Positions 1 to 64,000 of a stretch of 64,000 nucleotides of DNA are shown one piece after another. Source of the DNA: Filimonas sp. (GTDB lineage Bacteria; Bacteroidota; Bacteroidia; Chitinophagales; Chitinophagaceae); assembly GCA_017306865.1 (NCBI GenBank), contig JAFKHH010000022.1, forward strand, positions 1-64,000, in the 5' to 3' direction. The notes beneath the pieces were generated by a model, which did not search any database, had not been told where the DNA came from, and saw nothing but the letters and a program-made list of their open reading frames with translations. The translations under genes were made by a program, and so were the position numbers. Numbering within the stretch: the stretch's first letter is position 1; every line of letters starts with the position of its first letter.

Positions 1-1
1 T

Positions 2-196
2 ATTAAAGAATTAGCTGAGATTGTTCAAGGGATAGTAGGGTACACGGGCCAAATAAAATTCGATACATCTAAGCCAGATGGCACACCAAGAAAATTGATG
101 GATGTAAGTAAGCTCCATTCATTTGGATGGAAAGCTAAAATTCATTTGAAGGATGGTATTCAAAGTGTTTATGAAGAAATAAGAGATAAGTTCTAG
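2..196 (+). CDS. fcl: GDP-L-fucose synthase, C-terminal end (partial)
   Basis: The window opens inside a reading frame that runs 64 codons to a TAG. The sequence resembles the C-terminus of the GDP-L-fucose synthase branch of the extended SDR family, in particular the stretch [19 protein letters not shown] followed by a Gly-Trp pair and a closing helix with a YEEI segment. These enzymes convert GDP-4-keto-6-deoxymannose to GDP-fucose in the cytosol. The rfbBCA genes follow 24 bases downstream on the same strand, which fits a surface-polysaccharide locus. The catalytic SYK region lies outside the window, so the call rests on the tail alone. Confidence 0.75.
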
Positions 197-220
197 TTCG
201 TTGATTATAAAAAATAGATA

Positions 221-1267
221 ATGAAATCTATCTTAATTACCGGCGGCGCCGGCTTTATTGGTTCACATGTTGTGCGACTGTTCGTAAGAAAGTACCCGGA
301 TTATAAAATAGTAAACCTGGATGCATTAACCTATGCTGGTAACCTGGAAAATCTCAAAGACATAGAAAAGGAAAAAAACTATGCCTTTGAAAGAGTAAAT
401 ATTCTTGACGCAGATGCGATAAAAGAAGTGTTTAAAAAACATCAGATTACAGATGTCATTCATTTGGCAGCAGAATCCCATGTAGATAGATCAATTCATT
501 CTCCATTAGATTTTGTTTACACAAATATTATAGGAACGGTGAACTTGCTTAACCAGGCAAAAGAAGATTGGAAAGCGGACTATAGTAAACATCGTTTTCA
601 TCACGTGTCAACTGATGAAGTATTCGGAACACTAGGAGAAACAGGTTTCTTTACGGAAACAACTTCTTATTCGCCTAATTCCCCATACTCAGCAAGTAAA
701 GCCGGATCGGATCATTTTGTACGTGCTTATGGTGAAACGTATGGTTTAGGATATGTGATGACGAATTGCTCCAACAACTATGGGCCTAATCACTTCCCGG
801 AAAAATTGATTCCTTTATTTATTAATAATATCATTCATAAAAAAGGGTTGCCTGTTTATGGGGATGGGAAAAACACGCGTGACTGGTTGTATGTAATTGA
901 TCATGCAAGAGCGATAGATACTGTTTTTCATGACGGTAAAAACCACGAGTCATATAATGTAGGTGGATTTAATGAGTGGAAAAACATTGATCTTGTTAAG
1001 TTACTTTGCAAATTGATGGATGAAAAATTAGGAAGAACTACTGGCGAAAGTGAGCAATTGATCACCTATGTAAAAGACAGACCTGGGCATGACTGGAGAT
1101 ATGCAATTGATGCGTCTAAAGTCAATAAAGAGTTAGGCTGGTCTCCATCTGTAACATTTGAAGAAGGATTAAGCCAAACTATTGATTGGTACCTTGCAAA
1201 TACAGAATGGTTGCAAAATGTTACATCAGGAGCGTATCAACAATATTACGAAAAGCAATATAATTAG
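221..1267 (+). CDS. rfbB: dTDP-glucose 4,6-dehydratase RfbB
   Basis: This 348-residue protein is an extended short-chain dehydrogenase that turns dTDP-glucose into dTDP-4-keto-6-deoxyglucose, the second step of dTDP-rhamnose synthesis. The N-terminal NAD site GGAGFIGSH is at residues 8-16. The segment HLAAESHVDRSIHSP and the catalytic region STDEVFG, followed by YSASKAGSDH with the Tyr-x3-Lys pair, are typical of RfbB rather than of general epimerases. Length is normal for the family. The gene starts 24 bases after the fucose-synthase stop and ends 6 bases before rfbC, so it is very likely in one operon with rfbC and rfbA. Confidence 0.96.
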   Translation: MKSILITGGAGFIGSHVVRLFVRKYPDYKIVNLDALTYAGNLENLKDIEKEKNYAFERVNILDADAIKEVFKKHQITDVIHLAAESHVDRSIHSPLDFVYTNIIGTVNLLNQAKEDWKADYSKHRFHHVSTDEVFGTLGETGFFTETTSYSPNSPYSASKAGSDHFVRAYGETYGLGYVMTNCSNNYGPNHFPEKLIPLFINNIIHKKGLPVYGDGKNTRDWLYVIDHARAIDTVFHDGKNHESYNVGGFNEWKNIDLVKLLCKLMDEKLGRTTGESEQLITYVKDRPGHDWRYAIDASKVNKELGWSPSVTFEEGLSQTIDWYLANTEWLQNVTSGAYQQYYEKQYN

Positions 1268-1273
1268 TGAACA

Positions 1274-1819
1274 ATGAAGGTTGAGCAAACAAAATTAGAG
1301 GGTTGTTATATCGTTCACGATACTATATTCAATGACAATCGGGGATATTTTTTTGAAAGTTTTAATAAGAGAAAATTTGAAGAGCTGACCGGGTTTAATA
1401 CAGAATTCGTTCAGGACAACCAATCTTTTTCTTCGAGAGGAACATTACGCGGCTTGCATTTCCAGCAAGGAGAACATGCACAGTCAAAATTAGTCAGAGT
1501 ATTATCTGGGGCAGTGTTAGACGTAGCAGTAGATCTTAGACCAACCTCGAAAACCTTTGGGCAACATGTTGCTGTTGAATTAACAGGGGACAATCATGTA
1601 CAATTATTCATTCCTCGGGGGTTTGCACATGGTTTTGTAGTTTTGAGCGATACAGCTACATTTTTTTATAAATGCGATAATTTCTATAACAAAGCATCAG
1701 AGGGGGGGATTATCTATAATGATCAGGATATCAATATTGACTGGAAATTACCGCATGACCAATTAGTATTATCTGACAAGGATATGGAGCTAGGGGCATT
1801 AAGAGATTTTAAGTTTTAA
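1274..1819 (+). CDS. rfbC: dTDP-4-dehydrorhamnose 3,5-epimerase RfbC
   Basis: This 181-residue cupin-fold enzyme epimerises dTDP-4-keto-6-deoxyglucose at C3 and C5. Family signatures visible are the [10 protein letters not shown] stretch near residues 21-30, the LRGLHFQ motif carrying the catalytic histidine, [17 protein letters not shown], and [15 protein letters not shown]. Length matches RfbC enzymes. It lies between rfbB (6-base gap) and rfbA (19-base gap) and is probably cotranscribed with both. Confidence 0.96.
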
Positions 1820-1838
1820 CCTAATACAACAATCTATA

Positions 1839-2699
1839 ATGAAAGGTATCATTCTCGCAGGTGGATCAGGAACAAGATTATATCCTATTACTCGTGGGAT
1901 TAGCAAGCAGTTAATGCCTATCTACGATAAACCTATGATCTATTACCCCTTGTCGGTGTTAATGCTTGCAGGCATAAAAGAGGTATTGATCATTACAACA
2001 CCTGAAGATTCCAGTCAATTTCAGCGATTGCTGGGCGATGGTAAAAACCTGGGATGTTCTTTCTCATATGCAGTACAGGAAAAACCAAATGGCCTTGCTC
2101 AAGCTTTTGTAATAGGTGAAGAATTTGTGGGTGATGACAAAGTCGCCTTGATTCTTGGTGATAATATCTTTTGGGGTGCTGGGTTTAGCCAATTAGTACA
2201 ATCCTTTAATGATGTACAAGGTGCCGCAATATTTGCCTACGAGGTGCACGATCCCGAGAGATATGGAGTAGTTGAGTTTGATAGTGATCATAAAGCCATA
2301 TCTATAGAAGAAAAACCGGCTGCTCCAAAGTCTAATTATGCAGTCCCTGGTTTATACTTCTATGATAATGAAGTAGTAGAAATAGCAAAGAATATAGCAC
2401 CTTCCGCAAGAGGCGAATATGAAATTACAGATGTAAACCGTGTTTACCTTGAAAGAGGGACACTCCAGGTTGGTGTTATGAATAGAGGTGTAGCATGGTT
2501 AGATACAGGTACCTTTGATTCCCTGAGCGATGCATGTGAATTTGTACGTGTAATAGAGAAACGTCAATCCACAAAGATTGGATGTATTGAAGAAGTTGCA
2601 TACAGAATGGGCTTTATCGATCATGGGCAACTAAAAGCTTTGGCGAAAGAATATGCAAAAAGTGGCTACGGTGCTTACTTGGAGCAAATAAAGAAATAG
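1839..2699 (+). CDS. rfbA: glucose-1-phosphate thymidylyltransferase RfbA
   Basis: This 286-residue nucleotidyltransferase makes dTDP-glucose from glucose-1-phosphate and dTTP. The N-terminus carries the pyrophosphorylase signature GGSGTRLYP and the [17 protein letters not shown] stretch that marks Rfb[10 protein letters not shown] and the C-terminal [10 protein letters not shown] are also typical. It is the last gene of the cluster, because a rho-independent hairpin follows 28 bases after the stop. rfbD, the reductase that completes dTDP-L-rhamnose, is not downstream, so it must lie upstream or elsewhere, or the locus makes another dTDP-6-deoxy sugar. Confidence 0.96.
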
Positions 2700-2727
2700 T
2701 AGTATTTTGTCTACAGGAAACTATGTG

Positions 2728-2750
2728 AAAGCCCCGTTAGGGGCTTTTTT
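2728..2750 (+). terminator. rho-independent terminator after rfbA
   Basis: A short A-run, the stem GCCCC/GGGGC with a GTTA loop, and six T residues follow the rfbA stop. It separates the sugar-nucleotide operon from the MerR gene. Confidence 0.9.
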
Positions 2751-2770
2751 CATGCCTGCACCCGAACTTT

Positions 2771-2792
2771 TTTGAAACAGGCTTGTTTCAAA
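2771..2792 (+). promoter_or_regulatory. perfect 9-bp dyad upstream of the merR-like gene, candidate operator
   Basis: TTTGAAACA and TGTTTCAAA form a perfect inverted repeat around a 4-base centre, ending 4 bases before the MerR-family start codon. MerR proteins bind dyads inside promoters and often control themselves, so autoregulation is a reasonable inference. No clear TAnnTTTG element was found here, so promoter placement is uncertain. Confidence 0.5.
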
Positions 2793-2796
2793 TAGT

Positions 2797-3678
2797 ATGA
2801 ACGTGTTTACCATACGCGATCTTGAAAACCTTTCTGGCGTAAAAGCACATACAATTCGGATCTGGGAGCAACGCTATGCCTTTCTAAAACCCAAAAGAAC
2901 AGGTACGAATATCCGTTACTATTCGCAAGATGAATTAAAGACCATATTAGGAATCTCGCTTCTTAATAAATATGGGTTTAAGATATCACACATCGATAAG
3001 ATGGCTCCTGTTGAAATAAAGGAACGATTGCTCACTCTTTCTCAAACGGAAGCGAGACAAGAGCGTATAGTGAATGACCTGATTTTATACATGGTTGATT
3101 TGGATACGGATGGATTTGAATACACCCTGGGAGAATATATACAGACCTATGGTACTGAAAAAACAATATTGCAAGTTATATCCCCATACCTGGAGCGCAT
3201 AGGGCTGCTATGGTCTGCAAATCATATAAACCCGGCACAGCAACATCTTATCACTAATATTTTAAGGCAAAAATTGATTAGCGGCATAGATAGCTTGCCT
3301 ATCCCCCCTCAGGGTGGCAAATCAGTTCTGATCTTTTTGCCAGAGGGTGAGCATTATGAACTAGCTCTGCTGTATGTATATTATATGCTGAAAAGAAAAG
3401 GGGTGAGGGTTTTGTACATAGGTATGAATGCTCCGCTTAAAGATATTGAATATGTTGCCAGGTTAAAAGCACCCGGATTACTATACACACATTTAACCAC
3501 ATCTGGCCATAACTATACCTCAGACCGTTTTTTGCACAACCTGGCTTCGCATGTTACAAATATTCCCTTATTAATAACTGGTGCCAACAGCCGGGTATAT
3601 AAGAAAAGCCCTCCGGAAAATATTCATTTCGCCTCTTCTTTCCCTGAAGTATATGAATTTGTGGCCTCCGCACAATAA
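2797..3678 (+). CDS. MerR-family regulator with degenerate cobalamin-binding-type domain (CarH/LitR-like)
   Basis: This 293-residue protein has a MerR winged helix at residues 1-70 (FTIRDLENLSGVKAHTIRIW, then the RYY segment). A helical bundle and a Rossmann-like B12-binding-type domain follow from about residue 175. CarH-type photoreceptors carry a W-x9-EH motif and an E-x-H-x-x-G motif whose His ligates cobalamin. Here the first reads W139...Q149-H150 and the second reads E185-H186-Y187-E188-L189-A190, so Tyr replaces the ligand His and Ala the Gly. Loss of B12 binding is inferred, not shown. The next genes are a sigma factor, idi and YceI, as around carotenoid clusters, so control of isoprenoid or pigment genes is the likely role. 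Confidence 0.85.
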   Translation: MNVFTIRDLENLSGVKAHTIRIWEQRYAFLKPKRTGTNIRYYSQDELKTILGISLLNKYGFKISHIDKMAPVEIKERLLTLSQTEARQERIVNDLILYMVDLDTDGFEYTLGEYIQTYGTEKTILQVISPYLERIGLLWSANHINPAQQHLITNILRQKLISGIDSLPIPPQGGKSVLIFLPEGEHYELALLYVYYMLKRKGVRVLYIGMNAPLKDIEYVARLKAPGLLYTHLTTSGHNYTSDRFLHNLASHVTNIPLLITGANSRVYKKSPPENIHFASSFPEVYEFVASAQ

Positions 3679-3798
3679 AAAGCAGATATACTGATTGATA
3701 ATTTATTGTGTTTTTATCATTAAATTTTAAACAAAATGCTTTGAATTGGGCTTTTTTTTGTTAAGATTTGGTATATACCTAATTAAACACTTGCTACC

Positions 3799-4305
3799 AT
3801 GGCTAACATTGAATTTAATCAAACACTGATGAGCAATGCGGAGTTTTTGAAACCCTTTGCCATTACTCTTACTAAAGATTCGGAAGCTGCTAAAGACCTT
3901 TTCCAGGAAACATTGTACCGGGCACTAGCCAACAAGGAAAAATACAATGTAGGTACCAACATTAAAGCATGGTTATACACCATCATGCGTAACATTTTCA
4001 TTAATAACTACAGGAGAAGATCTAAACAGCACGTGATGTTTGACAGCTCACCTAATGATTTCTTATTAAATGCTAATCAAACTTTAGTTCCCAATCTTAA
4101 TTCTGCAGTTAGTAATCTGAGTATTAAAGAAGCGCATCACATGATCAACAACCTGCCGGAGATATTCAAAAATCCATTTTTGTTATACTTCGATGGCTTT
4201 AAATATCATGAGATTGCAGAAATACTTGGGGAACCTCTTGGCACTATCAAAAGCCGTATTCACTTTGCCCGCAAGCTATTAAAGGCACAGTTACAACGAT
4301 TTTAA
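3799..4305 (+). CDS. ECF-type RNA polymerase sigma factor
   Basis: This 168-residue protein has a sigma region 2 at about residues 10-75, including the KDLFQETLYRALANKEKY and IKAWLYTIMRNIFINNYRR segments. A region 4 helix-turn-helix lies at about 115-165 (FDGFKYHEIAEILGEPLGTI, then KSRIHFARKLLK). No anti-sigma gene is adjacent. It starts 120 bases after the MerR gene on the same strand. A MerR gene followed by a sigma gene is the usual start of Bacteroidota carotenoid clusters, where both tune crt genes. Here the next gene is idi and no crt gene follows. The start is a plain ATG. Confidence 0.92.
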   Translation: MANIEFNQTLMSNAEFLKPFAITLTKDSEAAKDLFQETLYRALANKEKYNVGTNIKAWLYTIMRNIFINNYRRRSKQHVMFDSSPNDFLLNANQTLVPNLNSAVSNLSIKEAHHMINNLPEIFKNPFLLYFDGFKYHEIAEILGEPLGTIKSRIHFARKLLKAQLQRF

Positions 4306-4422
4306 TCTTTGGTCCGTGCCCTATTATCCCTTATTAAGCCTTATGTTATTTATTTGAAAAGGGGATGCATTGTTATGTTCACACATGTAAGTATTCCTGT
4401 ATATTTATTATAATTTTTGCTC

Positions 4423-4959
4423 ATGGAACAGGTAGTACTTGTAAATGAACTTGATGAAGTAGTAGGTAAGATGGAAAAAATGGAGGCACATATTAAAGGA
4501 GTACTTCATAGGGCCTTTAGTGTTTTCATTTTTAATGGTAAAGGAGAGCTATTACTACAGCAAAGAGCGTTTAGCAAGTATCACAGTGCTGGGTTATGGA
4601 CAAATGCATGTTGCAGCCATCCCCGTCCGGAGGAAGAAAATTGTATGGCGGCGCAGCGCCGTTTAAAAGAAGAATTGGGGTTTACTACGCCATTAACTAA
4701 AGCTTTCGACTTCATTTATAAGACCAGGTTTGACAACGGATTGACAGAATATGAGCTGGATCATGTCTTCATAGGGGAATATGATGGTCCTGTTTTTCCT
4801 GTACCAGAAGAAGTAGCCGATTACAAGTTCTTCTCATTAGATCAGGTTGCAAACCAGCTTCAAACACATCCTGAAAATTATACATCCTGGTTTCACATTG
4901 CTTTTCCCAAGGTGAAAACCTGGCAAATGCCTGATTCTGAAAAGCTAAGAATAGCTTAA
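4423..4959 (+). CDS. idi: isopentenyl-diphosphate delta-isomerase, type 1
   Basis: This Nudix-fold enzyme interconverts isopentenyl and dimethylallyl diphosphate and supplies precursors for carotenoids, quinones and other isoprenoids. The active-site segment NACCSHPRPEEE holds the catalytic cysteine at residue 63 or 64, and YELDHVFIGEYDG carries the metal and acid residues. A Nudix-like AAQRRLKEELGF stretch follows the cysteine. I chose the ATG at 4423, giving 178 residues. A TTG two codons upstream would also be in frame but adds nothing conserved. It follows the sigma gene by 117 bases and precedes a YceI gene, consistent with a carotenoid-type neighbourhood. Confidence 0.93.
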   Translation: MEQVVLVNELDEVVGKMEKMEAHIKGVLHRAFSVFIFNGKGELLLQQRAFSKYHSAGLWTNACCSHPRPEEENCMAAQRRLKEELGFTTPLTKAFDFIYKTRFDNGLTEYELDHVFIGEYDGPVFPVPEEVADYKFFSLDQVANQLQTHPENYTSWFHIAFPKVKTWQMPDSEKLRIA

Positions 4960-5029
4960 ATGTCTTTTTTGTTTCCTCCATTCGTAAAAACGGATAGCTG
5001 ATCCTGTCTATCTTCATTAAAAAATTCGA

Positions 5030-5563
5030 ATGAAGCGTTTCTTATTATTAAGCCTCCTTGTGACGGTTTGTTTTGCATTTACGACCCTTCAATTAACCCC
5101 AATTGATTCAAAAGAAGGTATTTCATTTACTATAAAGAACTTTGGACTAAATTCTAATGGTAATATTTCCGGGTTGAAAGGGGCCATTAAATGGGATGAT
5201 GCTAACCCTGCAGCAAGCTCGTTCAACGTATCTGTAGATGTAAATACAATTAATACAGGCATTGACGGAAGAGATAACCACCTTAAAAAAGAAGACTTTT
5301 TTGACGTAGCCAAATATCCCCAGATCACCTTTGTGAGTACTGCTATCAGTAAGAACGCAGATGGGACCTACCAGGTAGCCGGTAATCTGACTATTAAAGG
5401 GGTGACAAAACCTGTACATATACCTTTTACGGTTAAAATGCAGGGAGGTAACCATGAGTTTGAAGGAGAGTTCTCACTTAATAGAAAAGATTATGGCGTA
5501 GGCGGGTCTAGTATGACAATGTCCAATGATGTGAAGATAAAACTGAACGTTCAGGCTAAATAG
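5030..5563 (+). CDS. YceI-family exported lipocalin-like protein
   Basis: This 177-residue protein begins with a signal peptide of about 20 residues (MKRFLLLSLLVTVCFAF). The rest fits the YceI barrel: ISFTIKNFG near the start, the GIDGRDNHLKKEDFFDVAKY stretch around residues 78-97, LTIKGVTKPV and the C-terminal SLNRKDYGVGG. YceI proteins bind isoprenoid-like chains in the periplasm, which fits the adjacent idi, though the ligand here is unknown. YceI genes recur in Bacteroidota carotenoid clusters. It lies 70 bases after idi on the same strand. Confidence 0.9.
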   Translation: MKRFLLLSLLVTVCFAFTTLQLTPIDSKEGISFTIKNFGLNSNGNISGLKGAIKWDDANPAASSFNVSVDVNTINTGIDGRDNHLKKEDFFDVAKYPQITFVSTAISKNADGTYQVAGNLTIKGVTKPVHIPFTVKMQGGNHEFEGEFSLNRKDYGVGGSSMTMSNDVKIKLNVQAK

Positions 5564-5564
5564 T

Positions 5565-5596
5565 TTGAGCAGACAAGTCCAAAACTATTATTTTTG
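5565..5596 (+). promoter_or_regulatory. Bacteroidota-type promoter of the tRNA-Arg gene
   Basis: A TTG at 5565-5567 and a TATTTTTG (TAnnTTTG) element at 5589-5596 are separated by 21 bases, close to the -33/-7 consensus of Bacteroidota housekeeping promoters. The tRNA begins 8 bases after the -7 element, so the predicted start site is at or just before its 5' end. Confidence 0.75.
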
Positions 5597-5603
5597 CGCC
5601 GCT

Positions 5604-5675
5604 GGCTTCGTAGTTTAATGGATAGAACGAGAGATTCCGGTTCTCTAGGTTGGGGTTCGATTCCCTACGAGGCTA
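5604..5675 (+). tRNA. tRNA-Arg (anticodon CCG)
   Basis: A complete cloverleaf of 72 bases can be drawn. Acceptor arms are GGCTTCG and CGAGGCT with two G-T wobbles. The D arm is GTTT/GAAC, the anticodon arm AGAGA/TCTCT with loop TTCCGGT, the variable loop AGGT, and the T arm TGGGG/CCCTA with loop TTCGATT. The discriminator base is A and CCA is not encoded. Loop positions 34-36 read CCG, which decodes the arginine codon CGG. A strong terminator follows. Confidence 0.95.
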
Positions 5676-5680
5676 CTACT

Positions 5681-5715
5681 AAAGAGGAAACATAATTATA
5701 TGTTTCCTCTTTTTA
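5681..5715 (+). terminator. terminator after tRNA-Arg
   Basis: AAAGAGGAAACATA and TATGTTTCCTCTTT form a long perfect stem followed by more T residues, directly after the tRNA. The remaining bases up to the next gene at 5925 are AT-rich. Only a weak TTTCTTTG at 5883-5890 resembles a -7 element. Confidence 0.9.
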
Positions 5716-5924
5716 TTTTGCCTAACTGATGAGAGTAAATTGTTCTTATTGAGTATTAATTTTTACAACTCGACCAAAACTTGCCATTTTTTGATAAACC
5801 TGATTGTTTTTATGCGAGTTACGCTCTTTTAACACTGTCATTTATAGAATCTATACTGCCATATTTTTCATACCAGCCATTCTTTCTTTGCATCTGAAAT
5901 TAATCTTTAAAAAACAATACAAGT

Positions 5925-6503
5925 ATGAGAAAGATTTTATTAGCAAGTGCTATGATGTTAGGTTTGGCTTTTGGTGCTAACGCACAGAAAGGAAGTACAT
6001 TATTGTATGGTAATGTAGGCTTTGGTAACTCTAAAGTAGGCGGAGTAGATGGATCTACTTCAACATTTGAATTTACACCAGGAATCGGATACCAATTCAA
6101 TGAAAACTGGACAATTGGTGCTGAACTGGGTGCAGCTGCAGCTAGTCATTCTACTCCTAGCTTTAATGCTGGTCCATTTATCCGTTACACACACAATTTC
6201 TCTTCTATTTTTGGTATCTATGGTCAGTTAGGTGTTGGTTACACACATATCGGTGATGCTACATCTTACAACCTGTATGGTTCAGAAGTAGGTGGTGGAA
6301 ATGGCTTTTACGCAGCGTTTACTTTACCTACCATTGCTATCAATGTGCACAACGGCTTAGCTGTTAACCTTGGTTTTGGTAATGTAAACTTTGCCTCTGT
6401 AAAACCTAATTATGACGGCGCTAAATCATCCTCAGCTTTTGGAGTAAACTTCGGCCACGGTATTAGTCTTGGCATCTCCAAAAACTTTGGCGGAAAAAAA
6501 TAA
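5925..6503 (+). CDS. small outer-membrane beta-barrel protein
   Basis: This 192-residue protein has a clear signal peptide (MRKILLASAMMLGLAFGANA, cleaved before QKG). The mature part alternates glycine- and aromatic-rich strands: GNVGFGNSKVGG, FTPGIGYQFNENWTIGAELG, FIRYTHNF, YGQLGVGYTHIG and VNFGHGISLGISKNF at the end. This is the pattern of small porin-family or OmpX/OmpW-like 8-stranded barrels of Bacteroidota. The terminal aromatic residue followed by GGKK is slightly off the usual C-terminal Phe. No specific ligand can be inferred. It stands alone between two terminators. Confidence 0.85.
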   Translation: MRKILLASAMMLGLAFGANAQKGSTLLYGNVGFGNSKVGGVDGSTSTFEFTPGIGYQFNENWTIGAELGAAAASHSTPSFNAGPFIRYTHNFSSIFGIYGQLGVGYTHIGDATSYNLYGSEVGGGNGFYAAFTLPTIAINVHNGLAVNLGFGNVNFASVKPNYDGAKSSSAFGVNFGHGISLGISKNFGGKK

Positions 6504-6587
6504 TAAACCTATGAAGAGATTATAAACAGTTACAAACCCTGTGAAAACATTATAATCTAATCTCTAAACCTTGGAAAACACTATATG

Positions 6588-6613
6588 CCCGTTGCTTTTG
6601 CAACGGGTTTTTT
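6588..6613 (+). terminator. terminator after the outer-membrane protein gene
   Basis: CCCGTTGC, a TTTT loop, GCAACGGG and six T residues form a textbook intrinsic terminator 84 bases after the stop codon. From here to 6751 I see nothing else recognisable. Confidence 0.93.
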
Positions 6614-6751
6614 GTTGTATATATAATAACAATAATCATGTACATGATGTGCGAATGGTGCTAAACGTGTTATACAGTAGTGACGATTCTGAGCCTGTGA
6701 TAGAAAGCAATAAAGCAATCAGGATAAAAGAAGGAAACAGGAGATAGGTAA

Positions 6752-6783
6752 AAAAATAAGTCCCGCCAGAGACCAAGCGGGAC
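6752..6783 (-). terminator. terminator on the minus strand, distal to hemN
   Basis: On the minus strand GTCCCGC and GCGGGAC pair around a 10-base loop and are followed by a T-rich run (complement of AAAAAATAA). It lies 140 bases past the hemN stop and is the first convincing terminator there. Confidence 0.75.
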
Positions 6784-6789
6784 TAAATC

Positions 6790-6865
6790 CAAATAAATGA
6801 AAAACCAGTTGCGCATCAAGCATCCATAGATGCGACAACCTACCCTTCTGAATGCTAAGGTAGAA
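6790..6865. other. possible structured RNA segment in the hemN 3' region
   Basis: Two short inverted repeats lie side by side: CGCATC/GATGCG (6812-6834) and CTACC/GGTAG (about 6841-6865). On the plus strand a ten-codon ORF, MKNQLRIKHP, at 6797-6829 runs through the first one. On the minus strand the segment belongs to the likely hemN 3' untranslated region before its terminator. I do not recognise a known riboswitch or sRNA here. Confidence 0.25.
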
Positions 6866-6924
6866 AGAACCCTATCTTTTTAATAACCGTACGATTTCAT
6901 AAAACAACAAAATTGTACATTGTA

Positions 6925-8295
6925 TTATATCGCTTTACTATAAACCGGTTTTTGTGATAAAGTTTCTTTATTGTGCAATAAGTGAAGGTCGAAGGCGCTA
7001 CAGATATTTCTGATGAAATTCTTTCCGATAGCTGTAATGCTTATCCCGTCTTCATTCCAGCGGATTAGATTATCTGATGCTAATGCTTCTAACGCTGGAA
7101 ATACATGCTTACGTAATATTGGAAGGTTCCTTTTCTCAAATATTGTTTGCCCATTACAGCTCAGATCGAGTATATATTTCCTGAAATCTCGGTCTTCCTC
7201 ACTCAAAAAATATCCCTTTTGTATTGAAAACTGCCCGTTATTAATAAAAGCATAGTAGTCTGAGAGCTTTTTTTCGTTCTGATAAAACGCAGAATTGACA
7301 TCCGAAATGCTTGAAACGCCTAATCCGATCATTAAGGACGCCCTTTCAGAACTGTATCCCATAAAACTTCTGAATAATTTTTTTTCTGTTGCGGCAATAA
7401 ACAGATCATCTGTAGGAAGAGAAAAATGGTCCATTCCTATATCATGGTATCCATTAGAAAGAAAAATGGCCTTACCCGTTTGGTATAATTGTAATTTTTC
7501 CTCTGCTGAAGGAAGATTCGTTTCGTCGAACAATCGTTGGCTTTTGCTTGTCCATGGTACATGTGCATAACTGTAAAAAGCAATCCTGTCAGGTTTAAGC
7601 GTCAAGCATTTAGCAACTGTCTCTGCAATGCTCTCTTGGGTTTGATAGGGAAGACCATAGATGAGATCGAAGTTTACGGATGTAAACCCTATTTTTCGTG
7701 CAGCTTCTGTTGCATGCTGCACATTTGCAAAGGGCTGAATGCGGTTGATCACTTCTTGTACATGGGCATCGTTGTCCTGTACGCCAAAACTGATCCTTTT
7801 AAAACCGCGGCTATGTAATACTTCCAAATGCTTTTCCGTTGTATTGTTGGGGTGCCCTTCAATGCTAAATGAGTGAGCGTGATGAATTGTAGATGTATTA
7901 ATAATATGGTCCAATAACATTGCAAGATGCTCCGGGCTAAAATAGGTAGGCGTACCTCCACCTAAATGCAATTCTTTAATAATAGGTTTTTCCGGTATTA
8001 GCTGTAAATACATATCCCACTCCTTCATCACAGCTTGTATATAAGGCAGCTCAATATCGTGATTAGATGATATTTTCTTCATACAACCGCAGTAAGTACA
8101 CAATGACTCGCAGAACGGAAGATGGATATAAATACTAATACCATCTGATGAATTGTACTTTTCAAAGGCTTGGATGAAATGTTGCTTCACTGTATCAACA
8201 TCTATACCCTCTTTCCAGAAAGGAACGGTGGGGTAGCTTGTATATCGGGGAACCGGAACATTATACTTGGATAACAAAGCATTATCAGGTTGCAT
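6925..8295 (-). CDS. hemN: oxygen-independent coproporphyrinogen III oxidase HemN
   Basis: This 456-residue radical-SAM enzyme decarboxylates coproporphyrinogen III to protoporphyrinogen IX when oxygen is low. The iron-sulfur and SAM motif is IHLPFCESLCTYCGC, with Cys62, Cys66, Cys69 and Cys71. HLGGGTPTYF and ISFGVQDND follow as in true HemN, and the C-terminal HemN domain is present at normal length. The HemN-type CxxxCxxCxC pattern argues against the HemW heme chaperone. It is divergent from an Fnr-type regulator and next to cbb3 oxidase genes, so it probably supplies heme for microaerobic respiration. A candidate Fnr site lies in its promoter. Confidence 0.95.
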   Translation of the reverse strand: MQPDNALLSKYNVPVPRYTSYPTVPFWKEGIDVDTVKQHFIQAFEKYNSSDGISIYIHLPFCESLCTYCGCMKKISSNHDIELPYIQAVMKEWDMYLQLIPEKPIIKELHLGGGTPTYFSPEHLAMLLDHIINTSTIHHAHSFSIEGHPNNTTEKHLEVLHSRGFKRISFGVQDNDAHVQEVINRIQPFANVQHATEAARKIGFTSVNFDLIYGLPYQTQESIAETVAKCLTLKPDRIAFYSYAHVPWTSKSQRLFDETNLPSAEEKLQLYQTGKAIFLSNGYHDIGMDHFSLPTDDLFIAATEKKLFRSFMGYSSERASLMIGLGVSSISDVNSAFYQNEKKLSDYYAFINNGQFSIQKGYFLSEEDRDFRKYILDLSCNGQTIFEKRNLPILRKHVFPALEALASDNLIRWNEDGISITAIGKNFIRNICSAFDLHLLHNKETLSQKPVYSKAI

Positions 8296-8309
8296 AGCTT
8301 AGTTTTTAG

Positions 8310-8317
8310 CAAAACTA
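8310..8317 (-). promoter_or_regulatory. -7 element of the hemN promoter
   Basis: The minus strand reads TAGTTTTG, matching TAnnTTTG, 15 bases before the hemN start codon. A TTG lies 17 bases further upstream, slightly short of the usual 19-21 spacing. Confidence 0.5.
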
Positions 8318-8339
8318 TTATGACTGATGCGCGGCAATT

Positions 8340-8353
8340 ATGACTTTCATCAT
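8340..8353. promoter_or_regulatory. candidate Crp/Fnr-family site ATGA-N6-TCAT
   Basis: ATGA and TCAT form a perfect dyad with 6-base spacing, containing the TGA-N6-TCA core used by Crp/Fnr proteins. It lies between hemN and the Fnr-type gene. Its centre is about 41 bp upstream of the start site predicted for hemN from the TAGTTTTG element, which is the class II activator position. Binding is inferred. Confidence 0.5.
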
Positions 8354-8429
8354 GCAAGTAAAAAGTACTGTCACAGTTGTGTAATAAATGCTTGTTTAGG
8401 CTATTTTCGGCTATCCGGGATAATTAAAG

Positions 8430-8437
8430 TATTTTTG
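8430..8437 (+). promoter_or_regulatory. -7 element of the Fnr-type regulator gene
   Basis: TATTTTTG matches TAnnTTTG and ends 21 bases before the ATG at 8459. No TTG is seen at the -33 position. This element would lie inside the gene if the upstream in-frame start at 8327 were used, so it also favours the 8459 start. Confidence 0.5.
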
Positions 8438-8458
8438 CGCAAAGCAAAGGACCCGTCT

Positions 8459-9169
8459 ATGAAGAATGTTTTTGAATTGACGCAATGCCAATCTTGTGAA
8501 CAACGCTTCACTTCAGTACTTTGTAAAGCCCGTGCTGAATACCTTACAGAGATAGACGATCACAAAATTCTCAATCAATACAAAAAAGGACAGGTGCTTT
8601 TCAATGAAGGTGCTTCTCCTTTTGGTGTTTACTGCATCAGTAGCGGTAAAGTAAAATTGTCTCATCTCGGAGATGATGGCAAGGAACAGATTGTGCGCTT
8701 GCTGCGTGATGGCGATTTGCTTGGGTATAGAGCATTGCTTAGTGGCGAGCGCTATACAGCATCTGCCGTGGCACTGGAGGATACTCATGTTTGCTTTATC
8801 CCTAAAGAATTATTTATCAGAGTCTTAAAAAGTGATGCCAATCTCTCTTTTGAGATGATGAAATTATTGAGCAACGACCTGCATAAGGCCGAATTAAAAA
8901 TAACACACCTTGCTCAAAAGCCTGTGCGCGAACGCCTGGCTGAAACTTTACTTTTTATAAAAGAAACATATGGCTATGAGGGTGACGGTATAACCCTGAA
9001 TGTACGCCTGTCCCGCGATGAAATAGCGAATCTTGTTGGTACTGCTACCGAGTCTATTATCCGCTTACTTTCTGAGTTTAAAAAAGATGGTATGTTAGAG
9101 CTGGATGGTAAAAAAATAAAAATTACCAATGCAAAAGATTTACTTCGGGCTGCTAACCTGCAAGACTAA
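8459..9169 (+). CDS. Crp/Fnr-family transcriptional regulator
   Basis: This 236-residue regulator has a cyclic-nucleotide-binding-type barrel at residues 30-140 (FNEGASPFGVYCISSGKVKL, later DGDLLGYRALLSGE). A Crp-type winged helix follows at about 160-225, with LSRDEIANLVGTATESIIR as recognition region. The N-terminus has three cysteines (CQSCEQRF then LCKA), so an Fnr-like oxygen-sensing cluster is possible but not proven. I chose the ATG at 8459. The reading frame is open from 8327, but that part looks non-coding and contains the promoter. It is divergent from hemN and directly before the cbb3 genes, so it is the likely regulator of both. Confidence 0.9.
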   Translation: MKNVFELTQCQSCEQRFTSVLCKARAEYLTEIDDHKILNQYKKGQVLFNEGASPFGVYCISSGKVKLSHLGDDGKEQIVRLLRDGDLLGYRALLSGERYTASAVALEDTHVCFIPKELFIRVLKSDANLSFEMMKLLSNDLHKAELKITHLAQKPVRERLAETLLFIKETYGYEGDGITLNVRLSRDEIANLVGTATESIIRLLSEFKKDGMLELDGKKIKITNAKDLLRAANLQD

Positions 9170-9173
9170 ATAC

Positions 9174-9207
9174 TGATAAAAGTCATATTCCCTGTTGAGA
9201 AAACTCA
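9174..9207. promoter_or_regulatory. two adjacent TGA-N6-TCA sites upstream of the hemerythrin-like gene
   Basis: TGA-TAAAAG-TCA lies at 9174-9185 and TGA-GAAAAC-TCA at 9196-9207, the second extending to TGAG-N4-CTCA. Centre-to-centre spacing is 22 bp, two helical turns. A weak -7-like TACCTTGC at 9231-9238 would place the second site near -41. Both match the Crp/Fnr core and are within 90 bases of the next start codon. Confidence 0.45.
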
Positions 9208-9257
9208 TGCGCAGTCTTTGACATGCAGATTACCTTGCAACTTAAAAATGGGGATAT

Positions 9258-9761
9258 ATGTTGCAACAGGGGCTGCATAATTCTGATCTACAAACGCTTT
9301 CAACAATAGAGTTGTGTGATTTCATTGAAAATGAATATCATAACAGGATAAAGCAGTATTGCTGCAATGTACAGGTATTCCTGGAGGCTAACCCTCACAT
9401 CCAGGATCTTCCTTTTTCTACTGCTGAACTTTTTCACCTGCTTACAGACAAACTCTGCGCGGAATTGAACTCTCTTTTACTTAAAGAATCAGGGATTGTA
9501 TTCCCATTTATCCGTCAGCAGGCAAAAACATTTCCGGCTCAGAATTGTATTGAAATAAAAGCCGCAGATACCATAAGGATAAAGCAGGATATTATTACCA
9601 TGTTGCTTCAGAAGATCAGGGCATTATTTAATAATTATACGAATCAACCAGCATGGACAAACCAACTGAAGATTTGTGTAGGGGAGTTATTTAATCTTGA
9701 GCAAACAGTACTTCAATGGATACATACGGAGCAATACCAGTTGTTTCCAAAATTCAAATAA
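9258..9761 (+). CDS. degenerate hemerythrin / RIC (ScdA/YtfE)-like protein
   Basis: This 167-residue helical protein is not a confident family match, but it resembles the hemerythrin domain of iron-sulfur repair proteins. IENEYHNRIKQ resembles the first ligand helix, LLLKESGIVFPFI the EE-vLFP region, and the C-terminal LEQTVLQWIHTEQYQLFPKF the final ligand helix. The His at LKES and the mid-protein His expected for a di-iron site are not present in those places, so the metal site looks incomplete. It sits between the Fnr-type gene and ccoI with 26 bases to the latter. A role in nitrosative stress or oxidase maturation is a guess from context. Confidence 0.5.
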   Translation: MLQQGLHNSDLQTLSTIELCDFIENEYHNRIKQYCCNVQVFLEANPHIQDLPFSTAELFHLLTDKLCAELNSLLLKESGIVFPFIRQQAKTFPAQNCIEIKAADTIRIKQDIITMLLQKIRALFNNYTNQPAWTNQLKICVGELFNLEQTVLQWIHTEQYQLFPKFK

Positions 9762-9787
9762 ATGACAAGCAGGCAAATTGAGCGCGT

Positions 9788-12196
9788 ATGGAACAGGTAG
9801 GAACACAAACTGAAACAAAATGTTATCACTGTGGCGAAGACTGCACTAGCGAAATAATTCATGCGTATGATAAAACATTTTGTTGCGCAGGCTGCAAAAT
9901 GGTATATGGCATACTTGCAGAAAGTAATCTGTGTGAATATTATGAAATAAACCAGGCGCCAGGTATTAATCAACGACAGGCAGTCAGGGAAAACAAGTTT
10001 TCATTTTTGGACGATATTTCCATCGCGCAAAAGCTCATTTCTTTCAAAGATGAGGAAAGAACGCATGTTACCTTTTATTTACCTCAGATACATTGCAGTA
10101 GCTGTTTGTGGCTACTGGAAAATTTACATAAACTGAATAATAATGTCATTTCCTCTACGGTAAACTTTGCGCGGAAAGAAGTGGAAGTGATTTTCCTGCA
10201 TGGAAAAGTATCCCTTAAGAAAGTAGCTGAATTATTAACTGCTGTTGGGTATGAACCATACATCAGTCTTCAAAATATAACAGCCTCCAAGCCTAAAGCC
10301 AATAGAGATAAACTATATAAACTTGGCGTAGCTGGTTTCTGTTTTGCTAACATTATGCTCCTTAGTTTTCCGGAATACCTGGGTGTAGATGCTAAAGAGC
10401 AAGGGCTTTTACATGTATTCAGATGGATAAATGTAATCCTAAGTCTGCCCGTATTTTTTTACAGTGCGACAGAATTTTATCAGAGCGCATGGAAGAGTTT
10501 GAAACATGGATTTTTAAATATAGATGCGCCCATTGTATTAGCTATTATAGTTACTTTTTGCCGAAGCATATATGAAGTACTTACCCAAACTGGTGGTGGC
10601 TATTTTGATTCTATGAGCGGCATTGTATTCTTTATGTTGGTTGGGAGGGTATTACAAAACAGAACATATGACCATTTGAATTTTGAGAGAGATTATACGG
10701 CCTATTTTCCTGTAGCAGTTACCTTAATAAAAGATAATAAAGAACAAGCCATTGCACTACCAGACATAAAGCTTAATGATACATTACTTATTCATAGCCA
10801 GGAGCTGATTCCGGCAGATGGTATTCTTACCCGTGGCAAAGCGTTGATCGACTATAGCTTTGTGACAGGCGAAAGCATGCCGGTAGAAAAAGAAATGGGA
10901 GAGATTGTTTATGCTGGTGGAAAACAACTGAGCGGTAACATAGAAATACTGGTAGTAAAAGAAGTGTCGCAAAGTTACTTGACAAGATTGTGGAATAGGG
11001 ATGAGCTTAAGCAAAAGAAAAATGACGAAACCAAATCCTTTGTTCATTTCTTAAGCAAATATTTTACCGTCATTGTTCTAACGATAGCATTCTCTGGTGC
11101 ATTATACTGGTTTTTCCGGGATAAGTCTGTGATGTGGAATGCTTTTACGGCCGTATTGATAGTGGCATGCCCGTGCGCGTTATTACTATGCAACACGTTT
11201 ACAAATGGCAATATCCTACGCATTCTTTCTAACAGGAAATTGTACTTGCGCAACGCACAGACGATAGAAGATATAGCAAATGTAGACTTGGTTGTTTTTG
11301 ATAAAACGGGAACATTAACCACCGGTTCTTTCTTTGATATACAATATGATGGAAGACCATTAACAGAAGAGATAAAACAAAAAATAGCATTACTAGCTTC
11401 TCAGTCAGTACACCCGATGAGTAAGTCTATAGCTGCATTATATCCGCGAAGAAATACCGGAGAGGTCGTCGCGTTTACTGAAGTAGCGGGAAAAGGAATA
11501 GAAGGTATTATACAAGGAGATCTTGTAACATTGGGTTCAAGGGAATATGTGACCGGAAGTACAGAAAAAGATTTTGATTCTGGCGTATATGTTGCGATAG
11601 AAGGCTCATTACTCGGAAAATTCAGTTTCAAAAATCATTATAGGGAAAATGTCGCTTCCCTTATTCAACGGCTGCAAAAGAGATACCCGATAGCCATTCT
11701 TAGCGGAGACAACGAAAGCGAAAAAAGATACCTGAAGTTATTGTTAGGAGAAAATGCGGACACATACTTTAACCAGAAACCGGAGGATAAACTAGCGTTT
11801 ATTAAAAAGAAACAGGCGGAGGGGCATAAAGTAATGATGATAGGTGATGGTCTGAACGATGCTGGCGCGCTAAAGCAGGCAGATGCAGGCATCTCTGTAA
11901 CAGAGGATAGCAACAATTTTACACCTGCCAGTGATGCCATCTTAGAAGCAAAAGAATTGAATAATTTACCCCGTTTTATTGCTTTTTGTAAAGCGAATGG
12001 TGTGATTATTATGATAGCCTTTATTATCTCTATCTTATATAATATTGCTGGTATTTACTTTGCGGTTACCGGGCGCTTGTCCCCAATGATTGCTGCAATA
12101 TTAATGCCCTCCAGTAGTATTAGCATCCTTCTTATAACTTTTGGCCTGAGTAACCTGTTGGCAAAAAAAGTATTTCGAAATTCTGGCGCTAACTAA
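9788..12196 (+). CDS. ccoI: copper-translocating P-type ATPase CcoI/FixI
   Basis: This 802-residue P1B ATPase delivers copper for assembly of cbb3 oxidase. The N-terminus has a cysteine cluster (C12, C15, C19, C32, C33, C36), then an HMA-like metal site H102-CSSC-L. Membrane helices follow, with the copper motif C461-P-C463 and the phosphorylation motif DKTGT at D505. TGES and GDGLNDAGAL motifs are present. The extra N-terminal cysteine domain is typical of CcoI rather than CopA. It precedes ccoS and the oxidase genes, though a strong terminator-like palindrome directly after the stop suggests separate transcription. Confidence 0.95.
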   Translation: MEQVGTQTETKCYHCGEDCTSEIIHAYDKTFCCAGCKMVYGILAESNLCEYYEINQAPGINQRQAVRENKFSFLDDISIAQKLISFKDEERTHVTFYLPQIHCSSCLWLLENLHKLNNNVISSTVNFARKEVEVIFLHGKVSLKKVAELLTAVGYEPYISLQNITASKPKANRDKLYKLGVAGFCFANIMLLSFPEYLGVDAKEQGLLHVFRWINVILSLPVFFYSATEFYQSAWKSLKHGFLNIDAPIVLAIIVTFCRSIYEVLTQTGGGYFDSMSGIVFFMLVGRVLQNRTYDHLNFERDYTAYFPVAVTLIKDNKEQAIALPDIKLNDTLLIHSQELIPADGILTRGKALIDYSFVTGESMPVEKEMGEIVYAGGKQLSGNIEILVVKEVSQSYLTRLWNRDELKQKKNDETKSFVHFLSKYFTVIVLTIAFSGALYWFFRDKSVMWNAFTAVLIVACPCALLLCNTFTNGNILRILSNRKLYLRNAQTIEDIANVDLVVFDKTGTLTTGSFFDIQYDGRPLTEEIKQKIALLASQSVHPMSKSIAALYPRRNTGEVVAFTEVAGKGIEGIIQGDLVTLGSREYVTGSTEKDFDSGVYVAIEGSLLGKFSFKNHYRENVASLIQRLQKRYPIAILSGDNESEKRYLKLLLGENADTYFNQKPEDKLAFIKKKQAEGHKVMMIGDGLNDAGALKQADAGISVTEDSNNFTPASDAILEAKELNNLPRFIAFCKANGVIIMIAFIISILYNIAGIYFAVTGRLSPMIAAILMPSSSISILLITFGLSNLLAKKVFRNSGAN

Positions 12197-12244
12197 TAAA
12201 CTGCCGGATGCATCTCTTTTAGAGATACATCCGGCAGTTTATTA
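12194..12244. terminator. 51-base palindromic terminator after ccoI
   Basis: The hairpin starts on the ccoI stop codon itself. TAATAAACTGCCGGATG pairs with CATCCGGCAGTTTATTA, with an inner ATCTCT/AGAGAT stem. It is long and nearly perfect, and the T-rich end suits an intrinsic terminator. From 12245 to 12461 only a candidate Fnr site and a weak -7 element are visible. Confidence 0.8.
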
Positions 12245-12379
12245 AAAACCATGCAAACAATTCCATATTCATACGCGTATATAACCTTGATTTACCGTAA
12301 GCGAGTGTATTTGTATCCCCTTCCCGCACATTCGTTTCGTTTTTCTTGTACTTCCCCTTACTCCGGCTACTGCCCGGCA

Positions 12380-12391
12380 TGACAAAAATCA
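12380..12391. promoter_or_regulatory. TGA-N6-TCA site upstream of the ccoS-ccoNO operon
   Basis: TGA-CAAAAA-TCA matches the Crp/Fnr core. A weak -7 element TAATTTCG at 12437-12444 would place its centre near -63. It lies 71 bases before ccoS in an otherwise featureless gap. Chance matches of this short core do occur; one lies at 41981-41992. Confidence 0.35.
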
Positions 12392-12461
12392 CCTTTTCAA
12401 GTGAGTAATATCATAGTCGTGCCCATAGAGCTAATTTAATTTCGCATTAACATTTTCAGAA

Positions 12462-12626
12462 ATGAGTGTCATTATCCTTTTACTCATCGCAAGCATAAGT
12501 GTAGCTGCATTATTCCTGTTCGCCTTTATATGGAATGTAAAAAGCGGACAGTATGATGATGATATCAGTCCACCTATGAGAATGCTGCTGGATGATAAGA
12601 AAAGCAAAGACGACGCTGAAGGTTAA
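12462..12626 (+). CDS. ccoS: cbb3 oxidase assembly protein CcoS
   Basis: This 54-residue protein starts MSVIILLLIASISVAALFLF and has one membrane helix, followed by FIWNVKSGQYDD and a charged tail. This is the standard CcoS pattern: short helix, then the W-x-V-x-S/N-GQ(Y/F)-D/E-D motif. CcoS is needed for cofactor insertion into cbb3 oxidase. It lies 43 bases upstream of ccoNO, and its end overlaps in another frame with the untranslated start of the ccoNO reading frame. Confidence 0.93.
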   Translation: MSVIILLLIASISVAALFLFAFIWNVKSGQYDDDISPPMRMLLDDKKSKDDAEG

Positions 12627-12669
12627 CCCTTTTTCTAGCACACAGAATCACTTAAATAGAATTAAACAA

Positions 12670-14856
12670 ATGCAGGTAGAGAAATTTTACTACGACAACA
12701 AGATTGTAAAAATGTTTGCCTACGCTACTATTTTGTGGGGAGTGGTTGGTATGCTTGCCGGTTTGCTGGCGGCAATACAGATATACCTACCCGGAGCAAA
12801 CTTTAATATGCCTGTCACAACCTTTGGTCGCGTAAGGCCCGTTCACACAAACGCTGTCATTTTTGCCTTTGTCGGAAATGGTATTTTCATGGGCGTTTAT
12901 TACTCTTTACAACGCTTGTGCAAAGCCAGGATGTATAGCGATATGCTAAGTAAAATACATTTCTGGGGCTGGCAGCTTATTATAGTAGCCGCAGCCATTA
13001 CTTTACTAGCCGGCTATACAACAGGTAAAGAATATGCAGAACTGGAATGGCCTATTGACATTGCCATCACACTCATTTGGGTAGTGTTTGGTATAAACAT
13101 GTTTGGCACCATTCTCAAAAGACGCGAACGTCACCTGTATGTAGCCATCTGGTTTTACATAGCCACATGGATCACTGTTGCCATGCTGCATATTGTAAAT
13201 TCTATTGAGCTACCATTTAGCTTTATGAAAAGCTATAGCTGGTATGCAGGTGTGCAAGATGCCTTAGTACAATGGTGGTACGGACATAATGCCGTTGCAT
13301 TCTTCCTTACAACTCCGTACCTCGGCCTCATGTATTACTTCCTGCCAAAGGCGGCCAACAGACCTATTTACAGCTATCGCTTATCCATCATACATTTTTG
13401 GGCATTGATTTTTATTTATATCTGGGCAGGGCCGCACCACCTGTTGTACACAGCATTGCCGGATTGGGCGCAAAGTTTGGGGGTTGTGTTCAGTGTAATG
13501 CTTATTGCACCTAGTTGGGGCGGCATGCTCAACGGTTTGTTTACGTTACGCGGCGCATGGGACAAAGTAAGGGAAGACCCGGTTCTGAAATTTATGGTTG
13601 TTGCTGTAACGTGCTATGGTATGGCAACATTCGAAGGGCCGTTGTTAAGTTTAAAAAGCGTAAACGCGATCTCACACTTTACCGACTGGACTATTGCGCA
13701 CGTACATATTGGTGCATTAGGCTGGAATGGGTTCCTTACATTCAGCGTATTGTATTGGCTTATACCAAAGATCTTCAAAACACAATTGTATTCTAAGAAA
13801 CTCGCAAATACGCATTTCTGGATCGGTACAATCGGTATAGTCGTGTATGCAATTCCTTTGTATTGGGCGGGCTTTGAGCAAAGCACTATGTGGAAAGCAT
13901 TCAACGAAGAAGGGGGATTGAAATTCTCTTTCATAGAAACTGTTACCAGCATTATACCAATGTATGTAGCTAGAAGCCTTGGTGGTCTCCTCTACCTGGT
14001 AGGCGTATTCGTGATGGTGTACAACATTGTAAAAACAGTTAAATCTGGTAAACTGGTAGCCAACGAAGAAGCAGAAGCAGCACCACTTTCCAAAGTTGTT
14101 GAAACACATGGTAAAGAACACTGGCACAGGTGGATAGAAAGAAAGCCGGTACAGATGCTCATTTTTAGTCTTATAGCTGTGGCTATAGGAGGCATACTCG
14201 AAATGGTGCCAACATTCTTGGTGAAGTCAAATATTCCAACCATTTCCTCCGTAAAACCATACACACCACTTGAGCTACAAGGTAGAGATATTTATGTGCG
14301 TGAAGGGTGTTATACCTGCCACTCACAAATGGTAAGGCCATTCCGCGATGAAGTAGCACGATATGGTGAATACAGCAAAGCAGGAGAGTTCGTATATGAT
14401 CATCCGTTCCAATGGGGTAGTAAAAGAACGGGGCCAGACCTGGCGAGAGAAGGAGGGAAAAACCCGGATAGCTGGCACTTCATGCACATGTGGGACCCGC
14501 GCAGAACATCAGACAAATCAATCATGCCGCAGTACACATGGTTGTTTAGAGACAATATAGATACAGCTATAACGCCGGCTAAGATTCGCGCTATGCAAAC
14601 ACTCGGCGTGCCGTATGAAAAAGGATATGACCAACTGGCAAATAGTGATCTGAAAGCACAGGCAAAGTCAATAGCTGACGGATTAAAACAAGATACACAG
14701 GTTAAGCAGTTGTCATCAACTGAAGATGGCATAGATCTGAAAAACCTGGAGCAGAAAGAGATCATAGCGCTGATCGCCTACCTGCAACGTATAGGTAAAG
14801 ACATAAAGGCTGAACCAAAGAAAGAAGCACCAATAGTAGAAGTAAGTAATAAATAA
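12670..14856 (+). CDS. ccoNO: cbb3-type cytochrome c oxidase, fused CcoN-CcoO subunits
   Basis: This 728-residue protein joins the heme-copper catalytic subunit CcoN (residues 1 to about 470, about 12 membrane helices) to the monoheme CcoO. The CcoN part shows RPVHTNAVIFAF, WWYGHNAVAFF and HFTDWTIAHVHIGALGWNG, with heme and CuB histidines. The CcoO part has one membrane helix, then the heme c motif C547-YTC-H551 and the axial-Met region SIMPQYTWL. N-O fusion is characteristic of Bacteroidota. I chose the ATG at 12670; the frame is open upstream from 12592 but that overlaps ccoS and has no conserved sequence. It reduces oxygen at the inner membrane with high affinity. Confidence 0.96.
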   Translation: MQVEKFYYDNKIVKMFAYATILWGVVGMLAGLLAAIQIYLPGANFNMPVTTFGRVRPVHTNAVIFAFVGNGIFMGVYYSLQRLCKARMYSDMLSKIHFWGWQLIIVAAAITLLAGYTTGKEYAELEWPIDIAITLIWVVFGINMFGTILKRRERHLYVAIWFYIATWITVAMLHIVNSIELPFSFMKSYSWYAGVQDALVQWWYGHNAVAFFLTTPYLGLMYYFLPKAANRPIYSYRLSIIHFWALIFIYIWAGPHHLLYTALPDWAQSLGVVFSVMLIAPSWGGMLNGLFTLRGAWDKVREDPVLKFMVVAVTCYGMATFEGPLLSLKSVNAISHFTDWTIAHVHIGALGWNGFLTFSVLYWLIPKIFKTQLYSKKLANTHFWIGTIGIVVYAIPLYWAGFEQSTMWKAFNEEGGLKFSFIETVTSIIPMYVARSLGGLLYLVGVFVMVYNIVKTVKSGKLVANEEAEAAPLSKVVETHGKEHWHRWIERKPVQMLIFSLIAVAIGGILEMVPTFLVKSNIPTISSVKPYTPLELQGRDIYVREGCYTCHSQMVRPFRDEVARYGEYSKAGEFVYDHPFQWGSKRTGPDLAREGGKNPDSWHFMHMWDPRRTSDKSIMPQYTWLFRDNIDTAITPAKIRAMQTLGVPYEKGYDQLANSDLKAQAKSIADGLKQDTQVKQLSSTEDGIDLKNLEQKEIIALIAYLQRIGKDIKAEPKKEAPIVEVSNK

Positions 14857-14874
14857 TCGCTGAAAAAATCAGAT

Positions 14875-15036
14875 ATGAAATTCATTAATTATCTCGAAAA
14901 AATTACCGGCGTAAGCATATACGGACTTAGCTCCTTCATGATCTTTTTTATCATCTTTCTCATAGTGCTGTTCTGGGCAGTGAAGGCCGATAAAAAAATG
15001 ATCGAAGAAATCAACCGTATTCCTTTAGATAATTAA
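14875..15036 (+). CDS. ccoQ: CcoQ-like small cbb3 oxidase subunit
   Basis: This 53-residue protein has one membrane helix (about residues 20-38, FMIFFIIFLIVLFWAV) followed by a charged tail ADKKMIEEINRIPLDN. The size, topology and place between the CcoN-CcoO fusion and ccoP are those of CcoQ. The C-terminal IPLD(N/D) motif is common in such proteins. Sequence conservation is low in this family, so position carries much of the call. Confidence 0.85.
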   Translation: MKFINYLEKITGVSIYGLSSFMIFFIIFLIVLFWAVKADKKMIEEINRIPLDN

Positions 15037-15069
15037 CCTGTGGATACTTTAATAAAAAAGCGACTGACG

Positions 15070-16266
15070 ATGAACCAAAATAAACATAAAAAATTACTCA
15101 GAGCAGGAATGCTGGTAGCAGGTATTTGCATAGCTAGCGGTGCTTTTGCTGATGGGCCTCCTAAACCAAGTGAGTTAAACAATGCACTGGCTATTACACT
15201 GGTTTGTGTAATAGCTGGGTTGGCACTAGCTATAGGCATACTGGCAAACGTGGTAATGAATGCCGCAGGCATCTATTTAAAAAAGTATAAAGAATCAAAA
15301 AAAGAAGCGGCAAACATAGCGAAGGTTGTTTCAGTTTTCTTGCTCTGCTTATTAAGCTCATCATTATTTGCAGAGGAGACTGCTACTGCTGCAACAAGTG
15401 TGGCAGCAACATTTGGCGGATTGTCTGCTGGCTCTTTCTACATGCTTATATCTGTAATAGGCCTTGAGATCATCATCATTCTTGCGTTGCTGTACAACCT
15501 CAAAGTGTTGTTGCGTATTGAGAAAAATCCTGTTGTTGCCACTGCTGAAGAAACGACTAGCGTGAAGAAAGATTCTGCATGGAAAAAAATATGGATTAAG
15601 CTGAACAACTTTAAATCTGAAAAAGAAGAAAAAGATTTGTTGCTTGATCATGACTACGACGGCATTAGAGAGCTGGATAACAAACTTCCTCCATGGTGGT
15701 TATATGGCTTCTACGTATGTATCATTTTTGCTGTGGTGTACTTATGGCGATATGAAGTTGCCCATAGTGCACCCTCAAGCCAGGAAGAATTTAAAATGGC
15801 AATGGAAGAGGCTGAGAAACAGAAAGAAGCATACCTGGCAAAAGCTGCAAATAATATAGATGAAAACTCCGTAAAGCAAATGACGGATACAGACGACCTG
15901 GAAGCAGGCAAGAAAGTTTTTACAACAACCTGTGCCGTATGTCACAAAGCTGATGGGGGAGGCATGGTAGGTCCTAATCTTACAGATGATTACTGGTTGC
16001 ATGGCGGGAGTATAAAAGATGTATTTAAGACCATTAAGTATGGTGTGCCAGACAAAGGGATGCAAAGCTGGAAAGATAATTTTTCTCCCAAACAAATAGC
16101 GCAGTTAGCCAGCTACGTAAAATCGTTACATGGCACGAACCCGCCGGGAGCAAAAGAGCCACAAGGTGAATTGTATAAAGATGCTGATGCAGGGGCTGGA
16201 GCAGCTACAACTACTGACAGTACTAAGGCTGCACCCGAAGGCACTACTGCACCAGATAAAAAGTAA
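15070..16266 (+). CDS. ccoP: cbb3 oxidase cytochrome c subunit CcoP (monoheme)
   Basis: This 398-residue protein has N-terminal hydrophobic segments, a further helix at WWLYGFYVCIIFAVVYLWRY, and a periplasmic cytochrome c domain with heme motif C288-AVC-H292. GGGMVGPNLTDDYWLHGG follows. Only one CxxCH is present, whereas proteobacterial CcoP has two. The C-terminus is a low-complexity Ala/Thr/Lys tail. I preferred the ATG at 15070; a GTG at 15040 in the same frame would add 10 residues. The longer N-terminal hydrophobic part is typical of Bacteroidota CcoP. Confidence 0.93.
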   Translation: MNQNKHKKLLRAGMLVAGICIASGAFADGPPKPSELNNALAITLVCVIAGLALAIGILANVVMNAAGIYLKKYKESKKEAANIAKVVSVFLLCLLSSSLFAEETATAATSVAATFGGLSAGSFYMLISVIGLEIIIILALLYNLKVLLRIEKNPVVATAEETTSVKKDSAWKKIWIKLNNFKSEKEEKDLLLDHDYDGIRELDNKLPPWWLYGFYVCIIFAVVYLWRYEVAHSAPSSQEEFKMAMEEAEKQKEAYLAKAANNIDENSVKQMTDTDDLEAGKKVFTTTCAVCHKADGGGMVGPNLTDDYWLHGGSIKDVFKTIKYGVPDKGMQSWKDNFSPKQIAQLASYVKSLHGTNPPGAKEPQGELYKDADAGAGAATTTDSTKAAPEGTTAPDKK

Positions 16267-16274
16267 TAAAAGAA

Positions 16275-17690
16275 ATGAGCAATAATCCAGATAATAGAGA
16301 CGCCGTTAAAGAGAGCTTTAGAGACAGGATAGCGACTGTAGATGAAAGTGGCAAACGCAACTGGATATACGCACAACAGCCGAAAGGAAAATTTTACAGA
16401 ATACGTACTTATTTAAGTATCCTTTATTTTTTGATATTCTTTGGTCTTCCGTTTATTTATGTAAACGGAAGGCCATTTCTCATGTTTAATATTCCCGAAA
16501 CAAAGTTCATCATCTTCGGGAAAGTCTTCTGGCCCCAGGACTTTTTCATTTTTGGCCTCGCCATGATCGCCTTTATTTTCTTTATCATTCTCTTTACAGC
16601 ATCATTCGGGCGCTTGTTTTGCGGATGGGCATGCCCGCAGACAAATTTTATGGAAATGATGTTCCGTAAAGTAGAATACCTGGTTCTTGGAAGTGCGAAC
16701 GAACAAAAAGCACTAAAAAAGGCACCGTGGACAAGTAGCAAAATAAGGAAAGTAGCATTGAAGCATATTCTCTTCTTCCTGCTGGCATTTATTATTGCTA
16801 ATTTTTTTCTTGCCTACATTATTAGTATAAAAGAATTGTGGAAGATCATAACGGAGCCCATAAGCGAGCATGTTGTAGGGTTTACCTCACTGCTGGCATT
16901 TAGTGGCGTGTTCTATGCAGTATATGCATTCTTCAGAGAGCAGGCGTGTACAGTCGTTTGTCCTTATGGCAGACTACAAGGCGTACTGTTGGATAAAAAC
17001 TCCATGGTAGTTGCGTACGATTATAAACGTGGTGAACCAAGGGGTAATATCAAAAAAAGCACAGCAGAAAATCCACTTGGCGACTGTATCGATTGTTTCC
17101 AATGTGTAAGAGTTTGCCCGACAGGTATAGACATTCGTAACGGTGTACAGATGGAATGTGTGGGCTGTACAGCTTGTATAGATGCCTGCGATAGTGTAAT
17201 GGATAAAATAGGCAAGCCAAGAGGCCTCGTCAGGTATGCATCTGAAAATTCTATTGCCAAAGGGGAAAAACTGCATTATACTGTAAGGATGAAGCTGTAC
17301 ACTGGGTTATGTGCCCTTGTGTTGGTACTGTTGAGCATTATATTAGTTACAAGAAAAGATGTTACTGCAATTGTAACCCGTGCATCAGGCCAGTTGTTCC
17401 AGGAGCGCGGAGATAGTATATCCAACCTGTACAACTTACGCGTAGTAAATAAAACACTCAACAAAATACCACTAACCGTAAAACTGGCATCGCAGGATGG
17501 TGCAGTAGAAGTGATTGGTGGCGCACATGTAGAAGTGGCGAAAGAGGGGCAGGGAAATGGCGTGTTCTTCGTAATAATACCCAGGAAAGCAATTCAAAAA
17601 ACGAAAACACCTATCATGTTAAACTTGTATGAAGGAAACAGGTTGATCGCCGAAGCTAAAACGATCTTCCTTGCACCTAAACAGGAATAA
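16275..17690 (+). CDS. ccoG: cytochrome c oxidase accessory protein CcoG (RdxA/FixG)
   Basis: This 471-residue membrane protein carries the NapH-like CGWACPQTNFMEMMFRKVE segment, CTVVCPYGRLQGVL, and two ferredoxin-type clusters: CIDCFQCVRVCPTGIDIRNG and CVGCTACIDACD. About five membrane helices and a C-terminal Ig-like domain complete the family pattern. CcoG is a cupric reductase needed for copper delivery to cbb3 oxidase. It starts 8 bases after ccoP. Confidence 0.96.
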   Translation: MSNNPDNRDAVKESFRDRIATVDESGKRNWIYAQQPKGKFYRIRTYLSILYFLIFFGLPFIYVNGRPFLMFNIPETKFIIFGKVFWPQDFFIFGLAMIAFIFFIILFTASFGRLFCGWACPQTNFMEMMFRKVEYLVLGSANEQKALKKAPWTSSKIRKVALKHILFFLLAFIIANFFLAYIISIKELWKIITEPISEHVVGFTSLLAFSGVFYAVYAFFREQACTVVCPYGRLQGVLLDKNSMVVAYDYKRGEPRGNIKKSTAENPLGDCIDCFQCVRVCPTGIDIRNGVQMECVGCTACIDACDSVMDKIGKPRGLVRYASENSIAKGEKLHYTVRMKLYTGLCALVLVLLSIILVTRKDVTAIVTRASGQLFQERGDSISNLYNLRVVNKTLNKIPLTVKLASQDGAVEVIGGAHVEVAKEGQGNGVFFVIIPRKAIQKTKTPIMLNLYEGNRLIAEAKTIFLAPKQE

Positions 17691-17715
17691 GATTAACTCA
17701 TTTAAATTGTATTAT

Positions 17716-18150
17716 ATGAATTGGGGAAAAGGAATAACCATTGTATTTTGTTTGTTTGCCGCGCTAATATGCACGCTGGTGTACAAATCCACTAAAACGA
17801 AATTTGACCTGGTAAGTACAGAGTATTACAAAGATGAACTTAATTACCAGGACAGGATTGAAAGCATGAATAACGCGAATAAACTTAGTGATGCAAGCAT
17901 TACACAAAATGCAGAATCTGTTATCATTACTATGCCGAAAGAACAGCAAGGTGTAAAAGTGCAAGGTGAAGCATGGTTTTATTGCAAGACAGATGCCGCA
18001 AAAGATAAAAAAATAGCGCTGACTCCTGCTGATAATGGCGTACAGGTAATTGATAAAAAAAGATTGACAAAAGGTATCTACCAGGTAAAGCTTGACTGGA
18101 AAGACAGTAAAGAGTCCTATTACACAGAGAAAGATATAGTGATTAACTAA
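17716..18150 (+). CDS. ccoH: FixH/CcoH-like oxidase assembly protein
   Basis: This 144-residue protein starts MNWGKGITIVFCLFAALICTL, a membrane anchor in which the WGKGI motif is typical of FixH. It continues with STEYYKDELNYQDRIESMNN, the conserved FixH linker. The rest is a periplasmic beta domain. I chose the ATG at 17716. An in-frame start at 17671 would overlap ccoG and adds no family sequence. The stop codon overlaps the start of the next gene by one base (TAATG), so the two are translationally coupled. Confidence 0.9.
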   Translation: MNWGKGITIVFCLFAALICTLVYKSTKTKFDLVSTEYYKDELNYQDRIESMNNANKLSDASITQNAESVIITMPKEQQGVKVQGEAWFYCKTDAAKDKKIALTPADNGVQVIDKKRLTKGIYQVKLDWKDSKESYYTEKDIVIN

Positions 18151-18854
18151 TGTATTGGCAATTACTCCTACCAGCATTGATACTAGGGCTTGTAAGCAGT
18201 CTGCATTGTGTAGGTATGTGCGGCCCTATTGCATTCGCATTGCCCGTACGTTTCCTTTCTTCAGGCAGGCGGATAGGTTTTGTGTTTTTGTATAATCTTG
18301 GACGCATAACAAGCTATGCTGCGCTCGGAGTAGTGTTCGGTTTTGCTGGGAGACAGATCTTCTTAGGAGGCTTCCAGCAAGTATTTTCCATTATAATGGG
18401 TATTGTAATTCTCCTGGTTGTATTACAGTCAATTATTGGCAAACGCTTGCTGCATATAAAAGCAATGGACAAAGCCTACCTGAAAGTGCAGGTAACGATG
18501 GGTAAGTTTTTAGGCAAAAAACAATTGTATGCCGCCTACCTTGTTGGCATTGCAAACGGGTTTCTGCCATGCGGCATGGTCTACCTTGCTATAACCGGGT
18601 CACTTGCGGCAGGAAGTGTACAGAACGGCGCTTTGTTCATGGTCTTCTTTGGATTAGGCACATGGCCAGCCATGCTCGCATTATCCTTCTTCAGTGTAGT
18701 GATCAATATCTCCGCAAGAAATACCATAAAAAAAATAACACCCTACTTCGCATTGCTTGTAGCGGTGTTATTAATTCTGCGCGGTATGAATTTAAACATA
18801 CCCTATATAAGTCCATATTTGGTAAATACAGGCGCAGCAATATCTTGTCATTGA
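18150..18854 (+). CDS. TauE/SafE-type membrane protein linked to cbb3 oxidase
   Basis: This 234-residue protein has about six membrane helices. It starts with LILGLVSSLHCVGMCGPIAFAL, the signature of the UreH/DsbD_2-like sulfite-exporter family found beside ccoGHI genes. A second conserved block, GIANGFLPCGMVYLAI, lies in the middle. In other bacteria this family member is implicated in copper handling for oxidase assembly. The exact substrate here is unknown. It is the last gene of the operon. A 16-bp inverted repeat begins on its stop codon. Confidence 0.85.
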   Translation: MYWQLLLPALILGLVSSLHCVGMCGPIAFALPVRFLSSGRRIGFVFLYNLGRITSYAALGVVFGFAGRQIFLGGFQQVFSIIMGIVILLVVLQSIIGKRLLHIKAMDKAYLKVQVTMGKFLGKKQLYAAYLVGIANGFLPCGMVYLAITGSLAAGSVQNGALFMVFFGLGTWPAMLALSFFSVVINISARNTIKKITPYFALLVAVLLILRGMNLNIPYISPYLVNTGAAISCH

Positions 18855-18914
18855 TTTGAGATTTGAAATGATCGATGATGCTCAATCTCAAATCTTAAAT
18901 TTCAAATCTCAAAT
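18854..18914. repeat. AT-rich inverted repeat after the TauE/SafE gene
   Basis: ATTTGAGATTTGAAAT (18854-18869) is the exact reverse complement of ATTTCAAATCTCAAAT (18899-18914). A 24-base stretch at 18884-18907 recurs identically at 33338-33361. The region lies between two converging genes and has no T-run terminator. Confidence 0.85.
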
Positions 18915-18919
18915 CTGTT

Positions 18920-20737
18920 TTAGTTCATTTGCTCCTTCGCCACTGCCGCGTACTTTCTTTCACCTATTTGCTGGCGCCACATTGCATAATAAAGGCCTTT
19001 TTCTTCCAGCAGTGCAGCGTGTGATCCTGTTTCTACAACCCGGCCACGTTCCAGTACATAAATACGGTCTGCGTGCATAATCGTACTCAGCCTGTGTGCA
19101 ATCATCACCGTTATTTGTTCACGCTCAGCAGAAATATTTTTAATAGTGGAAGTAATCTCTTCTTCTGTAATAGAATCCAGTGCAGAAGTCGCTTCGTCAA
19201 AAATTAATAGGCGAGGTTTACGCAACAAACTTCTTGCTATGCTCAATCGCTGCTTTTCGCCGCCGCTTAACTTCAGGCCACCTTCACCGATCATTGTATC
19301 TATTCCCTTCTCCGCCCTCGACAGCAGATTTTGACAGCTCGCTTTTATCAAAGCATCCTGCAAGTCTTCATCTGTTGCTTCCGGTTTTACAAACAGGAGG
19401 TTCTCTTTAATAGTACCGGCAAACAATTGTGTATCCTGCGTTACAAATCCTATTTGCATACGCAGCTCATCAAAATAAATTTGTTCGCTATCAACGCCGT
19501 TATACAACACACGACCCTCTTCAGTCCGGTACAGTCCTACCAGCAATTTTACCAGTGTGCTCTTACCTGCACCAGACGGGCCAACAAATGCGATTGTTTC
19601 ACCTTTACGTACATCGAAACTAATGTTGTCAATTGCTTTATACTGAGCCGTTTGATGCTTGAAAGCTACATTGTCAAAAGTCAATTCACTGATGTTGCCA
19701 ATATGTGTAGGCTGTGCCGGGGAAGGCTCCACCTGCCTCTGCATCAGGTTGTGAAAATTGTTCAATGACGCTTCCGCTTCACGGTATGCTAAAATGATGC
19801 TACCGATCTCCTGTAGTGGGCCGAATATAAAGAACGAGTAGAATGTAAGCGACATCACTTCACCCGGCGTTAATTTACCCCGGAATACCAACCATAATAA
19901 AGTGAACATGATCACCTGGCGGAGGAAGTTTACAAAAGTGCCTTGTATAAAACTTAATGCACGAATACTTTTTACCTTCTTCAGCTCCAGGTTCAGGATC
20001 TTGTACGTATTATTATTTAGCCGTTTTATCTCCTGCTCGCTTAATCCCAGGCTTTTTACCAGTTCTATATTGCGTAATGACTCTGTTGTACTTCCTGCAA
20101 GCGCATTCGTTTCTTTTACAATCGTTTTTTGAATAAGTTTAATACGCTTACTCAATACACTTAGTAAAAGACCCAATAAGATCATACCTGATACATAGAT
20201 CGGCATAATAGACCAATGAAGGCTAAAGGAATAGACAGTAATGAAAATAACCGCAACAAGCACCGTAAAGATCACATTTACAAATGGCAGAACAAATCGC
20301 TCTGTATCTGTTCTCACCTTCGATAAAGTAGAGAGCGTTTCACCACTTCGTTGATCTTCGAAATCAGAGAAAGGCAATTTCATGGAATGCTTCAAGCCAT
20401 CCGTGAAAATTTTAGCGCCAAATTTTTGTACAACTACATTCGTAAAATAATCCTGGAAAGCCTTTGCAATCCGCGATACCATAGCAACGCCAATCAATAA
20501 GCCCAGCGCAGTCAAAACACTCCAGATAAATTGTGATTGCGTACGTACCCCGGTTGGAATAAAATTCTTTTTCTTGTCAAAGTAGCCTGTTTCATGCGGG
20601 TGGGTGATCAGTTGATCAAACATCTTCCCAAAAATGTATGGGTCCAGCATGGAAAAAACCTGGTTAATAGCTGCCATCAGCAGCGCCAACATCACCAGCC
20701 ATTTATACGGCTTCAAATATCGTAGTAAGATCTTCAT
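18920..20737 (-). CDS. ABC-type exporter, fused permease and ATPase
   Basis: This 605-residue half-transporter has six membrane helices in residues 1-320. A nucleotide-binding domain follows at about 345-585 with Walker A GPSGAGKSTL, the signature LSGGEKQRLSIARSLL, Walker B LLIFDEATSALD and an AHRLST switch. The EQxxG and coupling segments match MsbA-type exporters. As one half it should homodimerise in the inner membrane. Substrate cannot be told from sequence; lipid or drug export are both possible. It converges on the cbb3 operon and has no partner gene. Confidence 0.92.
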   Translation of the reverse strand: MKILLRYLKPYKWLVMLALLMAAINQVFSMLDPYIFGKMFDQLITHPHETGYFDKKKNFIPTGVRTQSQFIWSVLTALGLLIGVAMVSRIAKAFQDYFTNVVVQKFGAKIFTDGLKHSMKLPFSDFEDQRSGETLSTLSKVRTDTERFVLPFVNVIFTVLVAVIFITVYSFSLHWSIMPIYVSGMILLGLLLSVLSKRIKLIQKTIVKETNALAGSTTESLRNIELVKSLGLSEQEIKRLNNNTYKILNLELKKVKSIRALSFIQGTFVNFLRQVIMFTLLWLVFRGKLTPGEVMSLTFYSFFIFGPLQEIGSIILAYREAEASLNNFHNLMQRQVEPSPAQPTHIGNISELTFDNVAFKHQTAQYKAIDNISFDVRKGETIAFVGPSGAGKSTLVKLLVGLYRTEEGRVLYNGVDSEQIYFDELRMQIGFVTQDTQLFAGTIKENLLFVKPEATDEDLQDALIKASCQNLLSRAEKGIDTMIGEGGLKLSGGEKQRLSIARSLLRKPRLLIFDEATSALDSITEEEITSTIKNISAEREQITVMIAHRLSTIMHADRIYVLERGRVVETGSHAALLEEKGLYYAMWRQQIGERKYAAVAKEQMN

Positions 20738-20838
20738 AAACTATGAAAGGTTATTAATAAGTGAAATTAACATGTAGCAGCGACATGTCGAATGTGAAAA
20801 TTATGGTTGCTGCAAAACCATTGAAAAATAAAACACGG

Positions 20839-21381
20839 TTAGCGCAAAAGCTCAAGCATTACAGCAGATACAGCTACAGGTACAAGTTCCCGTATCTTTT
20901 GCAAAGCGATGCTCTTTTGTTTTTTTACAGTAAGTGGTGAAATATTCAGATAAGCGCTGATCTCCTCATTGGAGAAACCTTCGAAGAAACTCATTTCGAA
21001 AATAGCCTTACATTTTCCAGGTAATTGTAAAGCAGCTTTCTTTATTTGTGCGATTAATTCTTCCGCATTATTATCCGTTTCCGGTGACTGATACTTTGCG
21101 TATGCTTCCAATACTTCCTCCTCTTTCTTTCTTTTCCTGCCATAATCCAATGCCGTGTATCGAACCGTCTGGTATAAATAAGCCGCCGGGTTGTCTACAT
21201 GATCCAACGTAAAACGCTTTTCCCAAAGTTTGAAAAAAGCATCCTGCACCACCTGGCAACAGGTATCCCTGTCGTCCACGAGTTTTGAGCACAAGACCAC
21301 CATTTTCTCAAAGTGTAGTTTATAGAAAACTTCAAAGGTGCTGACATTGCTCCAGGGTAAGTTGTCCGGTACGCGCTTCAT
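20839..21381 (-). CDS. ECF sigma factor, FecI-like
   Basis: This 180-residue protein has sigma region 2 (FYKLHFEKMVVLCSKLVDDR and AFFKLWEKRFTL) and region 4 (EMSFFEGFSNEEISAYLNIS, then PLTVKKQKSIALQKIREL). This is the pattern of the sigma factors that pair with FecR and SusC proteins in Bacteroidota. The FecR gene is 87 bases away but on the opposite strand, so the pair is divergent rather than in the usual co-directional order. No conserved start ambiguity is seen. Confidence 0.93.
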   Translation of the reverse strand: MKRVPDNLPWSNVSTFEVFYKLHFEKMVVLCSKLVDDRDTCCQVVQDAFFKLWEKRFTLDHVDNPAAYLYQTVRYTALDYGRKRKKEEEVLEAYAKYQSPETDNNAEELIAQIKKAALQLPGKCKAIFEMSFFEGFSNEEISAYLNISPLTVKKQKSIALQKIRELVPVAVSAVMLELLR

Positions 21382-21438
21382 TATCGGAGCATAAAGTTAA
21401 GTGTAAATTTTTTTTATGCTGCTTTACTCCGCAAAGCC

Positions 21439-21459
21439 TTTTTTTACGTCATGGGGTAA
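21439..21459 (+). promoter_or_regulatory. possible ECF-type promoter of the fecR operon
   Basis: A run of seven T residues (21439-21445) and GGGGTAA (21453-21459) lie just before the fecR start codon. T-run plus GGGGTAA sequences occur ahead of many Bacteroidota sigma/FecR units, from memory. The distance to the ATG is only 9 bases. Confidence 0.3.
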
Positions 21460-21468
21460 ACTAACTAC

Positions 21469-22446
21469 ATGCAGGCGCAACAGGAATGGGAGATATGGCT
21501 GGAACAATACCTCAACGGCACTGCCGATGAGCGGACTGTACAGCAGCTAAAAGATTGGACATCAGCCTCAAAGGAGAATAATCAGCTATTCCTAACGTTT
21601 GTTCGTTCTTATAAAATGGCCGTTCCTGCATGGATAAAAGAAGTCTCTGCCGAACAAACCTGGCCCGAACTGGCGGAGCGAATCCGGCAACATGAAGCAG
21701 CCAAAACAAAGAAAAACGGCGCACTCATTGCGCTGCGTTGGGCCGCTGCTGCTGCCGTTGCAGCCTCTTTCCTCTTTTTTATTTTCAGGTGGATAGAAGG
21801 CAACCGTGATGAATACCTTGTATATACAACTACTGATGCACCTCAACAAATAACCTTACCCGATAGCTCTCATGTGCAATTAAATGTGCGCAGCCAGATC
21901 AAAATAAACAAGGGCTTTGGGAAAAAGAACCGTTCTGTGCTACAGGAAGGGCAAGCCTTTTACGATGTAACAAAAAATCAGCAGTTGCCTTTTGAGATCC
22001 ATACAGCGCACGCGGTTACTACAGTAGTCGGTACCAGTTTTGATCTGTCAGCCTACGAAGAGAATCCTGAAGAGCGCTTGTCTGTAGTGACTGGTATTGT
22101 AAACTATCAGCCTGCTAACACAACAGTAAACTCAACACTTGTGCGTGCAGGCAACAGCCTCGTCTATGCTTATAACACGCCACAGTTAACCACCAGGGCA
22201 GTCATAGCAAACCAGCAACTGTACTGGACAGGAAAACTGGTTTTCGAAAATCAGCCGTTGCAATCTATCATTCCTGCATTACAGAATTATTACCATGTGA
22301 CTATTGCCGTTAAGAATGCTGCATTGCTATCTAAAAGCTTTACAGGTTCTTTTGAGAATGAGTCTTTGCAGAATGTATTAAACACAATTTGTTTCACACT
22401 AAATATAAAATACCAGCAGAAAGGAAATATTTATCAATTGTATTAG
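21469..22446 (+). CDS. FecR-family anti-sigma factor
   Basis: This 325-residue protein has a cytoplasmic N-terminus (FecR N-terminal zinc-helix-like region, LEQYLNGTADERTVQQLKDW), one membrane helix at about 86-108, and the periplasmic FecR domain (ITLPDSSHVQLNVRSQIKIN to VVTGIVNYQ). A C-terminal DUF4974-like domain ends with FTGSFENESLQNVLNTICFT. It should hold the divergent ECF sigma inactive until the SusC partner signals. It lies 39 bases upstream of the SusC gene. Confidence 0.95.
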   Translation: MQAQQEWEIWLEQYLNGTADERTVQQLKDWTSASKENNQLFLTFVRSYKMAVPAWIKEVSAEQTWPELAERIRQHEAAKTKKNGALIALRWAAAAAVAASFLFFIFRWIEGNRDEYLVYTTTDAPQQITLPDSSHVQLNVRSQIKINKGFGKKNRSVLQEGQAFYDVTKNQQLPFEIHTAHAVTTVVGTSFDLSAYEENPEERLSVVTGIVNYQPANTTVNSTLVRAGNSLVYAYNTPQLTTRAVIANQQLYWTGKLVFENQPLQSIIPALQNYYHVTIAVKNAALLSKSFTGSFENESLQNVLNTICFTLNIKYQQKGNIYQLY

Positions 22447-22485
22447 TTGTCGCATACGTTTTAGCTTTTAACACCCAGAACTAAC

Positions 22486-25400
22486 ATGAAATATTTTTTA
22501 ATCAGTACCCTGTTCTTACTGGCACTATGTGCTACAGTAAATGTAATGGCGCAGGAACAGCCAGTGAGATATGTTCCTAAAGAAACAGTAAAGCTTAGTG
22601 AGTTTTTAACCATTCTTGAAAAGCAATATGATGTAAAGTTTGCGTACAGCGCAGACGTGCTACCGCTGAATAAGATGGTTCCCTTCAAAAAAACGCTTTC
22701 TCTTGAGCAGGCTTTAAGTTATCTATCGAAAGAATTGGACATCCTGTATGTCATTAGTGGCAAACGCGTTGTCTTAACCAGGAATGAAAAGAAACCGCAG
22801 GTATCTACAGAAAAGAAAACTGTAGCAGGCAGCGTGTTTAATAGTAAAGACGATATGCCGTTGGAAGGCGTAGCTGTAAATGTAGCAGGCACACATAACA
22901 GTGTGCTTACAGATGCGTCAGGCAAATACCTGATCACAGTAAACAAAGAAAGCGACATCCTTGAATTTAATTATATAGGTAAAGAACCGCTGCGGTTAAC
23001 GATAGCACAAGCATCTATTGTAAAACTGAATGATGACTCCCGCATGTTAGACAATGTGATCATCACTGGTTATGGCTCTACAGAGAAAAAAGAAAACCAG
23101 GTAGGTAGCGCATACCAGATCTCCAGCGAAAAACTGGAAAGGAAACCTGTAGATAGAATAGATCATATGCTGGATGGATTAGTGCCAGGGTTGAGATGGG
23201 ACGTACAAAGCGATAACCAGACAAGCGCCCGCCCGCGTTACCAGACCCGTATAAGAGGTGATGGCTCTTTCAACGCATCAGGTGAACCTTTATGGATCAT
23301 AGATGGAGTGCCTTTATATACAGGTGGCAGCACGAATCTTATTCCCGGTATAAACACGAGTGTGAGCCCGCTATCTTATATCAACCCGAATGACATTAGG
23401 TCTATTACTGTTTTAAAAGATGCTACAGCTACATCTATATATGGTGCTAATGGATCTAATGGTGTAATACTGGTAACAACAAAAAAAGGCGCGGTGGGCG
23501 CTAACAGGACCACTTATAGTGCAAGAACTGGTATAAACATTATTACCAATACCAAATTCCAGGTGCTGAACGGTGATGAATATAGAATGCTGCTGAATGA
23601 AACATACAAAAATTCAGGGCAAACTCCACCAAACTATATTCCGGCGAAAGACATCTACAATACAGATTGGTATGATGTTTTTTTTAGAAATGGATTGACC
23701 AACATGCAAGACCTTTCTTTTTCCGGTGGAAATGAAAATACCCGCTATTATATATCCACTTCCTACTACAATGAAAAAAGCACCATGATCGCTAACAACA
23801 CGCAGAGACTATCTATGCGCGTGAACCTGGATCAGAAAGTGGCGAGATGGATGAATGTTGCATTTCGCGTAGGAGGTTCTTATAATAAAAATAAAATATT
23901 CTCTCCCGGAACAGACTATTTTGTAAACCGGCCTACAACATCACCGTACAATCCTGACGGGTCATTCACTATGTTTGATTCTGCAATGAATCAAAAATTC
24001 TTTAACTCATTTGCAGCAGCCAGCCAGAACGATGATAACCAAAACACAATGGCGCTTAATGGCAACATCACTGTAACCATCAAATTGCTAAAAGGCCTTG
24101 AGTTCACTTCCACAAATGGTATCGATTACCTGAATGTGAAAGAAGATGAATACGAATCTATGTATAACTGGACTGGCAGTAGCTCCGGAGGCGATGCAAC
24201 GCGCTCGCAGACCAACTATCTGAAATGGATCAGTACAAACAGGATTAACTATACAACAAGGATTGGCAAAGGAAGATTTGATGCGCTGGTAGCAACAGAA
24301 GCATCTAATGCAAAACGTTCTTCTATTACAGCAGAAGGTTATGGTTTTGCAAATGATAATATTCGTGAAGTCAGCTATGCCAGTACAAGATTAGGAAGTA
24401 GCAGCGCGGAAGAAGAGGCCGCACTGTCATTGTTGTCCAGGGTATCCTACTCATGGGATAACAAATATTCCATCATTACGAATTATCGCAGGGATGGCAA
24501 CTCCAGTTTTGGTGCAGATGTGCGCTGGGCAAATTTTGCTTCCATCGGTGGTTCATGGAATATCAGCAACGAACGTTTCTGGCATATTAGGTGGATCGAT
24601 CTAGCAAAGTTAAAAATCAGTTATGGTACCAACGGTAACTCTCGCATAGGTATCTATGATGCAAAAGGCACATACAGTTTTGATAATACCTACTCCTACA
24701 ATAACGCCCCCGGAGCAGTTATGACAAGGGGAGAGAATCCGGGTTATAGCTGGGAAACCAGTAAACAACTAAACGTAGGTGCATCGTTGAGTTTTTTCAA
24801 CCGCATCAACCTGGATATAGAGCTTTATCGTAAACGCACTATCAACCTGATTGATCTTGTGGACGTAAGCCGTACTACAGGCCAGACAAGAATAAACCAG
24901 AATGTAGGTTCAGTAGAAAATAAAGGGATAGAGATTACCCTGTCTACAGTTAACGTGAGATATAAGGGATTTGAATGGGTAACAGACCTCAACCTTACAC
25001 ATAATCGTAACCGCATTTTGGCATTGAACAATGAAAACAGCAAAGTGTATGGAGATAACATACGGCAGGTTGGAACAGATATGAATGCATTCTACCTCAT
25101 ACGCTGGGCTGGTGTAGATCCGAGAGATGGTGGCCCACTGTGGTACGATGCAAGAGGAAACATAACAAAGCTGTATGATCCGCTGAACCGCGTAGCCGTA
25201 GGTTCCTCTACGCCAGATGTATATGGCGGTATTAATAATACTTTTTCTTACAAAGGATTTTCTCTTTCCGTACTGCTGAACTATACCATAGGTGGATATG
25301 CATTTAGCAGCTTGCGCAGAAATGCGGAGACAGATGGATATGAAATATTGAATAACAACCAGTCGAGAAATCTCCTGAACAGATGGGTTGAAGAAGGCGA

Positions 25401-25695
25401 CCTTACTACTGTGCCTAAACTGCAGTCTAAGAGCACAAAATCCTTTATGAACTCAACCCGCTTCCTGCACCATAAAACAAGCTTGCGGTTACAGAACATT
25501 GCACTTAACTATAATTTTCATCCCGATGTAATAAAACATTTGTGGATGAGAAGTTTGAGTGCATACGCACAAGCTGATAATGTGGGCATGTGGACACCTT
25601 ATGGCGGAAGCAGTGACAGGAACACCTATAAAAATTCATTCTCACCATTCCCTGTTCAGTGTGTGATCTCACTGGGTATTGTTGCAGGATTTTAA
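22486..25695 (+). CDS. SusC/RagA-type TonB-linked outer-membrane transporter with STN signalling domain
   Basis: This 1069-residue protein has a signal peptide, an STN domain at about residues 28-100 (KLSEFLTILEKQYDVKFAYS), and a carboxypeptidase-like regulatory domain at about 108-190. A plug follows (DNVIITGYGSTEKK through LWIIDGVPLY and ITVLKDATATSIYGANGSNG), then a long beta-barrel. The STN domain is the part that talks to FecR, so this transporter probably triggers its own expression when substrate binds. SusC proteins import oligomers with a SusD lid. Here the SusD gene follows 19 bases later but is interrupted. Confidence 0.96.
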   Translation: MKYFLISTLFLLALCATVNVMAQEQPVRYVPKETVKLSEFLTILEKQYDVKFAYSADVLPLNKMVPFKKTLSLEQALSYLSKELDILYVISGKRVVLTRNEKKPQVSTEKKTVAGSVFNSKDDMPLEGVAVNVAGTHNSVLTDASGKYLITVNKESDILEFNYIGKEPLRLTIAQASIVKLNDDSRMLDNVIITGYGSTEKKENQVGSAYQISSEKLERKPVDRIDHMLDGLVPGLRWDVQSDNQTSARPRYQTRIRGDGSFNASGEPLWIIDGVPLYTGGSTNLIPGINTSVSPLSYINPNDIRSITVLKDATATSIYGANGSNGVILVTTKKGAVGANRTTYSARTGINIITNTKFQVLNGDEYRMLLNETYKNSGQTPPNYIPAKDIYNTDWYDVFFRNGLTNMQDLSFSGGNENTRYYISTSYYNEKSTMIANNTQRLSMRVNLDQKVARWMNVAFRVGGSYNKNKIFSPGTDYFVNRPTTSPYNPDGSFTMFDSAMNQKFFNSFAAASQNDDNQNTMALNGNITVTIKLLKGLEFTSTNGIDYLNVKEDEYESMYNWTGSSSGGDATRSQTNYLKWISTNRINYTTRIGKGRFDALVATEASNAKRSSITAEGYGFANDNIREVSYASTRLGSSSAEEEAALSLLSRVSYSWDNKYSIITNYRRDGNSSFGADVRWANFASIGGSWNISNERFWHIRWIDLAKLKISYGTNGNSRIGIYDAKGTYSFDNTYSYNNAPGAVMTRGENPGYSWETSKQLNVGASLSFFNRINLDIELYRKRTINLIDLVDVSRTTGQTRINQNVGSVENKGIEITLSTVNVRYKGFEWVTDLNLTHNRNRILALNNENSKVYGDNIRQVGTDMNAFYLIRWAGVDPRDGGPLWYDARGNITKLYDPLNRVAVGSSTPDVYGGINNTFSYKGFSLSVLLNYTIGGYAFSSLRRNAETDGYEILNNNQSRNLLNRWVEEGDLTTVPKLQSKSTKSFMNSTRFLHHKTSLRLQNIALNYNFHPDVIKHLWMRSLSAYAQADNVGMWTPYGGSSDRNTYKNSFSPFPVQCVISLGIVAGF

Positions 25696-25714
25696 ATCGT
25701 TTAAGCAGAAAGAA

Positions 25715-27160
25715 ATGAAAACAGTATATAAATACAGCATAGCATTGATATTATTGGCAACAGCAATGTCATGTTCTAAAAGCTTCCTTGACAAGCAGCC
25801 GATAGGCCAGATAGGCAGGGATGGATTATTCCAGGACGTACAGGGCGCAAGGGTTGCATTAAACGGCGCTTACAACAGGGTAGCCTATTATTATGCAAGA
25901 GAGTTTACGCTTTATGGGGATGTAGCAAGTGATGACGTAGTGGTGCTCCAATCCTCTACAGGCGGATCAGGGCAGCAACTGACAATGTTTGATGAATACA
26001 ACTTTCAATCCACAAGAGATGGCGAAACCTCTGCAGTAGGACACATCTGGCTAAATATACTGGAAGCGACCAACAACATTAATAACATCATTAATGCAGT
26101 TCCTGATTTAAAAGACAAGTACCCCAAAAGCAAAGGCGAATTAGACTCCATTATGGGGCAGGCATTAATACTACGTGCATTGTGCCACTTCGATCTCAGC
26201 AAAGTATATGCACAGCAATACAAGTTCACCGCGGACGCGTCACATTTAGGTGTGCCCGTATTATTAAAAACGCCATCACCCAAAGAGCTGATAGCGCGTA
26301 AAACAATGAAAGAAACGTACGCACAGATTATTGCAGATTTGAAAGCCGGTGTTGACCTCCTTAACCAGCACCCGTTTCAAAATAGATTTGCTGCTACCTC
26401 TCAGGCCGGTATGGCATTGCTTTCCCGTGTTTATTTATGTATGGGAGAATGGGATAACGCACTGGATTATGCAAACAAAGTCATTCAACAAGGAGGCTTC
26501 TCCCTCGTATCCGGCAATGACTATGCAACAATGTTCCTGAAAGACTCTGTGCAAAGTGAAATGATATTTAAACTTTTCTGTAGAAAAGTTCAATAGTCCT
26601 CATTGACAAGTACGATTGCAACGTATTATGCAAATACACAGGCACGGGCGGCAGATGCACTGTTCAATAGTTTCGATACAAACGATGTGCGGAAGACGAA
26701 TACCATGACGGCTACCAAAAGCACACTTAAATACGGGAAAGATAGTACCAGGAACTCCGCCGGTGCCCTGGACTGGATTGCCGATCCTAAAGTCATCCGT
26801 CTTTCAGAATTATACCTCATTCGCGCGGAAGCTCTTTGGCAAAAAGGCCAATATACTGCTGCAGCAGATGACATAAAAAAAATATCCCAACGTGCGCATC
26901 TTACAACAACAGTCAATATCACCTATTCAACTCCGGCAGAGCTATATAAGATCATTGCGGATGAAAGAAGGCGTGAATTATGTTTTGAAGGATTTCGCTT
27001 ATACGATCTTGGCAGAAGAAAAGAAAGCATCACCCGCGGCGCGGACTGTATAGCTACAAAATGTACAGTGAACTATCCCAACGCTCGCTACGTGTTACCA
27101 ATACCCGGAAAAGAGCTGGATGCCAACAGGGCAATGCAACCTAATCCTGAAATCAATTAA
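25715..27160 (+). pseudogene. SusD/RagB-type surface lipoprotein interrupted by an in-frame TAG
   Basis: The frame begins with a lipoprotein signal (LLATAMSCSKSFLDKQP). It runs through TPR-like SusD helices to a TAG at 26594-26596, then continues in the same frame without a gap to 27160. Together the two halves make 481 codons, a normal SusD length, and the join reads naturally (MIFKLFCRKVQ, stop, SSLTSTIATYYAN). The second half holds the conserved end: LSELYLIRAEAL, then the ERRRELCFEGFRLYDLGRR block. A single nonsense change therefore breaks an otherwise intact gene. A sequencing error or stop read-through would restore it. SusD proteins cap SusC and bind substrate. Confidence 0.85.
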
Positions 27161-27169
27161 CCGAGAAGC

Positions 27170-27634
27170 ATGAAAAGTATAACGATAGCAACCTTACTTA
27201 TTATAGCGTCAGTAATAGCGTTCTCCTCTTGTTCCAAAGATGAGTTTCCTCCTTACGACAATCCATTTTTTTCGATCAATGTAGATAATAAAGACACCGT
27301 ATATGTACAGTACAATAGAAAAGACACTGTAGACTATAACATATACCTGAGTGCCAAACTACAGTTTGAGCCCATAGACGTTACCTATGACGCAATCATT
27401 GGCAATGGTTTGCAAGCCGGGAAAGATTTTGAGTTAATCAACACAACCAAAACATTGAACTTCCCGAATGGTATTTTCCAACGCCCGGTACGCATAGTAT
27501 GGAAAGAAAATCCTGTTGATCCGTCAAAAAATAATAGCATTATTATTAAGATACTTAGCAACACTAAAAACTATACGATAGGGTTACCAGGGCCGGATAA
27601 AAAACAAAGTCAGTTAGTTATAATAAAAAGATAG
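27170..27634 (+). CDS. small lipoprotein, DUF4843/Calx-beta-like
   Basis: This 154-residue protein has a lipoprotein signal ending SSCSKDEF. The mature part is beta-rich and has the shape of Calx-beta-like domains (YNIYLSAKLQ, AGKDFELINTTKTLNFPNGI, KIIL-type strands near the end). It resembles the DUF4843-type lipoproteins that follow SusCD pairs, but the family match is from pattern only. It lies 9 bases after the susD frame and 2 bases before an M16 peptidase, so it belongs to the same transcription unit. It is presumably surface- or periplasm-anchored. Confidence 0.6.
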   Translation: MKSITIATLLIIASVIAFSSCSKDEFPPYDNPFFSINVDNKDTVYVQYNRKDTVDYNIYLSAKLQFEPIDVTYDAIIGNGLQAGKDFELINTTKTLNFPNGIFQRPVRIVWKENPVDPSKNNSIIIKILSNTKNYTIGLPGPDKKQSQLVIIKR

Positions 27635-27636
27635 AA

Positions 27637-30450
27637 ATGAAGGTTTATCAGCATATAATAATTCTTTTTGCATTACACCTGTTAGCAGGCATAGCATCAG
27701 CACAATCACTAAAAGCGGATGCAAAATTGACTACAGGAAAATTACCTAATGGATTTACGTATTACATATACAAAAATGCTAATCCGGAAAAACAGGCCGT
27801 ACTGCGGTTGCTCGTAAGGGCCGGATCATTACAGGAAGAAGAAGACCAACGCGGTCTTGCGCACTTTGTGGAACACATGGCATTTAACGGAACCAAAGAA
27901 TATAAAAAAAATGAAGTAATAGAGTTTCTCGAATCCAAAGGTGTAAAGTTTGGCGCTGACCTCAACGCCCATACCAGCTTTGACGAGACCGTCTATAAAA
28001 TAAGCATCGACATTCGCGATCCTAAAAACCTCGATACTGCTATAGGCATCATGAGCTCATTTGCATCAAGTGTAACATTTGACAGCACAGAAGTAGAAAA
28101 AGAGCGCGGCGTAATAATAGAAGAATGGCGCAGCAAGCAAGGTGCAGCATCGCGCATGCGTGACCAATACATGCCACTATTATTTAACGGATCACGGTAC
28201 GCAGAACGCATGCCCATTGGCAAAACTGAGATCATACAACATACGCCCGCAAAGCGCATCAAAGATTTCTACGAAAAATGGTACAGGCCTGAGCTGATGG
28301 GTATAGTAATAGTCACCGATGTAGATGCTGCAATAGTGGAAAAATACATTCGTAGCCATTTTGCTGCATTAAAGAACAAAAGCAAAGCAGAACGCATTTA
28401 TTATACACTACCTGCGCATAAAGATTCCCTGTTCAGTATTGTAACCGATAAAGAGGCAACCGCTATAGACCTTACTTTTTTACAGAAAAGGACAGCATTC
28501 AAAGACATCAATACGGTGGAAGCGTTTAAAGAAAACATGCAACGTGCTTTCTTTAACAGTCTTTGTAAAGAAAGGTTTGCAAGGATCAGCCAGTTGAAAA
28601 GTAATTTCCGCGATGCGGGTATGTCCGCAGGTGACCTGACATTGAAAAATGCAATGGTCTCCTCATCTGTAACGGTCTATCGTAACCAGGTAGACGATGG
28701 CATCAAATCCTTTTTAGCTGAGCGCGAACGCATCTTCCGATACGGGTTTACCACTCCGGAAATAGACAGGCTAAAACAGGAATATATAGAAGCATATAAG
28801 CGTATAGTAGATGCCGCGGACAAAACAACATCTGACGCTATCGCAAACGAATTGACGAATATGTTTTACAACGGTAATACACTCATTACAAAAGCAGACA
28901 AGTTTGCTTTGATCCGGCAGGTGTTACCCGCTATAGATTCAGTTACCCTATGTGCTTATGCACAGTCAATGCATACTGCCGGCAATACAGTTGTACTCTT
29001 AACTGCTCCTGCAAAAGAAAGTGCCTCACTGCCTTCGAAGGAGAAACTGCAACAGTTAATTGGGGCCGCAACCAACACTAACGTACTTCCCTGGAGTGAT
29101 GTTAGAATTAAACCTAAACGCTTATTGGACCAACAACCTGTAGCCGGCAAAATTATCCGTGAAGTAGCAATAGATTCCATAGGTGTGTACAAGTGGCAGT
29201 TATCTAACGGGACCACTGTGTACCTCAAACAAACAGAAGATGTGAAGGATAACATCCAGTTGTCTGGTTTCAGACAAGGGGGCATATATGCGCTGGATTC
29301 CACTTTATATCTTTCTGCCTTGTTTGCGAAAACAATCATCAGCGCCAGCGGTGCGGGCCCATATTCCCGCAGGGAACTGAGCGATTACCTTACCGGAAAT
29401 TCAGCCACAGCAATTTTTGCTTTGGCAAACAGCAGGGAAGGCGTTGTAGCCAACGCGCAGTTGAAAGACATACAAACTATGTTTGAGCTCATGTACCTGA
29501 AATGGACGCAACCCCGCTTCGATACAACCGTTTTCAACCAGGTAAAAAAGCAAGCGTTGGAATCAGCAGCTACTGCGCAAAATTCCCCGACATATAATTA
29601 CAACCAGCTCATCAATAAACTGATCAACGAAGACAATTATATGATTGGCGTGTCTTCTCCTGACCGTATAGAAAAAGAGTTAAGACCGGAACTGATACTG
29701 CCTGCGTTTAATGAACGTTTTAAATCTGCAGACAATTTCGCATTTGTAATTTTATGCAGTTGCAAGCCGGATAGCATTCGCAACCTGGTCTCTACATACA
29801 TAGGAGGCCTTCCTGCAGAATCATTTAACAACACGTATAAATATACCGGGCCAGAAGATCAACTGAAAAATGATAGCATTACTGTCTATGCAGGCGAAGC
29901 GCCAAAAAGCACCGTTAACCTCTTCTACCAAAGCAGGGCTATTCAGTATAGCTATCCTGTAATACTGCAACAACAGATGCTGGAAGAAGTACTGAAAGTG
30001 AAATTGCGAATGAACCTGCGGGAGAAAAACTCAGGTGTATATGGCGTAAGTGTTTCCATTTCCTCTACCAGCAAACCATCGCAGCTCATCCGCTCGCGCA
30101 TTTCATTCACCTGCACACCGGAGGTGACAGACTTCCTGGTAGCACAGGCAAAAGAAGAAGTAAAAAGAATAGCGGAAGATCCGGCTTATTTCAAAGATGA
30201 GCTAGTACGTATCCGCACACAATTAATAGACGAAAACAATAAGCTGTATAAAAAGAATGCTTATTGGAGCGCTGCATTACGCAATCATTTTTACTATGGC
30301 CTCAGCGGCTTCCAGTACATTACAGATTATGAGAAACAAGTAAATGCAGTAACGGCTGAAATGATCGCAGCCTTTGCAAAAAAATATTTAATAGAAGCGT
30401 CAACAGTAAAAGCTGTGTTGATGCCCGAGAAAAATAAATCCCAAAACTAA
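27637..30450 (+). CDS. M16-family zinc metallopeptidase (pitrilysin/PqqL type)
   Basis: This 937-residue exported peptidase has a signal peptide of about 22 residues. The inverted zinc motif H76-FVE-H80 is followed by a downstream glutamate region KERGVIIEEWRSKQG. Two catalytic-type and two inactive M16 repeats cover the length, with YERMPIG- and FYEKWYRP-like segments typical of PqqL/YmxG-type enzymes. It is likely periplasmic. Its place behind SusC and SusD suggests that peptides, rather than glycans, are the imported substrate. Expression with the preceding genes is likely because the gap is only 2 bases. Confidence 0.93.
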   Translation: MKVYQHIIILFALHLLAGIASAQSLKADAKLTTGKLPNGFTYYIYKNANPEKQAVLRLLVRAGSLQEEEDQRGLAHFVEHMAFNGTKEYKKNEVIEFLESKGVKFGADLNAHTSFDETVYKISIDIRDPKNLDTAIGIMSSFASSVTFDSTEVEKERGVIIEEWRSKQGAASRMRDQYMPLLFNGSRYAERMPIGKTEIIQHTPAKRIKDFYEKWYRPELMGIVIVTDVDAAIVEKYIRSHFAALKNKSKAERIYYTLPAHKDSLFSIVTDKEATAIDLTFLQKRTAFKDINTVEAFKENMQRAFFNSLCKERFARISQLKSNFRDAGMSAGDLTLKNAMVSSSVTVYRNQVDDGIKSFLAERERIFRYGFTTPEIDRLKQEYIEAYKRIVDAADKTTSDAIANELTNMFYNGNTLITKADKFALIRQVLPAIDSVTLCAYAQSMHTAGNTVVLLTAPAKESASLPSKEKLQQLIGAATNTNVLPWSDVRIKPKRLLDQQPVAGKIIREVAIDSIGVYKWQLSNGTTVYLKQTEDVKDNIQLSGFRQGGIYALDSTLYLSALFAKTIISASGAGPYSRRELSDYLTGNSATAIFALANSREGVVANAQLKDIQTMFELMYLKWTQPRFDTTVFNQVKKQALESAATAQNSPTYNYNQLINKLINEDNYMIGVSSPDRIEKELRPELILPAFNERFKSADNFAFVILCSCKPDSIRNLVSTYIGGLPAESFNNTYKYTGPEDQLKNDSITVYAGEAPKSTVNLFYQSRAIQYSYPVILQQQMLEEVLKVKLRMNLREKNSGVYGVSVSISSTSKPSQLIRSRISFTCTPEVTDFLVAQAKEEVKRIAEDPAYFKDELVRIRTQLIDENNKLYKKNAYWSAALRNHFYYGLSGFQYITDYEKQVNAVTAEMIAAFAKKYLIEASTVKAVLMPEKNKSQN

Positions 30451-30456
30451 TCCCGT

Positions 30457-32214
30457 ATGAAACAAACAACATTCATCAAAATATGTACATGCCTTGCTGC
30501 AATAGCAATGCTTGCTGCATGTAAGAAAAAACAAGATGTAGTGTACGACAGGGATATAAAGTCATTTGTATTTCCTGCAGCACTAAACAAAGGCTTACTA
30601 ACAGACGTAGCCTGCGAGATTAAAGGCAATGATATAACCGTGCACATGTCCAACGCGGCAGATGTCAAAAACCTTATACCTGTTTTTCAACTCGAAAATG
30701 CACGCACCATTGTAAAAGCAAATGGTAAAGTGCAGGAGAGTGGCATTAGCGCAGTGGACTTTACTGCTCCCGTAGAATATTCCGTAAAATCAGAAGATAA
30801 AGCCGTACGATCTTATATAGTAAACGTAATCCGTAATGCAGGAATAAGAAAATTCGGTTTCTATACAGACGACAACAAAAATGTGCTGTTCAAAGGCGAT
30901 TATCAGGGAATTATCAACGGTCTGAACATTGCCGTGAATGTGCCTGTGGGAACGGATCTTAGTAAACTCATTGCACGCTTTGAGCTGTCTGATGGTGCGC
31001 AGACAAAAGTAAAAGGAACGGTGCAGCAAAGCGGAAAAGATAAACAGGATTACACACAACCTGTTACATTCGAAGTGCCGGATGCTGCAACAGGCGCAAT
31101 AGACAAATTCATTGTAACAGTAGGTTTCCAGACAGAACCTGTCTGGACGCTGATGAGTGATAATATCACTAAACCACGTGCAAATAATTTAAGGCTTGCC
31201 ATTAACCCGGTAACAGACCTGCCATATCTTGCCTTCTACCGCACAGGTAATGACGAAGACGGTGGCACTATTGCAACGGCAGACAGGCGCGCAGTAGCCA
31301 TGGCATATAACGGCAACTCATGGTCATACCTCGGTGATAAAAAAGGTTTTACGGAAGGGCAGGCGAGTGATGTCTTTATTGCAAGTGATAATGCCGGTAC
31401 ACCTTATGTATCCTTTGTAGATTATGCAAATGCCCAAAAGGTTACGGTGAAAAAATATACAAACGGTGCCTGGAGCAATGTTGGTACACCAGGCTTTACC
31501 ATTGCTAAACCGGATTATTCAGCATTTGCTATAGACGGCAACAATACACCTTATGTTTCGCTTTCAGATAAAGCGGGGAGTGTAGCGGGCGTAGCACGTG
31601 GCGCGTATGCGATGTACTTCAACGGAACAGCGTGGGTGCCTGCGCCATTGTCAACACCTACTGCGGTTTTCTTTACAACATTAATATCAGCTAGCGGCAA
31701 AGTTTACATGGGCATCATGGACAGGTCTACAGGCGGTAACAAACCTTCTTTACTTGTTCGTGATGGTAACGTATGGAAATATGTCGGCGCATCTTCATTC
31801 AGTGCCAATGGGCAGGTTGCATTCATGGGGGTTTCTCCTGCCGTGGCGCTGGATGAAACTGCGTATATGCTATACCAGGAAGCGCCTTCCAGCGGAAGAG
31901 TAAACCACGTAATGCAATATAAAAATGGCGTGTGGGCAGAGATAGGTACACCAACCATTGTTGGTAGCGAAAAAGACAACTGCGTAATAGCAGTGCATCC
32001 AAACGGCAGGTTATTCTTCGCCTATTCGGATGGTTCGGCTTTGTTCGTAAAGGTCTTCAACACCAATACCAACAACTGGTATCCTGCAGTAAAATTCGGC
32101 GATACAAAGCCAAACGAATTTGATCTGAAAATTTCACCGCAGGGCATCCCTTATCTCGCTGTGAGTTTTTCATCATCAGACAAAACAACTGTATATAAAT
32201 ACGACATCCCTTAA
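30457..32214 (+). CDS. surface lipoprotein with DUF5018-like repeats and a beta-propeller-like domain
   Basis: This 585-residue protein begins with a lipoprotein signal ending MLAACKKKQD. Residues 30-230 contain two Ig-like units of a type seen in DUF5018 proteins (DIKSFVFPAALN, VPVFQLENARTIVKANG; then RKFGFYTDDNKNVLFKG, LIARFELSDGAQTKVKG). The remaining 350 residues have repeated short strands such as TPYVSFVDYAN, TPYVSLSDKAG and WAEIGTP, which suggests a six- or seven-bladed propeller. Such proteins act as surface glycan- or protein-binding accessories. It follows the peptidase by 6 bases and is the last gene before a terminator. Confidence 0.65.
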   Translation: MKQTTFIKICTCLAAIAMLAACKKKQDVVYDRDIKSFVFPAALNKGLLTDVACEIKGNDITVHMSNAADVKNLIPVFQLENARTIVKANGKVQESGISAVDFTAPVEYSVKSEDKAVRSYIVNVIRNAGIRKFGFYTDDNKNVLFKGDYQGIINGLNIAVNVPVGTDLSKLIARFELSDGAQTKVKGTVQQSGKDKQDYTQPVTFEVPDAATGAIDKFIVTVGFQTEPVWTLMSDNITKPRANNLRLAINPVTDLPYLAFYRTGNDEDGGTIATADRRAVAMAYNGNSWSYLGDKKGFTEGQASDVFIASDNAGTPYVSFVDYANAQKVTVKKYTNGAWSNVGTPGFTIAKPDYSAFAIDGNNTPYVSLSDKAGSVAGVARGAYAMYFNGTAWVPAPLSTPTAVFFTTLISASGKVYMGIMDRSTGGNKPSLLVRDGNVWKYVGASSFSANGQVAFMGVSPAVALDETAYMLYQEAPSSGRVNHVMQYKNGVWAEIGTPTIVGSEKDNCVIAVHPNGRLFFAYSDGSALFVKVFNTNTNNWYPAVKFGDTKPNEFDLKISPQGIPYLAVSFSSSDKTTVYKYDIP

Positions 32215-32285
32215 CCTTACTTAATACGTAGTACATAGTGTGTTTTTCTCATGTTTTGCTGTACCCCTTGAAACACCAACAATCA

Positions 32286-32316
32286 AAAGCCCCGCTATTG
32301 CGGGGCTTTCTTTTTT
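32286..32316 (+). terminator. terminator after the SusCD-peptidase locus
   Basis: AAAGCCCCGC and GCGGGGCTTT pair around a TATT loop, followed by C and six T residues. Confidence 0.93.
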
Positions 32317-32373
32317 AACACAGGTCAATATCCCGATGCACTAACTTTATACAAACATTAAAACAGAATAGTT

Positions 32374-33240
32374 ATGACGGTAGGATTTATTGGGCTAGGA
32401 AATTTAGGTACGCCACTCGCTGCCAATTTACTGGAGAAAGGACATGCGCTATTGGTATATAACAGAACCGCGTCAAAAGCGCAACCACTAATCGAAAAGG
32501 GAGCCACAGTTTGTGTGTCTGTAAAGGAACTGGCTACAGCGTGCGATGTGGTATTCAGCATTGTAGCAGACGACGCTGCGCTCAATGCGATTGCAGAAGG
32601 TGCAGATGGCCTTGCTGCTAATTTGAAAGAAGGTGGTGTACACATCTCTATGAGTACTATATTGCCAGAAACAGCTACACGCTTACATGCATTACATGCG
32701 GCGCATAACAATACGTACATCGCCAGTCCTGTAATGGGAAGGCCCGAAGCGGCGCAGGCACGCAAGATGAACTTTCTTGTTTCAGGTGATAATGCTGCCA
32801 TTCAAAAAGTAAAGCAACTAATGAGTGATGCAGGCGCAGCAGGCGTGTGGGAATTTGGTGATACGCCATCTGCAGCTAATGTAGCCAAGCTGTGTAGCAA
32901 CTTCGCTATCATATCTGCCATAGAGACAATGGCTGAAGGAGTGAAACTGGCTAAACAAAGCGGCATTGATGCAGAGAAATGGTTGCAAATGCTGACGCAA
33001 ACTTCGTTTACCTCTCCCGTGTATGTAAACTACGGTAATACCTTATTGAAAGAAGCGTATTTACCAGCAGGCTTTACGTTGAAACTCGGCTTGAAAGATG
33101 TAAACCTCATCAACCAGCAAGCCAACGCAGCCGGTATCAATATGGATTTTGCCAAACTGCTAAAGAATAAACTGGAACGTGGCATCAGCGAAGGCTTAGG
33201 CGACCATGACTGGACAGCTATAGCAATAGTCAAAGATTAA
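32374..33240 (+). CDS. NAD(P)-dependent beta-hydroxyacid dehydrogenase
   Basis: This 288-residue protein has an N-terminal Rossmann site (VGFIGLGNLGTPLAANLLEKG). The catalytic-domain signature SPVMGRPEAAQARKMNFLVSG carries part of the substrate site, and SNFAIISAIETMAEG with K-x3-N-x2-K (NVAKLCSN) fits the 3-hydroxyisobutyrate/tartronate-semialdehyde reductase or GLYR1 group. The exact substrate is unknown; GLYR-type succinic- or glyoxylate-reductases are possible. It stands alone. Confidence 0.9.
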   Translation: MTVGFIGLGNLGTPLAANLLEKGHALLVYNRTASKAQPLIEKGATVCVSVKELATACDVVFSIVADDAALNAIAEGADGLAANLKEGGVHISMSTILPETATRLHALHAAHNNTYIASPVMGRPEAAQARKMNFLVSGDNAAIQKVKQLMSDAGAAGVWEFGDTPSAANVAKLCSNFAIISAIETMAEGVKLAKQSGIDAEKWLQMLTQTSFTSPVYVNYGNTLLKEAYLPAGFTLKLGLKDVNLINQQANAAGINMDFAKLLKNKLERGISEGLGDHDWTAIAIVKD

Positions 33241-33252
33241 TAATGTAAAAAT

Positions 33253-33361
33253 AGCCACCAAGGCTCCAAGACAATAAGAAACACCAAGTCGACAAGTATG
33301 TCTTGGTGTTTCTTTGTGCCTTTATGTCTTTGTGGCTAATCTCAAATCTTAAATTTCAAAT
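33253..33361. repeat. long imperfect inverted repeat and 24-base dispersed repeat
   Basis: The arms 33253-33287 and 33302-33337 pair imperfectly, with the inner AGAAACACCAAG/CTTGGTGTTTCT perfect. The right arm contains the word ATGTCTTTGTG, which recurs at 63328-63338. Directly after it, 33338-33361 is identical to 18884-18907. The rest of the gap up to 33576 is AT-rich and holds no recognised feature. Confidence 0.8.
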
Positions 33362-33576
33362 ATCAAATTATTTTAATCCGTATCTTAATTTTAATCAAAC
33401 TTAAAGTTCTTCTTTTTGTTAAGTTTTTGATTAATTTGGTTCAAACTAGTTGCATAGCTAACTATTTTTTATCTTTAACGCTCAATGATTTGCTGAAGAT
33501 TTTTTGAACCGGAAATAAATTTATTCACGAAGCATTATTACTGCACAGCAGTAACAATGAAGAAACATGTTGCAAT

Positions 33577-35955
33577 ATGAAAAGAGTCATCAAGAAAGTT
33601 GCAGTGCTGGGAAGTGGCGTAATGGGTTCACGTATTGCCTGTCATTTTGCAGGCGTAGGATTACAAGTATTGTTATTAGACATTGTACCAAAAGACCTGC
33701 CTGCTGATGCAAAGCCCGCAGAGCGAAATAAAATAGTAAACGATGCGTTGCAGGCTGCTATCAAAAGCAATCCCTCTCCCGTTTATACAAAAGATGTGTT
33801 GAAGCGCATCACTACCGGCAACTTTGATGACAACATGAAAGATATTGCTTCATGTGACTGGGTAATAGAAGTGGTGGTAGAAAGATTAGACATCAAAAAA
33901 TCCGTTTACGAAAAAGTAGAACAGTTCCGCAAACCAGGCACACTCATTACATCCAATACCTCCGGTATTCCCATCAATATGTTGAGTGAAGGCAGAAGCG
34001 AAGATTTTAAAAAGAACTTCTGTGGCACACACTTCTTCAATCCTCCAAGGTATTTACGCTTATTAGAAATTATACCAACAAAAAATACTGATCCGGCGGT
34101 AGTCGATTTCCTCATGCACTATGGTGACCTCTATTTAGGTAAAACCACGGTGTTAGCAAAAGACACACCTGCATTTATTGCAAACCGTATTGGCGTATTT
34201 GGCATCATGAGCATCTTCAACAGCATGCAAAAGCTGGGGCTTACTATAGACGAAGTAGACGCGTTGACAGGCCCGGTTATTGGTCGCCCTAAATCTGCTA
34301 CATTCAGAACAGCAGACGTAGTAGGCATAGATACATTAGTAAACGTAGCCAAAGGCGTTGCGCAAAATTGCCCTGACGATGAAGCCAAAGACATCTTCGC
34401 CATACCGGCATGGCTGGAAAAAATGGTAGAGAACAAATGGCTTGGTGATAAAACAGGACAAGGCTTCTTCAAGAAAACAAAAGGCGCTGGCGGCGATAAA
34501 GAAATATTAGTGCTCAATCTCGATACACTTGAGTATGAAGCACGCAAGAAACCAAAGTTTGCCACAGTAGAAACAGCCAAACCAATAGAAGATCTTAAAA
34601 CGAGATTGAAAGCATTGGTTGCAGGCACTGACAAAGCTGGTGAGTTCTTCCGTCATTTTCATTACGCATTATTCTCCTACATCTCTTTCCGTATCCCTGA
34701 AATAAGCGACGAGCTATATCGCGTAGACGATGCAATGCAAGCTGGTTTTGGATGGGAGATAGGCGCATTCGAAAGCTGGGATGTACTAGGCGTAGCAAAG
34801 ACCACAGAAGCCATGAAAGCGGCTGGTTATAAAGTTGCACCGTGGGTAGATGAGATGATTGCTGCCGGTAACAAATCCTTCTTCAAAGTAGAAAATGGCA
34901 AACGTTATTCTTACGACGTTGCCACTAAAACATACAAACTTATTCCGGGTGGTGAATCCTTCATCATTCTCGATAACTACAAAGACAAGATCGTTTGGAA
35001 AAACAGCAATGCAGCGTTATACGACATTGGTGATGATGTAGTGGGTCTGAAATGGAATACTAAAATGAACAGCATTGGCAGTGAAGTGCTGGAAGCTGTA
35101 AATAAAAGTATTGGCATTGCGGAAGAAAAATTCAAAGGCCTTGTTATAGCAAACGACGGCGCAAACTTTAGTGCAGGCGCCAACGTAGGCATGATCTTCA
35201 TGTTTGCCATAGAGCAGGAATACGATGAGCTGGATATGGCGATCCGTATGTTCCAGAATACCATGATGCGTACACGGTACTCATCCGTTCCTGTAGTTGT
35301 AGCACCGCATGGCCTGACACTGGGTGGCGGCTGCGAAATGAACCTGCATGCAGATAAAGTATTTGCGGCTGCAGAAACATACATTGGCCTCGTAGAGTTA
35401 GGCGTTGGCCTCATTCCTGGTGGTGGTGGTACAAAAGAGTTTGTATTACGTGCGGGAGATGAAATGCACGAAGACGAGCCGGAAACAATCACGCTAAAAA
35501 ACCGCTTCCTGACAATTGCAACTGCTAAAGTAGCTACCTCCGGATTAGAAGCATATGATCTCGGCATCCTTCGTAAAGGCCATGACGTAGTAGTGATGAA
35601 CCAGGGAAGAAGAATAGCAGAGGCAAAAGCAGCTATCCTGGAAATGCACGAGCAGGGCTATATAACACCTGTGCAACGCAAAGATGTAAAAGTGCTGGGC
35701 CGTTCCGCATTGGGCGCATTGTACGCGGGTATCAATGGCATGTGGCGCGCGAACTATGCAACGGACCACGACGCACTGGTAGCACGTAAACTCGCTTATG
35801 TAATGTGTGGTGGTGATCTGAGTGAGCAATCTTTAGTTAGTGAACAATATTTGTTAGACCTCGAACGCGAAGCCTTCCTGAGTCTTTGCGGCGAACGTAA
35901 AACATTAGAAAGAATACAAGGCGTACTCAAAACAGGTAAGCCCGTAAGAAACTAA
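33577..35955 (+). CDS. 3-hydroxyacyl-CoA dehydrogenase / enoyl-CoA hydratase (FadN-like)
   Basis: This 792-residue bifunctional enzyme carries out two steps of fatty-acid beta-oxidation. The N-terminal 3-hydroxyacyl-CoA dehydrogenase part starts VAVLGSGVMGSRIACHFAG and includes FCGTHFFNPPRYLRLLEIIP and GPVIGRPKSATFRT. The C-terminal crotonase part includes NFSAGANVGMIF and HGLTLGGGCEMNLHADKV. Domain order (dehydrogenase first) and length match Bacillus FadN rather than proteobacterial FadB or FadJ. No thiolase or acyl-CoA dehydrogenase gene follows, which is unusual. A terminator lies 55 bases after the stop. Confidence 0.93.
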   Translation: MKRVIKKVAVLGSGVMGSRIACHFAGVGLQVLLLDIVPKDLPADAKPAERNKIVNDALQAAIKSNPSPVYTKDVLKRITTGNFDDNMKDIASCDWVIEVVVERLDIKKSVYEKVEQFRKPGTLITSNTSGIPINMLSEGRSEDFKKNFCGTHFFNPPRYLRLLEIIPTKNTDPAVVDFLMHYGDLYLGKTTVLAKDTPAFIANRIGVFGIMSIFNSMQKLGLTIDEVDALTGPVIGRPKSATFRTADVVGIDTLVNVAKGVAQNCPDDEAKDIFAIPAWLEKMVENKWLGDKTGQGFFKKTKGAGGDKEILVLNLDTLEYEARKKPKFATVETAKPIEDLKTRLKALVAGTDKAGEFFRHFHYALFSYISFRIPEISDELYRVDDAMQAGFGWEIGAFESWDVLGVAKTTEAMKAAGYKVAPWVDEMIAAGNKSFFKVENGKRYSYDVATKTYKLIPGGESFIILDNYKDKIVWKNSNAALYDIGDDVVGLKWNTKMNSIGSEVLEAVNKSIGIAEEKFKGLVIANDGANFSAGANVGMIFMFAIEQEYDELDMAIRMFQNTMMRTRYSSVPVVVAPHGLTLGGGCEMNLHADKVFAAAETYIGLVELGVGLIPGGGGTKEFVLRAGDEMHEDEPETITLKNRFLTIATAKVATSGLEAYDLGILRKGHDVVVMNQGRRIAEAKAAILEMHEQGYITPVQRKDVKVLGRSALGALYAGINGMWRANYATDHDALVARKLAYVMCGGDLSEQSLVSEQYLLDLEREAFLSLCGERKTLERIQGVLKTGKPVRN

Positions 35956-36010
35956 GTTGATCGCTTTTCCTTGCACATGGAAACCTTCAACTTACACATG
36001 AGAAAACAGA

Positions 36011-36052
36011 ACAAAAAGCAAAGCGCCGGGTTAGTCCCGGCGTTTTTGTTTT
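36011..36052 (+). terminator. terminator after the FadN-like gene
   Basis: CGCCGGG and CCCGGCG pair around TTAGT. The flanking ACAAAAAGCAAA and TTTTTGTTTT extend the stem. Confidence 0.92.
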
Positions 36053-36107
36053 GGGGGAAGTGTATAAAGTATGTAATGTATATATGGTTTATATAGGAAG
36101 GAATAAT

Positions 36108-36160
36108 CGTTACCCAGCTAATCCTGACAGGTCTTCAAGACCTGTCAGGATTTAGTAACG
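36108..36160. repeat. 33-bp palindrome, copy 1, with outer arms
   Basis: AATCCTGACAGGTCTT (36120-36135) and AAGACCTGTCAGGATT (36137-36152) are perfect reverse complements around one base. CGTTAC and GTAACG form a further outer stem. The core is the same as at 41874-41906 except for the central base. Confidence 0.95.
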
Positions 36161-36180
36161 TTCTTTCCGGGAAACGTGTG

Positions 36181-36335
36181 GCCTCAGAAAAGCTGCGTTA
36201 AGAAAATTGTCATGAGCGCCAGAAAAATCCATTGCTGTTTGAGCCAGGCGTAACTAACTCACTCATGCTGTAAGCGGCGAGTTCAATGGATTTCGGCGGG
36301 CAGGACAATTTTTAGCCTGCTTTTCTGGAGCCTTG
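36181..36335. repeat. 155-base imperfect hairpin element
   Basis: The left arm runs from GCCTCAGAAAAGC through AAAATTGTC to AATCCATTG (36181-36234). It pairs with the right arm CAATGGATT (36284-36292), GACAATTTT and GCTTTTCTGGAGCC (to 36335). The arms differ at several positions. No transposase or resistance gene is inside. The right arm overlaps the 3' end of a minus-strand reading frame. Confidence 0.75.
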
Positions 36336-36588
36336 ATCTTTTTGGTTACTTTTTGTATCAAAACAAAAAATAACACCGTCGGTAGACAAATAAGCGCTTG
36401 CAATTGAAGATCCACCAAACTTACCCGGACAACAATGATACATTACATACCCTATATACTTTACAGATTTTAAATAATAATCGGGAATATATTCAACAGG
36501 AAAATGTAAATCCATCTTTCTTTTTGAAAAAAGAACAAGCGTATTTTTAAAAGATCTTAATAGCGTTTCAATAATTTCAGGGTTTCAT
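36312..36588 (-). pseudogene. short hypothetical frame, apparently frameshifted
   Basis: On the minus strand a 67-codon frame (36515 to 36312) reads protein-like and can be extended upstream without a stop to NPEIIETLLRSFKNTLVLF. Just before that a TGA blocks it. If one C of the CCC at 36581-36583 region (minus strand) were absent, an ATG at 36588 would read MKPEIIETLL directly into the frame. The last 16 residues come from the hairpin element at 36181-36335. I do not recognise the product. Confidence 0.3.
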
Positions 36589-36646
36589 TGTTTCAGATGA
36601 AACGGTTTAAACTTTGGAACCTTTTGAGACTAAAACAGCTTGTTGT

Positions 36647-38182
36647 ATGCGTAATAAAATATTGTTGTCTTTTCTTTTAGTCGCATTGGTAAAAATATCA
36701 TTCGCCAATATCACGTTGCCAGCCATCATCAATAACAACATGGTGTTGCAGCAAAATAAAGCGATCACACTGTGGGGCTGGGCCACACCTGGCGAAACGG
36801 TAACAGTAACAGGAAGCTGGGACAATAAGACAACGAAGACTGTAACAGATAAAAACGGTAACTGGAAAGTAAATCTTACAACAACTAAAGCAGGTGGCCC
36901 ATACACACTAACCTTTAACGGGAAAAATACCATTTCTCTTGACAATGTATTACTGGGAGAAGTATGGCTTTGTTCGGGACAATCAAACATGCAGTTTCCC
37001 TTGGCCAAGCAAAAGACAGGTTGGCAAAATGGCGTATTCAATTATGAAAAAGAAGTAAGCGAAGCCAATTATAAAAACATTCGCCTCTTTACTGTAAAGC
37101 CCGTTGTTTCCGATACCGTTTGTAAAGATGTAACAGGCAACTGGCAGGAGTGCGATCCTGCTACAGCAGCCCCCTTTGCAGCAGTAGCCTATTACTTTGC
37201 AAGAAGTATTTATAAAGAAACAGGTTATCCGGTGGGCTTGGTAAGCTCCAACTGGGGTGGCACACCTGCCGAATCCTGGACAAAAAAAGAAGTGTTGGAA
37301 AATGATCCTGCGTTGAAAGTTATTTTAGAAAAATACAACGAGCAATTAGCTCAGTATCCGGCGCAACTGGAGCAATATAAAAAACAGGTAGACGCATGGA
37401 AAGCAGATACTTCCAAAACTAAAAAAGCAGCGCCTAAAGAGCCTTTTGCTGCTAACAATCCTAAGTCGCCATACAAGCTATACAATGCCATGATTGCCCC
37501 GATAACCAATTTTACTTTCTCAGGTGTTATCTGGTATCAGGGTGAGAGCAACAGTGACAGGGCCTATCAGTATCAAACACTATTTCCCGCAATGATCAAT
37601 TCATGGCGGAAGGAGTTTAACAACAAAGAACTACCCTTTTATTTCGTACAAATATCACCGCAATATGCGCAACACCCGGAAATAAGGGAAGCGCAATTGC
37701 TGACCTATGAAAAAATGCCACATACAGGTATGGTCGTTACAACAGACAACGGAGACTCACTTAACATTCATCCACGCAACAAACAATTAGTAGGAGAGCG
37801 ATTGTCTCTTTGGCCATTGCATGATATGTATGGAAAGAAAACCACTGAATATAGCGGCCCTTTGTATCAGTCCGCTAAAACAGAAGGTAACAAAATCCGC
37901 ATCAGCTTTACACATGCGGTAGGAATGTATGCAAAAGGAGAAGTGCTGAAAGAATTTACCATTGCCGGTAGTGATGAAAAATTTGTGCCAGCCTCAGCGA
38001 AAATAGAAGGTAATACAATTGTTGTTTGGAGCGATGCAGTTGTCAAACCAGTTGCAGTTCGCTTCGCCTGGAAAAATTTCCCGCAACCTAATTTGTATAA
38101 CAAAGCAAATTTGCCTGCATCTCCGTTTAAAACAGATAACTGGAAATGGGAAACAGAAGGTAAAGTAAGCTGGAACTATTAA
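36647..38182 (+). CDS. sialate O-acetylesterase-like carbohydrate esterase
   Basis: This 511-residue exported protein has a signal peptide (KILLSFLLVALVKISFA). An N-terminal beta domain (LPAIINNNMVLQQNKAITLWG) precedes the SGNH/GDSL-type catalytic domain. Motifs are WLCSGQSNMQFPL with the nucleophile Ser near residue 110, VSSNWGGTPAESW, SGVIWYQGESN and NIHPRNKQLVGERL, the latter with the catalytic His. These enzymes remove acetyl groups from sialic acid or plant polysaccharides. I chose the ATG at 36647; a TTG 33 bases upstream gives an unlikely leader. It stands alone, so the natural substrate is unknown. Confidence 0.93.
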   Translation: MRNKILLSFLLVALVKISFANITLPAIINNNMVLQQNKAITLWGWATPGETVTVTGSWDNKTTKTVTDKNGNWKVNLTTTKAGGPYTLTFNGKNTISLDNVLLGEVWLCSGQSNMQFPLAKQKTGWQNGVFNYEKEVSEANYKNIRLFTVKPVVSDTVCKDVTGNWQECDPATAAPFAAVAYYFARSIYKETGYPVGLVSSNWGGTPAESWTKKEVLENDPALKVILEKYNEQLAQYPAQLEQYKKQVDAWKADTSKTKKAAPKEPFAANNPKSPYKLYNAMIAPITNFTFSGVIWYQGESNSDRAYQYQTLFPAMINSWRKEFNNKELPFYFVQISPQYAQHPEIREAQLLTYEKMPHTGMVVTTDNGDSLNIHPRNKQLVGERLSLWPLHDMYGKKTTEYSGPLYQSAKTEGNKIRISFTHAVGMYAKGEVLKEFTIAGSDEKFVPASAKIEGNTIVVWSDAVVKPVAVRFAWKNFPQPNLYNKANLPASPFKTDNWKWETEGKVSWNY

Positions 38183-38330
38183 AGTGAGTAGTGAGTGGTC
38201 AGTTGTGAGTGAAGAAAAGCTATTGAGTCCTTAACCATCTCTCTGTGATCTCTGCGTTTCCTTTGCGCACTTTGCGTTATTGTATCGCAGAGGGCACAGA
38301 GGTAGCGCAGAGTGCGCAAAGGCCACGATT
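38183..38330. repeat. dispersed repeat block after the esterase gene
   Basis: The 18-mer TGGTCAGTTGTGAGTGAA at 38196-38213 recurs identically at 62426-62443. In both places it begins within 15 bases of a stop codon. It is followed by a GCG-rich hairpin, CCTTTGCGCACT/AGTGCGCAAAGG with an inner CTCTGCG/CGCAGAG. The tttgcg words are shared with 46573-46632 and 62597-62636. Confidence 0.85.
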
Positions 38331-38338
38331 CACGAACC

Positions 38339-38668
38339 TCATTTCAGCGTTAAATGCGTAAGCAATTGCCCGTTCAAAAAGCGTAAAGTAACCAGCAAAA
38401 TAAAAATGCTCCATTCCAAAATAAGAATGCTTTTGTCCAGTAAATAAATCTTTCGCTTTATATCAAGTAGTTCTTTTTTTTCAAGACCAATACTTCCGGC
38501 AGATTTCAATTGCTTATTAAGAACACAACGCCATATAATAAGACCAACGGCAATAATAGACAAGACGCCCGCAAGCCATAATAGCCAGCGATAAGGGGTT
38601 ACAGGTAGAAAAAGCAACGCACTGAAAATAACAATTGCAAATAAAGGGGCAAGCCAGGCTTTAAACAT
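38339..38668 (-). CDS. small membrane protein of unknown function
   Basis: This 109-residue protein has three predicted membrane helices: LFAIVIFSALLFLPV, LLWLAGVLSIIAVGLIIW and ILEWSIFILLVTLRFL. A Lys/Glu-rich loop separates helices 2 and 3. I do not recognise the family. The ATG at 38668 is preceded by AAAAGGGTAAAT, a possible ribosome site, and is preferred to an in-frame upstream start at 38692. It lies between repeat blocks. From 38669 to 38878 nothing else is visible. Confidence 0.6.
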   Translation of the reverse strand: MFKAWLAPLFAIVIFSALLFLPVTPYRWLLWLAGVLSIIAVGLIIWRCVLNKQLKSAGSIGLEKKELLDIKRKIYLLDKSILILEWSIFILLVTLRFLNGQLLTHLTLK

Positions 38669-38878
38669 ATTTACCCTTTTTAAAGTACACAAATAACGAA
38701 GCCTGCAACGATAGACAGCGTCTCGCAGTTACATAGAACGTCAGTGAAAGCTATTAACAAACAAAGTGTGGGTATGTGGCGCAGCAAGGGCATTCAATAA
38801 CTATCTGCCATCCAAATAGTGCCTCAATAGCGATACGGATATTCCTATACTTTAAAGATATAAATAGTTAAATGAAAA

Positions 38879-39463
38879 TCAATGTATTAAGAAAATAAAC
38901 ATATTACGCGGACCATGAGCGCCCAAAACAAGCGATTGCTCTATATCTGCAGTCTTAGACGGCCCTGCAATAAAACTTGCAAACCCATATTGCGAATCAC
39001 CTATTACCTCGTATGCAGCATGCATGGTAGCAACCAGTTTGTCAGCAGTTAATACAATAGCCAGGCTATCTGCAATGAAAGGTGTTACCCGCTGCACCAT
39101 CTCGTTTTCTGTTAACCACACAGCTCCATTCTCACACACACCCAGGCGTGCGTCCAATATAGCAAGGTCAACGTTTTCCAACGAGTGTGGATCGGCAGCA
39201 ATCCAGTTCACATCCGCAATCCCTGCTAATGCAGCTATAGAAGTGATCTTGCGTGGTAATTGCTGAAATTTCTCCTGCAATATTTCTTTTACTTCAGTTA
39301 TATCTTTTACAAAAAAGATGGTAGCGCCTATTGCCTGTACTATAGTTGCAAACTGTTCTTTAGATGCAAGTACAGGTTCCTTTAAAAAAGCAATATCCGG
39401 TAACGGTGTATGCTCTGGTTGACTATTTTTTACAGCAGCTAATATTCTTTCTCTTGCACTCAT
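38879..39463 (-). CDS. lutC: lactate utilisation protein LutC (LUD domain)
   Basis: This 194-residue LUD-domain protein is the third component of the LutABC lactate oxidation complex. MSARERILAAVKNSQP at the N-terminus, LGVCENGAVWLTENEM and a GPSKTADIEQSLVLGAHGPR motif are diagnostic of LutC/YkgG. The ATG at 39463 overlaps the lutB stop as ATGA, which fixes the start; an upstream in-frame codon would run into lutB. It is the last gene of the operon. Confidence 0.94.
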   Translation of the reverse strand: MSARERILAAVKNSQPEHTPLPDIAFLKEPVLASKEQFATIVQAIGATIFFVKDITEVKEILQEKFQQLPRKITSIAALAGIADVNWIAADPHSLENVDLAILDARLGVCENGAVWLTENEMVQRVTPFIADSLAIVLTADKLVATMHAAYEVIGDSQYGFASFIAGPSKTADIEQSLVLGAHGPRNMFIFLIH

Positions 39464-40833
39464 TTCTTTTTGTTTTGGGCATACCACTCTCTAAATGATT
39501 GTTTCGGGGCTTCAGGCATTTCACGTTGTTTATACCACGGGTTTAGTTTGTTGTTTACTAATCCCGGTACTTTACGGATCATCCAGCGGCCTACCTTGCC
39601 TGCGCTTTTGTACATGCCAGGTTTAGACAACGTTGTTGCCATAGCCTTCATGGCAAGTGTTTTCGCTTTAGGCGTATAGCCGTCCTGCACCAGTACCTGC
39701 CGCCACTTGTATAACTGGTCATGTATATCAATTTTTACCGGGCATACATTGCTGCACGAGCCGCATAGCGTAGAGGCAAACGGCAAGTCTGCATATTGCT
39801 TCATATCCAGGTTAGGCGCCAGTATAGAACCGATAGGGCCGGCAACAGCCGTATGATAACTATGCCCGCCACTTCTCCTATACACAGGGCAAGTATTCAT
39901 ACAAGCGCCACAGCGGATACACTTCAGCGAGTTGCGAAACGCCTCACGCCCAAGTTGTACGCTACGACCATTATCCACCAGTACTATGTGCATCTCCTGC
40001 CCTTTACGTGGTTGTTTGAAATGGCTGGAATAAGTAGTAATTGGTTGCCCTGTTGCACTGCGCGTAAGCAATCGAAGGAATATACCTAAGTGTTCTCTTT
40101 TAGGAATCAGTTTTTCTATACCCATGCTCGCAATATGCACATCTGCCAGATGTGCGCCCATATCTGCATTCCCCTCGTTTGTGCATACAACAAATTCGCC
40201 TGTTTCTGCAATCGCAAAGTTTACGCCTGTTAAGGCCAGCTTGCGCGTCAGGAATTTTTCACGTAAGTGCAGGCGTGCTGCATGCGTTAAGAATTGCGGA
40301 TCTGCATTCCCCTCCGGTGTACCAAGATATTTATGGAACAATTCGCCTATCTCTTCCTTCTTCCAGTGAATGCAAGGCAATACAATGTGGCTTGGTGGTT
40401 CCTTTGCCAGTTGTACAATACGCTCGCCCAGGTCAGTATCTATTACCTCTACACCATGCTCTGCCAGGTAATCATTCAAGTGACATTCTTCTGTAAGCAT
40501 AGACTTACTCTTCACCATTTGCGTAATGCCATGTTTTTGCAATAGGCTATACACAATTTCATTGTGTTCCTTCGCATCCGCAGCCCAATGCACTGTTATG
40601 CCATTAGCTATCGCATTGCGTTCAAACGCTTCCAGGTATTCAGAAAGATGAGCAAGTACATTGTGTTTGATCTGAGATGCAGCTTCCCGCAGCGATTCCC
40701 ATTCAGGCAATTGCCATACAGCCTTATCCCGCTTTTGGCGTATCCACCATAGCGTTTCATCATGCCAGTTTACACGAGGCTCATCTATGTTGAACTTTTC
40801 TGCTAATTCCGAATGAGTTTTATCGCTGTGCAT
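39460..40833 (-). CDS. lutB: lactate utilisation iron-sulfur protein LutB
   Basis: This 457-residue protein contains a LUD domain (residues 50-290) and two ferredoxin-type clusters: CIRCGACMNTCPVYR and CGSCSNVCPVKIDI. A C-terminal DUF3390-like tail ends in NKKK. LutB passes electrons from lactate oxidation. The start is the ATG at 40833; a TTG 18 bases upstream would lie in the flanking inverted repeat. Its TGA overlaps the lutC start (ATGA), so the two are coupled. Confidence 0.95.
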   Translation of the reverse strand: MHSDKTHSELAEKFNIDEPRVNWHDETLWWIRQKRDKAVWQLPEWESLREAASQIKHNVLAHLSEYLEAFERNAIANGITVHWAADAKEHNEIVYSLLQKHGITQMVKSKSMLTEECHLNDYLAEHGVEVIDTDLGERIVQLAKEPPSHIVLPCIHWKKEEIGELFHKYLGTPEGNADPQFLTHAARLHLREKFLTRKLALTGVNFAIAETGEFVVCTNEGNADMGAHLADVHIASMGIEKLIPKREHLGIFLRLLTRSATGQPITTYSSHFKQPRKGQEMHIVLVDNGRSVQLGREAFRNSLKCIRCGACMNTCPVYRRSGGHSYHTAVAGPIGSILAPNLDMKQYADLPFASTLCGSCSNVCPVKIDIHDQLYKWRQVLVQDGYTPKAKTLAMKAMATTLSKPGMYKSAGKVGRWMIRKVPGLVNNKLNPWYKQREMPEAPKQSFREWYAQNKKK

Positions 40834-40854
40834 GATTGTTATTGGTTTCAATGT

Positions 40855-40978
40855 TTCATAGGTTTACAAGTTTCATAGAAATCTTAAAACCCCTTGAGTT
40901 TATTTGCTTTTATTATTTCAAGTGTAGAAAATTTACAAGCGTCAAACTGGAGCATTGAAACTTGCAAACCCCTGAAAC
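40855..40978. repeat. inverted repeat between lutB and lutA
   Basis: GTTTCATAGGTTTACAAG-type sequence at 40855-40880 is an imperfect reverse complement of CATTGAAACTTGCAAACC-type sequence at 40952-40978. It splits what would be a tight operon. Gaps within lutBC are negative while this one is 149 bases. Confidence 0.75.
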
Positions 40979-40982
40979 TTTT

Positions 40983-41711
40983 TTATTCTGCATTTAATAT
41001 CTCTGCAATATGTTTCACCCTTACCGGGCTGTTTTGTCTTTTTAAAATACCTTCCAGGTGCATGAGGCAGCTCATATCTGCACCAGTTATATATTCCACA
41101 CCATGCTTTACATGATCCGATACACGGTCCTTACCCATCTTTACACTTACCGCTTCTTCAAACACACAGAACGTGCCTCCAAAGCCACAGCATTCATCCT
41201 TCCTGTCAAGCGTTACCAATTCCAAACCAGATACCTGTTGCAATAACGATTCAGGTTTAGAGAACGGAGCGGCTACCAGCTCGCTCATTTGAGAAATGTG
41301 CAAGCCGCGTTGTCCATGACAGCTCTGGTGCATACCTACACGATGTGGGAATGTTGCTTTGATAGGCTGTTTCAGAACATCCGTAATAAATTCAGTTAAC
41401 TCGTAGATCCGTTTGCGAATGTGTTGCGCACCGCCCTCGTCTTGCGCATGCAAGTGGTCTTTTATATGTAACGTACAACTGCCCGAAGGGCAAACGATAT
41501 AATCAAACTCCTTAAAGTTGTCTACAAACAATTCATTGCAATCACCCGTTAAATGCTCATAACCTGAGTTTGCCATTGGTTGCCCACAGCAGGTTTGCCG
41601 GGTAGGAAATACGACCTCGCAACCGAGCTTCTCCAGCAACTGCAACGTGGCAATAGCCACCTGGGGATAAAACTGATCTACATAACATGGAACAAACAAA
41701 CCGACTCTCAT
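40983..41711 (-). CDS. lutA: lactate utilisation protein LutA
   Basis: This 242-residue CCG-domain protein is the first component of LutABC. It starts MRVGLFVPCYVDQFYP and carries the paired cysteine motifs TCCGQPMANSG and ECCGFGGTFCVFEE, with HQSCHGQRGL between. These bind an iron-sulfur cofactor. I chose the ATG at 41711; an earlier in-frame start at 41759 adds a poorly related stretch. The order on the minus strand is lutA, lutB, lutC. Confidence 0.95.
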   Translation of the reverse strand: MRVGLFVPCYVDQFYPQVAIATLQLLEKLGCEVVFPTRQTCCGQPMANSGYEHLTGDCNELFVDNFKEFDYIVCPSGSCTLHIKDHLHAQDEGGAQHIRKRIYELTEFITDVLKQPIKATFPHRVGMHQSCHGQRGLHISQMSELVAAPFSKPESLLQQVSGLELVTLDRKDECCGFGGTFCVFEEAVSVKMGKDRVSDHVKHGVEYITGADMSCLMHLEGILKRQNSPVRVKHIAEILNAE

Positions 41712-41860
41712 ACACGCTACTTTAAAGGAAGTCTTTGCCCGGCAAAGATCTATCTGCAAATTTAACCCGTAAAGCAGGTATAGTATTGTCAGCTCAATTT
41801 ACATATTAGTGGCTTGTTTTGGCGTTTCTGAGGTAAATGAGAGATAATTCATGTAGTGCA

Positions 41861-41929
41861 CCACTAAGCTTCTAATCCTGACAGGTCTTTAAGACCTGTC
41901 AGGATTGAGCAATTAAAAAGCCTTAGTGG
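41861..41929. repeat. 33-bp palindrome, copy 2, with outer arms
   Basis: AATCCTGACAGGTCTT (41874-41889) and AAGACCTGTCAGGATT (41891-41906) match copy 1 exactly apart from the central T. Here the outer stem is CCACTAAG/CTTAGTGG (41861-41868, 41922-41929), different from copy 1. The rest of the gap 41712-42025 holds only the metG terminator. Confidence 0.95.
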
Positions 41930-41932
41930 CAA

Positions 41933-41970
41933 TAAAAAACTCCGAAGCATTATGCCCCGGAGTTCTATTT
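41933..41970 (-). terminator. terminator after metG
   Basis: On the minus strand AACTCCG and CGGAGTT pair around GGGCATAATGCTT, then six T residues. The hairpin closely resembles one at 62504-62536. Confidence 0.85.
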
Positions 41971-42025
41971 ATTTTACTGCTGACAATTTTCACCATTCAC
42001 GATTGCCGATTCACGTCTCACATAC

Positions 42026-44167
42026 CTAGCTCACTCCTGCACCTGCATTCACCTCGTTATCCGGGTTTACAAAGTGCAGTTTACCGCTTGCATCTTCCGC
42101 CATCAGTATCATGCCATTGCTCTCAATGCCACGCATCTTGCGTGGCGCAAGATTGGTAACCACAGTTACCTGCTTGCCTACGATCTCCTCAGGCTTAAAG
42201 TGCATAGCTATACCGGAAACAATAGTACGTGTTTCAAAGCCCAGGTCTACCTGTAGTTTCAGCAGCTTATCAGCCTTCTCTACCTTTTCAGCAGATACGA
42301 TCTTACCCACACGTAAATCTATCTTGGCAAAGTCATCAAACTGTATGGTTGGCTTTATCTCCGCCGGTGCTTTTTCAGCAACAGGTTTCGATGCCTCCGC
42401 CTGTGCTTTTTCTGCATCTTTTGCTTTAGCCGCTGCTTGTAGTTTCTCCACCTGTGCTTTCACCTCGTCGTCCTCTATTTTGCGGAACAACAGTTCAGGC
42501 GCACGCAGTGTATATCCAACGCTCAGTAATTTCAGGCTACCTGCATTTTCCCAATCCAGTATTTTTTCTACCACCTTCATCAGGTGCAGCATTTTCTTCG
42601 CGGTAAACGGAAGGAATGGATGAATAAAGATTGCAAGGTTAGCAGTTAACTGTAAACACAAATGAAGACAGTTGTCAATCAGCTTTTGTGCGGACTCTGT
42701 AGTGTTACCATCTTCGCCGGTTTGTTTCGCAACGATCCACGGCGCTTTGTCCTGCATGTATTTATTGCCCTTACGTGCAAGGTCTATTACTTCAAACAAA
42801 GCATCGCGGAACTTATATTGCTCCAACAAAGATTCTATTGTTTCCTTAGCTGCCTTTATATCTTCTATCAGTTTGTTGTCCGCTGCATCCGCTAAGTCTG
42901 CATGATACGTAGGTACCTTGCCACCGCACAATTTATGCATCAGCACAAACGCCCTGTTTACAAAATTGCCAAAGATGCTTACCAGTTCACTGTTGTTCGC
43001 ATCCTGGAAACCCTTCCATGTAAACTCGCTATCCTTTGTCTCAGGCGCAATCGTAGTCAGGTAATAGCGCAATACATCCGCCATCTGGCTACCACCATTC
43101 TCCTTATTGATGAAGTCATCAATATAATCCTGCATGTCCAGCTTCCAGTTACGGCTCGTGCTCATCTTATCACCTTCCAGGTTCATAAACTCATTTGCCG
43201 GAACATTCGCAGGCAATATATTGCCATGCAGTTTCAGCATAACAGGGAAGATGATGCAGTGGAACACAATATTGTCCTTACCTATAAAGTGAACCAGTTT
43301 GGTATCCTTATCATTCCAGTATGGAGACCAGTCCTTGTTATTATCTATTGCCCATTGCTTAGTCGCACTGATATAGCCAATAGGTGCATCAAACCATACA
43401 TACAATACTTTTCCCTTCGCGTCTGGCAACGGTACTTGTATGCCCCAGTCAAGATCACGCGTAACGGCACGTGGTTGCAAGCCCCCATCTATCCAGCTTT
43501 TACACTGGCCTACTACCGTACTGCGCCAGTCGTTGCCATGCTCCTTAATGATCCATTCGCGTAGAAAATCTTCATGCCTGTTCAGTGGCAGGTACCAGTG
43601 TTTCGTAGCCTTCTTCACAGGTGGCTTACCACTCAGCGTGCTCACCGGGTTTATCAGTTCGTCCGGGCTTAAAGCAGTACCACATTTTTCGCACTGATCG
43701 CCATACGCATTTTCATTACCACAGTTAGGGCAGGTGCCCTTGATATAACGGTCTGCAAGGAATGTTTTTGCCTCCTCGTCATAGTATTGCTCACTATCCT
43801 TTGTTTCCAGGTCACCATTGTTGTTCAGCACGGTGAAAAATTCCTGTGCCGTCTCATGGTGAATAGGCGCACTGGTACGGTGGTAAATATCAAACTGGAT
43901 ACCCAGGTCTTTGAAATTCTGTTCAATGATCGGGTGGTATTTATCAATAATAGCCTGTGCTGTAGTGCCCTCCTTCATCGCCTGTATAGGAATAGCTGTT
44001 CCATGCTCATCACTGCCACACACAAACACAACATCGCGTTTTTGTGCCTTCAGGTAACGAACGTATATATCCGCAGGCAGGTAAGCACCCGCCAGGTGCC
44101 CTATGTGCTTCAATCCGTTGGCATAAGGTAAAGCTGCCGTAATCAGGTATCTCTTTGGTTGACTCAT
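42026..44167 (-). CDS. metG: methionyl-tRNA synthetase with C-terminal tRNA-binding domain
   Basis: This 713-residue class I synthetase charges tRNA-Met. HIGH appears as HIGHLAGAYL near residue 21, the KMSKS variant as DKMSTSRNW, and the zinc knuckle as CPNCGNENAYGDQCEKCG. After an Ala/Glu/Lys linker a Trbp111-like domain (FDDFAKIDLRVGKIVSAEKV through RKMRGIESNGMILMAE) forms the C-terminus. Length and architecture are normal for MetG1 of Bacteroidota. It reads as a single-gene unit on the minus strand. Confidence 0.97.
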   Translation of the reverse strand: MSQPKRYLITAALPYANGLKHIGHLAGAYLPADIYVRYLKAQKRDVVFVCGSDEHGTAIPIQAMKEGTTAQAIIDKYHPIIEQNFKDLGIQFDIYHRTSAPIHHETAQEFFTVLNNNGDLETKDSEQYYDEEAKTFLADRYIKGTCPNCGNENAYGDQCEKCGTALSPDELINPVSTLSGKPPVKKATKHWYLPLNRHEDFLREWIIKEHGNDWRSTVVGQCKSWIDGGLQPRAVTRDLDWGIQVPLPDAKGKVLYVWFDAPIGYISATKQWAIDNNKDWSPYWNDKDTKLVHFIGKDNIVFHCIIFPVMLKLHGNILPANVPANEFMNLEGDKMSTSRNWKLDMQDYIDDFINKENGGSQMADVLRYYLTTIAPETKDSEFTWKGFQDANNSELVSIFGNFVNRAFVLMHKLCGGKVPTYHADLADAADNKLIEDIKAAKETIESLLEQYKFRDALFEVIDLARKGNKYMQDKAPWIVAKQTGEDGNTTESAQKLIDNCLHLCLQLTANLAIFIHPFLPFTAKKMLHLMKVVEKILDWENAGSLKLLSVGYTLRAPELLFRKIEDDEVKAQVEKLQAAAKAKDAEKAQAEASKPVAEKAPAEIKPTIQFDDFAKIDLRVGKIVSAEKVEKADKLLKLQVDLGFETRTIVSGIAMHFKPEEIVGKQVTVVTNLAPRKMRGIESNGMILMAEDASGKLHFVNPDNEVNAGAGVS

Positions 44168-44297
44168 TTTCTATTTCCTTTTCTATTCCTACGGGCAATC
44201 AGCCCATTGGGGCTGCAAAAATAACACATCTGGCGCGGAATGCCACCGCCAGGTTACCGGTTAGCCAGATAAGCCTCGTTTTGGCATCTGCAACAGA

Positions 44298-44393
44298 AAC
44301 CTGGCAGGTCTTTAAGACCTGCTAGGTTTATCGCCGGATTCCGGCTACATTACTATTGCCGCGGTTCGTGTCCTCACGAACCGGAATCTGGCG
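44298..44393. repeat. 33-bp palindrome copy 3 and GGTTCGTG palindrome
   Basis: AAACCTGGCAGGTCTT/AAGACCTGCTAGGTTT (44298-44330) is a one-mismatch relative of the 33-bp palindrome. Next, CGCCGGATTCCGG pairs with CCGGAATCTGGCG, enclosing GGTTCGTG-TCCT-CACGAACC (44363-44382). The last recurs in related form at 45369 and 45393. The rest of 44168-44585 holds a GCAGC-like word list and the promoter region of the XRE gene. Confidence 0.9.
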
Positions 44394-44483
44394 ATTCTAC
44401 ACTGCTACATGGCCCCGGCTACATTACCACTATGCAGCTTTACTTGCGACGCTCCGTTCATCTGTAGTAATGCTATTGGGCAG

Positions 44484-44570
44484 CGATGTATATAGAGTAG
44501 TCCACTTTTTAAAAGTGGACCACCCTATATACATATCATCTTTGACCATTATTAACCAAAAGATTATATT
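44484..44570 (+). promoter_or_regulatory. palindrome and promoter upstream of the XRE gene
   Basis: GTATATAGAGTAGTCCACTTTT and AAAAGTGGACCACCCTATATAC form an imperfect inverted repeat (about 44487-44534). Just after it, TTGACC (44542-44547) and TATATT (44565-44570) are 17 bases apart; TTG to TATATTAG also fits the -33/-7 form with 20-base spacing. The start codon is at 44586. Confidence 0.5.
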
Positions 44571-44585
44571 AGCGCCGTAAATTAT

Positions 44586-44975
44586 ATGTCTATGTTTTCC
44601 ACGTTAGATAATAAGCTGGTAGGTAGCAACATCGCTAAGTTGCGTCGTCATCGTGAAATAAAAGCGACTGACATTGCAAGCAAATTGGGGTTGAGTGAAT
44701 CTGCCTATACTAAGTATGAGCGGGGTGAAACCGCTATTACGCTTGAATTCTTAAGTAATGTTTCGGAATTCTTTGAAGTAAGCCCTACTGAATTTTTAAG
44801 CGCAACGCCGACTAATATTGTAGAAAACATTCACAACAGCCAAAATAATTTTTCAAACACAAGTAGCCATGTTTTCAATTTTGGAAATGAAGCACAAGAA
44901 AAAATGTTTGAAAGTATTCTTGAGCAAAACAAAAAACTCACAGCATTACTGGAGAAGTTAGCAGAGAAATTATAA
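44586..44975 (+). CDS. XRE-family helix-turn-helix regulator
   Basis: This 129-residue protein has an XRE domain at residues 12-68 (VGSNIAKLRRHREIKATDIA, then LGLSESAYTKYERGETAITL). A low-complexity Asn/Ser linker follows, and a C-terminal coiled-coil-like helix (EKMFESILEQNKKLTALLEK). It has no adjacent toxin or phage gene, and repeats lie on both sides. Role unknown; a lone chromosomal regulator or a relic antitoxin are both possible. Upstream dyads could be its own operator. Confidence 0.85.
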   Translation: MSMFSTLDNKLVGSNIAKLRRHREIKATDIASKLGLSESAYTKYERGETAITLEFLSNVSEFFEVSPTEFLSATPTNIVENIHNSQNNFSNTSSHVFNFGNEAQEKMFESILEQNKKLTALLEKLAEKL

Positions 44976-44981
44976 CTAACT

Positions 44982-45081
44982 CATCCTAGTCGTAGACTAG
45001 GATGTTTGGGGTTATCGACTCTGTCGATCCAATGTTCGACGGAGTTGAAATGTCGATACTTCCTAGTCGGAGACTAGGATG
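44982..45081. repeat. composite palindrome after the XRE gene
   Basis: CATCCTAGTC-GTA-GACTAGGATG (44982-45004) and a near copy at 45060-45081 (CCTAGTCGGAGACTAGGATG) flank an inner imperfect inverted repeat of the ATCGACTC/GAGT...TCGAT type. The first copy begins 7 bases after the XRE stop codon. Confidence 0.88.
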
Positions 45082-45104
45082 ATAAAATGAACCTTGCAAA
45101 GAAA

Positions 45105-45251
45105 AAGCACCGGAGGTGCTTCAGAATGGTAGCCCTAAATATTCCCTGGTCGCATGAGCTCCGGAGGAGCGACAGATATATTCTGTCGCTCCTCCGGAGC
45201 TTTGTTCCGCATAACGTTTGTTTCTACCACTCTGTAGTTCCTCCGGAACTT
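45105..45251. repeat. CTCCGGAG-type hairpin cluster
   Basis: AAGCACCGGAGGTGCTT is a palindrome. A long stem follows, AGCTCCGGAGGAGCGACAGA/TCTGTCGCTCCTCCGGAGCT (45158-45201). TAGTTCCTCCGGAACTT is a third related palindrome. All carry the core CTCCGGAG or close variants. The pattern resembles REP/BIME-like elements. Confidence 0.88.
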
Positions 45252-45359
45252 AAAAAAGATGATGTTGCTCAATAGAATTACTACAGTACAAGCGAGCGTG
45301 GCAAGGGACGATACTAGTAGTAGTACAGTAGTACAGATGATGCACAAAATAGATTTATA

Positions 45360-45418
45360 CGCCCGGCGCGTGTCCTCACGCGGGGATAAGCAGGTTCGTG
45401 AAGACACGAACCTGGGCG
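45360..45418. repeat. two palindromes of the CGTGTCCTCACG family
   Basis: CGCGTG-TCCT-CACGCG and GGTTCGTG-AAGA-CACGAACC lie side by side within an outer CGCCC/GGGCG stem. The second is the same stem as 44363-44382 in opposite loop orientation. Nothing else is seen up to the next gene at 45485. Confidence 0.88.
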
Positions 45419-45484
45419 AAGTATCTGCATCTTATATATAGCAATTCAACAATACAACCATAAAGCAATTAACCTCCAACCTCT

Positions 45485-46525
45485 ATGAACCGTAAAAGCT
45501 TCTTACAACAAGCAGGAATGGCGCTTGCGGCTGCAACAGCCGCCCCATCGATCTTGTATGCACAACAAAAGAAAAAAACACAAACACAATCGAAAGGCTT
45601 GATCATTCCACCTTATTTGAAAAAAGGGGATGTCATCGGTATTACCAGTCCTGCCGGATACATCCTGGAAAAAGACATTCAATCCGCCGTACAACAAATA
45701 GAGACATGGGGTTTCAAAACAGAAGTGGGCAAAACAATTGGTACGCGCGATGGCAGCCTGGGCGGAACAGATGCAGACAGGCTTGCGGATTTTCAATATA
45801 TGCTGGATAACAAAAACATCAAGGCGATCTTATGCGCGCGTGGTGGTTACGGTGTAGTGCGGATTATAGATGGGATAGATTTTTCCAACTTGCGCCGTCA
45901 TCCCAAATGGATCATTGGTTTTAGCGATATAACTGTATTTCATTGCCATATCAATCACAATTATAACGTGGCAACGATACATTCTAAAATGTGTAACAGC
46001 TTCCCGGATGATTGGAGCAAGGCTGATGAAACGCAACTGAAAACCATACAATCTATACAGCAGGTATTGTCTGGCGAAAAGATGAGTTACAATGCGGTGT
46101 TTAACCCGAACAACAGGCTGGGCAAAGCCACGGGCGCATTGGTGGGAGGCAACTTGCGAACGATGGAAAACCTTGCAGGTACAAAATCAGATATAGATGT
46201 AACGGGAAAAATATTGTTTGTAGAAGATGTAAGCGAACCGTTATATAATATTGATCGCATGTTCTGGAGCCTGAAGCGTACTGGTAAATTAAAAAACATA
46301 AGCGCACTGGTAGTGGGCGGCTTTAGTGTAAAACCAGAAACCAACCCGGACGATACATTCTCCAGGGATTTGTACGCGATCGTAAACGAAAAAGTAAAAG
46401 AGTACAAGTATCCCGTTTGTTTTGACTTCCCCGTAGGGCATCAAAGAAATAATTACGCGCTGAAGTGTGGCATTAGACATAAACTAGAAGTGACAGAAGT
46501 AGCAACAACTTTATCGCAATTATAG
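45485..46525 (+). CDS. LD-carboxypeptidase (peptidase S66), exported
   Basis: This 346-residue protein has a Tat-like or Sec signal (MNRKSFLQQAGMALAAATAA, then a cleavable AQQ). The S66 catalytic domain shows the nucleophile motif GFSDITVFH, FVEDVSEPLYNIDRMFW with the catalytic Glu, and FPVGHQRNNYAL with the His. LdcA cleaves the terminal D-alanine of tetrapeptides during murein recycling. It is followed 164 bases later by a paralogue without a signal. The RK pair in the signal is compatible with Tat but not decisive. Confidence 0.92.
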   Translation: MNRKSFLQQAGMALAAATAAPSILYAQQKKKTQTQSKGLIIPPYLKKGDVIGITSPAGYILEKDIQSAVQQIETWGFKTEVGKTIGTRDGSLGGTDADRLADFQYMLDNKNIKAILCARGGYGVVRIIDGIDFSNLRRHPKWIIGFSDITVFHCHINHNYNVATIHSKMCNSFPDDWSKADETQLKTIQSIQQVLSGEKMSYNAVFNPNNRLGKATGALVGGNLRTMENLAGTKSDIDVTGKILFVEDVSEPLYNIDRMFWSLKRTGKLKNISALVVGGFSVKPETNPDDTFSRDLYAIVNEKVKEYKYPVCFDFPVGHQRNNYALKCGIRHKLEVTEVATTLSQL

Positions 46526-46539
46526 GGGAAACACATAGA

Positions 46540-46632
46540 CACATAGATTGAAGAAAAGGGCACATAGTTAAACTTTGCGCTCTCTGCGCATTCTTTGCGT
46601 CCTTTGCGATACTTGGCGCCTTTGCGTGAAGT
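46540..46632. repeat. tttgcg-type repeat block between the two LD-carboxypeptidases
   Basis: Words such as ctttgcg, tctctgcg and ggcgcctttgcgtgaa occur in series. The 15-mer GCGCCTTTGCGTGAA (46616-46630) recurs at 62620-62634. The block begins 15 bases after the stop codon. Confidence 0.8.
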
Positions 46633-46688
46633 ACTTGTTTCAGAAAAATAACTCACATTTGTAGCCAGATATAAAAGAAATACAGAAG

Positions 46689-47600
46689 ATGATTACAGTG
46701 CCGCCATATTTGAAAACAGGTGATACAATCGGTATAGTTTGTCCGGCAGGATACATGTCACAGGATAGAGTAAAAGTTTGTGTAGACACCCTACAGCAGT
46801 GGGGTTTTAATGTGAAAGTAGGCAAGACAGTAGGTAACCAGTTTCATTATTTTTCCGGTACAGATGCAGAACGCCTGGACGATCTGCAACAAATGATCGA
46901 CGATAGTAGTGTGCATGCCATCCTATGCGGGCGCGGCGGCTATGGTGTAGGCAGGATCATTGATGATATTGATTTTTCTACCTTCATTGCAAAACCGAAA
47001 TGGATTATCGGGTTTAGCGATATTACGGTGTTGCTTTCTCACCTATATACAAAATACAATACAGCCTCACTGCATTCGCCAATGGCGGGTGCATTTAACG
47101 ATGGCGGTGCGTCTAATGAATATGTACAATCATTACGCAAAGCAATAACAGGTGAACTGACAAGTTACACCTGCAAAGCAAATGCACTAAACCGGAAGGG
47201 AAAAGCAAAAGGAGACCTGATCGGCGGCAACCTGTCACTGATCGCACACCTGGTAGGCACAGAATCTGACATAGACACAGACGGAGAAATATTATTCCTG
47301 GAAGATGTAGGCGAATACGTTTACAACGTAGATCGTATGATGCTGCAACTAAAGCGTAGCGGTAAACTGGCCAGGCTGGCAGGACTGGTTGTGGGAGGCT
47401 TTAGTGAAATGAAAGATACCACTACTCCGTTTGGTCAAAATGTATATGACCTGATCTGGGATAAAGTAAAAGAATATAATTACCCTGTATGCTTCGGTTT
47501 CCCGGTAAGCCACGATACAGAAAACTATGCATTGAAAGTAGGTGTAGGCTATGAGCTGGAGATAGGAGAAGAAGTACGGTTGAGTGAGCTGGGATATTAG
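46689..47600 (+). CDS. ldcA: LD-carboxypeptidase (peptidase S66), cytosolic paralogue
   Basis: This 303-residue S66 enzyme has no signal peptide. The same motifs appear as GFSDITVLLSHLY (Ser nucleophile), FLEDVGEYVYNVDRMM and FPVSHDTENYAL. It is a paralogue of the preceding exported protein. The cytosolic location matches the classic LdcA role in murein tripeptide recycling. Length fits the family. Confidence 0.93.
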   Translation: MITVPPYLKTGDTIGIVCPAGYMSQDRVKVCVDTLQQWGFNVKVGKTVGNQFHYFSGTDAERLDDLQQMIDDSSVHAILCGRGGYGVGRIIDDIDFSTFIAKPKWIIGFSDITVLLSHLYTKYNTASLHSPMAGAFNDGGASNEYVQSLRKAITGELTSYTCKANALNRKGKAKGDLIGGNLSLIAHLVGTESDIDTDGEILFLEDVGEYVYNVDRMMLQLKRSGKLARLAGLVVGGFSEMKDTTTPFGQNVYDLIWDKVKEYNYPVCFGFPVSHDTENYALKVGVGYELEIGEEVRLSELGY

Positions 47601-47603
47601 GTA

Positions 47604-47720
47604 TGTACGATGTAAATAAGATGTTTAATTGTTAAATGGCTATATGGTTAAATTGTTTTCTTTTTAACCATATAGCCATTTAACAATAGTTCAAGAACCC
47701 GCCATTGTTTACATCGTACA
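47604..47720. repeat. nested double palindrome of 117 bases
   Basis: The outer arms TGTACGATGTAAA (47604-47616) and TTTACATCGTACA (47708-47720) are perfect complements. Inside, TTGTTAAATGGCTATATGG... (47629-47651) and its exact reverse complement (47664-47686) pair over 23 bp. The loop is 12 bases. The whole element begins 4 bases after a stop codon. Confidence 0.95.
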
Positions 47721-47734
47721 TCGGTTAAATCAAT

Positions 47735-47742
47735 TAGTTTTG
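47735..47742 (+). promoter_or_regulatory. -7 element upstream of oxyR
   Basis: TAGTTTTG matches TAnnTTTG and lies 33 bases before the oxyR ATG. No TTG is seen at the right -33 distance. Confidence 0.4.
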
Positions 47743-47774
47743 CTATTCTTATAGGCTCACTTTATAGCAAGGCG

Positions 47775-48710
47775 ATGACATTAACTCAATTAGAATACAT
47801 TGTAGCGGTAGATACACACAGGCATTTTGCAGAGGCAGCACAACACTGCTTTGTTACCCAGCCTACGCTGAGTATGCAAGTGCAAAAGCTGGAAGAAGAG
47901 TTGGGTGTTAAAATCTTTGACCGTAGCAAACAGCCCGTATTACCTACGGAAGCCGGTAGCGAAATTATAGAACAGGCAAGACGTGTGCTGGCCGAGCGCG
48001 ATACGCTTACAGAAATGATTGCGTCGCGCAAAGGAATCGTAAACGGCGAATTGAAAATAGGTGTAATACCCACACTCGCGCCATACCTGTTACCCTTGTT
48101 TGTTCCAGCCTTAACCAGGAAATACCCGAATGTAAAACTGGTGATCATAGAGCTGACAACAGCAATGATCATTACCCGCTTGCGCGAAGGGAAAATAGAT
48201 GCCGGTATATTGGTTACGCCACTGAATGAGCAAGGGATAAAAGAAGATATTTTGTTTTATGAAGAACTACTGGCGTATGTTTCGAAAAACAATACTGCCT
48301 ATAAAAAGCATTATGTACTGGCAAAAGACATTGACCCCAATAAATTGTGGTTGCTGGAAGAAGGGCATTGTTTCCGGTCGCAGATCATAAACCTGTGCGA
48401 GCTACGAAAGACCGGGAAAGAGTCCAGCAATTTTGAATACGAAGCCGGTAGTTTAGAAACGCTCCGCAGGATGGTAGACTTGAATGATGGCATTACCATC
48501 TTACCAGAACTGGCTACGCAGGATATGACAGCCCATCAGTTGAAAAACCTTCGCCATTTCAAAGTACCTGCACCCGTGCGTGAAGTGAGTATTGTAACAC
48601 ACCGCGACTTTGTAAAACGTAAGCTGGTGAGCATTCTGAAAGAAACAATCTTAAATGCCATCCCGGAAAAGATCAAGAAAAATAAGAAAGCACAGGTAGT
48701 GCCGGTATAA
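47775..48710 (+). CDS. oxyR: OxyR-type LysR regulator (peroxide sensor)
   Basis: This 311-residue LysR protein has the HTH at residues 1-62 (MTLTQLEYIVAVDTHRHFAE, then CFVTQPTLSMQVQKLEEEL). The substrate-binding-like domain contains Cys199 and Cys208 in LLEEGHCFRSQIINLCEL, the same numbering and spacing as the peroxide-sensing pair of E. coli OxyR. It should activate catalase and alkyl-hydroperoxidase genes, none of which is in this window. It is convergent with kup and shares a palindromic terminator with it. Confidence 0.93.
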   Translation: MTLTQLEYIVAVDTHRHFAEAAQHCFVTQPTLSMQVQKLEEELGVKIFDRSKQPVLPTEAGSEIIEQARRVLAERDTLTEMIASRKGIVNGELKIGVIPTLAPYLLPLFVPALTRKYPNVKLVIIELTTAMIITRLREGKIDAGILVTPLNEQGIKEDILFYEELLAYVSKNNTAYKKHYVLAKDIDPNKLWLLEEGHCFRSQIINLCELRKTGKESSNFEYEAGSLETLRRMVDLNDGITILPELATQDMTAHQLKNLRHFKVPAPVREVSIVTHRDFVKRKLVSILKETILNAIPEKIKKNKKAQVVPV

Positions 48711-48740
48711 TTTGAAAATAATCAAATTTGAAAATATACT

Positions 48741-48782
48741 AATTAAAAGAGCCTGCTTAATATTAAGCAGGCTCTTTTAATT
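48741..48782. terminator. bidirectional terminator between oxyR and kup
   Basis: AATTAAAAGAGCCTGCTTAA and TTAAGCAGGCTCTTTTAATT form a 42-base perfect palindrome, with A and T runs for both directions. Confidence 0.92.
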
Positions 48783-48876
48783 AGAATGAGTAAAAACAAT
48801 GTATCAATAAAACCATTAAACAATTATGTCCGGGCTTCATTTTCAAATTTTCAAATTCGCCCATTTTCAAATTCGT

Positions 48877-50865
48877 TTAATAATCATCCAAATCTGTAAA
48901 CACCCTCTTCAGCGGTAAATTACGGGACGGAGAAACGATCAGTGGGAACTTCTCTACGGTTACAAAACTTGGGTCGAGGCCAAAACCGCGTTCTTCCGAC
49001 AAGCTTATCTCCTTCAGCCAGAAGTATAATTTCATGATCACCTTTTCTGTAAATGGCAATTCATTATCACTCGACAGGAATTTTTCCATTACTACAAATT
49101 GGAAATCGCCAACAATATTGTTGCGCTCCAGGCTTTCGTAACGGCTGGTAATATTCACCTCCTTATTAGATACAAGATCTTCTACAATCTTGCGGAACAT
49201 CAGGTTGATCTTCTGTTCTACACGGAAGCCGACACGTATTTCAATGCGGATAATATCATTCGGAATAATATGATCTACTACATACTCACAAGTATATGGG
49301 TCGTCCAACACATCTACGTGTACAAACCAATAAATGTCTGCACGTTTCGGTTTACGGTTGAGTATAGAGTAAATGATCTTATGCTCAATCTCTTTCGGAT
49401 TATTCGCACTCGTCATATACACCAGGTGTGTTGCATGCTTAGGTACGGTACGGTCATTACTCAGCTCCTGGATCATAGGCAGGTAGTGTTCCAACCGCAC
49501 AAACTCCACATACCTGTTCTTGATCTTGCGGCTGCGGAACCATACATACATTACCAGGAAGAGCGCACCACCTATAACCAACGCCGCAAAGCCACCCTTC
49601 ATAAATTTCTCTACAATGTTGGCATACAAGAACGAACCCTCAATAGTCAGGTAAACCACGAGGTATAAATATATCCAGGCTGCATTTACACGCCGGCTTA
49701 CAAGATAGTTGGCAAAGAGAATGGAAGTACTGATCATACATAGTGTGATCGCCAGGCCGTAAGCCGCCTCCATATTAGCTGACTCCTGGAAGTATAGTAC
49801 AAAGCCGGAGCAGCCCACAAATAAAATAGTATTGATACCCGGAATAAAGATCTGGCCTTTTTCTTCCGAAGGGTAATTCACTTTCAGTTTAGGCCACAGG
49901 TTCAGGCGCATCGCTTCCGAGATCAGCGTAAATGATCCTGAGATCAACGCCTGGCTCGCAATAACGGCTGCTGCTGTGGCTATGATGATGCCGGGCATCT
50001 GGAACCATTGCGGCATAACTGCATAGAAAGGATTAATGATCGTGCTTGCTACTTTATCGTCAATCAATACACCATTGTAGTTAGCCAGCAACCATGCACC
50101 TTGTCCGAGATAGCTAATGATCAGGCAGGTTTTTACATAGATCCAGGAGATACGGATATTACCCCTGCCGCAGTGGCCAAGGTCGGAATAAAGTGCTTCC
50201 GCACCTGTAGTACAAAGAAATACTGCACCTAACAGCCAGAAGCCTTCCGGGTAATGCGTAAGCAGGTCGATGGCGTAGTGCGGGCTAAGTGCTTTTATAA
50301 TAAAAATGTCATCCTTCAAATGGCTGCCGCCAATAATGGCCATCATGGCAAACCAAAGGAACATAATAGGGCCGAACATACGGCCTATGGCGTGTGAGCC
50401 GAACTGTTGCAGGAAAAACAATACCACAAATATGGCAAGTACAATATATATAATAGTATGTTGCCCGATGCCCGCAAAGTGCGGTATGGCCCGTAAGCCT
50501 TCTATGGCAGATGTAACGGTAATAGGTGGGGTGATCATGCCATCAGCCAGTAAAGCCGCGCCACCGATCATGGCAGGCACAACAAACCATTTTTTCTGCC
50601 GCCTTACCAGGGCATACAAGCTGAAAATACCACCTTCGCCTTTGTTATCGGCCTTTAGCGTCAGGATCACGTATTTAACGGTGGTTTGTAAAGTCAGGGT
50701 CCAGATAATGCAGGAGAGTGAGCCTAAAATCAGTTCTTCTGTTATAACCCGGTTTTTGATAATGGCATTTAACACATAGAGAGGAGAAGTACCGATGTCG
50801 CCATAAATAATGCCTAGTGCTACGATTAATCCGGCTGCGGTTACTTTATTTAATTGCTTGCCCAC
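48877..50865 (-). CDS. kup: KUP-family potassium uptake protein
   Basis: This 662-residue membrane protein is a K+/H+ symporter with about twelve helices in residues 1-440 and a cytosolic tail. The first helix carries GLIVALGIIYGDIGTSPLYV and the second NKGEGGIFSLYALV, both conserved in KUP. GAVFLCTTGAEALYSDLGHCG and GQGAWLLANY also match. A GTG at 50865 is the only reasonable start. A typical Bacteroidota promoter precedes it. Confidence 0.95.
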   Translation of the reverse strand: MGKQLNKVTAAGLIVALGIIYGDIGTSPLYVLNAIIKNRVITEELILGSLSCIIWTLTLQTTVKYVILTLKADNKGEGGIFSLYALVRRQKKWFVVPAMIGGAALLADGMITPPITVTSAIEGLRAIPHFAGIGQHTIIYIVLAIFVVLFFLQQFGSHAIGRMFGPIMFLWFAMMAIIGGSHLKDDIFIIKALSPHYAIDLLTHYPEGFWLLGAVFLCTTGAEALYSDLGHCGRGNIRISWIYVKTCLIISYLGQGAWLLANYNGVLIDDKVASTIINPFYAVMPQWFQMPGIIIATAAAVIASQALISGSFTLISEAMRLNLWPKLKVNYPSEEKGQIFIPGINTILFVGCSGFVLYFQESANMEAAYGLAITLCMISTSILFANYLVSRRVNAAWIYLYLVVYLTIEGSFLYANIVEKFMKGGFAALVIGGALFLVMYVWFRSRKIKNRYVEFVRLEHYLPMIQELSNDRTVPKHATHLVYMTSANNPKEIEHKIIYSILNRKPKRADIYWFVHVDVLDDPYTCEYVVDHIIPNDIIRIEIRVGFRVEQKINLMFRKIVEDLVSNKEVNITSRYESLERNNIVGDFQFVVMEKFLSSDNELPFTEKVIMKLYFWLKEISLSEERGFGLDPSFVTVEKFPLIVSPSRNLPLKRVFTDLDDY

Positions 50866-50902
50866 ACAGAAATGATTGGTTAAATAAATTCAAAAATTAG
50901 AA

Positions 50903-50934
50903 CAAATGTATAGTGAAAAACATTGTTAACGCAA
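50903..50934 (-). promoter_or_regulatory. Bacteroidota-type promoter of kup
   Basis: On the minus strand TTG (50934-50932) and TACATTTG (50910-50903) are 21 bases apart. The -7 element lies 37 bases before the GTG start. Confidence 0.7.
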
Positions 50935-51025
50935 AAACAGTAAAAACGTTGAATTTATTTAAGCTACACTTAATAAGTCTCCCTAATTTATCGTTATTTT
51001 ACCATAGTGTCAGTTCCCTTAACCT

Positions 51026-51033
51026 TACATTTG
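51026..51033 (+). promoter_or_regulatory. -7 element upstream of the 508-residue protein gene
   Basis: TACATTTG matches TAnnTTTG and ends 21 bases before the ATG at 51055. The matching TTG is not obvious. Confidence 0.5.
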
Positions 51034-51054
51034 TTAGTCCAAATTTGATGTCAA

Positions 51055-52581
51055 ATGAAAAAATTGCGTTCCCTGTTATTTCTGTTTTTTTTGACGATGG
51101 TTGCAGGCTATGGATACGCGCAGAAAGTGACGTATGCGGAGCCGGATAAAGACGATGGAAGAAGCCTGAACTTTGAGATCATTGGCAAAATGAAGGACCA
51201 TTATGTAATCTATAAGAACTACCGCGATTTTCATTTTATATCCCTGTACAACGATGATATGAAAATGACCGAAAAGGTCAGGCTGGAATTTATGCCGGAT
51301 AAAGTGATCAATACGGACTTCCTGGCCATGAAGGATTCCTTTTACATTTTCTACCAATATCAGCGTAAAAGCATTGTTTACTGTATGGCTGCATTGATAA
51401 ATGCAGACGGGCAGCCAATAGGTAAGCCAATAGAACTGGATACTACGAATATCAGCTATGCCAGCAGTAAAAAACTCTATTCTATACTCATCAGCGAGGA
51501 TAAAAAGCGTATCGGTATCCTGAAAGTGAATGCCAAAAATGACGATTTGCATATTGTGACCGTATCATTTTTTGACAGGAGCATGCAGTTACAGGACAAA
51601 ACGAAAATGGCCATCCTGATGCCGGAAAAGAATGATTTCCTGACGGAGTTTACCCTGGACAATGATGGCGATGTATCTTTTTTGAGGGCGGCAGGTACGG
51701 CACAGAACGATAATATTACCAAGCTGGCGCTTATTACGCGCTCTTATAAAACAACTGATATTGCGGTAAATAATGTAGACCTCAAGTCTGTGTTTATGGA
51801 TGATGTCCGCCTGAAAGTAGACAATATTAACAAGCACATTCTGCTGACTTCTTTTTACAGTAAAACAAAGCGTGGCAATATAGATGGTTTGTACTGTAGC
51901 CTTTGGGATAAAACAACCAGCACACCGATCGCTACCATCTGTAATTTATTTGGCGACGATTTCAGGAATGAGGCAAAGGGTGAAAGCAGTATGAAAACTG
52001 CCTTTAACGACTACTTCCTGCAAAATATATTGATGAAGAAAGATGGCGGTTTCTTTATAGCTGCCGAGTCGGTTTACACCTCTTCCCGCACAGGTGCAAA
52101 CAACCGTTGGGATTACATGTACGGCTCTCCGTTTATGAGCCCATACAACAACTATTATTACTACTCTAACCCATACAACTATTATTATCCATGGGGAAGA
52201 TGGGGAAGCTTTAACCAGGTAACACGTTATTTCGCAGACAATATTGCCATACTTTCATTTGGCCCATCAGCACAGATAGAATGGGCAGACGTGGTTAAAA
52301 AATCACAGTACGACGATAATTCCGACAACTTTATTGGTTATGGTACTATGACAATGGGCTCTGAAGTACATTTCTTGTTTAACCAACTGGAGAGAAGAGA
52401 CTTGCTGCTAAACGACCAAAGCATAAGTGCCGACGGGCAGGTGCGTCGCAACCCGACATTAAGAAACCTGGACCGTGGTTATGACTTTATGCCACGTTTT
52501 GCAAAACAAGTAAGCAGTTGGCAATTAATTGTGCCTTGTGAATACAGGAATTATATTTCCTTTGCAAAAATTGAATTTTAA
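51055..52581 (+). CDS. exported protein of unknown function
   Basis: This 508-residue protein has a signal peptide (KLRSLLFLFFLTMVAGYGYA). The rest is rich in beta strands with repeated short units (YVIYKNYRDFHFISLYNDD, GQPIGKPIELD), suggesting a propeller or solenoid. A Tyr/Asn/Ser-rich insert lies around residues 360-380 (MSPYNNYYYYSNPYNYYYPW). I do not recognise the family. Its stop is directly followed by the start of a membrane-protein gene, so the two are coupled. Confidence 0.65.
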   Translation: MKKLRSLLFLFFLTMVAGYGYAQKVTYAEPDKDDGRSLNFEIIGKMKDHYVIYKNYRDFHFISLYNDDMKMTEKVRLEFMPDKVINTDFLAMKDSFYIFYQYQRKSIVYCMAALINADGQPIGKPIELDTTNISYASSKKLYSILISEDKKRIGILKVNAKNDDLHIVTVSFFDRSMQLQDKTKMAILMPEKNDFLTEFTLDNDGDVSFLRAAGTAQNDNITKLALITRSYKTTDIAVNNVDLKSVFMDDVRLKVDNINKHILLTSFYSKTKRGNIDGLYCSLWDKTTSTPIATICNLFGDDFRNEAKGESSMKTAFNDYFLQNILMKKDGGFFIAAESVYTSSRTGANNRWDYMYGSPFMSPYNNYYYYSNPYNYYYPWGRWGSFNQVTRYFADNIAILSFGPSAQIEWADVVKKSQYDDNSDNFIGYGTMTMGSEVHFLFNQLERRDLLLNDQSISADGQVRRNPTLRNLDRGYDFMPRFAKQVSSWQLIVPCEYRNYISFAKIEF

Positions 52582-53562
52582 GTGGTATCTCTTTTCCGGG
52601 AAAAAACATCAGGCAGTGTCTTCTTATTGCTTTTGTTAAGCATTGCTATTCATTTGCCATTTTTTGCACATCCGCCACAGGTCTTGGTTAAAGATCACAG
52701 CGGGTTACTTGCTGAGTGGATGAAGCCATTGCAGGCATTACCAGATGTTCTGCTAATGCTCATTTACCAGCTACTCGTTGTGCTGCAGGCGCTTCGGCTA
52801 AACTATACGCTGAACGAAAGCAGGATGTTCCAGAAACAGACATTTACAGTAGGCATGGCCTATATACTGCTGACCAGCATATTGCCGGAGTGGAACAACA
52901 TAACGCCCGCACTCATTTGTAATAGTTTTATTATCTGGATATTGCACATGGTCGTAACCGTAACCAATTCGGCAAGTGCCAAATCCGCTATTTTCAATGC
53001 AGGTCTTATTGCAGGCGTTTCTGTCTTGCTCTATCACCCATCCGTATCCATTATATTATTCTGTTTTATCGCCATTGCCATAGTTCGTCCTTTTGAGCTG
53101 AATGAATGGTTTGTACTCTTGTTAGGCATTCTATCGCCTTTCTATTTTTACCTGTCCTACCTCTTTTTGACGGATAAACTGGGCAACATCAGGTCTTATC
53201 TGCCGGCCTGGGATCCGCATGAAATAAAACCGGGTAAAAACCTGCCTGCGCTCATTGCTACAATCAGTATGCTTGGCTTTTTACTGCTACTCGGTTTGTA
53301 CGTATGGCGCGCCACCAGCAGCCGTCTCCTGATCCATGTGCGTAAAAACTGGTCTTTATTGCTTTTTATGCTTATCGTATTGACTCCCATGGTATTTATA
53401 GCATACAATACAGGTATAGAAGCCGGTGTTATGAGCATGGTGCCGCTGGCTGCATTTGCAGGAAACGTGTTTTTATACCCGCGCAGCCGTTGGATAACGG
53501 CGCTGCTTTTCTGGGCTGTTGTCGGAATTTCCCTCTATAACAGCGGCGTGTTTAACCTTTAA
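52582..53562 (+). CDS. polytopic membrane protein (DUF6427-like)
   Basis: This 326-residue protein has about eight to nine membrane helices with the pattern of Bacteroidota DUF6427 proteins (YQLLVVLQALRLNYTLNESR, ICNSFIIWILHMVV, RPFELNEWFVLLLGILSPFY). The family name is from memory of pattern. The GTG start lies immediately after the preceding TAA, with zero spacing, so translation is likely coupled. Function unknown. purQ follows after 84 bases with its own promoter. Confidence 0.65.
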   Translation: MVSLFREKTSGSVFLLLLLSIAIHLPFFAHPPQVLVKDHSGLLAEWMKPLQALPDVLLMLIYQLLVVLQALRLNYTLNESRMFQKQTFTVGMAYILLTSILPEWNNITPALICNSFIIWILHMVVTVTNSASAKSAIFNAGLIAGVSVLLYHPSVSIILFCFIAIAIVRPFELNEWFVLLLGILSPFYFYLSYLFLTDKLGNIRSYLPAWDPHEIKPGKNLPALIATISMLGFLLLLGLYVWRATSSRLLIHVRKNWSLLLFMLIVLTPMVFIAYNTGIEAGVMSMVPLAAFAGNVFLYPRSRWITALLFWAVVGISLYNSGVFNL

Positions 53563-53579
53563 TTCTCCTTCATTTTGTC

Positions 53580-53587
53580 TAACTTTG
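53580..53587 (+). promoter_or_regulatory. -7 element upstream of purQ
   Basis: TAACTTTG matches TAnnTTTG and is followed by CGG, 59 bases before the purQ ATG. No clear TTG is seen at -33. Confidence 0.5.
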
Positions 53588-53646
53588 CGGCTTCCTATAG
53601 AAGCCCTTAGCTTCGTTTTATTGATCAAACAAATAAATACACCCAG

Positions 53647-54306
53647 ATGAAATTTGGCGTAGTCGTATTTCCCGGTTCCAACTGTGACAGAGACATGCAA
53701 AGATCTTTGCAACATGATTTAAACAAGGAAGTGATCATGCTTTGGCACAAAGATGAAGACCTGAGTATGTTTACAACAGAAGATTGTATTGTTTTGCCTG
53801 GTGGCTTCTCTTATGGCGACTACCTGCGTTGCGGCGCTATTGCGCGCTTTAGCCCTATTATGCAGAGCGTGATCGCTTTTGCTAATAAAGGTGGTAAAGT
53901 ATTGGGTGTATGTAACGGTTTCCAGATCTTATGCGAAAGCGGTTTGCTGCCCGGCGTATTATTAGGAAATGCGAACCAGCAGTTCATCAGCAAGAACGTA
54001 TATATAAAAGGTGAGAATGGCGAGGCGTTGAAAATTCCGATCGCACATGGCGAAGGCAGGTATTTTGCCGATCAGAAATTGTTAGACGAACTGGAAAAAA
54101 ATAACCAGGTGATCTTCCGCTATTGCGATGAGAAAGGTGCATTGGACGCAGGCGGAAATCCAAATGGAGCGGAACGTAATATAGCAGGCATTACCAATGC
54201 CGGCAGAAATGTGTTTGGTATGATGCCGCATCCTGAAAGAGCTACCTCTGCATTACTGAATAATGAAGATGGCAGAAAGGTATTTTCTTTACTGGGGCTG
54301 AATTAA
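53647..54306 (+). CDS. purQ: phosphoribosylformylglycinamidine synthase, glutaminase subunit PurQ
   Basis: This 219-residue class I glutamine amidotransferase releases ammonia for FGAM synthesis in purine biosynthesis. The opening [13 protein letters not shown], the oxyanion region [18 protein letters not shown], the nucleophile Cys89 in GVCNGFQIL, and the HGEGRYFAD and MPHPERAT segments with the catalytic His/Glu are all present. PurL and PurS are not adjacent. The small-subunit arrangement implies that separate purL and purS genes exist elsewhere. Confidence 0.96.
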
Positions 54307-54365
54307 TCTTAACACGGTATAAGGAAAAATTATACGTAATTCGGTATTTATAAACGAGACTTTAC

Positions 54366-54818
54366 ATGAAGAAAGCACTGTTAGCATTTTTACTCCTGGC
54401 AATAGGATTTGTTTCAAATGCTCAAGTAAAAGACCCTGTGCAGTGGACATATACTGCAACAAAAAAATCTGCAGATACGTATGAAGTGGTGATCAGTGCA
54501 AAGCTGCCTGGTCCATGGCATATTTATTCCCAGGCAACACCAGACGGAGGCCCAAGGCCAACGATTATCACTTTTAAAACTAACCCTTTAGTAGCCCTGA
54601 ATGGTAAAGTGAAAGAAGTAGGTGCGCTGAAAACAAGTCATGATGAAAACTTTGGCGTTGATGTAAAATATTATGCCAACAAAGTTGACTTTGTGCAGAC
54701 AGTTAAAGTAAAGAACAACGCAAAAACCAATATTGCGGGTACTGTTGAATATATGGTGTGTGACGACAGCCAATGCCTGCCGCCAACTAAAAAGCCATTT
54801 AGTGTGCAATTACAGTAA
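54366..54818 (+). CDS. stand-alone DsbD alpha-type (DsbC-like) domain protein
   Basis: This 150-residue exported protein has a signal peptide (KKALLAFLLLAIGFVSNA). The mature part is an Ig-like DsbD N-terminal domain. GPWHIYSQATPDGGPRPT is the family motif, and YMVCDDSQCLPP holds a Cys-x5-Cys-like pair as in DsbD alpha (C103 and C109). It lies 35 bases upstream of a full-length DsbD whose own N-terminal domain lacks cysteines. It probably acts as the periplasmic electron acceptor of that DsbD. Confidence 0.85.
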   Translation: MKKALLAFLLLAIGFVSNAQVKDPVQWTYTATKKSADTYEVVISAKLPGPWHIYSQATPDGGPRPTIITFKTNPLVALNGKVKEVGALKTSHDENFGVDVKYYANKVDFVQTVKVKNNAKTNIAGTVEYMVCDDSQCLPPTKKPFSVQLQ

Positions 54819-54853
54819 GGTTTTAACCAATAAAAAAACACCCCCACATTGAG

Positions 54854-56824
54854 ATGAAGCGTTTTTTACTGATCTTAATAGCTCTTATCGGAGCAACAAC
54901 AATAGTAACTGCACAGGATAAATCTGTGCAGTTTTCTTATTCTACGGAGCGTGTGAACGATTCCCTCGTTTACCTGCATGCAAAAGCTGTAATAGCAAAA
55001 GGTACAGCGGTCTTCACTACCAAAAAGCAAAATGCAGAAGATGCTTTTGTTACGACCATTCAGTTGGACTCTGTAAAATATACAAGGCCGGCAGATACCA
55101 TTATGGAAAAGGGTACACTGGAAGTGGTAACAGACGCAACTGCCGGGGCAACATATCACCAATACAAGGATAGTGTTGTCTTTACCATACCTGTACACCT
55201 TGCAGCTACAGACAGCGCTGTAGTAAAAGGTAATGTAGCATGGCTGGGTAAAGATGCGACCAGCTACCCAAGCGAAGGCGATAACTTTTCTGTGGAGATA
55301 ATGCCCTCAACAACAAAAGCTACTGTTGGTACTACAACCGGAGATGTGAAAGATAAAGGTCTTTCCGGCATCTTCCTGCTTTGTTTTGGTGCGGGCTTAC
55401 TGGCGGTTATTACACCCTGCGTATTCCCGCTGGTGCCGGTAACGGTTAGTTTCTTTCTTAAAAGAAGCAAGAATAGAGGAGAAGGCATTCGAAATGCGTT
55501 GACTTATTCTCTGTCTATCATCCTGATTTATACAATACCTACATTAATCTTAACGAAGATCTTTGGAGATACCATCTTGTACACCATATCTACAAGTGCT
55601 ATATCCAACCTGTTGTTCTTCTCTATATTTATTGTGTTCGCCATCTCCTTCTTTGGTGCATTTGAAATATCGTTGCCCAATTCCTGGGCAAACAAGGCAG
55701 ACCAGCAGGCTGGTAAAGGCGGACTGATCGGTATCTTCTTTATGGCGCTTACATTGGTTATTGTATCATTCTCCTGTACAGGGCCTATTGTTGGTACATT
55801 ACTTGGGCAAACAAGCAAGCAAGGTATTGGCATTGCTCCATTGATCGGTATGCTTGGCTTTAGTCTTGGTTTGGCATTGCCATTCTCCATCTTTGCCTTA
55901 TTCCCGTCCATGCTTAACTCTTTACCGAAGAGCGGCGGATGGCTCAATAGTGTAAAGATCACGTTTGGCTTTATAGAGCTGGCATTGGGTATGAAGTTCC
56001 TTTCCAACGTAGATCTTATTTATGGCTGGCATTTGCTGGACAGGGAAGTGTTCCTGGCTATATGGATCGTATTGGCAATCCTGCTCGGTTTATACTTAAT
56101 AGGCAAGCTTAAGTTCTCACACGATAGTGAAGTAAAGTATGTAAGTATTCCACGTTTATTTTTTGCAATAGCTACATTCACTTTTGCCGTGTACCTGATC
56201 CCGGGTTTATGGGGCGCTCCGCTAAAAGCAATGGGCGGCCTGCTACCTCCGGCATCTACACAGGACTTTAACCTGGATGAGCTGCAATACAAGATTGGAA
56301 GTGGCGGCGGACATACCAACGCTACTACTTCTACCAGTACAACGAATACAGCGAAGCCACCGGTGAAGCTGGTAGATAAGCTGCATGTACCTTATGGCCT
56401 TGTTGCGTACTTTGATCTGAAAGAAGGCATGGAAGCTGCTAAAGCACTGAACAAACCTGTGATGCTTGACTTTACAGGACACTCTTGTGCAAACTGCCGT
56501 AAGATGGAAAATACGGTATGGAAAAACCCGGAAGTGCTGAAAAGAATGAAAGAAGATTTTGTTCTCATAAGCCTGTATGTGGACGAACCTACAGACCTGC
56601 CGGCTACTGAACAGTACACAAAAGATGGAAGAAAGATTGTAACAGTTGGTGACAGGAACCTGGACTACGAGATTACAAAGTTTGGCTTTAATGCACAGCC
56701 CCTGTACATGTTCTTAGACCTGGATGAAAAACCATTGAGCGATGTTAAGTACAGCTACGATGGAGATGTACAGAAATTCATTGATCACCTGGATACTGTG
56801 AAGAAGAAATTTTATAATAAATAA
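54854..56824 (+). CDS. dsbD: thiol:disulfide interchange protein DsbD
   Basis: This 656-residue protein moves reducing power from the cytosol to the periplasm. A signal peptide and an Ig-like N-terminal domain with no cysteine (residues 20-165) precede eight membrane helices with ITPCVFPLVPVTVSFFLK and SFSCTGPIVGTLLG, the beta-domain cysteines. The C-terminal thioredoxin-like domain has GHSCANCRKMENTVW, the CxxC of the gamma domain. The missing cysteines in the first domain are complemented by the preceding gene. A bidirectional terminator follows. Confidence 0.93.
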   Translation: MKRFLLILIALIGATTIVTAQDKSVQFSYSTERVNDSLVYLHAKAVIAKGTAVFTTKKQNAEDAFVTTIQLDSVKYTRPADTIMEKGTLEVVTDATAGATYHQYKDSVVFTIPVHLAATDSAVVKGNVAWLGKDATSYPSEGDNFSVEIMPSTTKATVGTTTGDVKDKGLSGIFLLCFGAGLLAVITPCVFPLVPVTVSFFLKRSKNRGEGIRNALTYSLSIILIYTIPTLILTKIFGDTILYTISTSAISNLLFFSIFIVFAISFFGAFEISLPNSWANKADQQAGKGGLIGIFFMALTLVIVSFSCTGPIVGTLLGQTSKQGIGIAPLIGMLGFSLGLALPFSIFALFPSMLNSLPKSGGWLNSVKITFGFIELALGMKFLSNVDLIYGWHLLDREVFLAIWIVLAILLGLYLIGKLKFSHDSEVKYVSIPRLFFAIATFTFAVYLIPGLWGAPLKAMGGLLPPASTQDFNLDELQYKIGSGGGHTNATTSTSTTNTAKPPVKLVDKLHVPYGLVAYFDLKEGMEAAKALNKPVMLDFTGHSCANCRKMENTVWKNPEVLKRMKEDFVLISLYVDEPTDLPATEQYTKDGRKIVTVGDRNLDYEITKFGFNAQPLYMFLDLDEKPLSDVKYSYDGDVQKFIDHLDTVKKKFYNK

Positions 56825-56844
56825 ATGATCCGTGTGTTATTAAT

Positions 56845-56883
56845 AAAAAGAACCGGCTACAATATGTAGCCGGTTCTTTTTTT
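56845..56883. terminator. bidirectional terminator between dsbD and the HPt gene
   Basis: AAAAAGAACCGGCTACA and TGTAGCCGGTTCTTTTT form a perfect stem with A and T runs on both sides. Confidence 0.93.
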
Positions 56884-56896
56884 ATGGTTCCTTATG

Positions 56897-57247
56897 TTAA
56901 AGGTTGTACTCTTTTTTCAATTGCATAATGGCCTCTTGTATAGTAGCGTCTACCTGGTCTATCAGGCGCGGAATCATCTCTATATTTTCCTGCTGCTTGG
57001 CATTTTTTTCCAGGGTCCGGATCGTTTCTTTAATGCTCACCATGCCCATACTATCAATAGTAGATTTCATTTTGTGCGCCATTTTGCCAACCGTGTCCAG
57101 GTCGTTCACTGTATAAGCATTTCTAATGATCTGTATAGTAGCGGGTGCGTCCGTCATAAACACATGGCAAAGCGATTTTATAAAATCCATATTGCCTTTG
57201 GCAATTTCTTTCAGGAAAGAAAGGTCATATATATGCTGTGTATCCAT
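56897..57247 (-). CDS. histidine-containing phosphotransfer (HPt) protein
   Basis: This 116-residue all-helical protein has the HPt site KMAHKMKSTIDSMG with phospho-acceptor His58. FLKEIAKGNMDFIKSLCHVF and the C-terminal helices complete the four-helix bundle. I chose the ATG at 57247, the first in-frame start after the kinase stop; the frame is open to 57304 but that overlaps the kinase. It should shuttle phosphate between the adjacent hybrid kinase and a downstream receiver, perhaps the sigma-54 activator. Confidence 0.88.
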   Translation of the reverse strand: MDTQHIYDLSFLKEIAKGNMDFIKSLCHVFMTDAPATIQIIRNAYTVNDLDTVGKMAHKMKSTIDSMGMVSIKETIRTLEKNAKQQENIEMIPRLIDQVDATIQEAIMQLKKEYNL

Positions 57248-57293
57248 CCTCGTTCTTTTTGAAAATTGCGCCCATTGTATAGAAGAAACGTGA

Positions 57294-59624
57294 TTACCCG
57301 GCAAGCACTTTTTCTATTACGGAATACAATTCATTTTCAGTAAAAGGCTTTACAAGATAATCATTGATGCCAACCGAAAAATATTTTTCTTCTTCGCCCT
57401 TCAGAGCGTTTGCAGTAAGCGCCACAACCGGCACATGCCGCTTTTGCGCATCCGCCATTTTCCTGATTTCAATCGTAGCCTCTATGCCATTGATCTCCGG
57501 CATTTGTATATCCATCAATACAAGATCAAATTGCTCCTGTTCCATCCAGTCCAAAGCTTCCCGCCCATTGTTGGCTATCACGCATTCAAATCCCCAGAAC
57601 TGTAAGATCCGTTTAGCCAGCATTTGATTGATCTGGTTATCTTCTGCAAGCAAAACGCGCAGGTGGCCCAATTTATTGACAACAACAGGTTTGGACTTTT
57701 CTTTTTCCGGTAACTCATCCAGCTTCACCATCTCGTATGGTATGATAAAATGGAACCTGCTTCCTTTTTGCGTTTCACTCTCCACCCATATTCTTCCTTC
57801 CTGCATTTCTACAAGGCTCTTGGTAATAGCCAGCCCCAGGCCGGAACCTCCATACTTACGGGTCGTTTCCGGGTTTGCCTGTATGAATGGTTGAAACAGT
57901 CGTTGCATATATTCAGGATCTATACCAATGCCCGTGTCTGTAACACAAAAGTGGATATAGGCCATACTGCTCGATGTAGTGTCTACCTCTGCCAGTATAG
58001 AAATCTCGCCCTGGTGTGTAAACTTGATGGCATTACTCATCAGGTTATTCAGGATCTGTATCAGGCGTGTGGGATCACCTATAACCTTGAAGTGGCTTCC
58101 CAGCCGGTTTATAAAATGGATGGAAGTATCCGGGTTACTTAAAACGCGGAACAGCTTTATCGTCAGTTCTATTTTATCCGTTACATCAAACGCTATTTTC
58201 TCCAGCAATACCTTGCCGGAGTTGATCTTTTCAAAATCTATAATATCATTAATAATGCTTAGTAAGTTGTGCGCAGACTGCTCTATAATATCCAGGTAAT
58301 TTTGTTGCTCCGCATCTATAGGCGTCTTTTGCAATAATGACGTAATACCGAGAATGCCATTCATTGGTGTGCGGATCTCGTGGCTCATATTAGCAAGGAA
58401 GCGCTCTTTCGAACGTACATTTTCTTCTGCTGTCTTCTGGGCCTTTTCCAGTTCTTTTTGTGCAATCAATGCCTCTGTTACATCTGTAGCAAAGGCAATA
58501 ACAAATGGCTCCTTATTTTCATCCTCCACCTTTACGTTTCGGTACAGCAAATATTTCTTTTTACCGCTGGTAGAAATAACGGTGAAAAGGCCATGCGCAA
58601 TATTGCTGTGCTGAATATCGGGCAGGTATTTTTCGCCATAAAAATCTTTATGCTCAGGTGGCAGGAAGTCCCCAATGGTTTTTGTGATCAGCTCTTCGGG
58701 GCTTATCTCCAATGCCTCGCATAAGGCAGGGTTTACCTCCAGCAGCTTCCCGTTTATATCATGCGTACATACAAGCGCCTGTGAGTGATTAAACAAGTCA
58801 CGGTAACGTTGCTCACTCTGGGCAATCTTATTTTCTATCAGCTTACGTTCTGTAATATTCAACCCGTAACCTATATATAGTTTTAGTTTTCCCAGCTCAT
58901 CGTACACCGGTTTTACTTTTCGGAGGTTATACACCTCTTCACCTGCTGCGTTGATGGTTTTTTCTTCCCATGTATATTCTTTTCCCTCCTTCGCTATACG
59001 TTCATACATCTCCCGGCGCAATTGTCCCAGCGATTCATCCTTACCCTTCAGGCGATAATAATCTGCATCCGTTTTACCAATGATCCATTCACGTATCACC
59101 GGATCTTTGATCCCTATTTTATTTACAAAAAGATAGCGTTGCTCTGCGGAGAAAACACCAATATCCGCAGGTATATTATCCAGCACATCTTCATAAAACT
59201 CTTTTTGTGCCTTTAGTAATTCATTCGTCCTGATCTTTTCGGTTTCGTCTGAGTAGCTCCACAAGTGCCCGATAAAATGCTCATTGAAGAAAATAGGCCG
59301 GTGGTCGCGCAGTATAATGCGTCCATCTTTCAGGTGAAACATGTCGTTGTCTGCGGCCGCTTTTGATTCATATAGTTCCAGTACTCTTTTCTTAAAAGAC
59401 TCCATATCTGCCAGGCCTAAGTGCGGCATATAAAGAGTAGTCTTTTTGCCTGCCATCTCTTCCGGTATGTCCGCCAGGTGAAAGAGGTCACAGAACTGCT
59501 GGTTTACAGCGATGATCTCCATTTGCTCATTGGTAAGTAAAGTAGGTCTTGGTAAGCTGGAAACTAATGTGCTGGTCCACGTCTTTTGGGCCGCGTATTC
59601 TGTATGGTACGGTTGCGGATGCAA
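57294..59624 (-). CDS. hybrid sensor histidine kinase with three PAS domains
   Basis: This 776-residue protein has no membrane helix, so it senses a cytosolic signal. Three PAS modules occupy about 22-130, 138-260 and 268-385, the later two with PAC-like segments (VKPVYDELGKLKLYIGYG and RNVKVEDENKEPFVIAFATD). The kinase core follows with H415 in NMSHEIRTPMNG and a G-box at GGSGLGLAITKS. A receiver at 654-774 has D705 in VLMDIQMPE. The TTG at 59624 is taken as start because the first PAS begins before the next Met. It precedes the HPt gene. Confidence 0.93.
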   Translation of the reverse strand: MHPQPYHTEYAAQKTWTSTLVSSLPRPTLLTNEQMEIIAVNQQFCDLFHLADIPEEMAGKKTTLYMPHLGLADMESFKKRVLELYESKAAADNDMFHLKDGRIILRDHRPIFFNEHFIGHLWSYSDETEKIRTNELLKAQKEFYEDVLDNIPADIGVFSAEQRYLFVNKIGIKDPVIREWIIGKTDADYYRLKGKDESLGQLRREMYERIAKEGKEYTWEEKTINAAGEEVYNLRKVKPVYDELGKLKLYIGYGLNITERKLIENKIAQSEQRYRDLFNHSQALVCTHDINGKLLEVNPALCEALEISPEELITKTIGDFLPPEHKDFYGEKYLPDIQHSNIAHGLFTVISTSGKKKYLLYRNVKVEDENKEPFVIAFATDVTEALIAQKELEKAQKTAEENVRSKERFLANMSHEIRTPMNGILGITSLLQKTPIDAEQQNYLDIIEQSAHNLLSIINDIIDFEKINSGKVLLEKIAFDVTDKIELTIKLFRVLSNPDTSIHFINRLGSHFKVIGDPTRLIQILNNLMSNAIKFTHQGEISILAEVDTTSSSMAYIHFCVTDTGIGIDPEYMQRLFQPFIQANPETTRKYGGSGLGLAITKSLVEMQEGRIWVESETQKGSRFHFIIPYEMVKLDELPEKEKSKPVVVNKLGHLRVLLAEDNQINQMLAKRILQFWGFECVIANNGREALDWMEQEQFDLVLMDIQMPEINGIEATIEIRKMADAQKRHVPVVALTANALKGEEEKYFSVGINDYLVKPFTENELYSVIEKVLAG

Positions 59625-59811
59625 TTGGTCTTTTTATTTTACGATTTTAGTCCTGCAATACACAGGCAGATCGTTTCAGTAGGGGGATTTGGATTTATTA
59701 AAGAGGTATAGTTCACAGGATACAAAGGGTTGCGTAGCGCGCATTGCGAAACACGCGATAAAGATATTAAAAGTTTAGGAAAATGTTTGTTATGATGCTG
59801 TAAAGCCCTGT

Positions 59812-61188
59812 CTATTCAGGCTTTGCAGATTTCTTAGGAATAAGTAGTTCGTTGCTGGTGATCATCCGGTAAATAGTAGAGCGGCCGACATCCAGTAAAG
59901 CAGCAACCTTATTTACATCATAATCATTACTGTCAAGGTAATGCTGTATAATGCGGCTCGTATATTGTTTTAATGTAAGATGTTCCTTGTCATTTATATC
60001 AATGTGCTGCGGCATTATAATATCCAGGTGTTCCGGGGAGATCTCATCAGAGTCGCTCATTACGCAAGCCAGTTCCAACATCGATTTCAGTTGTCTTATA
60101 TTACCAGGGAAAGGCTGTAGCAGCAGTAATTTTTTAGCGTCAACAGATAAAGACTTCACCGGTAATTTGTTCTCCTTACAAAACTGGTCTATTACATACT
60201 TTGCGATCAGCAAAACATCATGCTCACGCTCACGAAGTGGCGGCAGGTGAATAGGTAAACCAAGAATACGGTAGTACAGGTCCTCGCGGAAATGTCCTTT
60301 CTTTACCTCCTTCAGCAGGTTCTTATGAGTAGCCACTATAATGCGGCAATCCGTTTTAATAATATCATTGCTGCCTATGCGGGAAAATTCCTTTTCCTGT
60401 AATACGCGTAACAATTTTGCCTGTAAATTAATGTCCAGTTCGCCTATCTCGTCAAGGAATAATGTGCCCTTGTTGGCCTCCTCAAACTTGCCGATGCGCT
60501 GAGAGATAGCACCTGTAAAAGCGCCTTTCTCATGTCCGAACAGTTCAGATTCTATCAGGTCTTTTGGTATAGCCGCTACATTCACGGCTACAAAGGCTTT
60601 TGCCTTACGTTGCGAATTGAAGTGGATTGACTTTGCCACCAGCTCTTTACCTGTACCTGTTTCGCCTGTTATACTTACAGTGATGTTACTGGAAGACGCC
60701 TTGTCCATCAGGGTAAATACCTTGCGCATGGCAGGGCTATTACCAATAATGGCTTTGAACGTGTACTTGCGCGCCACCTCATCTTTCAGCGATTCCAGTT
60801 CTTTGTGCATCACAAAGTGCTCGCGCAGGTTTTGCAGTGTGATCCAGAGATGGTCTGTGGTATTTTCGTTCTTAATGATATAATCGTAAGCCCCTTTTTT
60901 TAGCAGGTCAATTGCCGTTTGTATATCATTTTGCCCTGATACTACGATCACCTTTGTGTCCGGGCTTCTTTCTTTTATTTTTTCAAGGAGGTCTATACCT
61001 GTAGCGTCAGGCAGGCTATAGTCCAGCGTTATCACATCCGGCTTTTCATGCAGGGCCTCCATAAGCATAGAGGCAGAGCTGAACTTTTTTACTTCAAAGT
61101 CAGGGTTTAATGACAGGAAATGCTGCAGCATAGCGCCATAAAACGCGTCATCTTCTACTATATATATGCTAATACTGTATTGGCTCAT
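59812..61188 (-). CDS. sigma-54-dependent response regulator (NtrC type)
   Basis: This 458-residue activator has a receiver at residues 1-120 with D56 in [10 protein letters not shown]. An AAA+ domain at about 146-380 shows Walker A GETGTGKE, the sigma-54 contact loop GAFTGA at 222-227, [12 protein letters not shown] and FREDLYYRI. The Fis-type HTH ends it ([19 protein letters not shown]). It needs an RpoN to act. It is 187 bases upstream of the kinase on the same strand; nothing is seen in that gap. The two plus the HPt gene form a likely phosphorelay; its target genes are not obvious. Confidence 0.94.
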
Positions 61189-61299
61189 CAGGGAAATGCG
61201 TCGTTCAATGCCTGTAAATATCGTTTATTGAGAGGAGATAACAACATAGAATTAGGTAAAATGGTGATATGCCCGGGCAACGGCTTCATAGCTAAATTG

Positions 61300-61358
61300 T
61301 TTAATTGTCAAATGGTTGGAGAAAGACAGTACAACAACGTAACCATTTGGCAATTAAA
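61300..61358. repeat. inverted repeat related to the 47604-47720 element
   Basis: TTTAATTGTCAAATGGTT (61300-61317) and AACCATTTGGCAATTAAA (61341-61358) pair with one mismatch. The words ttaattgt-aaatgg and aaccat resemble the inner arms at 47629-47686. Confidence 0.85.
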
Positions 61359-61401
61359 TCTCCGTTCCTACATTTTTCTGCCTATCTTTCAATGTTTCAG
61401 T

Positions 61402-61409
61402 TATTTTTG
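61402..61409 (+). promoter_or_regulatory. -7 element upstream of gatC
   Basis: TATTTTTG matches TAnnTTTG and ends 5 bases before the ATG, so the gatC leader would be very short or absent. Confidence 0.55.
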
Positions 61410-61414
61410 TTTAT

Positions 61415-61705
61415 ATGGAAATTACAGACAGTGTATTTGAACAATTGGCGAATTTGTCACGCTTGTCTTTTAGTGAAGAGGAAAAGCAGCATATCAAATC
61501 TGATCTGCAACGTATGGTTTCTTTTATAGAGAAGCTGGATGAAGTGGATATAGCGGATGTGCCGCCATTATTGTTTATGAGCAATGCGGTGAACGTATGG
61601 CGCGAAGATGAGGTGCGCGGGTCTGTCAGTAACAGCGAGGCGTTGCAAAACGCGCCGCAGCATGATGAAGCGTTTTTTCAAGTTCCGAAAGTGATTAAAA
61701 AATAA
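61415..61705 (+). CDS. gatC: Asp/Glu-tRNA amidotransferase subunit C
   Basis: This 96-residue protein is the small GatC subunit of the GatCAB complex that amidates misacylated Glu-tRNA-Gln or Asp-tRNA-Asn. Signatures are [20 protein letters not shown] at the N-terminus, [18 protein letters not shown] in the middle and [11 protein letters not shown] at the end. GatA and GatB genes are not adjacent. It ends 1 base before the ABC ATPase gene. Confidence 0.93.
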
Positions 61706-61706
61706 T

Positions 61707-62417
61707 ATGCAGTCAATCATTCACCTGGAAGGTATTACTAAGAACTACTATATGGGCGGACAGGCAATACCTGTTCTGAAAGGCATATCACTGGATATTC
61801 ACAAAAATGAGTATGTAGCATTGATGGGGCCATCCGGTAGTGGCAAGAGTACGCTTATGAATATACTGGGATGCCTGGATACACCTACTGGTGGACGCTA
61901 TGTGCTGAACGGTAGTGATGTGAGCAAAATGGCGGATGATCAACTGGCAGATGTGCGTAATGGGGAGATCGGTTTCGTGTTTCAGCAGTTTAACCTGTTG
62001 CCGAGGCTGACCGCTGCGGAGAATGTTGCGTTGCCGCTTATCTATGCAGGCGTAGGCAAAAAAGAGCGTATGGAACGTGCAATGGAAGCGTTGAAAAAAG
62101 TAGGATTGGGAGATCGCAGCCACCACAAGGCAAATGAAATGAGCGGTGGACAGATACAACGTGTGGCGATTGCGCGTGCTATTGTAAATAATCCTTCTTT
62201 ATTATTGGCTGACGAACCTACAGGTAACCTTGATTCGAAAACATCCGTAGAGGTAATGGAAATATTCGGGCAGATACAGGCTGCGGGCAATACCGTGGTA
62301 CTGGTAACGCACGAAGAAGACATTGCCGAATATGCTAAACGTGTGGTAAGATTACGCGATGGCCTGATAGAAACAGATAAGCTGAATGAACATACAAGAA
62401 AGGCAGTACTACAGTGA
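61707..62417 (+). CDS. ABC transporter ATPase, LolD/MacB type
   Basis: This 236-residue ATPase has Walker [16 protein letters not shown], the Q-loop [14 protein letters not shown], signature [16 protein letters not shown], Walker [14 protein letters not shown] and the H-loop TLVTHE-like [10 protein letters not shown]. The combination LPRLTAxENVxLPL and a PTGNLD box fit the LolD/MacB/FtsE group, which pairs with a FtsX-like permease in lipoprotein release or efflux. No permease gene is next to it. It is coupled to gatC by a one-base gap. Confidence 0.9.
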
Positions 62418-62458
62418 GTGGTGAATGGTCAGTTGTGAGTGAATTGTCAATAGTGAAA
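62418..62458. repeat. TGGTCAGTTGTGAGTGAA repeat, copy 2
   Basis: The 18-mer at 62426-62443 is identical to 38196-38213. As there, it lies right after a stop codon (9 bases here). Confidence 0.85.
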
Positions 62459-62503
62459 GTGGGTTACAAGATGTAAAATAGCTGATAGTAAAATTTATAA
62501 CAG

Positions 62504-62536
62504 AACTCCGGGGTGTGATGCTCCGGAGTTTTTTGT
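62504..62536 (+). terminator. terminator after the gatC-ABC operon
   Basis: AACTCCGG and CCGGAGTT pair, with a loop GGTGTGATGCT-like, then six T residues. The hairpin is very close to the metG terminator at 41933-41970. Confidence 0.88.
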
Positions 62537-62557
62537 TACAAAAGATCTTACCTGCTA

Positions 62558-62671
62558 AATCCTGCTAGTTCTTAAATACCGGTCAGGATTGGAAAAACTT
62601 TGCGGCTTGGCGTTTCTCTGCGCCTTTGCGTGAAAAACATCGTACTTTGTACTTCGTAACTTGTACTTATT
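62558..62671. repeat. 33-bp palindrome copy 4, tttgcg repeat and GTACTTTGTAC-type arm
   Basis: AATCCTGCTAGTTCTTAAATACCGGTCAGGATT (62558-62590 as two arms) is a decayed 33-bp palindrome of the same length. GCGCCTTTGCGTGAA (62620-62634) repeats 46616-46630. CGTACTTTGTACTTCGTAAC (about 62640-62660) has an inverted relative at 63241-63275 across the PduO gene. Confidence 0.7.
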
Positions 62672-63232
62672 ATGGCTTTCAAAATATACACCAAGACCGG
62701 TGACAAAGGCAAAACCTCTCTTATTGGCGGAACAAAAGTGCCTAAAAGTGATATCCGCATAGACAGTTATGGAACTGTAGACGAATTAAATTCCTACATC
62801 GGGTTAGTAAGCGACCAGGTTGTAGATGCGCACAGCATTACTATACTTCGCGAAATACAGGACCGTTTGTTTACGATTGGTTCTTCGCTTGCATGTGACC
62901 CGGATAAGGAACCTCTCATGAAAATTCCCGATCTGAAGGAAGAAGATATTGCGCTACTGGAATCGGAGATAGATAAAATGAACGAGGTACTGCCTCCGAT
63001 GAAATCATTTTTATTGCCTGGCGGGCACGTAGCTGTATCTACTGCGCACGTGGCGCGTTGTGTATGCCGCAGGGCAGAGCGTATTTGTGTAACGATGCAG
63101 GAACAGGGACAATTCATAGAGCCGATCGTTATCAAATACATCAACAGGCTGAGTGATTATCTTTTTGTACTGAGCCGCTACGTAGGGCATTTGCTGGGTG
63201 TAGAAGAGATACCGTGGAAGCCGAGAAAATAA
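62672..63232 (+). CDS. cob(I)alamin adenosyltransferase, PduO type
   Basis: This 186-residue enzyme makes adenosylcobalamin from cob(I)alamin and ATP. IYTKTGDKGKTSLIGGTKVP at the start binds ATP. IDSYGTVDELNSYIGLV, the central helix with FLLPGG and the RRAERI segment, and YINRLSDYLFVLSRY at the C-terminus are typical PduO/MMAB features. It has no cobalamin-related neighbours here. It is flanked by an inverted repeat pair. Confidence 0.95.
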   Translation: MAFKIYTKTGDKGKTSLIGGTKVPKSDIRIDSYGTVDELNSYIGLVSDQVVDAHSITILREIQDRLFTIGSSLACDPDKEPLMKIPDLKEEDIALLESEIDKMNEVLPPMKSFLLPGGHVAVSTAHVARCVCRRAERICVTMQEQGQFIEPIVIKYINRLSDYLFVLSRYVGHLLGVEEIPWKPRK

Positions 63233-63235
63233 ATT

Positions 63236-63360
63236 GATGTAAGTACTAAGTACGAATTACAAAGTACAAAGTATTTGCATCATAAATAGTTTATGTCTTG
63301 TCACGATGAAATCCTTGGTGCGCCTTCATGTCTTTGTGCCTTGGTGGCAATCCCTGTGTG
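63236..63360. repeat. inverted flank and CTTGGTG-type words
   Basis: GTACTAAGTACGAATTACAA (63241-63260) and following bases resemble the reverse complement of the block before the PduO gene. ATGTCTTTGTGCC (63328-63340) and CCTTGGTG recur at 33302-33334 in a different hairpin. Confidence 0.65.
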
Positions 63361-63379
63361 AAATTTAAAGCCTTGCTAT

Positions 63380-63823
63380 ATGAGAAAAATCTATTTGCTA
63401 TTTATCCTATTCTTCATTGCGTATTCTTCGCATGCACAATACAACAAAAAACTGGCAGACTCACTCGGCGCTGATCAATATGGCATGAAGCCATACGTAT
63501 TAGTCATTCTCAAAACAGGTAAAACAGAAATAACAGACAAAGCCAAACTGGATACTATTTTTCGCGGGCACATGGCAAACATTGGACGGCTGGCAAGTGA
63601 AGGAAAATTAGTTGTTGCTGGCCCTCTTGGTAAAAACGACAAAGCATACCGCGGCATCTTCATCTTTAATGTGAAGACTATAGAAGAAGCGAAAGCACTG
63701 GTGCAAACTGATCCCGTTATTCAATCCGGTGTAATGGAAGCAGAACTATACCCGTGGTATGGATCTGCGGCATTGCCCATGTACTTAAAAGTGCATGAAC
63801 AGATAGAGCAGAAGAATCCATAG
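63380..63823 (+). CDS. exported YciI-like protein
   Basis: This 147-residue protein has a signal peptide (KIYLLFILFFIAYSSHA). The mature domain follows the YciI ferredoxin-like fold: YVLVILKTGKTEI, then HMANIGRLASEGKLVVAGPLG and a YRGIFIFNVKTIEEAKALVQ stretch, with the DP pair at QTDPVIQSG. Exported YciI proteins are known in Bacteroidota but their role is unclear. It stands alone. Confidence 0.85.
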   Translation: MRKIYLLFILFFIAYSSHAQYNKKLADSLGADQYGMKPYVLVILKTGKTEITDKAKLDTIFRGHMANIGRLASEGKLVVAGPLGKNDKAYRGIFIFNVKTIEEAKALVQTDPVIQSGVMEAELYPWYGSAALPMYLKVHEQIEQKNP

Positions 63824-63843
63824 ATACATATACTAGTATTCAG

Positions 63844-63873
63844 TCGCGGCAGCGCTTTAAGAGCTGTCAGGAT
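63844..63873. repeat. 33-bp palindrome copy 5, decayed
   Basis: GCGGCAGCGCTTTAAGAGCTGTCAGGATT-like sequence keeps the centre CTTTAAGA and the right arm CTGTCAGGATT of the palindrome family. The left arm is largely altered. The stop codon of a minus-strand gene lies in its right arm. Confidence 0.6.
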
Positions 63874-63998
63874 TTTTTGAATTGCGCGACATTACACGCA
63901 CCTAATTGTTTTGTCTCAACTAATTTCCCCGAAGTATTAAAAATCTGCCAGGTGCCGCATGGCACTTCTTCACAATCATCGCAGCCTGAAACATATTG
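63867..63998 (-). CDS. C-terminal end of an unidentified gene (partial)
   Basis: On the minus strand an open frame enters from the window end and runs 43 codons to a TGA at 63869-63867. It reads SGCDDCEEVPCGTWQIFN, then SGKLVETKQLGACNVAQFKK, with even residue usage and five cysteines. I do not recognise it. The stop lies within the decayed palindrome, so the repeat may have been inserted at the gene end. Confidence 0.45.
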   Translation of the reverse strand, partial: QYVSGCDDCEEVPCGTWQIFNTSGKLVETKQLGACNVAQFKKS

Positions 63999-64000
63999 TG

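Follow-up and report, generated by a model that had tools for sequence, protein, structure and literature searches.

The TGA-N6-TCA boxes in the three intergenic gaps of the hemN-fnr-cbb3 block of this Filimonas sp. are best read as operators for the Fnr-like product of the gene at 8459-9169, which would drive a low-oxygen regulon from class II positions and, at two of the promoters, as a double dimer; a probability of about 85% is given to this reading. The boxes, their register to the promoter, their conservation, the type of the regulator and its co-occurrence with the boxes are visible in the sequences themselves, and Fe-S oxygen sensing, DNA binding, cooperativity and the direction of regulation are what such sequences would imply. 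An earlier note on this DNA had proposed an Fnr-type regulon for hemN and the cbb3 genes, and the proposal is supported by the Fnr-like gene, by the conservation of 79 ccoS and 69 fnr-downstream promoters and by the putative targets in a relative, genome G036. The window is the whole stretch of 64,000 nucleotides that was analysed, and the motif statistics are pattern searches.

Boxes, register and predicted promoters

The cores named in the earlier note are present at 8341-8352, 9174-9185, 9196-9207 and 12380-12391, the first reading ATGACTTTCATCAT with its flanks at 8340-8353. The set was incomplete: it lacked the core TGAGTAATATCA at 12402-12413, the fifth, which lies at a distance of exactly 22 bp from 12380 (Table 1). 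The bare core is unspecific: the extra match at 41981 was confirmed, and the 23 cores found in the window do not differ significantly from the 17.4 ± 3.7 found in shuffles, so that a lone box such as that at 41981 may well be of chance origin. The idea that all the boxes are chance palindromes in AT-rich intergenic DNA could draw on this lack of single-core enrichment; for the box pairs, a chance origin is refuted by the enrichment of the tandem, the fixed register to the -7 box and the conservation over about 100 genera described below, and its probability is close to nil.

In all three gaps, the distance from the start of the box to the T of the -7 box is exactly 35 nt (hemN, 8317 on the minus strand; gene at 9258, 9231; ccoS, 12437). 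In Flavobacterium psychrophilum, the -7 box has been reported to occupy positions -12 to -5 and to occur in the forms TAnnTTTG and TAnnTTGY, the latter being motif SM5 (PMC9723704). The element before the 9258 gene, TACCTTGC, has only 4/6 of the fixed bases of TAnnTTTG and matches TAnnTTGY. Taken together, the 35-nt register and the reported position of the -7 box would centre the boxes at -41.5, with predicted starts near 8305 (minus strand), 9243 and 12449 (plus strand) and the start codons 10 to 15 nt further downstream. This is the position of class II activators, and class II geometry is accordingly predicted for all three promoters. The earlier note had expected two sites near -41 of starts set by TAnnTTTG-like elements; the type of register was borne out, and the count has to be raised to three promoters because the 35-nt distance is found in all three gaps. 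The box at 12380 is the -63.5 partner of 12402-12413 and not itself a -41.5 box. A second box exactly 22 bp upstream (-63.5) is present in two gaps, those of the 9258 gene and ccoS, and the hemN promoter has a single clear box and no clear pair. A scan for E. coli-type sigma-70 promoters gave no more matches than were found in shuffles.

Table 1. Genes and promoter elements of the hemN-fnr-cbb3 block (positions in the window; promoter assignments are predictions)
Feature	Position	Strand	Remarks
hemN, oxygen-independent coproporphyrinogen III oxidase	6925..8295	-	TIGR00538, 420 bits, above the cut-off of 325
-7 box, hemN	8310..8317	-	TAGTTTTG; perfect TAnnTTTG, 6/6 fixed bases
hemN box, Crp/Fnr-type	8341..8352	-	TGATGAAAGTCA on the minus strand; centre -41.5 of predicted start ~8305
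Fnr-like regulator P0001, 236 aa	8459..9169	+	CX2CX8C + Cys112; recognition helix TESIIR
Distal box, 9258 gene	9174..9185	+	TGATAAAAGTCA; centre about -63.5
Proximal box, 9258 gene	9196..9207	+	TGAGAAAACTCA; centre -41.5; 22 bp from distal box
-7 box, 9258 gene	9231..9238	+	TACCTTGC; TAnnTTGY type
Diverged, N-terminally truncated RIC/YtfE homolog, 167 aa	9258..9761	+	First gene of the ccoI transcript
ccoI/fixI, cation P-type ATPase	9788..12196	+	
Inverted repeat, likely terminator	12194..12244		24-nt arms, 3-nt loop; between ccoI and ccoS
Distal box, ccoS	12380..12391	+	TGACAAAAATCA; centre about -63.5
Proximal box, ccoS	12402..12413	+	TGAGTAATATCA; centre -41.5 of predicted start ~12449
-7 box, ccoS	12437..12444	+	TAATTTCG; 5/6 fixed bases of TAnnTTTG
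ccoS, cbb3 assembly protein	12462..12626	+	
ccoN-ccoO fusion, cbb3 oxidase subunits I/II	12670..14856	+	NF011053, 1293 bits, above cut-off
ccoP	15040..16266	+	FixP_N, cytochrome c
ccoG	16275..17690	+	Fer4_18, FixG_C

The Fnr-like regulator and its neighbours

The Crp/Fnr-family gene noticed earlier inside the block encodes a protein with a CRP fold (PF00027, 5e-25) and a Crp-type HTH (PF13545, 9e-16), and the structures matched by P0001 are Crp/Fnr structures. The four cysteines that would serve as cluster ligands (three N-terminal, one internal), C10, C13, C22 and C112, are present and, together with C59, are conserved in about 100 of the 113 orthologs, Cys22 being absent in about a tenth of those sampled. 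Their spacing, CX2CX8C, differs from that of E. coli FNR, which is CX2CX5C. E198 and R202 of the recognition helix are kept in 113/113 orthologs; a Glu and an Arg of this helix contact the DNA and read TGA. Ser212, which lies in the recognition helix of E. coli FNR, corresponds to an invariant Ile in the orthologs of P0001. Since the cut-offs of the curated Fnr models are not reached (PRK11161, 103 bits against 228; FnrL, 85 against 300), the protein is named Fnr-like and not Fnr.

A close ortholog (at least 45% identity) was found in 36 of the 150 family genomes, and the nearest named relatives by P0001 are Chitinophagaceae (Sediminibacterium, Hydrotalea, Chitinophaga). The orthologs keep the gene order fnr - RIC-like - ccoI - ccoS with paired boxes. 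The 24-nt hairpin between ccoI and ccoS agrees with a separate promoter for ccoS.

The protein encoded at 9258-9761 matches the C-terminal part only of the RIC model TIGR03652 (E 1.8e-12, model positions 59-216), with 47.6 bits and thus below the cut-off of 204.7. It has also lost the majority of the His positions that full-length RIC has, and it is probably not a working di-iron protein.

Conservation of the tandem

The whole 6.15-Mb genome contains only two copies of the 22-bp tandem, both at these promoters; the third match of the tandem search has 21-bp spacing, and the reversed control pattern gave no match at 22-bp spacing. Tandem and -7 pattern combined likewise find these two promoters only when up to two mismatches are allowed. 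With three mismatches, six further matches appear, at the level of the control (2 forward, 5 reverse), and for this reason no further member of the regulon is claimed in this genome. A single box combined with TAnnTTTG gave 4 matches against 5 in the control, so that one box and a -7 box alone cannot define the regulon. Membership in the putative regulon is supported in this genome for the block itself only.

Among 150 Chitinophagaceae genomes, 777 tandems were counted in 125 genomes, against 19 for the control pattern read backwards. In a stricter control with spacers one and two bases longer, the same genomes gave 223 matches for the two spacings, or about 112 each, which amounts to a roughly sevenfold excess at 22 bp. 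Across 148 genomes sampled from the whole phylum, several families belonging to the same class showed clear enrichment of the tandem, and the signal was weak outside them. For the comparison, upstream regions were mostly collected by homology to ccoNO or fnr and so independently of the motif; L100-L107 are the exception, having been chosen by it. In the regions upstream of ccoS and ccoI, 95 box pairs lie 12 to 80 bp apart, and the distance is exactly 22 in 81 of them.

The alignment of 79 ccoS promoters was anchored on the distal box, whose 100% conservation is thus by construction; the proximal box and the -7 box were not anchored. Both boxes and the -7 box are in register in nearly all of these promoters, with two perfect cores in 54/79 and a second core degraded in place in the remainder. 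The -7 box, at +57 of the alignment, shows T in 92%, A in 96% and TTT in 99-100% (n=79). The distal box is symmetric (TGAYAAAAATCA), and the proximal box is weaker and asymmetric (TTGAG-N5-TCAT). At fnr-downstream loci, the tandem is present in 69/110, and 58 of these have the -7 box at +57; in the 69 orthologous promoters, TA and TT of the -7 box are conserved in 99-100% and GC in about 60%. For hemN in relatives, a box was found 34-36 nt before a -7-like box in 10/26. Altogether, the conserved tandem promoter spans about 100 genera.

No -33 element is visible in the profile of the 79 ccoS promoters, as would be expected of activated promoters. This bears on the alternative in which the dimers repress, either because adjacent dimers block the promoters at low oxygen or because the upstream dimer excludes the alpha subunit of the polymerase. 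Upstream FNR sites can indeed repress in E. coli, with the strongest effect at -85 to -95, as stated in PMC11264516 with reference to Barnard 2003; the boxes at -41.5 and -63.5 lie outside this zone, the former being the position of class II activation. In addition, Flavobacterium psychrophilum raises the expression of its cbb3 and heme genes when oxygen is limiting (PMC9723704). Given the location of the E. coli repressing sites and the flavobacterial induction, repression is the less likely direction and is considered quite improbable.

Regulators beside the boxes in relatives

Many relatives have these boxes next to genes for a FixL-like kinase and a receiver-CRP fusion, both adjoining ccoI. 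The fusion protein (P0006, 352 aa) has receiver, CRP and HTH domains, and its HTH helix, TESLIR, is near-identical to the TESIIR of P0001. The PAS domain of the kinase (P0007) has its best matches in the heme-PAS oxygen sensors DosP and FixL (E 8e-16 to 1e-13), and its NHENY aligns with the AHPEY of DosP, so that the heme His position is kept and a heme-PAS domain is indicated. The His of AHPEY is the heme ligand in DosP. The kinase is below the curated FixL model (NF041777, 99 bits against 850).

The receiver-CRP fusion was found in 109 of the 150 family genomes, 19 of which have both regulators; it is absent from the genome of the window. The mean number of tandems per genome was 7.5 with both regulators, 6.5 with receiver-CRP only, 2.1 with the Fnr-like protein only and 0.75 with neither. 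Mann-Whitney tests gave p = 5e-11 for receiver-CRP against neither and p = 0.02 for Fnr-like only against neither, values that are indicative since the genomes are related. Two ccoS upstream sequences (L159 and L197) are free of boxes, and the genome of L197 (G033) is the only one examined with ccoNO and no match to either the Fnr-like protein or receiver-CRP.

Mapped on a tree built from 75 CcoI proteins, the type of the linked regulator switches at least about 7 times, and when only the receiver-CRP label is considered, 5 changes are required by well-supported branches; these swaps were scored by linkage to ccoI, and linkage does not prove which protein acts. It thus appears that the regulator gene beside the boxes was exchanged several times and that the double-box promoter was kept family-wide. 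On balance, it seems more likely than not that Chitinophagaceae and their Bacteroidia relatives use a fixed double-dimer operator as their standard low-oxygen switch, and that its reader has alternated repeatedly between two proteins, an Fnr-like sensor with an Fe-S cluster and a receiver-CRP linked to FixL (in effect FixJ fused to FixK), with the operators unmoved.

Because relatives pair the same boxes with receiver-CRP, which carries the same TES-x-IR helix, the box cannot single out one protein. The boxes of the window might then be operators of another Crp/Fnr-family protein, the adjacency of the Fnr-like gene being merely historical, and the genome does hold a second Crp/Fnr paralog (2 Crp/Fnr matches). 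Against this stand the absence of receiver-CRP from this genome, the kept fnr - RIC-like - ccoI - ccoS synteny with its paired boxes and the larger number of tandems in Fnr-like-only genomes than in those with neither regulator; the explanation is judged unlikely.

Proposed mechanism

If the sites are operators of the protein from 8459-9169, the dimer, presumably holding [4Fe-4S] at low oxygen, would bind TGA-N6-TCA centred at -41.5 and activate RNA polymerase in the class II manner at hemN, at the RIC-like gene with ccoI and at ccoS-ccoNO-P-G. At the RIC-like/ccoI and ccoS promoters, a second dimer would bind exactly 22 bp upstream, on the same face; as 22 bp corresponds to two helix turns, the two dimers would probably lie side by side. 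The strong symmetry of the distal box, set against the weaker and asymmetric proximal one, suggests that the distal dimer may load first and then help the proximal dimer.

Comparison with known systems

In Pseudomonas, Anr and Dnr control cco, and the target set of hemN and a high-affinity oxidase is the same as that proposed here, which differs in the TAnnTTTG promoter class (Bacteroidota sigma factor) and in the fixed tandem. For hemN, the control by Anr/Dnr is credited to Rompf et al. 1998 as listed in PMC8510549. The E. coli FNR class II promoters share the dimer box at -41.5, and their regulator the CRP fold and four Cys. Tandem-bound FNR in E. coli is attributed to Barnard et al. 2003, as cited in PMC11264516 and PMC3411108, and yfiD has an extra upstream FNR site at -93.5 (PMC11264516). 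In the present system, by contrast, the second box is fixed at 22 bp (-63.5) as a family-wide rule rather than an exception, and the core TGA-N6-TCA lacks strict TTGAT arms.

In the rhizobial FixL-FixJ-FixK and hFixL-FxkR-FixK systems, fixNOQP, encoding cbb3, is driven by a Crp/Fnr protein under the control of a FixL-type sensor kinase (PMC7888657). The relatives differ in that the receiver and the Crp/Fnr-type protein are fused (P0006) beside the kinase, and the window in that it has the Fnr-like protein. Flavobacterium psychrophilum has the same -7 box types and the same response of cbb3 and heme biosynthesis genes to oxygen limitation (PMC9723704); as the words Crp and TGA are missing from the text of that paper, no such regulator or operator is named in it. 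The ingredients, namely Fnr, the class II position, FixL and the cbb3/hemN targets, are already known. For the fixed 22-bp tandem as a rule and for the receiver-CRP swap in Bacteroidota, no description was found in the literature searched, to which most subscription papers did not belong, and this is hence no proof of novelty.

Respiratory regulators have been little mapped in the Bacteroidota, and the promoters of this phylum are unlike those of E. coli. With the operator rule (22 bp between the paired boxes and 35 nt from box to -7 box), prediction of the low-oxygen regulon may be extended to about 100 genera. The family also offers a natural experiment in regulatory evolution, in which the neighbouring sensor (Fe-S cluster or heme kinase) varies and the DNA sites and targets stay constant.

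Putative targets in a relative

Genome G036 contains 29 tandems. The genes preceded by boxes include ccoS-ccoNO, hemN, a FixL-like kinase and receiver-CRP itself, and further a copper nitrite reductase, a full-length RIC protein and several universal stress proteins; HemN, CcoNO and receiver-CRP were named by homology and the others by eye from translations. As a set, these putative targets look like those typical for low oxygen and nitric oxide.

Promoters and genes of the fnr-ccoI-ccoS region

The −7 box upstream of the Fnr-like regulator gene (fnr) has no TGA-N6-TCA box at its −41.5 register, and by this absence fnr does not look autoregulated in the form seen at the boxed promoters. At the RIC-like/ccoI unit, the −7 box takes a form that is also kept in relatives and resembles motif SM5 (TAnnTTGY) of Flavobacterium psychrophilum (PMC9723704); to judge from this element, a different sigma factor may serve the promoter.

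Features of the window and one related locus
Feature	Position	Strand	Remarks
tRNA-Arg (CCG)	5604-5676
−7 box upstream of fnr	8430-8437		perfect TATTTTTG
−7 box, RIC-like/ccoI unit	9231-9238	+	TAnnTTGC, not TAnnTTTG
RIC/YtfE homolog	9258-9761	+	between fnr and ccoI; diverged, N-terminally truncated
Inverted repeat	12194-12244		between ccoI and ccoS; 24 nt, 3-nt loop
FixL-like heme-PAS kinase and adjoining receiver-CRP fusion protein	L104:167-2785		in a relative

In the Fnr-like protein, a fifth cysteine, Cys59, falls outside the four presumed ligand cysteines and is kept in 110 of 113 orthologs. Sequence comparison showed that the di-iron histidine positions are mostly gone from the RIC/YtfE homolog; about 65 relatives keep a gene of this type, with Cys20, Glu69 and Pro83 invariant. 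The inverted repeat was not picked up by the terminator scan.

Regulators and tandem boxes in relatives

The kinase/receiver-CRP arrangement was found in 109/150 Chitinophagaceae genomes, frequently divergent to ccoI, and the fusion is absent from the window's own genome. Tandem boxes (22 bp apart) are clustered on three contigs of genome G036 (C21, C53 and C68; loci L355-L359), where they precede nirK-like, RIC, universal stress, glucan phosphorylase-like and nitroreductase-like genes. Together these appear to form a large low-oxygen regulon. One identical box pair with an 11-bp spacer, on contig C1 of genome G118, occurs at eight places in that genome and probably belongs to a repeated mobile element.
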